Shown here: positions 1-46,927 of the stretch, one piece after another
How positions within the stretch are numbered: position 1 is the stretch's first letter
Layout: every line of letters starts with the position of its first letter
Assembly (NCBI RefSeq): GCF_002287235.1
Contig: NZ_LMVP01000068.1
Location: forward strand, 1 to 46,927
From: Methanosarcina spelaei
GTDB taxonomy: Archaea; Halobacteriota; Methanosarcinia; Methanosarcinales; Methanosarcinaceae
Direction: 5' to 3'
Length of the DNA: 46,927 bases
Position numbers and translations under genes: made by a program
Notes under the pieces: generated by a model
The model's input: the letters and a program-made list of their open reading frames with translations, nothing else
Database searches by the model: none
What the model was told of the DNA's origin: nothing

Positions 1-1116
1 TGTGGACATACCCTAGAGGATGTTGAAGTTGAAGCTTATGAGAAAAGACAGGTTTTTGACATTCCGCCTGTAAATCTTATTGTTACAGAACATCGAAGTC
101 AGATTAAGATCTGTCCTTGCTGTGGAAGATTAAATAAAGCTGAATTTCCAGAATCAGTAAATTCTCCAGTTCAATATAGCCGTAATATCTTAGCTTCAGC
201 AATTTACTTTAAAAATCACCATTTCATTCCTTACGAAAGGATTTCGGAATTGTTTAATGATGTAATGGGGATAAAAATTTGTTCTGCTACCATTATTAAA
301 GCAGAAAGAGAATGTTTCCAGAATCTTGAAGAATTTGAAAACCTAATTCGAGAAAAGGTAATAGCTTCTCCTGTTATCCATTGTGATGAAACTGGAATGA
401 AAGTTCAAGGAAAAAGACATTGGCTTCATGTAGCTTCTACTGACAAATACACCTGTTATTTTACTCATGCAAAAAGAGGATCCGAAGCTATTGATGCTAT
501 GGGAATTCTTCCAGAGTTTAAAGGGGTAGCAGTTCACGATGGATGGAAACCTTACAACAGTTATAATTGTGATCATGCTCTTTGCAATGTTCATCTCCAG
601 AGAGAACTTACTGGAATTGAAGAGAATTATAAACAGCAATGGGCTAAAGATATGAGTGAGCTGTTATCTGAAATGAAAAAGTATACTGATGAGTGCAAAG
701 AGCAGGTCAAAGATCTGGATTTTGAACAAGTTAAGGCATTAGAAAAAAGGTTCAATGCTGTAGTCGCGAAAGGAATTGAAGAAAATCCACCTTCTTTAAA
801 TCCTGAAAGACAAGGAAAACGTGGTAAGAATCCAAAAACCAAAGCAAGGAATCTGCTTGATAGGTTTATAGAACACAAAGACAAGATTCTGAGATTCCTG
901 ACAGACTTGAAAGTTCCGTTTGAGAATAATCAAGCAGAAAGAGATGTCAGGATGATGAAGCTACAACAGAAAACATCAGGAACTTTCAGAACTACACGGG
1001 GAGCGGAAGCTTTCTGCAGAATTAGAGCATATATTTCCACAATAAGAAAGAATGGTTTACCTGTTTTAGAGGGTATTCTCGCGGCGCTCAAAGGAGCGCC
1101 GCTAACTATACCCTGA
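1..1116 (+). CDS. IS66-family transposase (5'-truncated by window edge)
   Basis: The frame is open from base 1, so the ATG at 250 is only an internal Met; the gene starts upstream of the window. The first visible residues hold a cysteine motif (CPCCG near codon 37) typical of the IS66 zinc-finger domain. The DDE-type catalytic domain follows, with HCDETGMKVQGKRHWLHV as the first catalytic Asp region, VHDGWKPY as the second, and [14 protein letters not shown] near the C-terminus carrying the catalytic Glu region. The ending [12 protein letters not shown] is common in the family. No accessory IS66 ORFs are visible here. The frame has no stops, so this copy may be active. Confidence 0.92.
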   Translation, partial: CGHTLEDVEVEAYEKRQVFDIPPVNLIVTEHRSQIKICPCCGRLNKAEFPESVNSPVQYSRNILASAIYFKNHHFIPYERISELFNDVMGIKICSATIIKAERECFQNLEEFENLIREKVIASPVIHCDETGMKVQGKRHWLHVASTDKYTCYFTHAKRGSEAIDAMGILPEFKGVAVHDGWKPYNSYNCDHALCNVHLQRELTGIEENYKQQWAKDMSELLSEMKKYTDECKEQVKDLDFEQVKALEKRFNAVVAKGIEENPPSLNPERQGKRGKNPKTKARNLLDRFIEHKDKILRFLTDLKVPFENNQAERDVRMMKLQQKTSGTFRTTRGAEAFCRIRAYISTIRKNGLPVLEGILAALKGAPLTIP

Positions 1117-1124
1117 ATAGTTAC
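1..1124 (+). mobile_element. IS66-type insertion sequence, left copy (5' part outside window)
   Basis: This is the 3' part of an IS66-family element. It contains a transposase frame open from base 1 to the stop at 1114-1116 and ends at 1124. The end was fixed by comparison with the inverted copy at 46722-46927: the two are identical over 206 bp and diverge immediately after the sequence GTTAC. Read inward, that end begins GTAAC, which fits the GTAA-type ends known for IS66 elements. A perfect 9-bp stem with a four-base loop (1081-1102) lies in the last codons and may act as a terminator-like hairpin. The left end and any target duplication lie outside the window. Confidence 0.9.
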
Positions 1125-1625
1125 AAGAATTTTTGATAAAAAATTATACGTAGATTTAAAAATATACGTAGATTTAAAAATATACGTAGATTTAAAAATA
1201 TTCGCAGATTTAAAGATATTCGCAAACTTGGACGCTAGATTAAAAATCAGTAAGAAAAATGTCAGTTAGGTGGTTCACAAGGTTTGTTCTATGTCAATGA
1301 AGTTCATTACTGGATCAGTTTTGAAGCTGTCCGGTATTTACCTCCATTTCACAGTACTCCCTTATGAACCAATTAATAGTATATAACTAAAATTATAAAA
1401 CATTGACGATAGAATCATGATTTATTTAACCAGTCTTATATTAAACAGTTAAGCACCTCCGTTTCCTACAAGAGGTCATATTATTCCGAGATTTTAACAA
1501 GTCATTATTAGGAAGCGGCTTTATTATTTGGCTTCTTTTGAAGACCAGACACTCAAAAATCCTTTTTAAATAAATTAAAAGTTTAAAAGTTTTACATGGC
1601 AATTAAAAGCACTATTTACTTTCGT
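1125..1625. other. Intergenic region between IS66 and the exporter
   Basis: About 500 AT-rich bases with no convincing gene. It holds the 18-bp tandem repeat listed separately and an imperfect inverted repeat (1271-1282 with 1370-1381, 11 of 12 matching). The region follows the 3' ends of both the transposase and the exporter operon, so terminators are expected, but no clear one was seen. Confidence 0.6.
1145..1227. repeat. 18-bp tandem repeat, about 4.5 copies
   Basis: The unit TATACGTAGATTTAAAAA occurs exactly at 1145, 1163 and 1181, then as a diverged copy at 1199 and a partial copy at 1217. It begins 20 bp outside the end of the IS66 element. No coding function is visible. Confidence 0.9.
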
Positions 1626-2879
1626 TTATCTTGATTCTGTCCGGATATTCTTCCATATTTCCTTTACTTTAGGCCTTTTCCCGTACATGAGCAGATAAGT
1701 CCTGAAAAGCCGGCCGGAAAGCAAGATCACAACATAAACCGAAATCAACAGAATAAAGATACTGACAAGAATCTGAGAAATAGGCACGGCTGTTACTCCC
1801 ATCCTGGTAAGCATGGCTATAGGCGAGGTAAGAGGAAAAAGGGAAAGAAAAACAGAAAATGGACTGCCCGGGTTTGTAAGGATAAGCTGCATGAATATCA
1901 GTGGTAATGCAGCTGCAAAAGTGAAAATTCCTGCAACCTGCTGGCTCTCCTGAAGGGAGCCAGTAACCGCCCCTATCCCTGCCATCATACTGGCAAAAAA
2001 GAGAAAACCAAGCACAAAATAAATAAGAGCAAAGAGGAGAGTATAAGGTTCTATTTTCACAGGAAGTGCATACCCACTTCCGAATACTACTGCTGCAAGC
2101 CATATTCCAATTTGAAGAAGGCCGACTGCACCAAGACCCAGAATTTTGCCTGTAAGGATTTCGGTAGGAGTTACGGAGGACAGCAGGATTTCTATTATCC
2201 TGTTTTCCTTTTCTTCGGCAACGCCACGAAGCAGAAAGCCCGACGACGAAAAAATACTGAAAAGAAGTAGAAAAGCTGTAAGAATAGGAAGGCCAAAGCT
2301 GGCAAAGATATCAGCAATACTTCGCTCAGAAGACTCTCCGCTTTTTCCTATATTATAAAACTTTATATTAACCGGATTTCGGACTCTATTGAGAGTTGAC
2401 TCGTCCACTTTGCCTTCAAGGAGGGAAGTAATAACAATATCCGAAAGTTCGGAAGATAATTCAAAATTTGACATAGATGCTTCTTTTTCAGGACTATACA
2501 GTTCTATTGTTCCGGTTTTAAGGAAATCTTCAGGAATAACAAGGTAGGAAGAAATCTGACCTGCCTGTAAGGCCTGCTTTGCATTGGAAATTTCCCTGTA
2601 CATTACAAACTCTATAACTGAGGTTTTTGTCTCTGAGGAGCCTATAGAAAGGCCTTCGTTCTGAATTGATTTTGGAAATTCGAAGGATTCTGTCAGATCA
2701 ATATAACCTACTTTCTGGTCTTCAGCCGGGTTCATGCCTGAAAGCATTGCCGGGAGAATACTGATTCCTGCAAATAGAAGGGGAAAGAAGAATGTCATGA
2801 AAAGAAATTCTTTACGCTTTATCGTTTTCGTGAACTCGTGCCTTGCAACAATAAAGGTCTTTTCGGGAAAACTATTCAT
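1626..2879 (-). CDS. ABC-2 type exporter permease (NatB-like)
   Basis: Membrane subunit of an ABC-2 exporter, resembling NatB-type sodium/efflux permeases. There is a hydrophobic segment near residues 24-44, then a long extracytoplasmic stretch to about residue 190, then about five membrane spans in the C-terminal half. Cytoplasmic motifs include GVAEEKENRIIEILLSSVTP, diagnostic of this permease family. I chose the Met at 2879 over the upstream Met at 2915 because family proteins begin near the FIVARHEFTKTIKRKEF segment, a GGAG lies about 10 bases upstream, and it overlaps the ATPase stop by 8 bases, as expected for translational coupling. The substrate is unknown. Confidence 0.87.
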   Translation of the reverse strand: MNSFPEKTFIVARHEFTKTIKRKEFLFMTFFFPLLFAGISILPAMLSGMNPAEDQKVGYIDLTESFEFPKSIQNEGLSIGSSETKTSVIEFVMYREISNAKQALQAGQISSYLVIPEDFLKTGTIELYSPEKEASMSNFELSSELSDIVITSLLEGKVDESTLNRVRNPVNIKFYNIGKSGESSERSIADIFASFGLPILTAFLLLFSIFSSSGFLLRGVAEEKENRIIEILLSSVTPTEILTGKILGLGAVGLLQIGIWLAAVVFGSGYALPVKIEPYTLLFALIYFVLGFLFFASMMAGIGAVTGSLQESQQVAGIFTFAAALPLIFMQLILTNPGSPFSVFLSLFPLTSPIAMLTRMGVTAVPISQILVSIFILLISVYVVILLSGRLFRTYLLMYGKRPKVKEIWKNIRTESR

Positions 2880-3783
2880 TGGAAACACTCTCCAGGGTTT
2901 CGATAAAGATTTCATTCAGAGAAGGAAACGTTTTCTCAAAACGTGTTAGGTTTGCTTTCCGGACAAGCTCCTCAAGAAGAAGCTGGACACTTATCCCTTC
3001 CTCAGGGAAAAGTTCAACCGATTTTCCATGTTCTATTATTTTCTTTATACCGGAAATTTCCCGAATTGCGTTCAAGTTTCCTTTTTCTGCAAACTCTACA
3101 ATTAGAGAATTTTTCCCATGCTCCTTTCTGATCTCATCCACAGGGCCGTAAAGTACTCTCCTGCCTTTATTAAGCATAAGGATCCTGTCACAAAGTGTCT
3201 GAGCCTGCTCCATCATATGTGTAGAGAGAATTATTGTTTTTCCTGATGCCCTGAGTCCCAGAATTCTAACCATAACGGTCTTCGTGTTTACGGGGTCAAG
3301 TCCGGAAAAAGGTTCATCAAGGATTAAGAGTTCAGGTTCATGGATAATTGCCGAAAGAAACTGGATCTTTTGCTGCATTCCTTTTGAAAGCTCTTCAACT
3401 TTTTTGTTTTTATATTGATCTAATTCCAGGGATTTGAGAAGAGATTCGGCATTTAGACGAGCCTGGTTTTCCGGTATGCCTTTAAGTTGTGCAAGGTAGA
3501 CCAGCATATCCAGAAGTCTTGTTTTCTTATACAATCCACGTTCCTCAGGAAGGTATCCTATCCTGTTTTTTGCAGCAGGGCTCAGGAAATCCCCAAAGAC
3601 ACGTATTTCCCCTGAGTCCGGTCTGATAATGTCAAGAAGAAGCCTTATAAGCGTTGTCTTTCCTGCCCCGTTTGGCCCAAGGAGCCCGAAAATCTCACCC
3701 TGCCTCACTGAAAACGATATATTCTCGAGAATATTTTTTTCTGAGAAAGATTTCGATACATTTTCAAATTCTACAGCATGCAT
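2872..3783 (-). CDS. ABC exporter ATP-binding protein (NatA-like)
   Basis: ATPase partner of the downstream permease. It has the Walker A motif GLLGPNGAGKTT, a Q-loop region, the signature LSKGMQQK, the Walker B/D-loop LLILDEPFSGLDP and a switch His in ILSTHMMEQA. The roughly 80-residue C-terminal extension ending near SLNEIFIETLE matches the DUF4162-type tail of NatA-like subunits. The start is given at MHAVEFENVSKSF (3783); a Met five codons upstream (3798) is also possible, and neither has a strong ribosome-binding site. The gene ends overlapping the permease start. It is divergent from the RibD-like gene at 3938, so about 150 bp between them hold both promoters. The exported substrate cannot be told from sequence. 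Confidence 0.9.
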   Translation of the reverse strand: MHAVEFENVSKSFSEKNILENISFSVRQGEIFGLLGPNGAGKTTLIRLLLDIIRPDSGEIRVFGDFLSPAAKNRIGYLPEERGLYKKTRLLDMLVYLAQLKGIPENQARLNAESLLKSLELDQYKNKKVEELSKGMQQKIQFLSAIIHEPELLILDEPFSGLDPVNTKTVMVRILGLRASGKTIILSTHMMEQAQTLCDRILMLNKGRRVLYGPVDEIRKEHGKNSLIVEFAEKGNLNAIREISGIKKIIEHGKSVELFPEEGISVQLLLEELVRKANLTRFEKTFPSLNEIFIETLESVSNE

Positions 3784-3937
3784 TAAAATTAAATACATTC
3801 CAATACAGATAACTTCTTCGATATATTATAGAAACTACGAAGGAATTAAGAGCTGATTAAGCGTTTAAAAGCAGTTTTCCAGCATTAAAAGATATTGGGA
3901 GTTCAATAGGAGAATTAAGGAGAGTTCAGGGGATAGT

Positions 3938-4609
3938 ATGATACCAAAAGTAATTATTCACAACAGTATAAGTCTTGATGGCTCTACTACTGGCTTTGAA
4001 GCAAATATTGAAATTCACTACAAAATCCTTAGCAGTTTTCAGCCCGATGCCATGATAGTCGGCTCGAACACTGCAAAAACCGGGACCCAGTTCTTCTGCG
4101 AAAAAATTCCTCCTGAAGAGGAATCAGACTTCAAGAAACCTGAAATTCAACCCGATGATCCCAGGGCATACTGGCTGATTGCGGATTCGAAAGGAATCCT
4201 TGAAGGGTTAATGCATGTTTTCAGGCGTTCCGAATTCAGCAAAGATGCAATCGTCCTGGTCTCGGAAAGGACCCCCGAAGCTTATATAAATTACCTTAAG
4301 GAAAGAAATTATGATTTCATCCGGACAGGAGCAGACCGTGTAAATATCAGACAGGCGCTGGAAATTGCAAATGAAAAGTATGGTTTTGAACTTGTAGTTT
4401 CGGATAGCGGAGGAGTGCTGAACAGTATATTACTCGAACATGGGCTTGTCGAAGAAATCAGCCTAATTCTCACTCCTGAAATTGTAGGGAAAAAAGGAAC
4501 AAATCTTTTCAGAACCCTGGAGAAAAACGGTACTCGGCTTGAACTTTTAAGAGACGAAATTGTGGAAAAGCAGTATGTGCATCTGGTGTACAGGGTTTTG
4601 AAAGAATAA
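3938..4609 (+). CDS. RibD C-terminal / dihydrofolate-reductase-fold reductase
   Basis: A 223-residue NAD(P)H-dependent reductase of the RibD-C family. The N-terminal VIIHNSISLDGSTTG matches the family's first strand and substrate loop, AMIVGSNTAKTG the second segment, and DSGGVLNSILLEHGLVEEISLILTPEIVGKKG the C-terminal nucleotide-binding and dimer region. Archaeal members include the riboflavin-pathway diaminopyrimidine reductase. This one differs in its N-terminal signature, so I do not assign that step. GGGGAT about six bases before the ATG serves as ribosome-binding site. It stands alone, divergent from the ABC exporter. Confidence 0.75.
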   Translation: MIPKVIIHNSISLDGSTTGFEANIEIHYKILSSFQPDAMIVGSNTAKTGTQFFCEKIPPEEESDFKKPEIQPDDPRAYWLIADSKGILEGLMHVFRRSEFSKDAIVLVSERTPEAYINYLKERNYDFIRTGADRVNIRQALEIANEKYGFELVVSDSGGVLNSILLEHGLVEEISLILTPEIVGKKGTNLFRTLEKNGTRLELLRDEIVEKQYVHLVYRVLKE

Positions 4610-4740
4610 AAAACTAAAAACATATTTTTTACAAACTTTTCTTTTAAGAGCTTTCTTCCTATCTAATCAATCCATTCTAAGACCATGGTCACTTAGAAGT
4701 CTCATAATTTTTAATATATAATTAGTAATAACGGGTTCCA

Positions 4741-4961
4741 TTTCAATTGAGTTCCCCTTTCAATTGAGTTCCCCTTTCAATTGAGTTCCCCTTTCAATTG
4801 AGTTCCCCTTTCAATTGAGTTCCCCTTTCAATTGAGTTCCCCTTTCAATTGAGTTCCCCTTTCAATTGAGTTCCCATTTCAATTGAGTTCCCCTTTCAAT
4901 TGAGTTCCCCTTTCAATTGAGTTCCCCTTTCAATTGAGTTCCCCTTTCAATTGGATTCCCC
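4741..4961. repeat. Minisatellite: 13 tandem copies of a 17-bp unit
   Basis: The unit TTTCAATTGAGTTCCCC repeats 13 times in perfect register (221 bp). One copy (4860-4876) has a single C-to-A change, and the last copy (4945-4961) has GGATT for GAGTT. A degenerate partial unit follows. Each unit carries the 8-bp palindrome TCAATTGA. There is no unique spacer between units, so it is not a CRISPR array. Confidence 0.97.
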
Positions 4962-5527
4962 TTCCAATTTCTGAGCAATAATCAAATAAGTCTTCATTTG
5001 TATTCGGTTAAGGATTTTGAGCTGCTGATCTCGATTTCGACGGAAAAACTCAAACCCAAATGTTTAGTGTTTAAATTGAAATCGATATCAGATTCCAGTT
5101 TTGCATTTGATGAATAATTTAACAAATTTTATGAAAATCAATGCAATTGATAACGATTTTTCCTTAACCGATGACCAATGAATAAGTCTTTTACCGTAAA
5201 GTTTCACGATAGATGAGGTATTACAACCGATATAATTAACGTGAGAGAATTTCAGGATAAAACAAAATAACAAGCATAATAAAAGTGCTTGAAAATCTTT
5301 CATGCTAATAACCAAATGCAAGTAATTCTCTTTTTATTTCGTAGTTAACACAGTCCAGGAACCAGGATAAGATAATGCAAAATTTATATATTAGTTGGAA
5401 TATTATTCCGCGCTTATTGCCCCTTTCTGGAAAAATTGTTTTTAAGAAAGAAGTTCTGAGTAATAGTAAAAACAGTAAATTCCTGCCGCTAAAAAACTCA
5501 ATATCAAAATTTAACAGAATATTGTCT

Positions 5528-5585
5528 TCAGGGGAAAATTAGATGAAATACGAAAATCAGGAGAAAATTAGATGAAATACGAAAA
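5528..5585. repeat. 29-bp tandem duplication
   Basis: Two adjacent copies of a 29-bp segment, beginning at 5528 and 5557, identical except for one G/A difference near the 5' end. They lie about 350-400 bp upstream of the Msr regulator start, within a purine-rich stretch. Confidence 0.85.
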
Positions 5586-5930
5586 AATCGTAAAGAAGAC
5601 CACTAAAACATAGAAAACTTAAAAACAATTTTAAAGGAAAAACATAGGAAGAAAGAGAAATTGGGTAAAAAATCTTTTAAAGAGAGAGAAAGATAGGGAC
5701 ATAGCTAAAAAAGATATTTAAATTAAAGAAAGAAAGTGCTTTTTGGAAAAAAATATAAAGGATCAATTGAAAAGTAGCGCAATAATGCTGCGAGAAGTTA
5801 CTTCAAAGTTCTTCTGGAGAAAGAAAGAACTTTTACTAAAAGAACTCTTACTAATTCAGACTGATTTCTGAAAAGAAATAAAGGGGAAATATCTCTTCTA
5901 AATATAAAAATCCCGGGGAGATGGAACAAA

Positions 5931-6716
5931 ATGAAAACATCACTTATTGATCTGGCGTTTCTTTCAGAAAAAAGAAAGGACGTATTACTCCTGCTTGAAG
6001 AAGGGCCAAAGACCGGAGACGAGATAAAAACAGCACTTAACGTAAACTCAACATCTATAATGCCCCAAATAAAAAAACTAAAAGAAGGACGCCTGATAGT
6101 ACAGGACGATAGAAATACCTACAAACTATCTGAAATCGGAGAGATAGTAGTCGAAAAGATGGAGCCTCTACTGAATACCGTAAGGGTTTTTGAGGAAAAT
6201 TACGATTACTGGACAAACCATGACTTTACCGCAATTCCGGAATATCTCCTTAACAGGATTGACGAATTAAGTAACTATTTCATGCTTGAACCCGACCTTA
6301 ATCGGCTTTTCGAAATTCCTGAAGATTTTAGGAGTAATCTTCTGGAATCAAGGCACGTAAAAATGTTTCTTTCATATTTCAACCCTCTTCACGTTGAGAT
6401 GTACCTGGAACTTGCAAGAAAAGGGGCAGAAATATGCCTTATCCTGACAGAACCTGTTTTTGATAGGATGAAAAAGGATTACTACGAAGATCTGAAATTT
6501 CTTCTGGAATCAAAAAACATTGAGATTTTTATCTGTGAAAAAAGCGTAACCCTGAAGAACGTAGTTACAGAGCGTTTCTGCTCACTTGTGCTTTTCGACA
6601 AGAAGGGAAAGTTTGACCATCAACGCCTGATGAGCTTTGACGAGAGTGCATTGACGTGGTGCGAAGAACTCTTCTCATACTATAAAGATAGATCCACACA
6701 ACTGGAAAAATTATAA
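5931..6716 (+). CDS. Msr-family transcriptional regulator (wHTH + FilR1/DUF1724 domain)
   Basis: A 261-residue regulator. Residues 1-85 form an ArsR-like winged helix (FLSEKRKDVLLLLEEGPKT, then a recognition-helix region NSTSIMPQIKKLKEG). The rest is the FilR1 middle domain (DUF1724), recognisable by YWTNHDFTAIPEYLL, LEPDLNRLFE, and the C-terminal LMSFDESALTWCEELFSYY. In M. acetivorans, Msr proteins of this build activate or repress methanol and methylsulfide methyltransferase operons. It converges with the receiver/histidine-kinase operon, with 14 bases between stops. A kinase next to an Msr gene has known precedents (MsmS and RdmS systems), so a signalling link is plausible but inferred. 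Confidence 0.9.
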   Translation: MKTSLIDLAFLSEKRKDVLLLLEEGPKTGDEIKTALNVNSTSIMPQIKKLKEGRLIVQDDRNTYKLSEIGEIVVEKMEPLLNTVRVFEENYDYWTNHDFTAIPEYLLNRIDELSNYFMLEPDLNRLFEIPEDFRSNLLESRHVKMFLSYFNPLHVEMYLELARKGAEICLILTEPVFDRMKKDYYEDLKFLLESKNIEIFICEKSVTLKNVVTERFCSLVLFDKKGKFDHQRLMSFDESALTWCEELFSYYKDRSTQLEKL

Positions 6717-6730
6717 ATACCCTTCTGAAG

Positions 6731-7105
6731 TTAAGATAGGTCTTCTCCCAGATACTTATCTATCAGAGCCCTGAACTTATGAATATCTATAGGCTTGGAG
6801 ACATAGTCCACGCAGCCCATTTCTATGAAATGTTCTTCACTACCTTTCATAGCATGGGCAGTAACCGCTATCACAGGGACATCTGCAGTCGCAGGATTTT
6901 TCTTAATTCGATCGAGAACCTCAAGTCCGTCCATTTTCGGTAACTGCATATCCAGCAGTATAATATCGAATTTTGTTTCAGCAAGACGCTCAAGAGCCTT
7001 TATTCCGTCCTCGGCTTTAGTTATACTATGTCCGTAGAATTCCAGAAGGTCCAGGATCAGTTCCATATTCATGGGATTATCTTCGACAATCAGGATTTTT
7101 TTCAT
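6731..7105 (-). CDS. Single-domain response regulator (CheY-like receiver)
   Basis: A stand-alone receiver domain of about 124 residues without an output domain. The acidic pocket (ILIVEDN), the phosphoacceptor Asp in DIILLDMQLPKMDG, the Thr in VIAVTAHAM and the Lys in YVSKPID are all present. The start is set at the second of two adjacent ATGs (7105), which puts AGAGG seven bases upstream; the first (7108) is possible. It overlaps the 3' end of the histidine kinase gene by about 30 bases, so the two are surely co-transcribed. It is likely a phosphorelay partner of that kinase. Confidence 0.92.
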   Translation of the reverse strand: MKKILIVEDNPMNMELILDLLEFYGHSITKAEDGIKALERLAETKFDIILLDMQLPKMDGLEVLDRIKKNPATADVPVIAVTAHAMKGSEEHFIEMGCVDYVSKPIDIHKFRALIDKYLGEDLS

Positions 7106-10100
7106 CATTACGCCTCTTCAGCATAGATAATTGTTTTATTTTATTAATTAACTCTTTTCTTCCAAAATTGCCTTTCTTTAGAATAGAAATAAGATGTTCT
7201 TGTAGCTCACTGTTCAATTCTTCGAGATTCTTCTCAGTAAGTTCGCCAGAAGTGCACACAATAAGAGGAATATCTTTCGTGCGTACATCGGCCCTCATGC
7301 TGGATATAACGTCAAACCCGCTAACCTCCGGCATTATGAGGTCAAGAATCAGAATATCGGGCTGCTCTGAAAAAAGTTTCTGCAGGCCCTCTTTTCCGCT
7401 GTGAGCTTTTATAGCCTTGAAGCCCTCGGGCTCAATCATCGAACTTAATAGTTCTATAGTATTTTCATCGTCATCTACTATAAGAACTTTAGGATATTCG
7501 AACCGGAACTTTTGGGTAATTTCTCTAAGAGAATTTACCAGTTCAATTCTATTTATTGGCTTTGCAAAGGAGTAAGTAGCTCCCAGGGTAATTCCAAGCT
7601 CGTTATTGTTCGTCATGGAGATAATAAGCACAGGTATAGAAGCCGTACAAGGGTCATTCTTTAGCTGCCTCAGGACAAGCCAGCCGTTGGTGTCCGGCAG
7701 GAAGACATCCAGAGTAATGACATCGGGCTTCAGTTTCTTTGCGGCCTCTAAAACTTTTTTCCCACTATATAGAAGAGCTACACCATATCCTGCGTCCTTA
7801 AGGATAATGGAGAGAAGTTCGCTAGAACTTTTGTCATCATCAACTATCAGAACAAGTTCCTGCTTACTATCTCCCTTTTCAGGAAGACATATTTCGGGGA
7901 GCTCTACTTCTTCCTGCGAATTCTCGGCACTTTCGTTTATTGAAAAAGATGCTGCTTTATTCGTCTCAAATTCTATGATTACATCTTTGATTCCAATCTC
8001 GCTGGCTTTCCTGAACTCCAACGGTTTCCTGAGAGGAAGTGAAAAGGTAAAGTTACTGCCCTTCCCTGGATCACTTTCAACCCAGATGTCTCCCTGATGC
8101 AAGTTCACGATTTTCTTCACAAGAGCAAGCCCAAGCCCTGTGCCGCAATACTGCTTGGTTGATGAAGCATCAAGCTGGGTAAAGGGCTGGAAGAGCTTTA
8201 CCTGGTCTTCAGCAGAAATGCCTATGCCGGTATCTATGACCGAAATAAGCGCCCGGTTTCCGCTTTCTTTGTAATATATCGAGACTTTTCCGCCGTTAGG
8301 AGTAAATTTTATTGCATTACTTACAAGATTGTAAAGGATCTGAATTAAGCGGCCTCTATCGGCTTCAAGCATTGTGGAGCCGGACTCTACATTAAAAGTT
8401 ACTTCAAGGGATTTTACCTGTATAAGAGGAGAGAAAACGGTTTTAACTTCTTCAAAAATAGAATTGACAGAAAATTCACTGTAGTGAAGTTCCATTTTCC
8501 CGGCTTCCACTTTTGATAGATCGAGAATATCATTTATAAGTGATAGCAAATTTTTCCCACTGGTCGAGATGTTGTTTACATATCGAAACTGCTTTTCGTT
8601 AAGCTCGCCAAAAACTTTTTCGAGAAGAATATCCGAAAAACCTATAATTGAATTCAAAGGTGTTCGCAACTCATGACTTACATTTGCAAGAAACTCACTT
8701 TTAGCGCTGTTGGCTTTTTCGGCTTCAAGTTTTGCCTGAATTAGTTTTTCTTCCGAACGCCTGTGTGCGGTAATATCTAGTCCTGTTTTCAGGACCCCGG
8801 TAATCCTGCCGCCTTCGTCCTTTACAGGAACTGAAGTGACCGTCCAGACCTTTCCGTCCTGAGTAACTGCTTCCCCGAACTCTTCATTCCCGGATTCCAG
8901 TACTTTCAACACCGGAGATTTACCTGGGTTTTCTTTATATAAAATATACAGATCTTGATAACGACGCCCTGCAACGTCATCCATTTTCATGCCCATGTGA
9001 TCAAGGGCTGCTTTATTTAGCCAAATTATCTTTAACTCGGAGTCCATGAAGACTACAAGCTCACTAAGAGAATCAAGGATTAACTTTTTTTCGTGTTCCT
9101 GAGCTTTAAATTTATCAGAAGTGGTTCTCAAGCGGTCAAGCGTCTGGTTTATTCCCTCGGATAGCCTTGAGAGCTCGTCATCCCCATCCATATAAAATCG
9201 TTCAGAGAAATTTTCGTTCATTCTTACTTTCTTCACGAAATTATCAATTCTAACTATTCGGGATGCCACTTCCCTATCAAGAAGAAACTTGCAACTTGCC
9301 CCAATCATGAGGCCTGCGAAAAGAAGGAAAAACACCGTGTATCGGAGAGCCTTCTGACCTTCTGCGTAGATACTGCTGTCCGCATCAGTCTGTATTACAA
9401 TAGCCGGACTTCCGGAAAGGTCCTCAAGCACGGAATAACAGGTAACATGCTCTCCAGTTACTGTATACTTGAAATTCGGGGCAGAGTTTTCAAAAAAAGC
9501 CTGCCGAACGTCCGAGGATGAATTGTTGAAACTGCAAAGCGTAAATGAACTTCCTGTACTTTCCTGAACGGCTTCGATAAAGCTCGAGTCAAGATATTTT
9601 CCAAGAATGATTGTACCTGAGCTTTCTTTATTATCTGGTGCAGAGAGTACAGGCTGAATGGAAATTATTACAGGGCTATTTTCCAGCAGAAACAGACCAT
9701 TTAAAGAAGTTTGAACCCCTTTACAGAGGAAACTGCCATCATTAATTATCTGATGAACTTCGAGAAGAGTGGGAGCATTAAGAGTGGAGGCATTAAGAGT
9801 GGAGGCATTAAGAGTGGAGGCATTAGTAGAGGGCTCAAGACCCGGAGTTTCAGAGTACACAACATACCCTGAGTTATTTACCAGAAAAATAAAATCACAC
9901 TCATTGATGGAGAAGATGTCGCCAAATGCAGTTTTATCGAAATTTTGAGGATACTGATTAAGCATTAAACTCCTGACATCATCTCTTGAAGAGAGAGCAG
10001 AATTGATTTTCTCAAGCTGTAGAACCTGAAAGTCAATCATGTTCTCTACCTTCTCTATGTTGTCAGTTGCCTCTTTTTCCTGCAAGTCAGAAAAACTGGA

Positions 10101-10193
10101 ACCGAGAATGCTCTGAGACGCAAAAATAACAACCGAAATAAGAAGAGCAAAGATGATATAGATAATAACAAGGATCTTTCTACTAACGTTCAT
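7077..10193 (-). CDS. Hybrid sensor histidine kinase with two receiver domains
   Basis: A 1038-residue membrane sensor. In order: TM1 (about 8-28), an extracytoplasmic Cache-like sensor region (about 30-283), TM2 (about 285-305), HAMP (about 306-360), PAS (about 370-480, GMKMDDVAGRRYQDLY), and HisKA with phospho-His 507 in NVSHELRTPLNS. The HATPase follows (NLVSNAIKFT, DTGIGIS, GTGLGLALVKK), then receiver 1 (Asp 829) and receiver 2 (Asp 951). The sensor region contains four near-identical ASTLN units from a 15-bp DNA repeat. The HAMP and PAS calls rest on position and pattern. It is followed by an overlapping single receiver gene and converges with an Msr regulator. The stimulus is unknown. 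Confidence 0.93.
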   Translation of the reverse strand: MNVSRKILVIIYIIFALLISVVIFASQSILGSSFSDLQEKEATDNIEKVENMIDFQVLQLEKINSALSSRDDVRSLMLNQYPQNFDKTAFGDIFSINECDFIFLVNNSGYVVYSETPGLEPSTNASTLNASTLNASTLNAPTLLEVHQIINDGSFLCKGVQTSLNGLFLLENSPVIISIQPVLSAPDNKESSGTIILGKYLDSSFIEAVQESTGSSFTLCSFNNSSSDVRQAFFENSAPNFKYTVTGEHVTCYSVLEDLSGSPAIVIQTDADSSIYAEGQKALRYTVFFLLFAGLMIGASCKFLLDREVASRIVRIDNFVKKVRMNENFSERFYMDGDDELSRLSEGINQTLDRLRTTSDKFKAQEHEKKLILDSLSELVVFMDSELKIIWLNKAALDHMGMKMDDVAGRRYQDLYILYKENPGKSPVLKVLESGNEEFGEAVTQDGKVWTVTSVPVKDEGGRITGVLKTGLDITAHRRSEEKLIQAKLEAEKANSAKSEFLANVSHELRTPLNSIIGFSDILLEKVFGELNEKQFRYVNNISTSGKNLLSLINDILDLSKVEAGKMELHYSEFSVNSIFEEVKTVFSPLIQVKSLEVTFNVESGSTMLEADRGRLIQILYNLVSNAIKFTPNGGKVSIYYKESGNRALISVIDTGIGISAEDQVKLFQPFTQLDASSTKQYCGTGLGLALVKKIVNLHQGDIWVESDPGKGSNFTFSLPLRKPLEFRKASEIGIKDVIIEFETNKAASFSINESAENSQEEVELPEICLPEKGDSKQELVLIVDDDKSSSELLSIILKDAGYGVALLYSGKKVLEAAKKLKPDVITLDVFLPDTNGWLVLRQLKNDPCTASIPVLIISMTNNNELGITLGATYSFAKPINRIELVNSLREITQKFRFEYPKVLIVDDDENTIELLSSMIEPEGFKAIKAHSGKEGLQKLFSEQPDILILDLIMPEVSGFDVISSMRADVRTKDIPLIVCTSGELTEKNLEELNSELQEHLISILKKGNFGRKELINKIKQLSMLKRRNDEKNPDCRR
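9765..9824. repeat. 15-bp in-frame tandem repeat in the kinase sensor domain
   Basis: Four 15-bp units at 9765, 9780, 9795 and 9810. The last three are identical (AAGAGTGGAGGCATT on the plus strand); the first differs by a small GG/GA shift. They encode repeated ASTLN residues in the extracytoplasmic domain, a likely flexible and length-variable loop. Confidence 0.93.
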
Positions 10194-10739
10194 ACTTTAA
10201 TCTCGGTGCTGAGCTTCGGGTTAATTAAGCCTGGAAATAGATTATAGTTAAGACCTGGGTTAGAGTTTGCAGGGAAGTTTACAAGAGAATATTGACAGAT
10301 GAAATTAAATTGGAATCTATATAAAAGTTTTCTATATGCATAAATAGCAGAATATCAGTTTAAAGTCAAAATAAATAAACAATAAAGCTTAATCTGTCAA
10401 TTAATAAAGGTTCTATATAAAAAAAAGACTCAAAAGTTGAACATTAGTAAAATAATACCAATTTGAGAATTCTTACGCTATTTGGTTGATAATATATATT
10501 AAGAATGAGGGTCGTGTCCCTCAATTATAGATTAATTCTGAAAAGACGAGTGCATATAATGCATTTGATGAATATAATCGGAGATTCTCTCAACTTCGGT
10601 TTTCAATGATTCGAACCCACAACCAGAATGAGATAAAACATATTAATGTAAAACGAAGAAAAAAACAAAATTCGCTTATGTTTGCTGTCCTAATTGAGGT
10701 TGTAACTTTTATCGTAAATCACACTCTTTGTAATTTTGA
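10194..10739. other. Intergenic region between ATPase end and kinase start
   Basis: About 550 AT-rich bases upstream of the kinase and downstream of the ATPase, both on the minus strand. The kinase promoter and the ATPase terminator must lie here, but I could not pick either with confidence. The plus-strand frame at 10606-10989 mostly overlaps the ATPase gene in antisense and shows no family motif. Confidence 0.5.
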
Positions 10740-13589
10740 TTACCATTTAAGGTATCTGATTGCCCAGCTTACATTCCTTCTCAAGAGATATTTCCTCAAC
10801 TCATCGATTCCGAGCAATAAAATTGCAAAAGGAACAGCAATCAGTAAATATTTAAGATCGAGGGGAGAGGTATTAAAAATGAGATTCGCAATCGGATTCC
10901 AAATAATTAATGCGAGAATCAGGAGCTCACTTACAATCCCTACCAGAACCGCACGATTACTAAATAAACCCATTGAGAAGACTGACTGATACCGAGTTCG
11001 GGAAGCAAAAACATTAGCAATCTGGCATATAACTACTGCTGAAAAGAAAGCGGTTATTGACTGCATGTAAAGGGGGTTGTTGTTTGCAAGTTGCTCGCCA
11101 AAGCTCCATCCTCCTTCATAGAGTACGGCAAAATAGCAGAAGAAGCCTGCAATAGCTTCTACAGGGCCCTTTACTGCGTAAGCTGTAAGGAGCAGAGGAG
11201 GAGTCAACAATTTTTCTTCTCTCGCCCTAGGAGGTCTTTTCATAATATCTCCTTCCCCTTTTTCTTTTCCCAGAGCAATCGCAGGCAACATATCCGTACC
11301 CAGATCGATTGCCAGGATAAGCTGTACAGGCATGGGAAGTGGAAGAGCAAAAAGGACGAAGGCTATGAAAGGCAAAATTTCAGGAATATTGCTGGCAAGG
11401 ATGTATACAATGAATTTTTTAATATTATCAAAAACCGTCCTGCCCTCTTCTACAGCATTCACAATCGTAGCAAAATTATCATCAAGGAGTACCATATCTG
11501 CAGCTTCACGCGCCACATCCGTGCCACTGCCCATAGCAACTCCCATATCTGCATTTTTAATTGCAGGAGCATCATTGACCCCATCTCCTGTCATGGTAAC
11601 AATCTCCCCCTGGGCCTGGAAGAGCTGTACGATTTTTAGTTTCTGTACTGGAGAAGTACGAGCAAATACAATGCTTGGGTTTTTCAATCTTGAAGCAAGA
11701 TCAGCGCTTGAGAGTGTTGCCAGTTCGTCTCCGGTAATAATCTCAAGGTTTCCAGCATTTGCAAGTCCTACATCCTTTGCTATTGATTCTGCAGTGACCG
11801 GGTGATCACCTGTGATCATGACAACTTTGATCCCGGCATCATGACATCTTGCAATAGCCTCTCTGGCTTCGGGCCTCGGAGGATCTACAATTCCTATGAA
11901 CCCCAGAAAAATAAAGTCCCCTGTATACTCTTTTTGTTCATCTCCCTGCCTGTATGCAAGGGCAATTATACGCTCTCCCTTTTCTGCAAGTCTCAGGTGC
12001 CGGGCAAGAAGCTCTTTCTGCTCAACTTCACCCAGTTTCTTGATTCCTTTTGAAGCCAGGGCTGAACTGCACATTTTCACAACTACTTCCGGAGCACCCT
12101 TGAGATAAACTTCGAGTTTTCCTTCAGGAGTACGGCAGATAACTTCCATTCTTTTCGTAAGCGAATCAAAAGGAAATTCTTCCAGCCTTGGATAATCATT
12201 CTTGAGATTTCTTATATCTTCCAGGCTATTTGCGAAAACGAGAAGGGCTCCTTCTGTAGGGTCACCGGTATATCCAGGAGCAGAATCGCGAAGTTTTGCA
12301 TTATTACAGAGCCCTGCAACTCTTATGAAAACAGATGGCAACTTTTCAGGGTCCCAGACAGGCTTTTCCAGAGCACAAAACCCTTCAGGACCTGAGTCTG
12401 AAAGTTTTTCCACAACAGCTTTGTTTGCGCTTTCTTCGGGCTCTTTCTCTGTAATTGTTTTTTTAGTGCTTGCAGGATTTTCGAGAACGAGACATTCAAA
12501 ACCGATCATTATAGAATTTACTGCCATCTTATTCTGAGTCAGAGTACCGGTCTTATCTGTACAGATAACCGTTGTCGAGCCCAGAGTTTCCACGGACTCA
12601 AGCTGCTTTATAAGGGCATTCCGCGAGGCCATTCGCTTGGAAGCAAGGCTAAGTGCAAGAGTGACTGTGGGCAAAAGCCCTTCTGGCACATTGGCAACAA
12701 TAATTCCAATCGCAAAGAGCAGGCTTGCAAGAAAAACATCCTGAAGAAAAAAAGCAAGTATAAAGAAAACTATTCCAAGGGAAATCGCAATTGTAGATAT
12801 GACTTTTATGAAATAATTTATTTCTCTCCGAATGGGAGTGTCCACGCCTGAAGTCTGTTGTGTGAGTGTTGCGAGGCTTCCTATCTGAGTATCCTGTCCC
12901 GTAGCGAAGATGACAGCTTTTCCATTCCCGCTCTGTACCAGAGTCCCTGAAAAAACCATGTTCCTGCACTCCAGCATATTTGGATGAGTGCATTCAAGGG
13001 ACCGAAGCTGAGGCTCGGATTCACCGGTAATAGCCGAGTTATCCACTTTGAGAGCATTGGTTTCAATCAAACGCCCATCAGCAGGGACCTTATCCCCTTC
13101 ATCAAGAAGGACGACGTCCCCTACGACAAGTTCCGATGCCAGAACATCCCTTACCTTTCCATCCCTTAGGGCCCTGGCATGAGGCGGAAGAAGCTGCCGA
13201 AAGCTTTCCATTGTTTTTTCAGCCTGGTACTCCTGTATAAACGTAAAGGTCCCATTGATGACGACGACGCCTAAAAGGGCAATTCCTATATACAGGTTTC
13301 CCTGCCCGGGGTCAAGATATTCTCCTATGAAAGAGAGAATAGATCCCACAGTTAACAGAATAGAGAATAAATTCCGGAATTGTCTGAGATACTTCTTTAT
13401 TATGCTCTCTTTTCCTGTTTCTTTGAGAATATTGGCTCCACACTCTTTGAGCCGATTAGCAGCTTCCTGCTCGCTGAGTCCGTTTTCATCAACGTTTAGT
13501 TTTTGAAGAAATTCCGAAATTGAAATACTATGTTCGTTCCCCTGGGGAGAACACATCTTGTCGTTACCGCTAGTTAGATTCTTCCCCAT
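10740..13589 (-). CDS. P-type cation ATPase, Na,K-ATPase-like (P2C class)
   Basis: A 949-residue ion pump. It has the cation ATPase N-terminal domain, the actuator loop ITGES, phospho-Asp 345 in CTDKTGTLTQNKMA, the hinge GDGVNDAPAIKNADMGVAMG, and about ten membrane spans. TM4 reads VANVPEGLLPTVTLALSLAS, TM5 SNIPEILPF, TM6 IDLGTDMLPAIALG with GDIMKRPPR after it, and the end DELRKYLLRR; these are hallmarks of Na,K/H,K-ATPases rather than SERCA. The TM5 Ser before NIPE fits Na,K-type and not H,K-type, where Lys is found. The start at 13589 was chosen because AAGGGGAT lies five bases upstream; the frame itself extends to 13673. No beta-subunit gene is adjacent. Confidence 0.92.
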   Translation of the reverse strand: MGKNLTSGNDKMCSPQGNEHSISISEFLQKLNVDENGLSEQEAANRLKECGANILKETGKESIIKKYLRQFRNLFSILLTVGSILSFIGEYLDPGQGNLYIGIALLGVVVINGTFTFIQEYQAEKTMESFRQLLPPHARALRDGKVRDVLASELVVGDVVLLDEGDKVPADGRLIETNALKVDNSAITGESEPQLRSLECTHPNMLECRNMVFSGTLVQSGNGKAVIFATGQDTQIGSLATLTQQTSGVDTPIRREINYFIKVISTIAISLGIVFFILAFFLQDVFLASLLFAIGIIVANVPEGLLPTVTLALSLASKRMASRNALIKQLESVETLGSTTVICTDKTGTLTQNKMAVNSIMIGFECLVLENPASTKKTITEKEPEESANKAVVEKLSDSGPEGFCALEKPVWDPEKLPSVFIRVAGLCNNAKLRDSAPGYTGDPTEGALLVFANSLEDIRNLKNDYPRLEEFPFDSLTKRMEVICRTPEGKLEVYLKGAPEVVVKMCSSALASKGIKKLGEVEQKELLARHLRLAEKGERIIALAYRQGDEQKEYTGDFIFLGFIGIVDPPRPEAREAIARCHDAGIKVVMITGDHPVTAESIAKDVGLANAGNLEIITGDELATLSSADLASRLKNPSIVFARTSPVQKLKIVQLFQAQGEIVTMTGDGVNDAPAIKNADMGVAMGSGTDVAREAADMVLLDDNFATIVNAVEEGRTVFDNIKKFIVYILASNIPEILPFIAFVLFALPLPMPVQLILAIDLGTDMLPAIALGKEKGEGDIMKRPPRAREEKLLTPPLLLTAYAVKGPVEAIAGFFCYFAVLYEGGWSFGEQLANNNPLYMQSITAFFSAVVICQIANVFASRTRYQSVFSMGLFSNRAVLVGIVSELLILALIIWNPIANLIFNTSPLDLKYLLIAVPFAILLLGIDELRKYLLRRNVSWAIRYLKW

Positions 13590-13878
13590 TGAATCCCCTT
13601 TGTTATTTAATGCAATAAAAGAATAAGAAACATAAGAATAAGAAGCTTGACATAGATTCCAAAAACATCTCAAAATCCAAAGTTAGAGAGATAGCAAAGA
13701 AAAAGAGTAAATAAAGTAGAGAGAATTACATTAAATTCATTACCAGATCAGACCTGATTCATTAACGGAGTAGAGTGAAAAAGTGGAGAATTCTATTAAT
13801 ATAAAAGCTGAACAATTCGGTCAAAATTTATGACCTTGTTTATTAAAAATATGGCAAAAAAATATTCTTGACAAATAG

Positions 13879-13888
13879 CTTTTATAAG
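13879..13888 (+). promoter_or_regulatory. Candidate TATA box of mtaA
   Basis: CTTTTATAAG is the best archaeal TATA-like element upstream of mtaA. With the usual spacing of about 25 bases, transcription would start near 13910-13915, leaving a leader of about 250 nt. Long leaders are a known feature of Methanosarcina methanol genes. The call is positional only. Confidence 0.45.
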
Positions 13889-13958
13889 TTGTTAACTAAA
13901 AAAATGCCCGTACTCTAATGTAATCAAAGGAGCCTGAGAATTATTTTTAGTACCCTGC

Positions 13959-13987
13959 TTTCCATCTCTGCTCGGGCGCGATGGAAA
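13959..13987 (+). promoter_or_regulatory. Hairpin in the mtaA leader
   Basis: Perfect 8-bp inverted repeat TTTCCATC / GATGGAAA (13959-13966 with 13980-13987) around a GC-rich 13-base loop, inside the predicted mtaA leader. A second, weaker hairpin (ACCTTT / AAAGGT, 14078-14096) lies closer to the start codon. They may be RNA structures or DNA operator sites; the sequence alone cannot decide. Confidence 0.4.
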
Positions 13988-14166
13988 AGGAGATTCAATT
14001 TATTGTTGATTTCCCAGGCAAAACCTATGATTTTGACTACGTTTCGAAACTTTGGATTTTCCATTCCGAGACGTAAAACCTTTTGGCCTTAAAGGTCTAA
14101 ACAATAATATTGTCAAGTAGGCAATAAAATCCTAATAAAATAAAGAAATTTAAAAAAGGTATGACC

Positions 14167-15186
14167 ATGAGCGAGTTTACACTCAAAACGAGACTCTTAG
14201 CTGCCCTTGAAGGCAAGCCCGTTGACAAAGTACCTGTTTGCTCCGTAACCCAGACAGGGATCGTAGAACTTATGGACGAAGTTGGAGCTGCCTGGCCTGA
14301 AGCTCACACCAATCCTGAACTTATGGCAAAACTGGCAATCGCCAATTATGAACTTAGTGGACTTGAGGCTGTAAGGCTTCCCTACTGTCTGACAGTGCTT
14401 GTTGAAGCAATGGGCTGTCAAATCAATATGGGTACCAAAAACAGGCAGCCTTCTGTCATAGAACACCCATATCCAAAAAGCCTTGACGGCGCAGCCATCC
14501 CAGCAGACCTTCTGCAGAAAGGCAGAATTCCAGTCGTACTTGAAGCCATTAAGATTGTCAGGGAGAAAGTAGGTCCTGACGTGCCAATAATCGGAGGTAT
14601 GGAAGGCCCGATTACAGTTGCCTCCGACCTGATAAGTGTAAAATCCTTCATGAAATGGTCCATTAAGAAGACTGATCTCTTTGAACAGGCTCTTGATCTT
14701 GCCACAGAAGCTGCAATCGCTTACGCAAATGCGATGGTTGAAGCCGGTGCAGATGTTATCGCAATTGCAGACCCTGTCGCTTCCCCTGATCTCATGAGCC
14801 CTGACACATTTAAACAGTTCCTCCAGTCAAGGTTACAGAAGTTCTCCTCCAGTGTTAACTCCGTGACCGTACTCCACATCTGTGGTAAAGTTAACGCGAT
14901 CCTCAGCGACATGGCAGACTGTGGTTTCGAAGGCCTCAGCGTAGAAGAAAAGATCGGTAACGCAATTGAAGGAAAGAAGATAATTGGAGACAGGGCAAGA
15001 TTAGTAGGAAACGTTTCCAGTCCTTTCACTCTGCTGCCCGGACCTATTGACAAGATAAAAGCTGAAGCAAAAGTAGCTCTTGAAGGCGGAATCGATGTAC
15101 TTGCACCAGGCTGTGGTATTGCACCCATGACTCCTCTTGAAAACATCAAAGCAATGGTTGCAGCAAGAGACGAGTACTACGCCTGA
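14167..15186 (+). CDS. mtaA: Methylcobamide:coenzyme M methyltransferase MtaA
   Basis: Transfers the methyl group from methyl-Co(III) MtaC to coenzyme M in methanol-dependent methanogenesis. It is a uroporphyrinogen-decarboxylase-fold zinc enzyme. The zinc ligands are visible as His237 and Cys239 (LHICGK) and Cys316 (APGCGIAP). With the start at 14167 these numbers coincide exactly with the published M. barkeri MtaA residues and give the usual 339 residues, so I prefer this ATG over the one six bases upstream (14161). AGGT lies six bases ahead of it. The methylamine-specific paralog MtbA is the main alternative; the linked mtaCB and activase genes favour MtaA. Confidence 0.93.
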   Translation: MSEFTLKTRLLAALEGKPVDKVPVCSVTQTGIVELMDEVGAAWPEAHTNPELMAKLAIANYELSGLEAVRLPYCLTVLVEAMGCQINMGTKNRQPSVIEHPYPKSLDGAAIPADLLQKGRIPVVLEAIKIVREKVGPDVPIIGGMEGPITVASDLISVKSFMKWSIKKTDLFEQALDLATEAAIAYANAMVEAGADVIAIADPVASPDLMSPDTFKQFLQSRLQKFSSSVNSVTVLHICGKVNAILSDMADCGFEGLSVEEKIGNAIEGKKIIGDRARLVGNVSSPFTLLPGPIDKIKAEAKVALEGGIDVLAPGCGIAPMTPLENIKAMVAARDEYYA

Positions 15187-15513
15187 AAAGGCACAAAAAT
15201 TTCTTTATTTTTTTAAGGACACGTTCCAGATATCTAAAATACTATATATCTAAAATTTTAGATTTCCTGGAATTGTGTTTTACAATATATTTTTTTAATT
15301 TTGTCATGTGGAGTGAAAACTCTAAAGCCAGGCTCTGAAAAGCTATGGGCTTTGAAAGGCTATGAACTGAAGAAAGTCATCCTGAACAAACAATTCAGTA
15401 TAAATAGCTTTAGATCTTATTCAACATAATACTTATCTAAATATATTAAACTCAGAATATGTCTAAAACAGACAGAATAACAGATCTCAAACTTTTTTGG
15501 AGGAGGTTAAGGT
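15187..15513. other. mtaA-activase intergenic region
   Basis: 327 bases holding the mtaA terminator and a candidate TATA element (TATAAATAG, 15399-15407) about 110 bases before the activase start. No gene is seen. Confidence 0.55.
15200..15214 (+). terminator. T-rich terminator after mtaA
   Basis: A T-tract (TTTCTTTATTTTTTT) starts 14 bases after the mtaA stop. Archaeal RNA polymerase terminates at such U-rich tracts without needing a strong hairpin. It suggests that mtaA and the activase gene are at least partly separate transcripts. Confidence 0.6.
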
Positions 15514-17133
15514 ATGAGAACAGGAGTTGCAATTGACCTCGGAACCAGCGGTTTTAGGGCCCAGAAAATTGACCTGGAGACCGGGGAGATTAAAAAAACC
15601 GTCATAACACTGAGAAATCCCCTACCCGGAGCAAACGTAATGGATCATCTCGATTTTGCAATCCATTACGGGCTTGACAAAGCTCACGGTCTTTCGGCAA
15701 CTGCGGTAAAAAATATTCTTGCTGAACTTGGAGTGAAACTGGCAGAAATGGAAAAATTTTCAATTTGCGGAAATCCAATTCAACTTTCCATCTTCCAGGG
15801 TATTCCAATCGACGACCTGGCATATGCCGGAGAGCGTAAAAAGCAAAAATATCATATAGAAGAGCAAAACAGGGATGCCCGCATAGTACCCCTGGCCGAA
15901 ATAGAAGGATTTGAAGAAGCTACAAATTGCAAACTATTTGTGCCCCCGTCAATCAAACACGAAGTCGGAGCCGATGCTCTTGCTCTTATTGTAAAAGCTG
16001 GCATGATTGAGAGTAATGAGATCGCAATTGCAACGGATTACGGCACAAATGCCGAAATGGCTCTTAAAGCAAACGGTATTATATATACAGGCTCGGCTGC
16101 TGCAGGTCCTGCTCTTGAAGGTCAGGAGATAGAGTGCGGGTCCATTGCTTCCCCTCACACCATCTGTGATGTGGAGTTTGAGGGAAATAACCTGCGCTGC
16201 TATGTACTCGATCGGGACATGAATACCATCAAGGGAGACCTTGTAAATCCTAAAACAGGGGAAGTAGTGGAAAAAGGTGAGATCACCGCAAAAGGCATTA
16301 CAGGCACTGGAGTTATTGCCCTTATAGAAACAGCTATGAGAAATAAACTAATTGTGCTGCCAAAAATTCAGACCCCTGATGGCATTATTCACCTTCAGGA
16401 CGGGGTAATATTTACTAATAAAGACCTTATCGCAGCAGGAAGGGCCATAGGAGCACTCCGGGCCGGGCATATTACTCTCTGTGCAGCTGCAGGCATAGAC
16501 ATGGAAGAACTACAGATCGCTCACATGTCAGGCGCTGCAGGCACTTATATGGACGCTGCAAAAGCCCATAAAGTGGGAATGATCCCTTATAATGCGAGTT
16601 ATGTTTCCCAGATAGGAAATACTTCTTTGATCGTTGCCAGGGAAATCCTGCTTTCCGAAGACAGGCTCTGGGAACTGCAGGCAATTGCAAAGGAAATTGT
16701 GGGCACTCATGTAATGTTTGCAACTTCCGAAGCTTTTAAAGAAGCTTATTTGCTGGAACTTGCTTACTGGAACGAAGGCATGGCTTTCAAGATGCTCCAG
16801 AAATTCCTGAAAAAGAAAAAACTGCCCATGATTGGTGAACCTTCCTCTATTCTCAAAATTGACCGCCAGGTTGAAAGAGATATTCCCGAACTCGGAGAAG
16901 AAGGGCTTGAAGTGCTTGAAAAAGTCGGAACTTACCTTACAATGGTAATTGAGGATTGTGAAGGCTGTCATAAGTGCGTAAAAGTCTGCCCTAACGGAGC
17001 CCTAAGAATGGATGACAAGGGAACTGTAAAAATAAGGACTGATCTCTGTGATGGTGCAAATTGCCAGCGTTGCCTGCACGCCTGTCCTGATGATAGATTT
17101 AAGTGGGAAAACCTTACCGTGGCAGGAGTATAA
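15514..17133 (+). CDS. RamA-family corrinoid-protein reductive activase
   Basis: ATP-dependent iron-sulfur activase that would reduce inactive Co(II) corrinoid on MtaC back to Co(I). The N-terminal AIDLGTSGFRAQ is an ASKHA-type phosphate loop, and the central part matches the DUF4445/RACo-like ATPase fold (ATDYGTNAEMAL, MSGAAGTYMDAAKA). The C-terminal domain carries two 4Fe-4S sites: Cys482, 485, 488, 492 and Cys512, 517, 520, 524. Its 539 residues match the length of RamA, which activates methylamine corrinoid proteins. The position directly after mtaA points to the methanol system, where a methyltransferase-activating protein (MAP) is known biochemically. A strong GGAGG lies before the ATG. 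Confidence 0.9.
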   Translation: MRTGVAIDLGTSGFRAQKIDLETGEIKKTVITLRNPLPGANVMDHLDFAIHYGLDKAHGLSATAVKNILAELGVKLAEMEKFSICGNPIQLSIFQGIPIDDLAYAGERKKQKYHIEEQNRDARIVPLAEIEGFEEATNCKLFVPPSIKHEVGADALALIVKAGMIESNEIAIATDYGTNAEMALKANGIIYTGSAAAGPALEGQEIECGSIASPHTICDVEFEGNNLRCYVLDRDMNTIKGDLVNPKTGEVVEKGEITAKGITGTGVIALIETAMRNKLIVLPKIQTPDGIIHLQDGVIFTNKDLIAAGRAIGALRAGHITLCAAAGIDMEELQIAHMSGAAGTYMDAAKAHKVGMIPYNASYVSQIGNTSLIVAREILLSEDRLWELQAIAKEIVGTHVMFATSEAFKEAYLLELAYWNEGMAFKMLQKFLKKKKLPMIGEPSSILKIDRQVERDIPELGEEGLEVLEKVGTYLTMVIEDCEGCHKCVKVCPNGALRMDDKGTVKIRTDLCDGANCQRCLHACPDDRFKWENLTVAGV

Positions 17134-17515
17134 CAGAAAGCAAAGAAATTAATAACGAGAGTGGACAGCCCGTAAACTGAAGTTTGCGGACTTTCTGCCT
17201 CATGTTCAAGAGTGCAATTCAGAACTGGGGATATCCAAATGGGATGTCCATTATTCAAGATAAATATCCAGTCAGGTCTGAGACCCTGAGTGAGTTTTCG
17301 GATAATATTGCAACTATTGTGTTTTCAGCGTTTGTGTTTGCAGCGTATTTTATATATTTTAGTTTTGTTTTAATTTTTCTTATTTTTAATTCTCTATTTT
17401 GGCTTTCTGAGCTCATGCTCGAGTATTGACATACCACCAGTTTGGAGTTCTCCTTTTCAACACTTTTCTAACAGTTGAGAGTGTTTGATCCAGATTTATG
17501 GATTTTAGAGGTAAT

Positions 17516-17603
17516 TAAGTGCTTTAGTTTCCAGTATTAAGTGCTTTAGTTTCCAGTATTAAGTGCTTTAGTTTCCAGTATTAAGTGCTTTAGTTTCCAG
17601 TAT
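17516..17603. repeat. 22-bp tandem repeat, 4 perfect copies
   Basis: Four identical 22-bp units start at 17516, 17538, 17560 and 17582 and contain AAGTGCTTTAGTTTCCAG. The last copy abuts the 17-bp inverted repeat at 17602. Confidence 0.97.
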
Positions 17604-17663
17604 TAAGGCAAAATTTGGAGATACACCAAATAATATTTGATAGATACCAAATTTTGCCTTAAT
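17602..17663. repeat. Perfect 17-bp inverted repeat with 28-bp spacer
   Basis: ATTAAGGCAAAATTTGG (17602-17618) is exactly complementary to 17647-17663. The spacer carries a CACCAAAT motif, and an ATACCAAA motif overlaps the right arm. It lies about 380 bp upstream of the G3E GTPase start. It could be an RNA hairpin, an operator pair or a small mobile-element remnant. Confidence 0.85.
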
Positions 17664-17826
17664 AAACAGGATAATAAACAAACTGAGCAAACATTAATAA
17701 AACGAAAGAAAATGAATATAACAGTCAAAAAACAAAAATCGACAAATAGATTCCTGTGATATCTTAGAATCCGTAAAACTCAGTAAATTTGGGAATATAA
17801 AAAAGATATGGATGACAATAATTTGG

Positions 17827-17902
17827 ACATATACCAAAATTTAGTAATGGAAATGATAAATAGGATAAATAGGCCATCAAAAAAGTTTTCACATATACCA
17901 AA
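17827..17902 (+). promoter_or_regulatory. Two identical ACATATACCAAA boxes upstream of the G3E GTPase
   Basis: The 12-mer ACATATACCAAA occurs at 17827-17838 and 17891-17902. Related ACACCAAA and ATACCAAA motifs lie at about 17621-17630 and 17644-17651. Repeated boxes 64 bp apart upstream of one gene look like regulator sites. The regulator is not known. Confidence 0.35.
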
Positions 17903-18040
17903 TTAGGGGTAAAAAGATATACTATGAGAGTAAAGAAGTTAAAGTCTAAATTTCGTGATTAGAAAAATCGTGGAGATTTAAGGTTCCTATCTAAAGATAG
18001 AAAAAACCATAAGTAAAAATGGAAGAGAAGAGGACAAAAA

Positions 18041-19273
18041 ATGGAAGTAGTTATTGTTGGTGGCTTTTTGGGAAGCGGGAAGACCACAACTGTCATCAAT
18101 ATGGGCAAATACCTGGCAGAAAAAGGAAAAAAGGTCGCAATAATTGTTAACGAAATCGGAAAAATAGGTATCGATGGAGATATAGTAAAGAAATTCGGAT
18201 TCGATACAAAGGAAATCACAAACGGTTGCATATGTTGCACTCTAAAAATGGGATTGAAGACAGCAGTCAATGCCATTATGAAGGAATATGAGCCTGACAT
18301 TCTGATGATAGAACCCACAGGAATTGCTTTTCCGAGTTCCATAAAAAACGAATTCAAATTAATGAACTTGAGTGAGGAAGTTAAAGTTGCCCCTCTGGTA
18401 ACTCTGATAGATGGGAGCCGTTTCAAACACCTGATGAAGGAGGCAAAGAACTTTGCCATTCGGCAAATCGTAGATGCTGAAATCCTGGGTATAAATAAGG
18501 TGGATCTTATTGACACGCTTCAAACTCCTATTCTTGAAGTTTCAATCCAGCAACTGAACCCTGATGCAAGAGTGGTCCTGCTTTCAGGGAAAGATACCGG
18601 AAAAAAATTTGAAAACTTTATGCAGATGGTTCTTCCTGGTAACATGGAAGTTACGGAAAAAATTAATACAGCAGAAGAAAAAACCGATATTAAGGCACAG
18701 GAATACGAGTCTTCAATTGCCGCATCCGGAGTCGGCAGCTATGCCGCAGAATTTTCGATCGAAAGTAAAGAAGCCGTAAGCAAGGAGACTGCCAGGGAAA
18801 TTACAACTCAAGTAATGAGCAAAATAAAAGAAAAGGCTCTCGAACTAAACCCCGAATTTTTAGGACATATAAAACTTTTCCTGGATAACGGGTCTGAAAC
18901 TGTGAAACAGAGCATTACTATTTATTATGAAGAGCCTCAGGAAGATATTTTCAAATCAAAAGAAGGAACTGCACCAAGATTTAAAGTTCTTTCAGCGGTC
19001 TCAAATATCGAGAAGGAAGCCATTAAAAGTGCAGTCAACAGTTCGGTACAGGAAGTTTTTGAAAGTATGGGGATAGAAGTACATAAGGTCGACCACAGCC
19101 ATACTCATGATCACGAACATGGACATCACTATGGTCATGATGAAGAACACAATTGCTACCACGAGCATGATCACCATGAACATCGAGTAGATGAAATACA
19201 TGAGCATCGAGTAGATGAAATACATGAGTACCAGAGATTATGTGATTATCAGAGGTCGCATAAAGTAAAATAA
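18041..19273 (+). CDS. COG0523/CobW-type G3E GTPase with CxCC motif and His-rich tail
   Basis: A 410-residue putative metallochaperone GTPase. It has the Walker A motif GGFLGSGKTT at the N-terminus, a CxCC metal site (CICC, residues 63-66), a Walker B/switch region IEPTGIAFP, and the guanine motif INKVDL. The second half is not a typical CobW C-domain; it carries the segment NPEFLGHIKLFLDNGSET shared with the paralog at 20023. The C-terminus is a His/Asp/Glu-rich tail (HSHTHDHEHGHHYGHDEEH and on), ending with a 24-bp in-frame duplication (19181-19228). Family members load Zn, Co or Ni into client enzymes. Its place between mtaA/activase and mtaCB suggests a methanol-pathway client (inference). 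Confidence 0.88.
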   Translation: MEVVIVGGFLGSGKTTTVINMGKYLAEKGKKVAIIVNEIGKIGIDGDIVKKFGFDTKEITNGCICCTLKMGLKTAVNAIMKEYEPDILMIEPTGIAFPSSIKNEFKLMNLSEEVKVAPLVTLIDGSRFKHLMKEAKNFAIRQIVDAEILGINKVDLIDTLQTPILEVSIQQLNPDARVVLLSGKDTGKKFENFMQMVLPGNMEVTEKINTAEEKTDIKAQEYESSIAASGVGSYAAEFSIESKEAVSKETAREITTQVMSKIKEKALELNPEFLGHIKLFLDNGSETVKQSITIYYEEPQEDIFKSKEGTAPRFKVLSAVSNIEKEAIKSAVNSSVQEVFESMGIEVHKVDHSHTHDHEHGHHYGHDEEHNCYHEHDHHEHRVDEIHEHRVDEIHEYQRLCDYQRSHKVK

Positions 19274-19545
19274 AAAACATCTGACTAGGGTTAACACATC
19301 TCGATGGTCAGATTACGAAAAACTGCATCTTGACCCAAAGTTTCGGTCAGAATTTAGTAAGTAATATCATAAGAAATTGTAACTCAACGACTGATAAGCT
19401 TTCCAGTTATGTAAAACCCAATATAATTTAATTTTCTTTAACCTCCAAAAACAGCAAGGTGGTTTCTGTGCTCAGGTTTCCTCCAGACCGTTTACCCGGA
19501 AACCACCATATCTTCTTAAGTGTATTGAGTAAAGTTGTAATAGAT

Positions 19546-19598
19546 GAGCAAAGTTATAATATATGAGCAAAGTTATAATATATGAGCAAAGTTATAAT
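19546..19598. repeat. 19-bp tandem repeat, about 3 copies
   Basis: GAGCAAAGTTATAATATAT at 19546 and 19565, with a near copy starting at 19584 and a degenerate one just upstream (about 19526). AT-rich and noncoding. Confidence 0.88.
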
Positions 19599-19744
19599 GA
19601 ATAAATTATAATATATGAATAAAATTATGATATGCTCAAATACTTGCTGTTTTACGATTTTTCATGCTAGTGCAGCATATCGAATACCTGTAGCCACATG
19701 CTTTCAGCCGAAGGTTCTAATAATGTTTTTGATTGCTTGTAGAG

Positions 19745-19821
19745 TTCAACCTAAATATGTGACCTCTTATGAAACATGTAACTTCAACCTGAATATGTGA
19801 CCTCTTAATGAAATATGTAAC
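19745..19821. repeat. 38-bp tandem duplication
   Basis: Two adjacent copies, starting at 19745 and 19783, share TTCAACCT, AATATGTGACCTCTTA and ATGTAACTT with a few substitutions and one inserted base. They lie about 200-280 bp upstream of the second G3E GTPase. Confidence 0.85.
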
Positions 19822-20022
19822 TTTTTAACATGAGATAAAAATCGCTTTCCTTTATCTTCAAACTGTTTCTAGAGAACGGATTATAGATAAAGAAATATAT
19901 TTAAGAATAGAGAAATTGACAGTTATATCCCTGAGCTAAAGGTAAAGTTTTATACTAATTTTATAAAAGAAAGTGACAGAAATAGAAAACAGTAGAAAAC
20001 GGTAGAAAACGGAGGAAAAAAA

Positions 20023-21219
20023 ATGGAAGTTATTGTTGTTGGAGGTTTCCTGGGAAGCGGGAAGACAACCACCATTATCAATATGGGTAAATACCTTGCA
20101 GAAAAAGGAAAAAAAGTTGCTATTATAGTGAATGAGATCGGGGAAGTCGGCATTGACGGAGATGTGATAAAAAGGTTCGGGTTCGATACAAAAGAGATCA
20201 CAAGTGGGTGCATCTGCTGTTCTCTGAAAGTAGGGTTAAGGGTAACAGTTACTTATCTTATAAATGAATTCAAACCTGACATTCTCATGATCGAACCTAC
20301 AGGAATAGCTTTCCCGAATATAATAAAGAAAGAAGTAGAACTCATGAATCTTGGCGAGCAGGTAAAAATCGCTCCTCTTGTGACCCTGATTGACGGCAGC
20401 CGTTTCAAGCATTTGATGAAAGAAGTAAAAGAATTTGCCATGAGACAGATTATTGATGCGGAAATTCTAGGGATAAATAAGATAGACCTGATAGAACCTA
20501 TCCGGCTTCCAATACTTGAAGCCTCGGTCCAGCAATTGAATCCGAAAGCCAGGGTGGTCCTGCTTTCAGGAAAAGATACAGGCGAGAGCTTTAAGAACTT
20601 CATGCAGTTAGTGCTTCCGGATCTTGAAAAGTTACCCGAAAAATCCATAAAAGCTGAAACAACGAAAGCTGAGATAACAGAAACCGGACCTTCTAAAGCC
20701 GAACTTTCTACGCCTCAGGAAACCGAGAGTTCGATAGAAGCCTCAAAAGTAGGCAGTTATTCTGCAGAGTTCGCGGTTGAAAACGGAAACCTGAGTACTG
20801 AGGCTGCAAGGAAATTAACAACCGAACTGATGAACACAGTAAAAGCGAAGGTGCTGCAATTAAATCCCGAATTTATAGGGCATATTAAGCTTTTCCTGGA
20901 CAATGGGTCAGAAACCGTAAAACAAAGCGTTACAGTATATTATGAAGAGCCCCAGGAAGATGTAATCAAATCAAAGGAAGGAGCAGCTCCTACTCTCAAG
21001 ATACTTTCAGCGGTCTCAAATGCTGACAAAGAAGCTGTTAAAGCCGCTGTGAATAGTTCGGTACATGAGGTCTTTGAGAGAAAGCAAATAAAAATAAGCA
21101 AAATCGAGCATGAACATAATCACGAACATGAACATAACCACGAACATGAACATAACCACGAACATAATCACCATGAAAAGCATAAGCATGGTGATCAGGA
21201 GGAAGAAATTAGTAAGTAA
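20023..21219 (+). CDS. COG0523/CobW-type G3E GTPase, second copy, CxCC and His-rich tail
   Basis: Close paralog of the gene at 18041 (398 residues). It shares Walker A GGFLGSGKTT, CICC at residues 63-66, IEPTGIAFP, INKIDL, the unusual C-terminal domain (SYSAEF, NPEFIGHIKLFLDNGSET, YYEEPQED, LKILSAVSNADKEAV) and a His-rich tail. That tail is built from three 18-bp repeats (21109-21162) encoding HEHNHE units, and differs from the first paralog's tail. A linker at about residues 205-240 is Thr/Lys/Glu-rich. The ribosome-binding site GGAGG precedes a run of A. It is convergent with the Msr regulator downstream. The presumed role is metal insertion into a methanol-pathway enzyme, unproven. Confidence 0.88.
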   Translation: MEVIVVGGFLGSGKTTTIINMGKYLAEKGKKVAIIVNEIGEVGIDGDVIKRFGFDTKEITSGCICCSLKVGLRVTVTYLINEFKPDILMIEPTGIAFPNIIKKEVELMNLGEQVKIAPLVTLIDGSRFKHLMKEVKEFAMRQIIDAEILGINKIDLIEPIRLPILEASVQQLNPKARVVLLSGKDTGESFKNFMQLVLPDLEKLPEKSIKAETTKAEITETGPSKAELSTPQETESSIEASKVGSYSAEFAVENGNLSTEAARKLTTELMNTVKAKVLQLNPEFIGHIKLFLDNGSETVKQSVTVYYEEPQEDVIKSKEGAAPTLKILSAVSNADKEAVKAAVNSSVHEVFERKQIKISKIEHEHNHEHEHNHEHEHNHEHNHHEKHKHGDQEEEISK

Positions 21220-21250
21220 AATGAATTTTTCCTCATATTTTTTTGATCTA

Positions 21251-21358
21251 TTGATCTTCAGTTTTAATTGATCTTTATGATCAACATTCATTGTTTTAAT
21301 TGATCTTCAGTTTTAACTGATCTTTATAGTCAACATTCATTGTTTTAATTGATCTTCG
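21251..21358. repeat. 49-bp tandem duplication between convergent genes
   Basis: Two copies start at 21251 and 21300 with three mismatches, and the first ten bases of a third follow at 21349. The second copy runs into the last codons and stop of the Msr regulator (stop at 21345-21347), so the repeat has probably set that gene's 3' end. Confidence 0.85.
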
Positions 21359-22118
21359 TAGAACGGTCTATATAATACTGAGCCAGCTCATTGCCCCACT
21401 CCAGGGCACCTGGAGTAAAACTCGTGATCTTCCTATGATCGAATTCTCCTTCTTTTCCGAAGAGTTTCAGCATCAGGAAGTTATCTGTAACCATGAAAGA
21501 AGAGGGCCTTATTTTGCCGGAATATATATAAAGTGACACTTTATTTTCAAGCAACACATTATATTCTTCTTCAAAATCATTTTTAAATCTGTTATACACT
21601 TTTTCATCAAGCATAAGGTGTACTTCGGCCCCGTTTTCCGCGCAGGTAGCATGAATCGACGGGCAATCAGGACAGAAATAAGAGTAAAAGGATTTTATAG
21701 TTTTTGAATCATTCAGTCTGTCACGCAAATACCCTGGAAACTCGAAAATGTGGTCAAGATCAGGCTCGTCCAGGTTACATTTTTCCAACATATCAATTTT
21801 CTTAATTAAATGTTTTGGAATAGGAGACCTATCATGTTTTGACCAGTAGTCCTTATTTCCGTCAAAAACGTCAAGAACGGATTTAAGAGGAAGCATTTTT
21901 TCAACGATTACTGCTCCTATATCCGAAAGTTGGTAGATACTTCCTTTCTGCACTATCATATCCATATCTTTCAGTTTTTTGATTTGAGGCATTAGAGCAC
22001 AGGAGTTTACGTTGAGAACTTCTTTTATCTCGTTAATATCCATCGGCCCGTTAGCTAACTGAACAAGAAGATTTTTTCTTTTTTCAGAGAAAAAAATCAG
22101 GTCTATAAGGGAACTCAT
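21345..22118 (-). CDS. Msr-family transcriptional regulator
   Basis: A 257-residue winged-helix plus FilR1/DUF1724 regulator, on the opposite strand from the surrounding methanol genes. The N-terminus SSLIDLIFFSEKRKNLLVQLANGP and recognition region NSCALMPQIKKLKDMD match the other Msr copies; YWSKHDRSPIPKHLI, LDEPDLDHIFEFP and SFTPGALEWGNELAQYYIDR mark the FilR1 domain. The start is at 22118 because all Msr paralogs begin at this point; the frame extends 15 codons upstream. The gene separates two intact G3E GTPases from a decayed third one. A 12-bp perfect palindrome lies about 145 bp upstream. Confidence 0.88.
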   Translation of the reverse strand: MSSLIDLIFFSEKRKNLLVQLANGPMDINEIKEVLNVNSCALMPQIKKLKDMDMIVQKGSIYQLSDIGAVIVEKMLPLKSVLDVFDGNKDYWSKHDRSPIPKHLIKKIDMLEKCNLDEPDLDHIFEFPGYLRDRLNDSKTIKSFYSYFCPDCPSIHATCAENGAEVHLMLDEKVYNRFKNDFEEEYNVLLENKVSLYIYSGKIRPSSFMVTDNFLMLKLFGKEGEFDHRKITSFTPGALEWGNELAQYYIDRSTKIN

Positions 22119-23296
22119 GTTTATCAGCTTCCAATTACTCATACATAATCTAAATCGGAACAAATTCGCCAGAATTTACTCCTAAAATCTACCACGATCA
22201 TGAAGCAGCACAGTTTCAGCCTTTAGTCAAGAGATGATGGAGTAAAAGCGTTTCATATCAACGATACGTATCGCGTTAATCAGTATTAGAAGCAATTAAG
22301 ATTTTATCATTGCTTATTTGGACCCTGTTCAGACATATATTCGTGTGTCAATGATAAAACGTTCTTGCCTTAAAAACGGAGAATAATGACTCTTCGTTGT
22401 TTTGTGTGGATATCCTCATAATGTCCTCATAAAAACCAAGGCGGTCTTGAATTGAAAATTATCTTATCCATAGAGAATGGCGAAGAGCCGAAATAATTTT
22501 CAGCCAGAAATAAATTAATGTTGTGAAGATTATATTTACTTTCTGATAATGCATAATATATATTGTAGAGATAATATTTAAAGTATATTGAAAAAGAAAG
22601 CTCTTTTAGAGAGGCTATCAAATTACTCTAAAAAATCCAGATCTAATTTAACAACCGTTTTTTGTGAAGATCTCCTATGTGTGTTCTTATCTCTAACCAG
22701 TTCTATGCTATTTTACTAGCAATCCAATCTAAGAAAACAGATACGTCCACGAATAGTGAAATAGAAGGTAAGTTTTTATCAAAATTCTAATTTGAAAACC
22801 TCTTATATTTATGCCGAATATTACAAGTGCTATTGACCTGTAAGCAGGGTCAATCTCTTCAAAGCTCTGGATACTCAGGACTCCTTTAAATATGCAAATC
22901 AAGCCTTCAAATTTTTAATGCCCTTAAATATTTAATGACTTATTTTTTTCGAATCTACATAATTTTATTATCCCTCTTGTAGTATTGGAAATATAACATG
23001 TTGGAAATTCAGGTAAGCATGAAATTTAAGGAAAAGCTTGTTTTTAAAAGGGGAAAATATTACATGTCAATAAAAAAACAATGACGGTTAAGCTATATAC
23101 AATTGAGAGAATATCTAATTGATAATCAGAGAGCCAAAATAAGTAATAATCTCTGGAGATAAATCCTGAAAAAACTCCTAAACCCCAGTTACAGTTTCAT
23201 GGCAATGTCTCGTCATTTTTTCGACATTCTGTAGAGGCATTGCCATTATCCAGAGATTGATTCGGACTCTGCTTAACTTATGGAAGGTGTAAAGGC
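22119..23296. other. Divergent 1.2 kb intergenic region
   Basis: AT-rich, between the Msr regulator (minus) and the decayed G3E gene (plus). It contains the palindrome at 22262, an 11-bp inverted repeat TTTTATCATTG (22302-22312 with 22349-22359), and a 9-bp inverted repeat ATGGCAATG (23199-23207 with 23238-23246) about 50 bp before the G3E start. The 64-codon minus frame at 22427-22621 looks like chance. Confidence 0.55.
22262..22273. promoter_or_regulatory. 12-bp palindrome upstream of the Msr gene, possible operator
   Basis: CGATACGTATCG is a perfect 12-bp palindrome about 145 bp upstream of the Msr regulator's start, in an otherwise AT-rich region. It could be a regulator site, perhaps autoregulatory. 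There is no second copy in the window to support it. Confidence 0.3.
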
Positions 23297-23965
23297 ATGA
23301 AATGTATACTAATCGGAGGTTTCCCGGAAAGCGGGAAAACCACACTGATAAGAAAGCTCGTCGAACACCTGGGAAAACAGGGGCAGAAAGTAGCAGTTAT
23401 GGTTAACGAGATCGAAGAAATAGGGATCAATGATACTATCTCAAAAGGAGAGGTTGAAACCAGGGAAATTACAAGTGACTGTGTCTACTTTACCCTGAAA
23501 ATCAGTATGGAACACACCTTGAGAAGTCTCATTTCATCTTATAGTCCGGACACTATTATAATAGAACCCACAGGAATAGCTTTCCCTGGGCAAATAAAAA
23601 AAAATATTGAGAATATGGGAATCCCGGGAATAACTTTTGCCCCAATAGTGAATCTTGTGGATGCTGGCCAACTGAGTCAAGAGACAGGCAAGCCGCAAAA
23701 TTTCATGAAAAATCAGGTAGGTGAGGCTGAGATCCTGGGCATTAATAAAGTTGAACTGATAAACAATCGTGAAGAGCTCCTGGAAATCTGCCTGTTCCTG
23801 CGCAAATTAAACCCTAAAGCAAGAATGATTCATTTTTCGGCTCGTCACGGAGGAGAAAATTTTGACAAATTGCTCGAGTTGCTTGAAGAAAACAACAGGA
23901 GAAAAGTGACTCTAGGCAAGAAAAACTCAATTCAAATGTCTGGAGTTTCGGTTTGTTCATCCTAA
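23297..23965 (+). CDS. Truncated, degenerate G3E GTPase (third COG0523 copy)
   Basis: This 222-residue frame aligns with the N-terminal GTPase domain of the paralogs at 18041 and 20023. The P-loop (GGFPESGKTT), IEPTGIAFP and GINKVEL remain, but the CxCC metal site is destroyed (CVYF in its place) and the guanine motif is NKVE. The frame stops just after the GTPase domain; the missing C-terminal half survives as fragments downstream. It is either a decaying gene or a GTPase domain that has lost metal-binding ability. Confidence 0.75.
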   Translation: MKCILIGGFPESGKTTLIRKLVEHLGKQGQKVAVMVNEIEEIGINDTISKGEVETREITSDCVYFTLKISMEHTLRSLISSYSPDTIIIEPTGIAFPGQIKKNIENMGIPGITFAPIVNLVDAGQLSQETGKPQNFMKNQVGEAEILGINKVELINNREELLEICLFLRKLNPKARMIHFSARHGGENFDKLLELLEENNRRKVTLGKKNSIQMSGVSVCSS

Positions 23966-24023
23966 TTTGAAATTGCGCTACAGGAGGCCCATCGAAAAAG
24001 CAATTTTTGTTTCCGAGTAGATC

Positions 24024-24132
24024 CTGGAAAGCATAAGAAATCAGGCAGAAAAACTGAACTTTAAATTTGTGTCAGACCATAATTTCAATTCAAATCTGGA
24101 AAGCATAAGAAATCAGGCAGAAAAGCTGAACT
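24024..24132. repeat. 37-bp direct duplication within the G3E remnant
   Basis: A 37-bp segment beginning CTGGAAAGCATAAGAAATCA at 24024 recurs at 24096 with one mismatch (period 72). It encodes part of the former C-terminal domain and helped break the frame. Confidence 0.9.
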
Positions 24133-24510
24133 CCGAATTCATAGGGCACATTAAGCTTTCTTTCAGGCATCAGGAAAATATTGAAAAGGAAAGTGTAACT
24201 TCTGCATATAAAATTCCAAAAATGGAAGTTCTTGGTGGAACCTTAATAATCAGTTCATATTTTCCAGGTAGTTACACATTCGCTTTTCGCTCTCATTTTA
24301 TGTTTTATGACACTTAATTTCCTGTACACAAGTAAACTTAGAAAACAGATGTAACTGAGCAAAAACTAAACACAAAATATCAACCATCTACTAATGCACG
24401 ATCAAGCTCTTAAAAAGAAAGAAAATCTCAATTAAGAATAAAGATGCTTTCTGCAGTAATGTCCGTGCCCACAGATGAACTTATTAAAGTTGCGGATGGT
24501 AATAAGCAGA
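24069..24510 (+). pseudogene. C-terminal remnants of the third G3E GTPase
   Basis: The frame at 24069-24317 contains KLNSEFIGHIKLSFRH followed by ESVTSAYKIPK, clearly the domain that reads KLNPEFIGHIKLFLDN and QSVTVYYEEP in the intact relatives, but its end is scrambled. Further on, codons from 24441 read KMLSAVMSVPTDELIKVA, matching KILSAVSNADKEAVKAA. No His-rich tail remains. The pieces are in the right order over about 450 bp, so this is a fossil of the same gene. Confidence 0.8.
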
Positions 24511-24893
24511 CATCTAAAGAAAGGCAGCTTTCCTTCAAAAAAGTGGAAAGAAAAAGACCAGGCTATAGCCAGGCCACAATCATTTATTAAGTTGGAAAGC
24601 TTTGGCCATCCTTTATTATTTTGTTGTTATTTTTTGGAATGCCCTTCATGATGTTTTAAAGCCTTTAGCTTTGCAGTTTGGTTTGTAGCAGACCTCTTTT
24701 AACACGTGAAAATAAAATAACTCTTGCATTGGAACTTGATTATGAAAAATCAATCATTTACTGATAGACTACCAATTTTGCTATTTTTACAATACTTGCG
24801 CTAACTTTTTGCTCCATACAAACCGCTAATGTTTAACAACTTTGTGACTTAAACCGATAATAGCTTCTATAGAACATTTAAGATATATGTCTC
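24511..24893. other. Upstream region of the TBP gene
   Basis: About 380 AT-rich bases between the G3E remnant and the TBP start. I see no gene and no clear promoter element; AAGATATATG lies too close to the ATG to serve as its TATA box unless a shorter protein is made. Confidence 0.5.
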
Positions 24894-25448
24894 ATGGAGC
24901 ATACAATAACTATAGAGAATGTGGTGGCATCCACCACCCTGGCGGAAGAGTTCGACCTGCAGAAGATTGAGGCAGGGCTGGAGAAAGCAGAATATAATAA
25001 AGCGAAATTCCCTGGCCTGGTCTACAGAATTGAGAGTCCAAAGGCTGCTTTTCTAATTTTCACCTCCGGAAAAGTAGTATGTACCGGAGCTAAGACTGTC
25101 AAAAATGCTAATATGGCCATAATCAATCTGGCTAACACGCTCAGATCCATTGGCTGTGAGAAAATAAATCCAGAACCTGAGGTTCATATTCAGAATATTG
25201 TAGCCACCGCTGATTTGGAAACTAACCTGAACCTGAATACCATTGTTATAGCCTTTGGTATGGAAAACGTAGAGTACGAACCAGAGGTATTTCCCGGGCT
25301 TGTTTACAGGCTCGGGGACCCCAAGATAGTAGTGCTAATATTCAGCTCTGGCAAACTGGTGATCACAGGCGGCAAGTCTCCCGAAGATTGCGAGAAGGGA
25401 CTGCAGATTATAAAGAAAGAGTTTGATAACTTAGGACTTCTTTATTGA
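24894..25448 (+). CDS. tbp: TATA-box-binding protein (TBP paralog)
   Basis: A complete archaeal TBP of 184 residues with the two-fold repeat of the saddle fold. Repeat 1 covers about residues 5-92 ([37 protein letters not shown]) and repeat 2 about 96-182 ([47 protein letters not shown]). The first repeat has unusual changes ([24 protein letters not shown]), so it looks like a diverged paralog rather than the housekeeping TBP. Methanosarcina species are known to carry several TBPs. Its place just upstream of mtaCB hints at a role in expressing these genes, which is inference. Confidence 0.93.
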
Positions 25449-26698
25449 ATCTTTTTAAACTCGAGAGTAAGAATGATGGGTTTTTCAGCCTGGCAAAGAT
25501 AAGGACACCAAAGTAGGAAGAACAGTTCCGGTTTGAAAGTTTCCTATTGAGGACAGTTGCGGCATGAACATAGATAAATGATAAAGGAAGAATGTTTCCT
25601 GTACAGGACAACCGTGACCTGGCACGCAAAAATTATATATAGGATAAAATAGTCATCGCCCCCTGTCAAGAAGATGACCCTCAAATAGAGAGGTAAAGTA
25701 CTCTTTCAGCTATTTGGAGAAAACTGACTACGGATCAGCAGCAGAATTTCAAACAGTTATAAAGAGGCATACTTAATGAAAAATTCAATACAGAGACGGA
25801 ATAACCTCCCAGGAAAATAGCTTGTCTCTGTTTAAAAAAGAGTTGAAAAACGGCAAAATAACGAATCTAAATAAACACCAGAGAGTTAAAAGATCGGAGT
25901 TGTGAAAGTTCTCAAGCAGTTCCCACCAAAAGCAAGAAGTTATGGGATTTCTGAGGAGAACTGAACAGGAGATTCATTTCACTTGTGTGCTTTCAAAAAC
26001 ATACCTTGATCATCCAATTTTGCCTTCTCAAATTTCCAGTAAGAAAACAAATCTACTTGATAACCTCCTCGCTCAAAATAAAAACCTCCTTATCTTCACC
26101 CCCTGCAACGAAATTTCCTTTGAATGAAAAATAATTGTCACATAAATTTTGATCTCATTGTTTAGATCAAAGAGGGCAAAAAAATACTCCTTTTTAATAA
26201 AATCATTTGCAGAGAAAATTGAGAAGAGAATTATAAAATTATAACGATTCAAAAATTAGCATCGGTGAAGGTATATGCAATAAAATCTAACTGTGATCTG
26301 CAAGTGCATCCCGGAATACTAAAGGGAGTACACTTATCAGAATTAACTGGAAAAAAGATCATTAGAGCCAGGAAATGGAAAATAAAAAATATCTGGACCT
26401 GGCAACTAAAGAGCTTTCTGAGAAGACTTAAAAACGGGAAAAATAACTCAAAAGCCCTTTTCAGAAAGCTTGAAAAACGAGAGAAAGGACTGAAATCCAG
26501 ATTCTGAATAACCAGTACACCACTTAAAGTTATCTAGTTCCCCCAAATGGAAAGAATTCGATCTGGAGGTTTTCGAATTTTTTGACATTGTATATAAGAA
26601 GTATCCGGCAAAAAAGCTTGAGAACTTCAGGGAGATGTAACTTGCAGGGTCAACGATCTGAGCAATCCGAGACCTTTTTGATAAATGGAGGTTAAAAT
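25449..26698. other. 1.25 kb region upstream of mtaC, probably with a long leader
   Basis: No supported gene. An 8-bp inverted repeat ACAGAGAC / GTCTCTGT (25790-25797 with 25824-25831) may be a terminator or hairpin. A TATA-like element at 26231-26244 would give an mtaC leader of about 430 nt, in line with long leaders described for mtaCB operons. The 80-codon, Lys/Arg-rich frame 26265-26507 (GTG start) and the frame 25942-26127 show no family features; the first would lie inside the leader and deserves only a note. Confidence 0.5.
26231..26244 (+). promoter_or_regulatory. Candidate TATA element of mtaCB
   Basis: TTATAAAATTATAA is the most TATA-like element in the 500 bases before mtaC. It predicts a start near 26262 and a leader of about 435 nt. 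Other AT-rich stretches nearby compete, so the call is weak. Confidence 0.35.
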
Positions 26699-27475
26699 AT
26701 GTTGGATTTGAAACTGGAAGACATCGATGGCATATTAGTACGCTACAACGTCGCCCTCGAAAAGGAAATGACCCCTGATGAAGCCGCAGAAGAGCTTTAT
26801 CCAAAAGACGAACTCATCTATCCTGTTGCAAAAGCAATCTATGAGGGAGAAGAGGATGACGTAGTTGACGCACTCCAGGCTGCAATCGATGCAGGCAAAA
26901 AGCCAATCGCCCTTATCGATGATGCCCTGATGGTAGGAATGGGAGTTGTAACCCAACTCTACGATGAAGGTATCATTTTCCTCCCGAACGTTATGATGTC
27001 CGCTGATGCCATGCTTGCAGGAATCGACTTCTGTAAGAGCCAGACCACCGAAGTACCCGAGCCAAGGGGCAAGGTTGTCTGCCATGTTGCAGAGGGCGAC
27101 GTCCATGACATCGGAAAGAACATTGTTGCTGCCCTTCTGAGAGCAAACGGCTACGAGGTAATTGACCTTGGAAGAGATGTTCCTGTAGACGAAGTAATCG
27201 CTGCAGTTGAAAAAGAGAAGCCAATGATGCTCACAGGTACTGCTCTTATGACAACCACCATGTATGCATTCAAGGAAGTTAACGACAAGCTCCTTGAGAA
27301 GGGAATAAAGATCCCATTCGCATGTGGTGGCGGTGCTGTGAACCAGGACTTCGTGTCTCAGTATGAACTTGGAGTCTATGGTGAAGAAGCTGCAGATGCC
27401 CCCAAGATTGCTGACGCAATCGTTGCAGGTACTAAAGATATCACAGCATTAAGAGAGGAATTCCACAAACACTGA
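26699..27475 (+). CDS. mtaC: Methanol corrinoid protein MtaC
   Basis: Carries the corrinoid that accepts the methyl group from methanol. It has an N-terminal helical cap domain (about 1-90) and a C-terminal Rossmann-like B12 domain. The cobalt-binding motif GDVHDIGKN has His136, the same number as the lower-ligand His of M. barkeri MtaC. TGTALMTTTMYA and PFACGGGAVN form the rest of the corrinoid pocket. The 258-residue length is typical. GGAGG lies seven bases before the ATG, and mtaB follows after 13 bases, so the two are one operon and form the MtaBC complex. Confidence 0.97.
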   Translation: MLDLKLEDIDGILVRYNVALEKEMTPDEAAEELYPKDELIYPVAKAIYEGEEDDVVDALQAAIDAGKKPIALIDDALMVGMGVVTQLYDEGIIFLPNVMMSADAMLAGIDFCKSQTTEVPEPRGKVVCHVAEGDVHDIGKNIVAALLRANGYEVIDLGRDVPVDEVIAAVEKEKPMMLTGTALMTTTMYAFKEVNDKLLEKGIKIPFACGGGAVNQDFVSQYELGVYGEEAADAPKIADAIVAGTKDITALREEFHKH

Positions 27476-27488
27476 GGAGGGAGCAAAA

Positions 27489-28874
27489 ATGGTAAAAAAA
27501 TACACTTCAATGGCTTACGCTAACGCAGATGAACTAATTTTCGGAAATTCAAAGTTCCCTGTAAAAGCAGGGCTTGGCCTTGAAATTGGTGCCGGTTACA
27601 CGACTCCCGAAGTAAACTACGCCCCAAGGCCTGGAGCCGGTGCATCCAAAGAAAAACTCATAAAAGAGTATGAAAGGATCACCACCGACATTATGGCAAG
27701 GATGGTCCAGATCGGAGCTCCTTCTGTTGTTCTTGAAACTGAACACGTTCAGCAGATGTCCAACAACCCCACCTGGGGAGGAGCTGTTGCACATGCCCAG
27801 AAGACCATCATGGAAGAATACCATGACGAATATGGCATAAAGTGTGCACTTCGCCACACAATTGGTGATATCCGTGAAGACCGTGACTACCTCCAGCTCA
27901 GAGGAGACAAGTACAGCACCTTTATGGAAGCCTTTGAAGAAGTTGCCAACAATGGTGCAGACCTGCTTGCAGTTGAATCAATGGGCGGTAAGGAAGTCTT
28001 CGACTATTCTATTCTGAGAAACGACACTGCAGGTATTCTCTTCGGTATCGGTGTGCTCGGTAGCATGGACATGGAAATGGTCTGGTCCGACATTGCAGAT
28101 GTTGCAAAGAAGACCGGAACTGTAGCTTCTGGTGACACAGACTGTGCCCAGGCAAACACTGCAATGTTCATTGCAGGTGGTCTGCTTGACAAGAACCTTG
28201 CCCACACAACTGCAATTGTTGCAAGGGCAATCTCTGCAGCAAGATCCCTCTGTGCATATGAAGCCGGTGCAGTAGGCCCTGGAAAGGACTGTGGTTATGA
28301 GAACAGCATCATAAAGTCCATTGCAGGTGTGCCAATTGCTCAGGAAGGCAAGACCTCAACCTGTGCCCACTCTGATCTGATGGGTAACATTGTCATGCAG
28401 TGCTGTGACCTCTGGTCCAACGAATCAGTTGAATACCATGGTGAATTCGGCGGTACCACTGTTCAGTGCTGGTCCGAGACCCTTGCATACGACTGTTCCA
28501 TGATGAACGTTGCACTTAAAACCGGAAAAGCAAAGGATCTCAGAGACATTCTCGTGCTCTCGGACAAATACAGAGACCCGCAGGGCTATGTGCTTGCCTA
28601 CGACAATGCCTACAAGGTAGGGCAGGCAATCGCAAAGGACGGGGAGAACAACTATCTCCGTTCAAAGAACGCAGCAATCGAATGTTGCAACATCATCGAA
28701 GAAGGTACCAACTCCGGCAAGCTCAGACTTACAAGATTCGAAACCAATGCTCTTGCAAAGGTTAAGGCTGACCTTGAAGCTCTCACCGACGATGCTGACA
28801 AGTTCATGAGCGACAACCTGACAAAGTTCAAACAAGAAGTTGCAGTTTTCAAACTCGAAAACTACGGGCTCTAA
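27489..28874 (+). CDS. mtaB: Methanol:corrinoid methyltransferase MtaB
   Basis: Zinc enzyme that activates methanol and methylates the Co(I) corrinoid of MtaC. It has 461 residues, a TIM-barrel type. The zinc ligands known in M. barkeri (Glu164, Cys220, Cys269) are found here shifted by one as Glu163 (AVESMGGKE), Cys219 (GDTDCAQAN) and Cys268 (GPGKDCGYEN). A strong GAGGAGGG ribosome-binding site lies in the short gap after mtaC. Codon use is that of a highly expressed gene. Methanosarcina usually has several mtaCB isozyme pairs; which one this is cannot be told from sequence alone. Confidence 0.97.
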   Translation: MVKKYTSMAYANADELIFGNSKFPVKAGLGLEIGAGYTTPEVNYAPRPGAGASKEKLIKEYERITTDIMARMVQIGAPSVVLETEHVQQMSNNPTWGGAVAHAQKTIMEEYHDEYGIKCALRHTIGDIREDRDYLQLRGDKYSTFMEAFEEVANNGADLLAVESMGGKEVFDYSILRNDTAGILFGIGVLGSMDMEMVWSDIADVAKKTGTVASGDTDCAQANTAMFIAGGLLDKNLAHTTAIVARAISAARSLCAYEAGAVGPGKDCGYENSIIKSIAGVPIAQEGKTSTCAHSDLMGNIVMQCCDLWSNESVEYHGEFGGTTVQCWSETLAYDCSMMNVALKTGKAKDLRDILVLSDKYRDPQGYVLAYDNAYKVGQAIAKDGENNYLRSKNAAIECCNIIEEGTNSGKLRLTRFETNALAKVKADLEALTDDADKFMSDNLTKFKQEVAVFKLENYGL

Positions 28875-28904
28875 GCCCTAAACTTCTTTTTTTTGATTTT
28901 TTTT
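28866..28904 (+). terminator. Hairpin plus T-tract after mtaB
   Basis: A 5-bp stem (GGGCT / AGCCC) over the mtaB stop is followed by two T-runs up to 28904. It sits only 25 bases before the next start codon, so it probably ends most mtaCB transcripts and lowers expression of the downstream transporter. Confidence 0.65.
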
Positions 28905-28928
28905 AGAAAATTGGCTTCAGGTGAAACC

Positions 28929-29513
28929 ATGAGCGAAAACGTAGGAACTGCTACCGTAATAGTTGACAAGACTGCAAATGCTGCCCCCCTTGGTTTTACC
29001 GGACTGGGCCTTGCAGCAGTCCTGTTAAGTCTGAGCTACATCGGGGTATACCCTGTAGAATCAATGATTGTCTCGATGGCAATATTTCTAGGTGGGTTCG
29101 CCCAGGTGTTTGCAGGAATTATGTGCTGGAAAAAAGGAGATGTTTTCGCAGGGACTGCATTTTCCGCTTTTGGCCTATTCTGGTTCTCACTGGCAGGATT
29201 ACTTATTATGCCTGCAATCGGATGGGCTGAAGCGTCGTCTGGAACTGCTATGGCCGCGTATCTCTTCATCTGGGGTGTTTATACCTTTGTTATGCTGATC
29301 GTTACTATGAAAATAGGAATCCGTGCCCTCCAGTTTGTCTTTGTTACATTATTTTTGTTATTTATATTGCTTGCTGTTGTAAACGCAACCGGCAGTACAG
29401 GGTTGCTTGTAATAGCTGGCTATGTAGGACTTGTCATGGGCCTTGGAGCTCTTTATACGGCTCTTGGCATGGTAATGAATGAAATCCACGGAAAAACTGT
29501 AATCCCACTCTAA
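28929..29513 (+). CDS. GPR1/FUN34/YaaH-family membrane protein (acetate/succinate transporter type)
   Basis: A 194-residue six-span membrane protein of the AceTr family. It has the N-terminal signature ANAAPLGFTGLGLAAVLLSL (family NPAPLGL type), GGFAQVFAGIMCWKKGD after span 2, GTAFSAFGLFWFSLA and a C-terminal GLGALYTALGMVMNE. The start is set at 28929 with GGTGA five bases upstream; the frame's first Met (28893) lies in the terminator T-tract. Bacterial and yeast relatives move acetate or ammonium. Here the substrate is unknown; its place behind mtaCB suggests a role tied to methanol growth. Confidence 0.88.
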   Translation: MSENVGTATVIVDKTANAAPLGFTGLGLAAVLLSLSYIGVYPVESMIVSMAIFLGGFAQVFAGIMCWKKGDVFAGTAFSAFGLFWFSLAGLLIMPAIGWAEASSGTAMAAYLFIWGVYTFVMLIVTMKIGIRALQFVFVTLFLLFILLAVVNATGSTGLLVIAGYVGLVMGLGALYTALGMVMNEIHGKTVIPL

Positions 29514-30181
29514 AATAGTAAAACAATCAGCATTTATTGAGTAAAACCTTGAACACCTGAAGAAAAGACCTGCACCAACCTCGAGAACTGTGTTAAATCC
29601 ATAAAACCGCAGGAATAAATATTAAAAAACAGCGTAAAATATTAAAAAACAGCAAAACATTAAAAAACAGTGTAAAATAAAGTTTAAGGCAGGCATAGGT
29701 CTTAAGCCTGTGTTTGCCAATCCTCCCAATATAATTAAATCCATAAAACTGCAAGAAAACAGTAAAAACAGCGTAAAATAAATTCTAAGGCAAGCACAGA
29801 TCTCAAGTCTGTGCTTGCCAATCCTCCCAATATTATTGCATGAGTGGCTAACCTCTGTATTGTGACCGCGTTGTAAAATATAGGCACTCGAGTGCCTGTT
29901 TAATTTTTAGAAATAATATCGTTTTTGTTTTTACCAAGCCTTCTCAAAAAAGGCTTGAGCGAAAACACCAGGATGCAGCGTAATCAATCTATTAACGGAT
30001 CGGCGTGATCAACCTACACAAAGGATGATCGAAAATCTAGCACTGCTTGAATTTGAGATACTTCCCCTAACCCTATAACCGGCTCAATGGTTGCAGCACA
30101 GCCTTTGTGAAAAAGGAATGATCGAAATAAAAAGACACGCTAGAAGGAAGATTGGAAGAACTAGTTAACGGTGAACTTCGA
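29514..30181. other. Intergenic region with a cluster of four hairpins
   Basis: No gene. It contains repeated TTAAAAAACAG tracts, two hairpins in a 101-bp tandem duplication (29688-29718 and 29789-29819), a perfect 16-bp palindrome AGGCACTCGAGTGCCT (29882-29897), and an 8-bp stem CAAGCCTT / AAGGCTTG (29935-29957). Confidence 0.65.
29688..29819. repeat. Duplicated hairpin with compensating changes
   Basis: Hairpin A (29688-29718) has a 12-bp stem with three G-T pairs. Hairpin B (29789-29819) has a perfect 12-bp stem GGCAAGCACAGA / TCTGTGCTTGCC. Flanks also repeat (AATCCTCCCAATAT after each stem, AATCCATAAAAC before each copy), giving a 101-bp period. Differences between copies keep the pairing, including one full G-C to A-T exchange, so the structure seems maintained. 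It could be an RNA element or terminator. Confidence 0.75.
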
Positions 30182-31369
30182 ATGCAAGCGGATAAAAAGC
30201 TTGACGAAACCCGCAATAAAACCCGCAATAGATCTTATGTGGGGCTTGCTTTGAGTTTGACATTGACACTTTTCAAGCTGCTAGCCGGGACTTTGGGAAA
30301 TAGTACTTTACTTCTTGCCGATGCAGTTCATTCTTTCTCCGAATTTATCAATGAGTGTACGAAATTTTTGGACTTTTTTATTGGAAGCAAACCTGAGGAT
30401 GAAAGTCACAACTACGGACATGGAAAAATCACAACCCTCTGCGTGGGAGCAGGGGCTTTAATTCTACTTTTTGCAAGTTTTCATACAATTTCTCTGAGTT
30501 CCGGAAAACTGCTCATGTTTTTGCAGAGTAAAGAGCCCGAAACTCCTGAAATCACTGCACTCTATGCCGCAATTGCAGCCTTTGTATTAAGAAATATTAT
30601 GGCTATTTTGATAGAAAATCCTGAAGTACAAGTTAAAGAGATTTCCTCGAAAGATCATGTCCCCATAAAAGACTTATCAATAATCCAGATAAAAAACCTA
30701 TTAGTCGTCCATATAAAATACTTATCAATCGTCCTAATGAAATACTTATCAATAATCCAGATAAAAAACCTATTAGCCATCCATATAAAAAACTTATCAA
30801 TTATCCCAGTGAAACACTTATTAGCTATCCCAATAAAAGAATTATTAGCCGTCCGGATAAAAGAATTACCAGTTATTCCAATAAAAGATGTACTGATATT
30901 TGGCTTTGTTATTGCAGGCATAGGCTGCACGTTCCTGCCTGAAAAAAGCTTTAAAATAGCTGATTCTTTCGTTGCACTTTTTTTAAGTCTCTATCTTCTT
31001 GGAACTTCAGGCAAACTTCTCTACAAGACTGCAAACGAGCTGATAGAAGCCTCCCTTGATGAGGAAAATAACCTTAGAATTAGGGAGATTATAGACAAAA
31101 CCGAAAACGTTACGGGTTCCGGGGAACTTAAAACCCGCAGGATAGGAAAGAATATAGCAATTAATGCTAGTGTCAATGTGAATAATTCCCTGAATGTTCT
31201 GGAAGCTGCAGAGATAGCAAACCTGGTAGAAGAGAGGCTGAAAGCAGCTTTTACGGAAGATATATACGTACTGATAAAAATCGAGCCAGTCGAGGGAGTG
31301 AATAAGAATTTCAAAAACAAAGATAGATTCGCTAATGGGAAGACAGGAGAAAAGGCAAATTTATTTTAA
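30182..31369 (+). CDS. Cation-diffusion-facilitator-type membrane protein with internal repeat expansion
   Basis: The N-terminal half is a CDF cation-efflux protein: GLALSLTLTLFKLLAGTLGNST (TM1), LLADAVHSFSEF (TM2, normally HSxSD) and HNYGHGK (family HxxGHGK loop). The middle (residues 162-233) is nine 8-residue repeats of the form IKNLLAIH, coded by a 24-bp DNA repeat. They occupy the place before TM5-TM6, and the second metal motif (H/DxxxD of TM5) is absent. The C-terminal domain (ASVNVNNSLNVLEAAEIANLVEERLK) resembles the CDF cytoplasmic domain. The ATG at 30182 is preferred over TTG at 30152. Transport function is doubtful. Confidence 0.8.
   Translation: MQADKKLDETRNKTRNRSYVGLALSLTLTLFKLLAGTLGNSTLLLADAVHSFSEFINECTKFLDFFIGSKPEDESHNYGHGKITTLCVGAGALILLFASFHTISLSSGKLLMFLQSKEPETPEITALYAAIAAFVLRNIMAILIENPEVQVKEISSKDHVPIKDLSIIQIKNLLVVHIKYLSIVLMKYLSIIQIKNLLAIHIKNLSIIPVKHLLAIPIKELLAVRIKELPVIPIKDVLIFGFVIAGIGCTFLPEKSFKIADSFVALFLSLYLLGTSGKLLYKTANELIEASLDEENNLRIREIIDKTENVTGSGELKTRRIGKNIAINASVNVNNSLNVLEAAEIANLVEERLKAAFTEDIYVLIKIEPVEGVNKNFKNKDRFANGKTGEKANLF
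30665..30880. repeat. 24-bp in-frame tandem repeat, 9 copies
   Basis: Nine consecutive 24-bp units begin ATAAAA (variants ATGAAA, GTGAAA) and run exactly from 30665 to 30880, with a partial tenth after. They encode the 8-residue repeats of the CDF-like protein. Units alternate between two types (ACTTATCAAT and ACCTATTAG cores), suggesting that a 48-bp pair was also duplicated. Confidence 0.95.
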
Positions 31370-31776
31370 TAAAATAAAAACGACTCAGTACCAAAATCTA
31401 GTGATGAATGTAAAATTCAAAATCACTAGATTTTGTAATTGGTCACAATTCTTGTGATATAACTGAGGGATTGAAGTCTTTAGATATCGAATATTGATCT
31501 TGACGAAAACTGGAGTCTTCTTGCGAAATCAGATTTTCAATCAAAAAATGCAAAAATCACTAGATTTTGGAACAGAGTCATAAAAACGTAGAAAAAATAA
31601 AATAATATGGTAATAATGGTGTGAAAAAACCGGATGTGGACTTTCCGTATATAGGTTTAAATCGATACCAGACTTAAGAAAAGTATGAATTTTAACGATT
31701 GCTAAGAAATTAATTACCTGAAATTAAATAAATCTGGAAATACTGAAAGTTATCTAGTTCGCAAAAGAGGTTGAAA
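31370..31776. other. Intergenic region with a small inverted-repeat element
   Basis: About 400 AT-rich bases without a gene, mainly occupied by the 202-bp element listed separately. The following gene's ribosome-binding site (AGAGG) lies at its end. Confidence 0.55.
31380..31581. mobile_element. 202-bp element with 26-bp imperfect terminal inverted repeats (MITE-like)
   Basis: The 26 bases at 31380-31405 match the reverse complement of 31556-31581 at 23 positions. A third copy of the inner part (ATCACTAGATTTTG) lies at 31422-31435, forming a 14-bp hairpin with the left end. It has no coding capacity. Terminal repeats ending in a CAAAATC-type motif suggest a non-autonomous transposon or a solo remnant. 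The parent element is not in this window. Confidence 0.55.
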
Positions 31777-33783
31777 ATGCACTATAGTCTTGGAATCGAT
31801 GCAGGAGGCACTTATACTGATGCCGTTATCGTTAGGGACTCGGACGGATCTGTCATCGAATTCAGTAAAGCGCTTACTACTTATCCCGATCCACTCCCTG
31901 GAATGAAAAATGCTATTGATGCACTTACTCCGGAGTACCTTAAAGACATTAAACTGGTATCCGTATCTACGACCCTGTCTACGAATACTATCCTGGAAAG
32001 CACCGGGTTTCCAGTAGGGTTAATTATGATAGGGGATTATGTGATTCCTGAGAAACTTCCTACGGCTTACTGGGTGACAGTCTCTGGCGGGCATAACAAT
32101 GACGGGGAAGAGTTACAGGCTCTTGACATCGCTTCCGTAAAAGAATTTGCCCTAAAGGTAAAAGATAAGGTTTCTGCTTTTGCGGTTTCTTCATACTTCA
32201 GTAACCGCAACCCGGAACATGAGCTTGCTGTCAAAAAAGTAGTAAAGGAACTTACAGGGCACCCTGTTGTTTGCGGACACGAACTTTCTCAGGATCTTGG
32301 AGCCTATGAAAGGGCTATAACTGCATTTCTTAACGCCCAGTTAATTCCTGTTACTCACAAGTTTATTCAGGCGATAGTCAAGGAATTTGAAATCAGAGGT
32401 ATAAACGCAAACCTGTTGATGTTGAAATGTGATGGGTCAGTGGTAGGGATAGAAGAAGCCCTGGAAAAACCCATTGAGACAATATTCTCAGGGCCTGCCG
32501 CAAGCCTTGTTGGGGCATCTCATCTGAGCAGGTTCAACACCTGTGCTATGATCGACGTTGGCGGTACGAGCACGGATGTAGCCATGATGGTGAATGGGCT
32601 TCCCCAACTTAGCAATATAGGTGCCGTTGTCGGAGGCTGGCAAACCCGAGTAAAAGCTATTCGTATGGAGACCTCTGCAACAGGGGGAGACAGTCATATC
32701 TGGGTAAAAGGTGATCGAATTTATATCGGTCCTCGTCGGGTAATTCCACTCTGTCGGGCTTCGGTCATTTACCCCGGTTTCAAGGAAAAACTGAAATTGA
32801 ACAAGGTTGCAAAAGGGTATCTCTGTGAAAGCATCCAGGTAACAAAATTTTATGTAAGGACCGATTTCAAACCTATTGAACTGAAGGCCGGAGAGCGGGA
32901 AATCTACAGGCATATAGGAAAAAAGCCTGTTTCCTTCGGGGATCTGCTCATAGCCCTGAAAAAACGCCCTTCTCCATCGATTCTGGACTCATTAGTCCAG
33001 AAAAGGTTAATCCAAGCAATAGGCTTTACCCCTACTGATGCCCTTCATGTGCTTGGAGAATATACCGAATGGGATATTGAGGCTGCAACAATTGGGGCTT
33101 CCATGCTTGGGAGAATACTGAAGCAGAGCCCGGAAACTTTCAGTGCGGAAGCAAAACGCAGGGTTGCCCGAAATATTGCCGAAGACCTTATTGCCTATCT
33201 TATAGAAGGAATGCCAAAAAACGAGATTGATAGGGTTCTTCTTGGAAGGAACTTTACCCGTTTCAGAGTTGAAATTCCTGTAGTGCTTTTAGGAGGACCT
33301 GTAAAGGCATACGTTGAGGATCTGAGAACTCTTATAAATGCTGATTTCATAGTTCCAGAGCACGCTGAGGTTGGTAATGCTGTGGGAGCCCTTGTCGGAA
33401 AAGGAATTAAAAGGGTAGAGATTCTTATAAAAACAAAAGTCATTAAATCTCTTGAAGGTAAGGCTGAGAATATAGATAATGAGGCTCACGAGAAGTGTAC
33501 TGCAGAAAATATCTTGCCGTATGAAACTAAAAATGAGTTCATTGTCTTTTCCCCATCTGAAAGAAAGAAATTTGAAAGCTATCATGAAGCTGTTGAGTTC
33601 GCAGAAAAGCTTGGAAGACAGCTTGTTATGGACTACATGGTGAGTGCAGGACTTCAAAAGGAGAATATAAATATAGACGTAAGCCGGAAGCATCTAGCGC
33701 CAAGCGGCTGGACTGATGTGCCCCTGGAAACAAAACTTGTTTTCGTAGGAGTAGGAATCCCAAAAACTACGATTACAGCCTGA
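31777..33783 (+). CDS. Hydantoinase/oxoprolinase A-type (HyuA-like) ASKHA protein, copy 1
   Basis: A 668-residue ATPase-fold protein of the N-methylhydantoinase A / acetone carboxylase beta superfamily. The N-terminal SLGIDAGGTYTDAVI is the phosphate-1 loop, SVSTTLSTNTILE follows, then GHELSQDLGAYERAITAFLNAQL and the second phosphate loop IDVGGTSTDVAMM. The C-terminal third reads LLGGPVKAYVEDL and VGNAVGALVGKG. The ATG at 31777 has AGAGG six bases ahead; the frame also has a TTG at 31771. No HyuB-type partner gene is adjacent, unlike true hydantoinases, so the substrate is unknown. It forms a tandem pair with the gene at 33939. Confidence 0.85.
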   Translation: MHYSLGIDAGGTYTDAVIVRDSDGSVIEFSKALTTYPDPLPGMKNAIDALTPEYLKDIKLVSVSTTLSTNTILESTGFPVGLIMIGDYVIPEKLPTAYWVTVSGGHNNDGEELQALDIASVKEFALKVKDKVSAFAVSSYFSNRNPEHELAVKKVVKELTGHPVVCGHELSQDLGAYERAITAFLNAQLIPVTHKFIQAIVKEFEIRGINANLLMLKCDGSVVGIEEALEKPIETIFSGPAASLVGASHLSRFNTCAMIDVGGTSTDVAMMVNGLPQLSNIGAVVGGWQTRVKAIRMETSATGGDSHIWVKGDRIYIGPRRVIPLCRASVIYPGFKEKLKLNKVAKGYLCESIQVTKFYVRTDFKPIELKAGEREIYRHIGKKPVSFGDLLIALKKRPSPSILDSLVQKRLIQAIGFTPTDALHVLGEYTEWDIEAATIGASMLGRILKQSPETFSAEAKRRVARNIAEDLIAYLIEGMPKNEIDRVLLGRNFTRFRVEIPVVLLGGPVKAYVEDLRTLINADFIVPEHAEVGNAVGALVGKGIKRVEILIKTKVIKSLEGKAENIDNEAHEKCTAENILPYETKNEFIVFSPSERKKFESYHEAVEFAEKLGRQLVMDYMVSAGLQKENINIDVSRKHLAPSGWTDVPLETKLVFVGVGIPKTTITA

Positions 33784-33938
33784 GAGGACAAAGTAAACCG
33801 GAATATCAGCAGCCGGATAATATAAACAGAAATATATATCTTGAGAATACCTTTACAATTCCGGATAAAAAGGATGTACACAGCTAAAAAAAAGGATCTG
33901 AAATGTGTAACATAAAGTAAAAATGGGGCTGTTTTGAT

Positions 33939-35864
33939 ATGCAATATAGTCTGGGTATTGACGCAGGCGGAACCTGCACCGATGCTGTAATTTTAAGAGA
34001 TTCGGACAGCCGGATCCTTGATACCAGCAAGGCAATTACTACCTATCCGGACCTTATGGTCGGAATTCGAAATGCAATTGATAAACTAAATCCGGAGTAT
34101 CTTAGCAAAGTAAAACTGGTATCGGTTTCCACAACCCTGTCAACAAATACCATTCTCGAAAAAACAGGGTATCCTGTTGGTCTGATTCTGGTAGGGAACT
34201 ATAATGTCCCAAGAGAACTTCCAGCAGATTACTGTACTACTGTAAAAGGAGGACATGACAGCAATGGAGATGAGCTGCAGCCTCTGGACCTTACTGCCGT
34301 GGAACAGTTTGCAGTAAGCCTGAAAAAGAAAGTCTCCGCGTTTGCGGTGTCTTCGTACTTCAGCACAAGAAACCCGGAACATGAGCTTAAAGTAAAGGAA
34401 ACAATTCTTAAATTGACAGGTCATCCTGTGGTTTGCGGACATGAATTATCTCAGGAGCTTGGAGCTTACGAACGGGCAGCTACCGCTGTCTTAAATGCCC
34501 AGCTAATTCCTATAACATACCAGTTTATTCATTCCATCACTGCCGAAATAAAGAAAAGAAACCTTGATGCGAAAATCTTTATGCTGAAATGTGACGGCTC
34601 GGTTATAGATATAAAAGGTGCAAAACTACGCCCCATTGAAACCATATTCTCAGGCCCTGCTGCAAGTATTAAGGGAGCTTCTTACCTTTCAGGGCTGGAT
34701 ACATGTGCCGTAATCGATGTGGGGGGAACAAGTACGGATGTTTCCATAATAAAGAACGGAGTCCCTGAGCTTTGTGAGAAAGGAGCAGTTGTAGGAGGCT
34801 GGCAAACCCGAGTAAAAGCAATAAGAACAGAAAGTTCGGCAAATGGAGGAGATAGCCATGTGTGGTTTAAGAAATGCATCAGGATAGGCCCGAGAAGAGT
34901 TATGCCACTCTGCGTTGCTGCTGTACTGTACCCTCACTTTAAAGAAAAACTTGAAAATAATCCCGTGCCCTTAAGAACTATGCTCAGTGAGCATACTCAG
35001 CCCACAAAATTCTTTGTCAGCACCGGAGCAGACCCTATTAGTCCTACAGAAAGCGAGAAGAAGTTACTTGAAATTATAAAAGACGACCCTCTTTCTATTC
35101 ACGAAATTTTAAATAAAATGAAGCGGTTTCCCTCTCCAGCAGTCCTTGATTCACTAGTTCAGCAACGTGTAGTCCAGGCTATAGGCTTCACACCGACTGA
35201 TGCCCTGCATGTGCTTGGGGAATATACCGAATGGGATGTGGAAGCTGCCCAGATAGGAGCAAAAAAACTTTCGCGTTTTACTCAAATGGGAGTTCATGCT
35301 TTTTGCAAAAAGATAAAGCAGCAAGTTGCAAAAAATATGGTTTACAATTTGATGTCTTATATCATGGAAGGCAGGGGAAAAGAAGGGATAAAGAAAATGC
35401 TGGAGGAAGATGTTCCTGTCCAGTACAAATTAAATATTCCCATAGTCCTGCTCGGAGGCCCTGTAAAGGCTTATTATGAGGATATCAAGGCACTTATTGA
35501 TGCAGAGATTATAGTTCCTGAGCAGGCTAGCGTAGGAAATGCAGTTGGAGCTCTAGTAGGAAAAGGAATTAAAAGAATTGAGATAATTGTAAGACCATCC
35601 TCAATGGAAAATCCAGACCAGAACTTCCTGGTATTTACCCCTGCAGGAAGGAAGAAATTTGAGCAGTATCAGATGGCAGTAGAATATTCCTATAAAACTG
35701 GCGAAGAACTTATTCTGAACTCAATGAAAGATTTTGGACTTCCAGAAGGCTCAATAAAAATAAGCACAAGTATGGAATACCTTTCTCCACCTGGCTGGAA
35801 ACATACGCCAATGGAAACAAAAATAACTTTTATAGGTGTCTGTACTCCGGGGGACTTAGTTTAA
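33939..35864 (+). CDS. Hydantoinase/oxoprolinase A-type (HyuA-like) ASKHA protein, copy 2
   Basis: Tandem paralog of the gene at 31777, 641 residues and highly similar throughout: SLGIDAGGTCTDAVI, VSTTLSTNTILE, GHELSQELGAYERAATAVLNAQL, VIDVGGTSTDVSI, IGFTPTDALHVLGEYTEWDVEAAQIG, LLGGPVKAYYEDI. It lacks about 25 residues that copy 1 has before its C-terminal domain. About 155 bases separate the genes. No cyclase/HyuB partner is present. The ASKHA fold is shared with RamA-type activases, so an ATP-dependent role linked to the corrinoid system is conceivable, but nothing in the sequence proves it. Confidence 0.85.
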   Translation: MQYSLGIDAGGTCTDAVILRDSDSRILDTSKAITTYPDLMVGIRNAIDKLNPEYLSKVKLVSVSTTLSTNTILEKTGYPVGLILVGNYNVPRELPADYCTTVKGGHDSNGDELQPLDLTAVEQFAVSLKKKVSAFAVSSYFSTRNPEHELKVKETILKLTGHPVVCGHELSQELGAYERAATAVLNAQLIPITYQFIHSITAEIKKRNLDAKIFMLKCDGSVIDIKGAKLRPIETIFSGPAASIKGASYLSGLDTCAVIDVGGTSTDVSIIKNGVPELCEKGAVVGGWQTRVKAIRTESSANGGDSHVWFKKCIRIGPRRVMPLCVAAVLYPHFKEKLENNPVPLRTMLSEHTQPTKFFVSTGADPISPTESEKKLLEIIKDDPLSIHEILNKMKRFPSPAVLDSLVQQRVVQAIGFTPTDALHVLGEYTEWDVEAAQIGAKKLSRFTQMGVHAFCKKIKQQVAKNMVYNLMSYIMEGRGKEGIKKMLEEDVPVQYKLNIPIVLLGGPVKAYYEDIKALIDAEIIVPEQASVGNAVGALVGKGIKRIEIIVRPSSMENPDQNFLVFTPAGRKKFEQYQMAVEYSYKTGEELILNSMKDFGLPEGSIKISTSMEYLSPPGWKHTPMETKITFIGVCTPGDLV

Positions 35865-36039
35865 TAAATCGAATATTATTTATATATAAAAGTTAATTTA
35901 AAAAGCTGGAGAAATATTCAATTTGGAAAAAACAGCCAGAGAAATACTCAATTTGAAGAAGAACAGCCAGAGAACCAGCCTGCCGGAAAGAAGGATCGGC
36001 TACAACTGCAAGTTACTGAATAACAGGAAGTAAGAGAAC

Positions 36040-36825
36040 ATGGATTCTTCACTTATTGATCTTGTTTTCCGCTCCGATAAGAGAAAAAACCTTCTTATAC
36101 TGCTGGATAGCGGCTCAAAAAATATTGACGAAATCAAGAATACACTGGACGTTACAGCTACCTCGATCCTACCTCAGATAAAGAAACTGATCGATCATGA
36201 TCTTATTGTCCAAGAAGACAAAATGTATAAACTCACAGTTCTGGGAGAATTCATTATCAAGAAGATAAAGCCCCTAATAAGTGCTCTTGAAGTAATTGAG
36301 AAAAATAACTCATACTGGACAGGTCACGATCTGAACGCAATCCCACGCCACTTGCTGGAACGTGTATCCGAATTAGGAGACTGTACCTTTATAGAGCCGG
36401 ACCTTAATCACATATATGAACCTTCTCAAGAAATAATTGATAGTATGGCCAATGCAAAGCATGCTTCGACTTTTGCTTCATATTTCAACCCTGCCTATCT
36501 TCCCCTGTATGTTGAACTTGGCAGAAAAGATGCTGAACTTTCCCTGAATTTTACTCAATCTGTCTGGGACCATCTATCAAACGAACACTCAAATATGATA
36601 AATGAATTAATGGGTATGGATAATGTAAGCCTGTATGTTTCCAAAGAAGGAATAAAGCTTACTGAGATTACCGTGACTGATAGGACAATGTTGCTGGGTC
36701 TTTTTGATAAAAAGGGAAAATTCGACCAGCAATTCATTATAAGCTCCGAATCCAGTGCTCTTTTATGGGGCCAGGAACTGTTTGATTATTTCAAGAGGCT
36801 TTCCAGACAAGTAAATAAGATATGA
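36040..36825 (+). CDS. Msr-family transcriptional regulator
   Basis: A 261-residue winged-helix plus FilR1/DUF1724 protein (DSSLIDLVFRSDKRKNLLILLDSG, TATSILPQIKKLIDHD, YWTGHDLNAIPRHLLERV, IEPDLNHIYE, SSESSALLWGQELFDYF). From memory, the M. acetivorans neighbourhood has two such genes, msrD and msrE, at a matching position downstream of mtaCB2, acting on mtaCB expression. This and the next gene are probable counterparts, but orthology needs a tree. The upstream stretch (35865-36039) contains a short direct repeat of an AAACAGCCAGAGAA-like segment. Confidence 0.9.
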   Translation: MDSSLIDLVFRSDKRKNLLILLDSGSKNIDEIKNTLDVTATSILPQIKKLIDHDLIVQEDKMYKLTVLGEFIIKKIKPLISALEVIEKNNSYWTGHDLNAIPRHLLERVSELGDCTFIEPDLNHIYEPSQEIIDSMANAKHASTFASYFNPAYLPLYVELGRKDAELSLNFTQSVWDHLSNEHSNMINELMGMDNVSLYVSKEGIKLTEITVTDRTMLLGLFDKKGKFDQQFIISSESSALLWGQELFDYFKRLSRQVNKI

Positions 36826-37294
36826 AAAGATACAGAGCTATATAATCCCCAACTACTTTTAAAATATATTAATATTAAGTTAATGAGGGAAGTACGCCAT
36901 AAAAACTGTCAGATAGAAGTTTTTAGGAACTAATCAAAGGATAATAAAAATAATATATTTACAAGTAATATTATGGTATTATGATATTATGATATTATGG
37001 TATTATATGATATATGATATTATGGTATTATAATATATGATATTATGATATTAAGTTATACGAAATTATGATAGTATGACACATAAAAAAATGGTAATTT
37101 TCTTTGTATCACAAGTATAAATCTCAAAAGCCCTCAAAAATGAACCCCCAAAAGAACCCCAAAATTCTCCCACCCCTGAATATCCTTATCCCATCAAAAA
37201 CTACAATGGCGTGGATAAAAAATTCAGAATGTTTTAGTATAGAGATATATATGATGTCACATATAATAGGATGAGACCTAAGAGAGGGAATTAG
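36826..37294. other. AT-rich intergenic region with low-complexity repeats
   Basis: Between two Msr genes. Bases about 36970-37060 are a low-complexity run of ATATTATGG / TATTATGAT units with irregular period. No gene is seen. The promoter of the second Msr gene must lie in the last 150 bases. Confidence 0.6.
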
Positions 37295-38083
37295 ATGGAT
37301 TCATCACTACTGGATGTTCTCTTTCTTTCAGAAAAAAGGAAAAATCTACTTTTACTGCTTCTGAACGGACCTAAGAACATCGAAGAAATCAAAAATACAC
37401 TTGATGTCCGCTCAAGCCCAATAATGACCCAGATAAAGATACTGATGAAGCAGGACCTTATTGTTGAGAACAACAGGCTCTACAAACTTTCCAGTATCGG
37501 AGAGATTCTAGTTCCGAAGATGAAGACAATTCTTGAAACATTTAACGTTTTTGATAAAAACCACGACTACTGGATAAATCAGGATATGACATCAATCCCT
37601 CCTGAGTTTCTCGACGAGATAGGAAATCTTGGAAACTATATTGAAGTAAACCCTGACCGAAACCACGTGTTTGAATATCCAAAAGAAGTTGTAAAACATC
37701 TGTCAGAATCGGAAAAGGTGAGAATTTCGTCCTCCTTTTTCCTACCCATCTATCCGTCACTTTGCATCGAACTTGCCGCAAAGGGCACGGACATAACACT
37801 GGTGTTTACAGAATACGTTTATGATAGAATGCTCAATGACTACAAAAAGGAACTTGAACATTTCCTGAACCTGAAACATACCAAACTCTATGTCTGCAAT
37901 AATAATAATATGAAAATTGCTTCAAGCATAGTTACGGAAAAGTTCATGGCACTCTCTCTCTTCTGTAACAGTGGAATTTACTACAATCATAACCTGGTAA
38001 GTTTTGATGAAAGCGCACTCAAGTGGGGAAAAAACCTTTTCAATCACTACAAAGGTATAGCAAGACCTATAACCAAAGTGTAA
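37295..38083 (+). CDS. Msr-family transcriptional regulator
   Basis: A 262-residue paralog of the preceding gene (DSSLLDVLFLSEKRKNLLLLLLNGP, RSSPIMTQIKILMKQD, YWINQDMTSIPPEFLDEI, VNPDRNHVFEYP, SFDESALKWGKNLFNHY). The winged helix spans about residues 1-85, the FilR1 domain the rest. Together with the gene at 36040 it likely controls methanol methyltransferase genes in the window, or an unlinked isozyme operon. GAGAGG lies upstream of the ATG. Its promoter region is separate from that of the preceding gene. Confidence 0.9.
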   Translation: MDSSLLDVLFLSEKRKNLLLLLLNGPKNIEEIKNTLDVRSSPIMTQIKILMKQDLIVENNRLYKLSSIGEILVPKMKTILETFNVFDKNHDYWINQDMTSIPPEFLDEIGNLGNYIEVNPDRNHVFEYPKEVVKHLSESEKVRISSSFFLPIYPSLCIELAAKGTDITLVFTEYVYDRMLNDYKKELEHFLNLKHTKLYVCNNNNMKIASSIVTEKFMALSLFCNSGIYYNHNLVSFDESALKWGKNLFNHYKGIARPITKV

Positions 38084-38988
38084 AAAATCAAGACATTAAT
38101 ATTTCTATATTACTTTACTATGGTATACGTTTTCTGTTTTGTTCTCCAATTCGTGTTTTCTAGCCTAATTAATAAAAGGACATGCCTCCAATAAGTTTAA
38201 CCAGATCAATTTTTACTCTGTACTCGCTAAAGCAGTTCAGTATTTCTTCAGGAATCGAATCTTCAATTATAAAAAAGAACTTTTGTCCTCCTTCCAACCG
38301 ATAAAACTTACTTTCCGCAGATGTCCCTACAATTTTCACAATTTTTCCCGTTATCGTTTTTGTCTGGTAACTGCATATAATGTCAGAAGAATATATTTTT
38401 AAAACGTTCTACGATTTTCGACATTTTTACCTTCAATGAAAACTTTCAGCTAGATTTTCCAAAACTTCAGTTGATAATAACAGGAAATTTTTGAGAAATT
38501 CTCCAAAACCGATAGCAGGAAAATTGTTGTTTTTTGATGACATCTGCGGAAGGTCGGATAAAAAATAACCTTTGAACTTAAACTCGTCTACCTCATTTTC
38601 GGATAACTTTACCCATAAATTTCATGTTCAGGATGCCAGGTACACAGATTATATCGAAAATAGATCTTACAAACTTCAGCAGTACCTTTCATTAAATAGG
38701 AAATTAACTGGCTGAGCAGGTCTGCTCTATGCCCGTTACGGAACCAAACTAAAAGAATTATTATTAAAGTTTCAACTCCCGATAAGCATAAAGGATAACT
38801 AATAATTAGGATAGATACCCTTATTGGAGAACACTTTTCAGGAAGACGCCTCAAAAGCTATTGTCATTATCTTTCGCTTCACATTTGCATTCTCTGCAAA
38901 ACAATGCTTCCTGCCTAAATTTCTACCTAAAGCAGTATGTTAAGATAAAGAGAAGAATAAAAAAAGAGAAGAATAAAAAGAATTTACG
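38084..38988. other. 900-base gap, possible small element
   Basis: No supported gene; the 81-codon minus frame at 38609-38854 has no motif. A 13-bp perfect inverted repeat TTCCGCAGATGTC (38313-38325 with 38539-38551) encloses about 213 bp and could mark a small non-autonomous element or a decayed IS. Confidence 0.5.
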
Positions 38989-39059
38989 TCCCGACTGAGA
39001 CTTGAACTCAGGTCTAAGGCTCCGCAGGCCTCAAGGATATCCACTACCCTATCGGGACA
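38989..39059 (-). tRNA. tRNA-Arg, anticodon GCG
   Basis: The minus strand folds into a full cloverleaf. The acceptor stem is GTCCCGA / TCGGGAC (7 bp). The D arm has the GG pair but a weak stem. The anticodon stem GAGGC / GCCTT holds the loop CTGCGGA, with anticodon GCG after the conserved T33. There is a 4-base variable loop and the T stem CTGAG / CTCAG with loop TTCAAGT. Length is 71 and CCA is not encoded. A TATA-like TTTATATC lies about 40 bases upstream. No intron is seen. Confidence 0.93.
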
Positions 39060-39231
39060 CAAGCGAGCAACACTGATAAGCACATTCAAGGATATAAACT
39101 TTATTCTTCAAGAGACGACCTAACCCCTAATTCTCAGATCTGAGCTCGGCCCGGAAGTTGAAGAAAAAATCCTATTTCTTCGACATCACTATCAATAAAG
39201 ATTAAATGCAACAAGTTCGTTTTTATAATTT

Positions 39232-40416
39232 ATGTCAATGACTATAGGACTTGCAGGAAAACCCAATGCGGGGAAATCCACTTTTTTCAAAGCTGCTACA
39301 CTTGCGGACGTTGAAATTGCAAATTATCCTTTTACAACTATCAATGCTAATCATGGAGTCACCTATGTTCGAGTTGAATGTCCCTGCAAAGAGAAGGAAA
39401 AGAGATGCGGAAAGTGTGTGGACGGAGTGAGGCTTGTTCCGATTGATATAATTGACGTTGCCGGACTTGTCCCTGACGCATGCAAAGGAAGGGGACTTGG
39501 GAATACTTTTCTGGATGAACTCAGGCAAGCTCAGGCAATTATTCATGTAGTAGATGCCTCAGGCGGGACTGACGCTGAGGGCAACCCTGTAGATATAGGA
39601 GATCATGACCCTCTTGAAGATGTAGCTTTCCTAAATAGGGAAATCACAATGTGGCTTTATGGCATTCTGGAAAGAAACTGGGCCAAACTTGCCAGAAAAA
39701 TTCAGGCTGAAGGGCTCAAACTCGAAGTCGTAATTGCAGAACAGCTTGCTGGAGCAGGAATAAGAGAGTCCCATGTTAGTGCAGCTTTGATAGAAACAGG
39801 GCTTTCAAGACTTGACCACGTTAAATGGAGCGAAGAAGACATGATCCGGCTCTGCGACACAATGAGAGAAATTAGCAAACCTCTACTTCTCGCCGCAAAT
39901 AAAGCTGATATCGCTTCAAGAGAAAACCTGGACAGGCTTAAAGACCTTGATAGAATAGTAGTCCCTGTAAGTGCAGCAGCCGAGCTGGCACTTAAGTCTG
40001 CAGCAAAAAACGGGCTCATTAAATACAGTCCAGGAGACAGAAAATTTGAAGTGCTTGACGGGGACCTTACAAAAGCCCAGAAAAAGGGGCTCGAAGCTAT
40101 TTATAAAGTTATTGAGAGACTTGGCAGTACAGGTGTCCAGGAGTGCATAAACAGGACTGTCTTCGAGCTTCTAGACCTTATTGTTGTATATCCTGTAGAA
40201 GATGAAGGAAAATGGTCCGATAAAAGTGGGAATATGCTTCCTGATGCCTACCTTATGAAAAGAGGATCTACCTGCCATGACCTTGCTTACCAGATCCATA
40301 CTGATATAGGAGACCGATTTTTATATGCAGTAGATGCAAGAACAAGGCTCAGGCTTGGGGAAAAGCATGAACTGAAAAATGGTGATGTAATCAAGATTGT
40401 ATCCACTGCAAAGTAA
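39232..40416 (+). CDS. Archaeal YchF/Obg-like GTPase with TGS domain
   Basis: A 394-residue translation-associated P-loop GTPase. G1 is GLAGKPNAGKST, the G2 region NYPFTTINAN, G3 DVAGLVPDACKGRG, and G4 NKAD. NKAD means guanine specificity, unlike the NxxE of bacterial YchF/OLA1, which use ATP. A four-Cys cluster (Cys50, 52, 59, 62: CPCKEKEKRCGKC) between strands looks zinc-binding. The last 75 residues form a TGS domain (YPVEDEGKWSDKSG to the end LKNGDVIKIVSTAK). The start is the ATG at 39232, with another two codons on. TTTATAATTT directly before it suggests a short or absent leader. Confidence 0.92.
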   Translation: MSMTIGLAGKPNAGKSTFFKAATLADVEIANYPFTTINANHGVTYVRVECPCKEKEKRCGKCVDGVRLVPIDIIDVAGLVPDACKGRGLGNTFLDELRQAQAIIHVVDASGGTDAEGNPVDIGDHDPLEDVAFLNREITMWLYGILERNWAKLARKIQAEGLKLEVVIAEQLAGAGIRESHVSAALIETGLSRLDHVKWSEEDMIRLCDTMREISKPLLLAANKADIASRENLDRLKDLDRIVVPVSAAAELALKSAAKNGLIKYSPGDRKFEVLDGDLTKAQKKGLEAIYKVIERLGSTGVQECINRTVFELLDLIVVYPVEDEGKWSDKSGNMLPDAYLMKRGSTCHDLAYQIHTDIGDRFLYAVDARTRLRLGEKHELKNGDVIKIVSTAK

Positions 40417-40564
40417 ACAACAAAATAATAACCTGATAAACCGAAAATGTTGTTATCCGAACAGGTAATTCGGAGCAGGTCTGGAAAGGACTGTGAAGTT
40501 AAGATGAAAAATAGAAAAGATGAAATAGTGGATTGCTTTAGCTTGTCAGGGAGGATATTTTCCA

Positions 40565-41239
40565 GTGGATCTACGTTCTTTTGCATATCCGATTTATGAA
40601 AGGTACCTGACCTGGCAAATAGCCAGGGAATTCTCAAATCTTCCCGGACATGTAGCAATCATACTCAAAGAAACTGACCTTTTTGACCCTGAAGGAATAG
40701 AGAGGCTCATATCTACACTTAGTATTTTTAGAAAATTCGGGGTTCAAATCGTGAGCATCTATGTTGACATCCTGAAAACTGATCCGGCTTTGAAAGCCGA
40801 AGTCGCATCAACGCTCAAAGCACAGCTGGAAAAGAGCTTTTCTAGCCTTCCTGCTGGCGCAGGTTATAGAATTTATGGCGCTGACGGAGAGATAAATAGC
40901 ACTGTTCCTGGAAAGGACTTTTTTGTTTATGTATCATTGGGATTTGGAGGAAGAGATGAAATTATGAGGGCTGTACTGACTATCCTTTCCAAAGTTGAAA
41001 CCGGAACTGTCAGGCCTGAAGAGGTGGATGAAAAAATGCTCGAATCTCATCTCCTTGTCAACCACGAACCTGATATCATGATTCGTTCTGGAGGGCAGAA
41101 TCTTTCGGATTTTCTGGTTTGGCAGTCAGTTTATTCGGAACTTTATTTTACAGATGTTAACTGGAAAGATGTGCGAAAGGTCGACCTGTTGAGAGCTATG
41201 AGGGACTTTCAGAAAAGAAAGAGAAGATACGGAAGGTGA
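40565..41239 (+). CDS. cis-Prenyltransferase homolog lacking the catalytic Asp motif (NgBR/Nus1-like)
   Basis: A 224-residue member of the undecaprenyl/cis-polyprenyl diphosphate synthase family. The C-terminal half is canonical: IMIRSGGQNLSDFLVWQSVYS with Arg174 of the RxG motif, then ELYFTDVNWKDV and LLRAMRDFQKRKRRYG. The N-terminus reads GHVAIILKETDLFDPEG where active enzymes have HVAIIMDGNxRW, so the catalytic Asp and phosphate-binding residues are missing. That pattern is the accessory subunit (human NgBR, yeast Nus1) of heteromeric enzymes, which supplies RxG. Such heteromers have been reported in archaea. GTG start with GGGAGG ten bases upstream; no ATG is available in frame. Confidence 0.85.
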   Translation: MDLRSFAYPIYERYLTWQIAREFSNLPGHVAIILKETDLFDPEGIERLISTLSIFRKFGVQIVSIYVDILKTDPALKAEVASTLKAQLEKSFSSLPAGAGYRIYGADGEINSTVPGKDFFVYVSLGFGGRDEIMRAVLTILSKVETGTVRPEEVDEKMLESHLLVNHEPDIMIRSGGQNLSDFLVWQSVYSELYFTDVNWKDVRKVDLLRAMRDFQKRKRRYGR

Positions 41240-41284
41240 GTTGAGCTGGAATCCGGACAAAAACGCAAAAATTTTCGCTATGCA

Positions 41285-41779
41285 GTGATTGTATGCCCAA
41301 AATGCCGACAGCATGCCCAGATAATAGAAACTGGAAAAAAAACACTGAAATGCCAGAATTGCGGTGCTCTCCTGCAAACCCGAAAACTGAGAGTATTTCA
41401 CTTCTCCGAAGATCTTGAAGATTCAGTGCTTTTTCGAACTCGTCTGCAAGCTGAAATATCAGGAAAGGGCAGCGAAGACTTTTCAGTGAATTTTCCCTCC
41501 ACCGAGTCTGAACCTTTAATCCCTGAAGTTAAAACTCCCATAAAAGAACTTGAATTTCCAGAAAAAAATAATTCCAGCTTCCTTCCTGCAACAAAAGACC
41601 CAAAATTAATCCTTCTCAAAATTTTAAAAATTACAGGTGGGAAAATAGAAAAAGAAGAACTTCAACAGAAAGCCTTTGAAAAAGGAATAACTCAAGAGAA
41701 ATTTGAAACAATTCTCAAAAACCTCCTGGAAACAGGAGAACTTTACTCCCCTCAACCAGGAATTATAAAAATTGTATGA
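41285..41779 (+). CDS. Zinc-ribbon protein with MCM-type C-terminal winged helix
   Basis: A 164-residue protein, 45 bases after the prenyltransferase homolog. Residues 4-26 form a zinc ribbon (C4-x2-C7, C23-x2-C26). The middle (about 30-100) is a linker with Ser/Glu/Pro. Residues about 105-164 (LKILKITGGKIEKEELQQKA, EKFETILKNLLETGELYSPQ, then PGIIKIV) have the pattern of the winged helix at the C-terminus of archaeal MCM helicases. A DNA- or protein-binding role is likely, possibly in replication; this is inference. The GTG start at 41285 is the only usual start in frame; coding may extend to a CTG at 41246. Confidence 0.72.
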   Translation: MIVCPKCRQHAQIIETGKKTLKCQNCGALLQTRKLRVFHFSEDLEDSVLFRTRLQAEISGKGSEDFSVNFPSTESEPLIPEVKTPIKELEFPEKNNSSFLPATKDPKLILLKILKITGGKIEKEELQQKAFEKGITQEKFETILKNLLETGELYSPQPGIIKIV

Positions 41780-42313
41780 AATATCAATAATTTCAACACA
41801 AAACCCACACAAACTAATAACTAACCCAGAACTCGACAACCAGATCGAACAAGGAAAATCCAATTCAAACGGAACAGCCACTGAAAACACGTAAATTAGC
41901 AACTTTTAAATTAGTCCATCTGAGTGAACCAAAGACATTGAGCTTATCCCAAAACATTATCTAATCTACTATTACCGCCAATATTATAACTCCTATTCTG
42001 GTATTATATTGGTTTTGGGATAGGCTCATTCTATATCGAAATTCGTTCTCCTCAACAAAAATTGAAAAATAATTTTTCTTACATTACTCAGTCCTCTTGA
42101 GCGAAGCGAAAGAGGCAACATGCTCCCGAAGCGCAATTTAGGAGATAAAATATATTAACTACGAAAAGATTTACTATAATTGAATATAAAAAAGAACAGA
42201 ATCTATTTCAGGCAAGCTAAAAGATATAGTGTTTGCTCGAAAATGTTTGAAGAGTATAGAATTTTGTCATGATTACAGATAATGTTTTATCATAAAGTAT
42301 AACGGTGTTAAAC
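41780..42313. other. Intergenic region before nrpR, with inverted-repeat element
   Basis: About 530 AT-rich bases without a gene. It contains the 88-bp inverted-repeat element at 41940 and a 6-bp hairpin CCTCTT / AAGAGG (42093-42115). The nrpR promoter is expected after 42130. Confidence 0.55.
41940..42027. mobile_element. 88-bp element with 16-bp inverted ends (MITE-like or large hairpin)
   Basis: GAGCTTATCCCAAAAC (41940-41955) matches the reverse complement of 42012-42027 at 15 of 16 positions. Inner segments CCAATATTATA and TATTATATTGG pair partly, so the whole could fold as one long hairpin. GAGCCTATCCxAAAAC-type ends resemble IS termini, but I cannot name the family. Confidence 0.45.
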
Positions 42314-43285
42314 ATGATGGATCCGCAAATTGAGCGAAAACTCATTGAAATTATGAGGGTGATTCACGAAAGTGACAAGCCTATAGGTGCCCGGGCAATA
42401 GCTGATGAACTTAATAACCGGGGCTATGATATAGGAGAGCGGGCTGTCCGCTACCATCTAAGGATCCTGGACGAGAGAGGGTTCACAAGCAAGCACGGGT
42501 ATGCAGGACGTACACTTACCGAACTTGGAGAAAGGGAGATGAATGAAGCCCTCATAGCAGACCGCTTTGGTTTTGTAATATCCCGAATAGAAGAGATGGC
42601 TTTCAGAACCTCATATAACTCCGAGACCAATGAAGGAGTAGTGCCTGTAAATATTTCATACTTTGATAAGGACGATTTAGAAACTGTTATTGAAATTGTT
42701 TCATACACTGCACACGAAGGGTATATGATAAGCCCAAGAGTGAGAATAATCGAAGAAGATGAAGAGCTGTTTTCCCTGCCTCCCGGAAAAATCGGAATAG
42801 CTACGGTCTGCAGCGTTGCTTTTGACGGGCTCCTTCTCAAAGCGGGTATCCCTGTAGAACCTGCCTACGGTGGAATTCTTCAAATCGAAAATCGAAAACC
42901 TGCACGGTTTTCAGATTTGATTTCCTACAGCGGAACCTCAATTGATCCCATACAGATTTTCATGAGCAGAAAGACTACTTCTGTCCTTGAAGTACTTGAA
43001 AAGGGAGAAGGCAAAATCCTTGCCAATGTTCGACAAATCAATTTATCAGCTTACGAAAAAGCAAGAGAAATTATGGAAAAGGCAGAAAAAGTTGGCCTTG
43101 CAGGTTATTTTCCTCCGGGAGAAGTAGGCGAAACCCTACTTGGAGCGCCTATAGAAACCGGAAAGTTCGGGATTGCAATCGTAGGAGGCATTAATGGCAT
43201 CTGCGCCCTTGAAGAGACCGGAATTAAAATCAAGACGAACCCTGTTTCTACTGTTATGGAATATAAAACCATGACAGAAATCTGA
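42314..43285 (+). CDS. nrpR: NrpR-type transcriptional repressor (winged helix + NrpR domain)
   Basis: A 323-residue protein. The N-terminal winged helix (about 5-75: KPIGARAIADELNNRG, GERAVRYHLRILDERGFT) is followed by one NrpR regulatory domain (DUF128), with FGFVISRIEEMAFRTSYN, GKIGIATVCSVAFDGLLLKAGIP, RFSDLISYSGTSIDP and GFGETLLGAP-like and VGGINGICALEE segments. NrpR represses nitrogen-fixation and assimilation genes in methanogens and senses 2-oxoglutarate. In Methanosarcina the two NrpR domains are split between two proteins, and this build (helix plus one domain) is NrpRI. The ATG at 42314 has GGTG six bases upstream; a GTG at 42305 is the frame start. Confidence 0.88.
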   Translation: MMDPQIERKLIEIMRVIHESDKPIGARAIADELNNRGYDIGERAVRYHLRILDERGFTSKHGYAGRTLTELGEREMNEALIADRFGFVISRIEEMAFRTSYNSETNEGVVPVNISYFDKDDLETVIEIVSYTAHEGYMISPRVRIIEEDEELFSLPPGKIGIATVCSVAFDGLLLKAGIPVEPAYGGILQIENRKPARFSDLISYSGTSIDPIQIFMSRKTTSVLEVLEKGEGKILANVRQINLSAYEKAREIMEKAEKVGLAGYFPPGEVGETLLGAPIETGKFGIAIVGGINGICALEETGIKIKTNPVSTVMEYKTMTEI

Positions 43286-43294
43286 GGAAACCCG

Positions 43295-43957
43295 ATGTTC
43301 AGGCTTACTGTTATCTATGACAACAAAGCCAGCCAGGGCTTTACGGGAAGCTGGGGTTTTTCAGCTCTCATTGAAACTAGTTGTGAAACCCTTCTTTTTG
43401 ATACCGGATGGGATGGGCTTCTCCTCCTTAGACATATGAAGAGGCTCAACATTGATCCAGAAGGTATCGAAAAACTGATTATCTCTCACCAGCACTGGGA
43501 CCATATCGGAGGCCTTCCTGAGGTTCTTCAAGCAAATCCTGGGCTTGAAGTCTATGTTCCTGCTTCTTTTTCGGAGAATCTTAAAAGAGAAATTGAGAAA
43601 AGAGCGATTCTTACCGAAATAAAGGAGCCTGTAGAAATCTCTCATGGTATCAGGAGTACAGGAGAACTCGGAGACAAAATAAAGGAGCAAGCGCTTATTC
43701 TAGATACAGGAAACGGATCTTACGTACTTACAGGCTGCGCTCACCCCGGAATTTCCACAATCCTGGATACTGCCAGTCAGTATGGAAAAGTAAAGGGAAT
43801 TCTTGGAGGGCTTCACGATAACGAGGAGTTTGAAAGGCTGAGAGGAATGGAACTCATAGCAGCAGGGCATTGTACTGCTCATAGAGAAAAAATAAAAGAA
43901 ATTTTTCCGGCAAGTTTTATAGATATTGAAGTCGGTCTGCGCATTGACCTGGAATAA
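43295..43957 (+). CDS. Metallo-beta-lactamase-fold hydrolase
   Basis: A 220-residue MBL-fold protein with the metal motif His65-x-His67-x-Asp69-His70 (SHQHWDHIGG), a further His in TGCAHPGI (about 150) and GHCTAH near residue 190. FSALIETSCETLLFDTGWDG is the typical N-terminal segment. The pattern resembles the subgroup annotated as beta-ribofuranosylaminobenzene phosphate/dihydropterin synthase-like proteins of methanopterin synthesis, but the specificity is not readable. It starts nine bases after the nrpR stop, so the two are probably one transcript; a functional link is unclear. Confidence 0.85.
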   Translation: MFRLTVIYDNKASQGFTGSWGFSALIETSCETLLFDTGWDGLLLLRHMKRLNIDPEGIEKLIISHQHWDHIGGLPEVLQANPGLEVYVPASFSENLKREIEKRAILTEIKEPVEISHGIRSTGELGDKIKEQALILDTGNGSYVLTGCAHPGISTILDTASQYGKVKGILGGLHDNEEFERLRGMELIAAGHCTAHREKIKEIFPASFIDIEVGLRIDLE

Positions 43958-44337
43958 ATTGAAAGACTCTAAAGAATCAAAAGCTTCTGTTTTAGAAATT
44001 TTATTTTGTAGTCCTGTATCTTAAGTTCATTTTATTAATTTCTGGGTTTTAACTCTTTAATTTTAAAAATTACAGGAAATTTACAGAAAGTTTACAGAAA
44101 AATTTACAGAAATTAGTAAAGAATCTATAGTTAGAAATAGAATGTCCTATAAAAAGAATATAGTATTTGGTGGGAAATAACGGAAGGTGGGAAAAGACGC
44201 TAAAATTGTCCGGCTCTTGACGTTTTTCCAGCCATCTGAAGTGAATTTTGAATAAATTTATTTTCAAGCATTATTTTTTCAAGCGGACGAAAATAGAGGG
44301 GAACCATATTAAAAGTGAGATAAAGGGAGAAATGTCG
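43958..44337. other. Intergenic region upstream of sufC
   Basis: Contains TTTACAGAAA-type units repeated four times (about 44067-44115) and a TATA-like element TATAAAAA (44148-44155) that fits a sufC transcript starting near 44175. Codons read upstream of 44338 in the sufC frame do not resemble SufC and are treated as leader. Confidence 0.55.
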
Positions 44338-45078
44338 ATGCTAAAAATAGAAGATCTGACTGTAGAGGTAAACGGAAAACTTTTGCTTCATGACGTAAAC
44401 CTCGAAGTCAAAAGAGGATATACTAATGTGCTTTTTGGGCCAAACGGAGCCGGAAAGTCAGCTCTGATGAGAACAATCATGGGTTTCAGTGAGTACAGAG
44501 TTGTGAAAGGTAGAATTCTGTTTAACAGGACAGATATCACCGGGCTGCCAGTAGATGAACGAGCCAGACTCGGACTGGGAATTATGATGCAGCGCCCTCC
44601 AGATATGTCCGGAATTAAACTGAAGGATCTTGTAAAGGTTTTATCGAAAGGAACTAATCCAGAGACTCTTGCCAAGAATCTTGATATGAAACGCTTTATG
44701 GACAGGGATGTGAATGTGGGCTTTTCGGGAGGAGAAATTAAACGTTCAGAACTTCTGCAGCTTGCAGCCCAAAACCCGAGCCTTTACCTGCTTGACGAAC
44801 CTGAATCAGGAGTGGACCTCGTAAGCATAGAACAGGTAGGAATGACAATTAAGGGACTGCTTGAAGAAGGGCTGAATTGCCCTGGCGAGAGTTGCGAGAA
44901 AGGTAAATCTGCCCTCATAATCACTCACACAGGCCAGATTCTTGATTATGTAAACGCAGATAGGGGATACATCCTTTGCAATGGAACGGTTATGTGTTCA
45001 GGAAACCCCTTGAAGATGCTGGAAGAAATAAAGAGTAGAGGGTATGAGGAGTGTATAAAATGCAGACTGATGAAGTGA
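44338..45078 (+). CDS. sufC: SufC-type Fe-S assembly ATPase
   Basis: ABC-type ATPase of the SUF/SMS iron-sulfur assembly system, about 246 residues. Walker A is FGPNGAGKSALM, the Q-loop IMMQRPPDMSG, the signature FSGGEIKRSELLQL, Walker B YLLDEPESGVDL, and the switch His is in LIITHTGQIL. The start at 44338 puts GGGAG eight bases ahead and gives MLKIEDLTVEV, the usual SufC N-terminus; Mets at 44332 and 44248 are possible but unlikely. It overlaps sufB by 19 bases. Cys-rich C-terminal residues (ECIKCRLMK) are noted. A membrane-free partner distinguishes it from importers. Confidence 0.9.
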   Translation: MLKIEDLTVEVNGKLLLHDVNLEVKRGYTNVLFGPNGAGKSALMRTIMGFSEYRVVKGRILFNRTDITGLPVDERARLGLGIMMQRPPDMSGIKLKDLVKVLSKGTNPETLAKNLDMKRFMDRDVNVGFSGGEIKRSELLQLAAQNPSLYLLDEPESGVDLVSIEQVGMTIKGLLEEGLNCPGESCEKGKSALIITHTGQILDYVNADRGYILCNGTVMCSGNPLKMLEEIKSRGYEECIKCRLMK

Positions 45079-46283
45079 ACCTGAAAAAGCGCGCTGAAAG
45101 CGCAGTCGAGAAAAAAGCAGCTTTTGGAGAAGATATAGAGCTGGAAAAATTTGAAGAAGGTTCCAGAGTTAGCAGGCCTATAGAAGACCTCCAGACCCTT
45201 GACGAAGAAAGCAAAAGAACACTTCTTCAGGTAGGAGTAGTACCTAGCGAGGAAGGCCGATCTGGCAGTCTGCTGGTGCTTGATAATGCAGTATCGCATT
45301 CTTCCCTGAAAGACAAAAATGTAGAACTTATGTCTACCCAAAAAGCCCTGGAAAAATACGAATGGCTTAAAGATTACTCCTGGAAGCTTGTATCTGTTGA
45401 TACCGATAAATATACGGCAAAAACTTACCTTGAAAATGCGGATGGATACTTTATCCGGGTGCCTGCTGGAAAGAAATCGTCCTTGCCAGTTCAGACATGC
45501 CTTTTGCTTGGTAGAGATAAAGTTTTCCAGACCGTACATAATATTGTGATAGTCGAAGAAGGCGCCAGCCTTGACATAATTACAGGTTGTACGGCTAAAA
45601 AGGGAGTGAAAGAAGGTTTGCACCTGGGAATTTCTGAGATGTACGTAAAAAAAGGAGCTACCCTGAATTTCACAATGATTCACAACTGGGCTGAGCAGAT
45701 AGGGGTCAGGCCAAGGACAGTAATTAAAGTCGAAGAAGGAGGAACCTACGTAAGCAACTACATCTGCCTGAAACCTGTCCGTTCTGTGCAGACATATCCG
45801 ACTGTCAAACTTGAGGGAGAAGGAGCAGTGACCAGGCTAAATACTATAGCCATTGCCCATCCCGGTTCCGAACTGGATCTCGGAAGCAGGGCGATATTCA
45901 ATGCGCCTGGCACAAAGGCTGAGCTTATATCGAGGACAATTACAATCGGCGGAAGAATAGTTGCAAGAGGAGAAATGATAGGCAATGCAAAGGGAGCAAA
46001 AGGACACCTTGAATGCAAAGGACTTGTCCTTACCGACAAAGGAAGCCAGCTTGCAATCCCAATCCTTGAAGCAAACGTAGACGATGTAGAACTTACTCAC
46101 GAGGCAGCCGTTGGAAAAATTGCTAAAGACCAGGTGGAATACCTTATGGCAAGAGGCCTAACCGAAGATGAAGCTGTAGGCATGATTGTGCGCGGGTTCC
46201 TGGATGTCGGGATAAGGGGGATTCCTGAGGAGCTGAAAACTGAAATCGAAAATACGATTACACAGACAGCCTTTGGAATGTAA
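45060..46283 (+). CDS. sufB: SufB/SufD-family Fe-S assembly scaffold
   Basis: A 407-residue scaffold partner of SufC. It has the beta-helix core of the SufBD family: AGKKSSLPVQTCLLL, VIVEEGASLDIITGC, HLGISEMYVKKGATLNF, and the C-terminal helical region ANVDDVELTHEAAVGKIAKDQVEYLMARGLTEDEA, typical of SufB/D. A single SufBD-type protein with SufC is the minimal archaeal (SMS-type) system. The start at 45060 has GGAG eight bases upstream; an in-frame Met at 45051 is possible. It feeds the many Fe-S enzymes of a methanogen, including the RamA-like activase here. No sufS/sufU genes are nearby. Confidence 0.9.
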   Translation: MQTDEVNLKKRAESAVEKKAAFGEDIELEKFEEGSRVSRPIEDLQTLDEESKRTLLQVGVVPSEEGRSGSLLVLDNAVSHSSLKDKNVELMSTQKALEKYEWLKDYSWKLVSVDTDKYTAKTYLENADGYFIRVPAGKKSSLPVQTCLLLGRDKVFQTVHNIVIVEEGASLDIITGCTAKKGVKEGLHLGISEMYVKKGATLNFTMIHNWAEQIGVRPRTVIKVEEGGTYVSNYICLKPVRSVQTYPTVKLEGEGAVTRLNTIAIAHPGSELDLGSRAIFNAPGTKAELISRTITIGGRIVARGEMIGNAKGAKGHLECKGLVLTDKGSQLAIPILEANVDDVELTHEAAVGKIAKDQVEYLMARGLTEDEAVGMIVRGFLDVGIRGIPEELKTEIENTITQTAFGM

Positions 46284-46721
46284 TTCTAAACGAATGTATC
46301 CCAAATAGAATATAGGATAGGTCCGATTAAAAAAGAAGGGCTGAAAAAACAGTCTCAGTTAACGTCAAATGAGAGTATAGAAAAGAACTGAAGAATAAAG
46401 CTTCTTCAGACCAGAATATTCCGGAACTGAGCTTGTGAAGCCGGCAGGGGGAAAATTGGGTGTATAAAACCGGCAGGGAAAAGGAAAAACCTGCCGGTCC
46501 TTTATTGAGTGTTTGTGGATTTTAATGAGCTAAATATAAGAAGACTAGGGTTTTCCTATGAAAAAGAAAGGGCCGCGTACGCGAGTTATTGATCAATTCC
46601 TAAAAAGCAAGTACATCCATCTAATTTGAGGAAAAATGTAGAGAGAGTCTTATGCATATTTTTTCAATAACTCATACCCACTACCAGAAAAAGAGTAAAT
46701 GGAAATTTTGGAAAAAATAAG
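46284..46721. other. Intergenic region between sufB and right IS66 copy
   Basis: About 440 bases without a gene. It holds the terminator hairpin at 46469 and a related CCGGCAGGG segment about 30 bases before it. The IS66 element ends at 46722. Confidence 0.55.
46469..46498 (+). terminator. Hairpin terminator downstream of sufCB
   Basis: A perfect 9-bp stem ACCGGCAGG / CCTGCCGGT with a 12-base purine loop, followed by CCTTTATT. It lies about 190 bases after the sufB stop. It could end the suf transcript or any transcript entering from the IS. Confidence 0.6.
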
Positions 46722-46927
46722 GTAACTATTCAGGGTATAGTTAGCGGCGCTCCTTTGAGCGCCGCGAGAATACCCTCTAAAACAGGTAAACCATTCTTTC
46801 TTATTGTGGAAATATATGCTCTAATTCTGCAGAAAGCTTCCGCTCCCCGTGTAGTTCTGAAAGTTCCTGATATTTTCTGTTGTAGCTTCATCATCCTGAC
46901 ATCTCTTTCTGCTTGATTATTCTCAAA
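46722..46927 (-). mobile_element. IS66-type insertion sequence, right copy (inverted, cut by window edge)
   Basis: 206 bp identical to 919-1124 but in the opposite orientation. It includes the same end (GTAAC at 46722) and the same 9-bp hairpin (46744-46765). The remainder of the element lies beyond the window. Confidence 0.92.
46730..46927 (-). CDS. IS66-family transposase C-terminus (partial)
   Basis: The last 65 codons plus the stop of an IS66 transposase, starting at the window edge with [17 protein letters not shown], which holds the third catalytic acidic region. It is identical to the C-terminus of the left copy. No stops or frameshifts occur in the visible part. Confidence 0.9.

Follow-up and report, generated by a model that had tools for sequence, protein, structure and literature searches.

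Two neighbouring genes in the methanol cluster of Methanosarcina spelaei, here called G3E1 and G3E2, are a real, conserved and methanol-linked pair of COG0523 GTPases that is divided by its predicted regulation, as judged from upstream sequence: a ZntR-type operator lies before copy 1 only. We rate it at somewhat better than even that both are zinc-handling proteins helping to supply zinc to the methanol:CoM methyltransferase system, in a role that is most likely helpful rather than essential and is probably needed only under zinc limitation. The window, meaning the whole 46,927-bp stretch of DNA that was analysed, contains the following genes and remnants.

14161-15186, + strand: mtaA, methylcobamide:CoM methyltransferase (NF040654, 516 bits, cut-off 400)
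15514-17133, + strand: RamA/RamM-type corrinoid activase (TIGR04270, 783 bits)
18041-19273, + strand: G3E1, COG0523/G3E GTPase copy 1, 410 aa, with CICC and a His tail; zinc box upstream
20023-21219, + strand: G3E2, COG0523/G3E GTPase copy 2, 398 aa, with CICC and a His tail; no zinc box
21345-22163, - strand: FilR1/Msr-type transcription regulator (PF08350)
23297-23965, + strand: G3E3, decayed third GTPase, with the P-loop altered to GFPESGKT, CxCC changed to CVYF and an in-frame stop after 222 aa
24069-24580, + strand: C-terminal-domain fragments of the decayed third copy (duplicated fragment)
24894-25448, + strand: TATA-binding protein (TBP) gene (PF00352)
26699-27475, + strand: mtaC, methanol corrinoid protein (NF040655)
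27489-28874, + strand: mtaB, methanol:corrinoid methyltransferase, a zinc enzyme (NF040651)

Motifs of the GTPase pair

Both proteins match the Pfam cobW family (PF02492) above its cut-off, G3E1 at E 7.9e-41 and G3E2 at E 1.5e-37, and both carry every hallmark that the original prediction had read in them: the P-loop GGFLGSGKT at residues 7-15, CICC at residues 63-66, NKxD at residues 152-155, and a His-rich tail, with 19 (G3E1) and 15 (G3E2) histidines in the final 70 residues. The motifs are kept in relatives, and across 72 aligned sequences the P-loop core, the three cysteines of the GCxCC motif and His287 of the C-terminal domain are invariant, the decayed third copy alone having lost the cysteines. 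A long His tail occurs mainly in Methanosarcina and most relatives from other genera are short-tailed, so that the conserved trait is the CxCC and not the tail. A predicted model of the GTPase has two domains (mean pLDDT 81); its CxCC region is of low confidence (ten-residue blocks at 53-63), and for this reason we make no claim about the metal site.

Gene neighbourhood and the activase

Profile matches bear out the predicted placement of the pair between mtaA/activase and mtaCB, in the gene order listed above, and add three features between the pair and mtaCB that had gone unmentioned: the FilR1/Msr-type regulator, the decayed third GTPase and the TBP gene, which lies within the methanol cluster in G002, G014 and G029 as well. 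The pair also shows the trait of COG0523 subfamily 13, co-localisation with corrinoid methyltransferase genes. At two inspected loci of a paralog clade around L138/L057 there were no methyltransferase neighbours.

G3E2 is the copy represented across the family, normally right behind the activase. Where G3E1 is lacking, most genomes have no more than about 150 bp between the activase stop and the GTPase start, and one group close to M. acetivorans has gaps of 436-631 bp; the position of mtaA varies among genomes, and mtaCB is usually downstream. That activase and GTPase are the most constant gene pair is what would be expected if the GTPase served the activase (RamM), either maturing or regulating this iron-sulfur protein or gating its action on MtaC, much as MeaB is the G3E partner of the corrinoid enzyme methylmalonyl-CoA mutase. 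It likewise counts against zinc delivery that the tightest neighbour is an iron-sulfur protein and not a zinc enzyme. The pairing moreover holds beside other methyltransferases, since in more distant relatives the GTPase lies near an activase together with an Mts-like fused protein (L143) or a pyrrolysine cluster (L135). However, the L135 and L143 GTPases fall in a separate clade of the tree, the Methanococcoides GTPase has mtaCB close by but is separated from the activase gene, and service to the activase leaves both the CxCC and the zinc boxes of G3E1 unexplained; we regard it as unlikely.

Two further elements of the window were seen. An inverted repeat, GGTGGTTTC...GGAAACCACC, at 19460-19520 between G3E1 and G3E2, readable also in G002 and G015, is a possible terminator or RNA element, and an Rfam match to PYLIS_5 (the pyrrolysine insertion sequence of a transposase) at window positions 1-64 is cut by the window start. 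Neither the window nor the importer locus described below yielded a riboswitch.

Co-occurrence with methanol genes

Of 86 Methanosarcinaceae genomes of at least 90% completeness, 77 carry the methanol-type GTPase together with mtaB and 7 lack both, as anticipated if the GTPases co-occur with mta genes. Six of the 7 have neither gene, and in the seventh, G096, mtaB is missing and the sole counterpart of the GTPase is a paralog with 33% identity. In G011 mtaB occurs but the GTPase does not, and in G095 the GTPase lies at a contig end and mtaB, which was not seen, is possibly hidden by the contig break. Fisher's test, uncorrected for kinship, gives p 1.2e-8, or 4.1e-7 if G096 is counted as GTPase-positive. 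G3E2 and mtaB are jointly absent in four separate places (G005, G078, G096 and the genus g4), and the mtaB-less G005, G078 and G096 retain RamA-like (46-47%) and MtbA-like (45%) proteins; the GTPase thus follows the methanol system and not corrinoid methyltransfer generally. Methanol-type MtaA and activase stand beside mtaB in all eight further genomes checked, and because MtaA, MtaB and activase co-occur, phyletic profiles cannot pick the client among the three.

Predicted regulation by zinc

The gap between zntR and znuA in G015 contains two boxes of the form TTTGG-N7-CCAAA, and the zntR product there has DtxR-type domains. From its gene order we take G015 to be M. acetivorans and its GTPase pair to be MA4381/MA4382, which would make G3E1 the ortholog of MA4381 and G3E2 that of MA4382. 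A matrix trained solely on 21 znuA-upstream sites from 11 genomes was then applied to the GTPase genes and gave three sites before G3E1 in the window.

17614-17630, + strand: ZntR-type box TTTGGAGATACACCAAA, 427 bp before the G3E1 start codon, matrix score 20.8
17822-17838, + strand: ZntR-type box TTTGGACATATACCAAA, 219 bp before the G3E1 start codon, matrix score 19.8
17886-17902, + strand: weak third box TTTTCACATATACCAAA, score 6.7, with a similar position (-150 to -157) in G002, G015 and G019

Strong boxes lie upstream of G3E1 in all 5 genomes that carry it, the other four scoring 18.0 (G002), 14.3 and 14.0 (G015), 15.5 and 14.5 (G003), and 15.4 and 15.3 (G019). Upstream of G3E2 in the same five genomes the matrix maximum is 4.6, with no strong box, so that the two copies differ in their predicted control. 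Upstream of mtaA, activase and mtaC in the window the maximum is 3.0, and a scan of 1.3 Mb of related DNA gave just 4 sites with scores of 16 or more. The znuA gene of M. spelaei is itself preceded by a box (score 20.1), and ZntR would be expected to bind the boxes at G3E1. Directly before the first of these, at 17520-17606, stand four tandem copies of a ~22-base unit, AAGTGCTTTAGTTTCCAGTATT.

The exact pattern TTTGGNNATANNCCAAA occurs only three times in the 5.09-Mb genome, twice before G3E1 and once before cbiQ-cbiO of a CbiMQO-type importer. Its ATA core was noticed partly on these sites, and it is therefore the matrix result that serves as the independent test; allowing one mismatch produced no more hits overall than a reversed control, so that only exact or matrix-scored sites are informative. 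At the importer locus (L058, G000:C201:6000-22000), boxes at 7100, 9210 and 9230 score 19.7, 22.3 and 22.3, with one box ahead of cbiQ and a pair ahead of cbiM in this CbiM/CbiQ/CbiO-type ECF transporter, and similar boxes adjoin a CbiO-like gene in G002, G019 and G003. The transporter is a candidate zinc importer of the ZntR regulon.

The same boxes bear on two other readings. The pair might be general zinc-starvation chaperones with many zinc-protein clients, their position in the methanol cluster reflecting co-expression: the box is common to G3E1 and znuABC, another paralog sits at a housekeeping locus (L057), and in Methanosalsum a tandem COG0523 pair with a strong ZntR-type box before each gene (L127, 9834-12475) stands alone, methanol genes not being nearby. 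Yet the absence of G3E2 along with mtaB in four places is unexpected for a general chaperone, and we find this reading improbable. The second takes up a suggestion of the original prediction, that the GTPases handle cobalt for the corrinoid. The founding member of the family, CobW, handles cobalt, and CobW-like chaperones for the MtaC corrinoid would fit the box at the CbiMQO-type importer, but the pair scores 88 and 75 bits on the curated CobW model TIGR02475, far under its cut-off of 332 bits, the box is held in common with znuABC, and corrinoid-using methylamine systems are kept where this GTPase is absent. We found no positive evidence for a cobalt role and consider it very improbable.

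Duplication, decay and probable natural deletion

G3E1 of the five genomes forms one clade (100/100) nested within the Methanosarcina G3E2 clade, so the duplicate arose within the genus. The third copy is interrupted by a stop at the same place in G002 and G014, and other Methanosarcina have an intact CVCC gene there. In UBA11020, about 311 bp past the activase, the sequence joins the G3E1-G3E2 gap directly; the whole block comprising G3E1 and its boxes is gone, likely by deletion, and its absence counts against zinc delivery.

A further loss is apparent in G011, which has intact mtaA, activase, mtaC and mtaB on one contig and no other GTPase homolog that we could find. Behind the activase there is only KVPKPENGHEHEHKEHTYCKK (L157, contig 15, 3733-3890), readable as the last ~21 codons of a GTPase tail, as if the gene had been deleted between intact ramM and mtaBC and its His-tail codons left behind. 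The MtaB of G011 keeps the motifs that we take to hold the zinc ligands. In addition, MtaA of Methanolobus (M. vulcani) is active when produced in E. coli in the absence of this GTPase (PMC6855144). These two cases leave a necessary role in metallating the methanol methyltransferases unsupported: MtaA can be active without the GTPase, which is perhaps dispensable for methanol use as well.

A proposed model for zinc delivery

The proposal that the GTPases metallate the methanol methyltransferases is partly supported, by gene linkage, by co-occurrence and by the zinc connection that the ZntR-type boxes at copy 1 suggest. We infer zinc as the metal, the identity of the client and a GTP-driven hand-over. 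The CxCC loop and P-loop would bind metal and GTP, and GTP hydrolysis would free zinc for a client in the methanol system, MtaB and/or MtaA being the likeliest. G3E2 would be the basic copy, tied to methanol and in most genomes forming one unit with the activase gene, and G3E1 a later duplicate placed under a ZntR-type zinc repressor alongside znuABC and the CbiMQO-type importer, and produced during zinc shortage; the His tails may be zinc stores. A fuller version, in which a two-tier delivery is dedicated to methanol, the linked GTPase serving normal supply and the starvation duplicate, with znuABC and CbiMQO, keeping MtaA/MtaB metallated, is offered tentatively, at a little less than an even chance. 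If zinc delivery is correct, the supply of zinc would be a point at which methane production from methanol is controlled, and an identified client would be gained for COG0523 subfamily 13.

Earlier work and comparison with known systems

The original prediction knew of no description of such a system, but both the gene linkage and the argument for zinc date from 2009. In that year Haas et al. (PMC2770081) described archaeal COG0523 subfamily 13 as grouped with mtaA, mtaB, mtaC and ramM, pointed out that both MtaA and MtaB depend on zinc, noted the presence of MA4382 in cells grown on methanol, and gave MA4381 candidate ZntR sites in common with znuABC, the last as a prediction only. The methanol/zinc link of this subfamily is hence already known as a proposal, for which we found no bench test in the literature. 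Our extensions are the regulatory split across five genomes, the co-loss, the natural deletions and the ECF importer with the same box; the naturally occurring two-copy, one-copy and deleted states are ready comparisons for a question dating from 2009. The title of PMC7895991 describes COG0523 proteins related to CobW as preferring zinc.

The pair has the G3E GTPase domain in common with CobW but falls below the cut-off of the CobW model and is without cobalt evidence. The nearest solved structure by sequence and fold is YjiA (PDB 1nij, 4ixm), the best match to the predicted model, aligned across both domains over 374 columns; in contrast to YjiA, the C-terminal domain here gives no match to Pfam CobW_C (PF07683), and the modelled domain orientation differs (rmsd about 20). 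The zinc metallochaperones ZNG1, ZigA and YciC are likewise CxCC-type G3E GTPases and share with copy 1 a predicted zinc-repressed gene, whereas the client of our pair would be the enzymes of methanogenesis. ZNG1 binds its client through an N-terminal extension ahead of the P-loop, a motif absent from the pair, in which the P-loop begins at residue 7, and on the curated ZigA model NF038288 the pair scores 90 and 82 bits, below the cut-off of 600. From COG0523 subfamily 13 (Haas et al. 2009; MA4381, MA4382, MM1072), which is the same family in the same mtaA/ramM/mtaC/mtaB neighbourhood with one copy predicted to be under ZntR, nothing essential differs in the window, which comes from another species.
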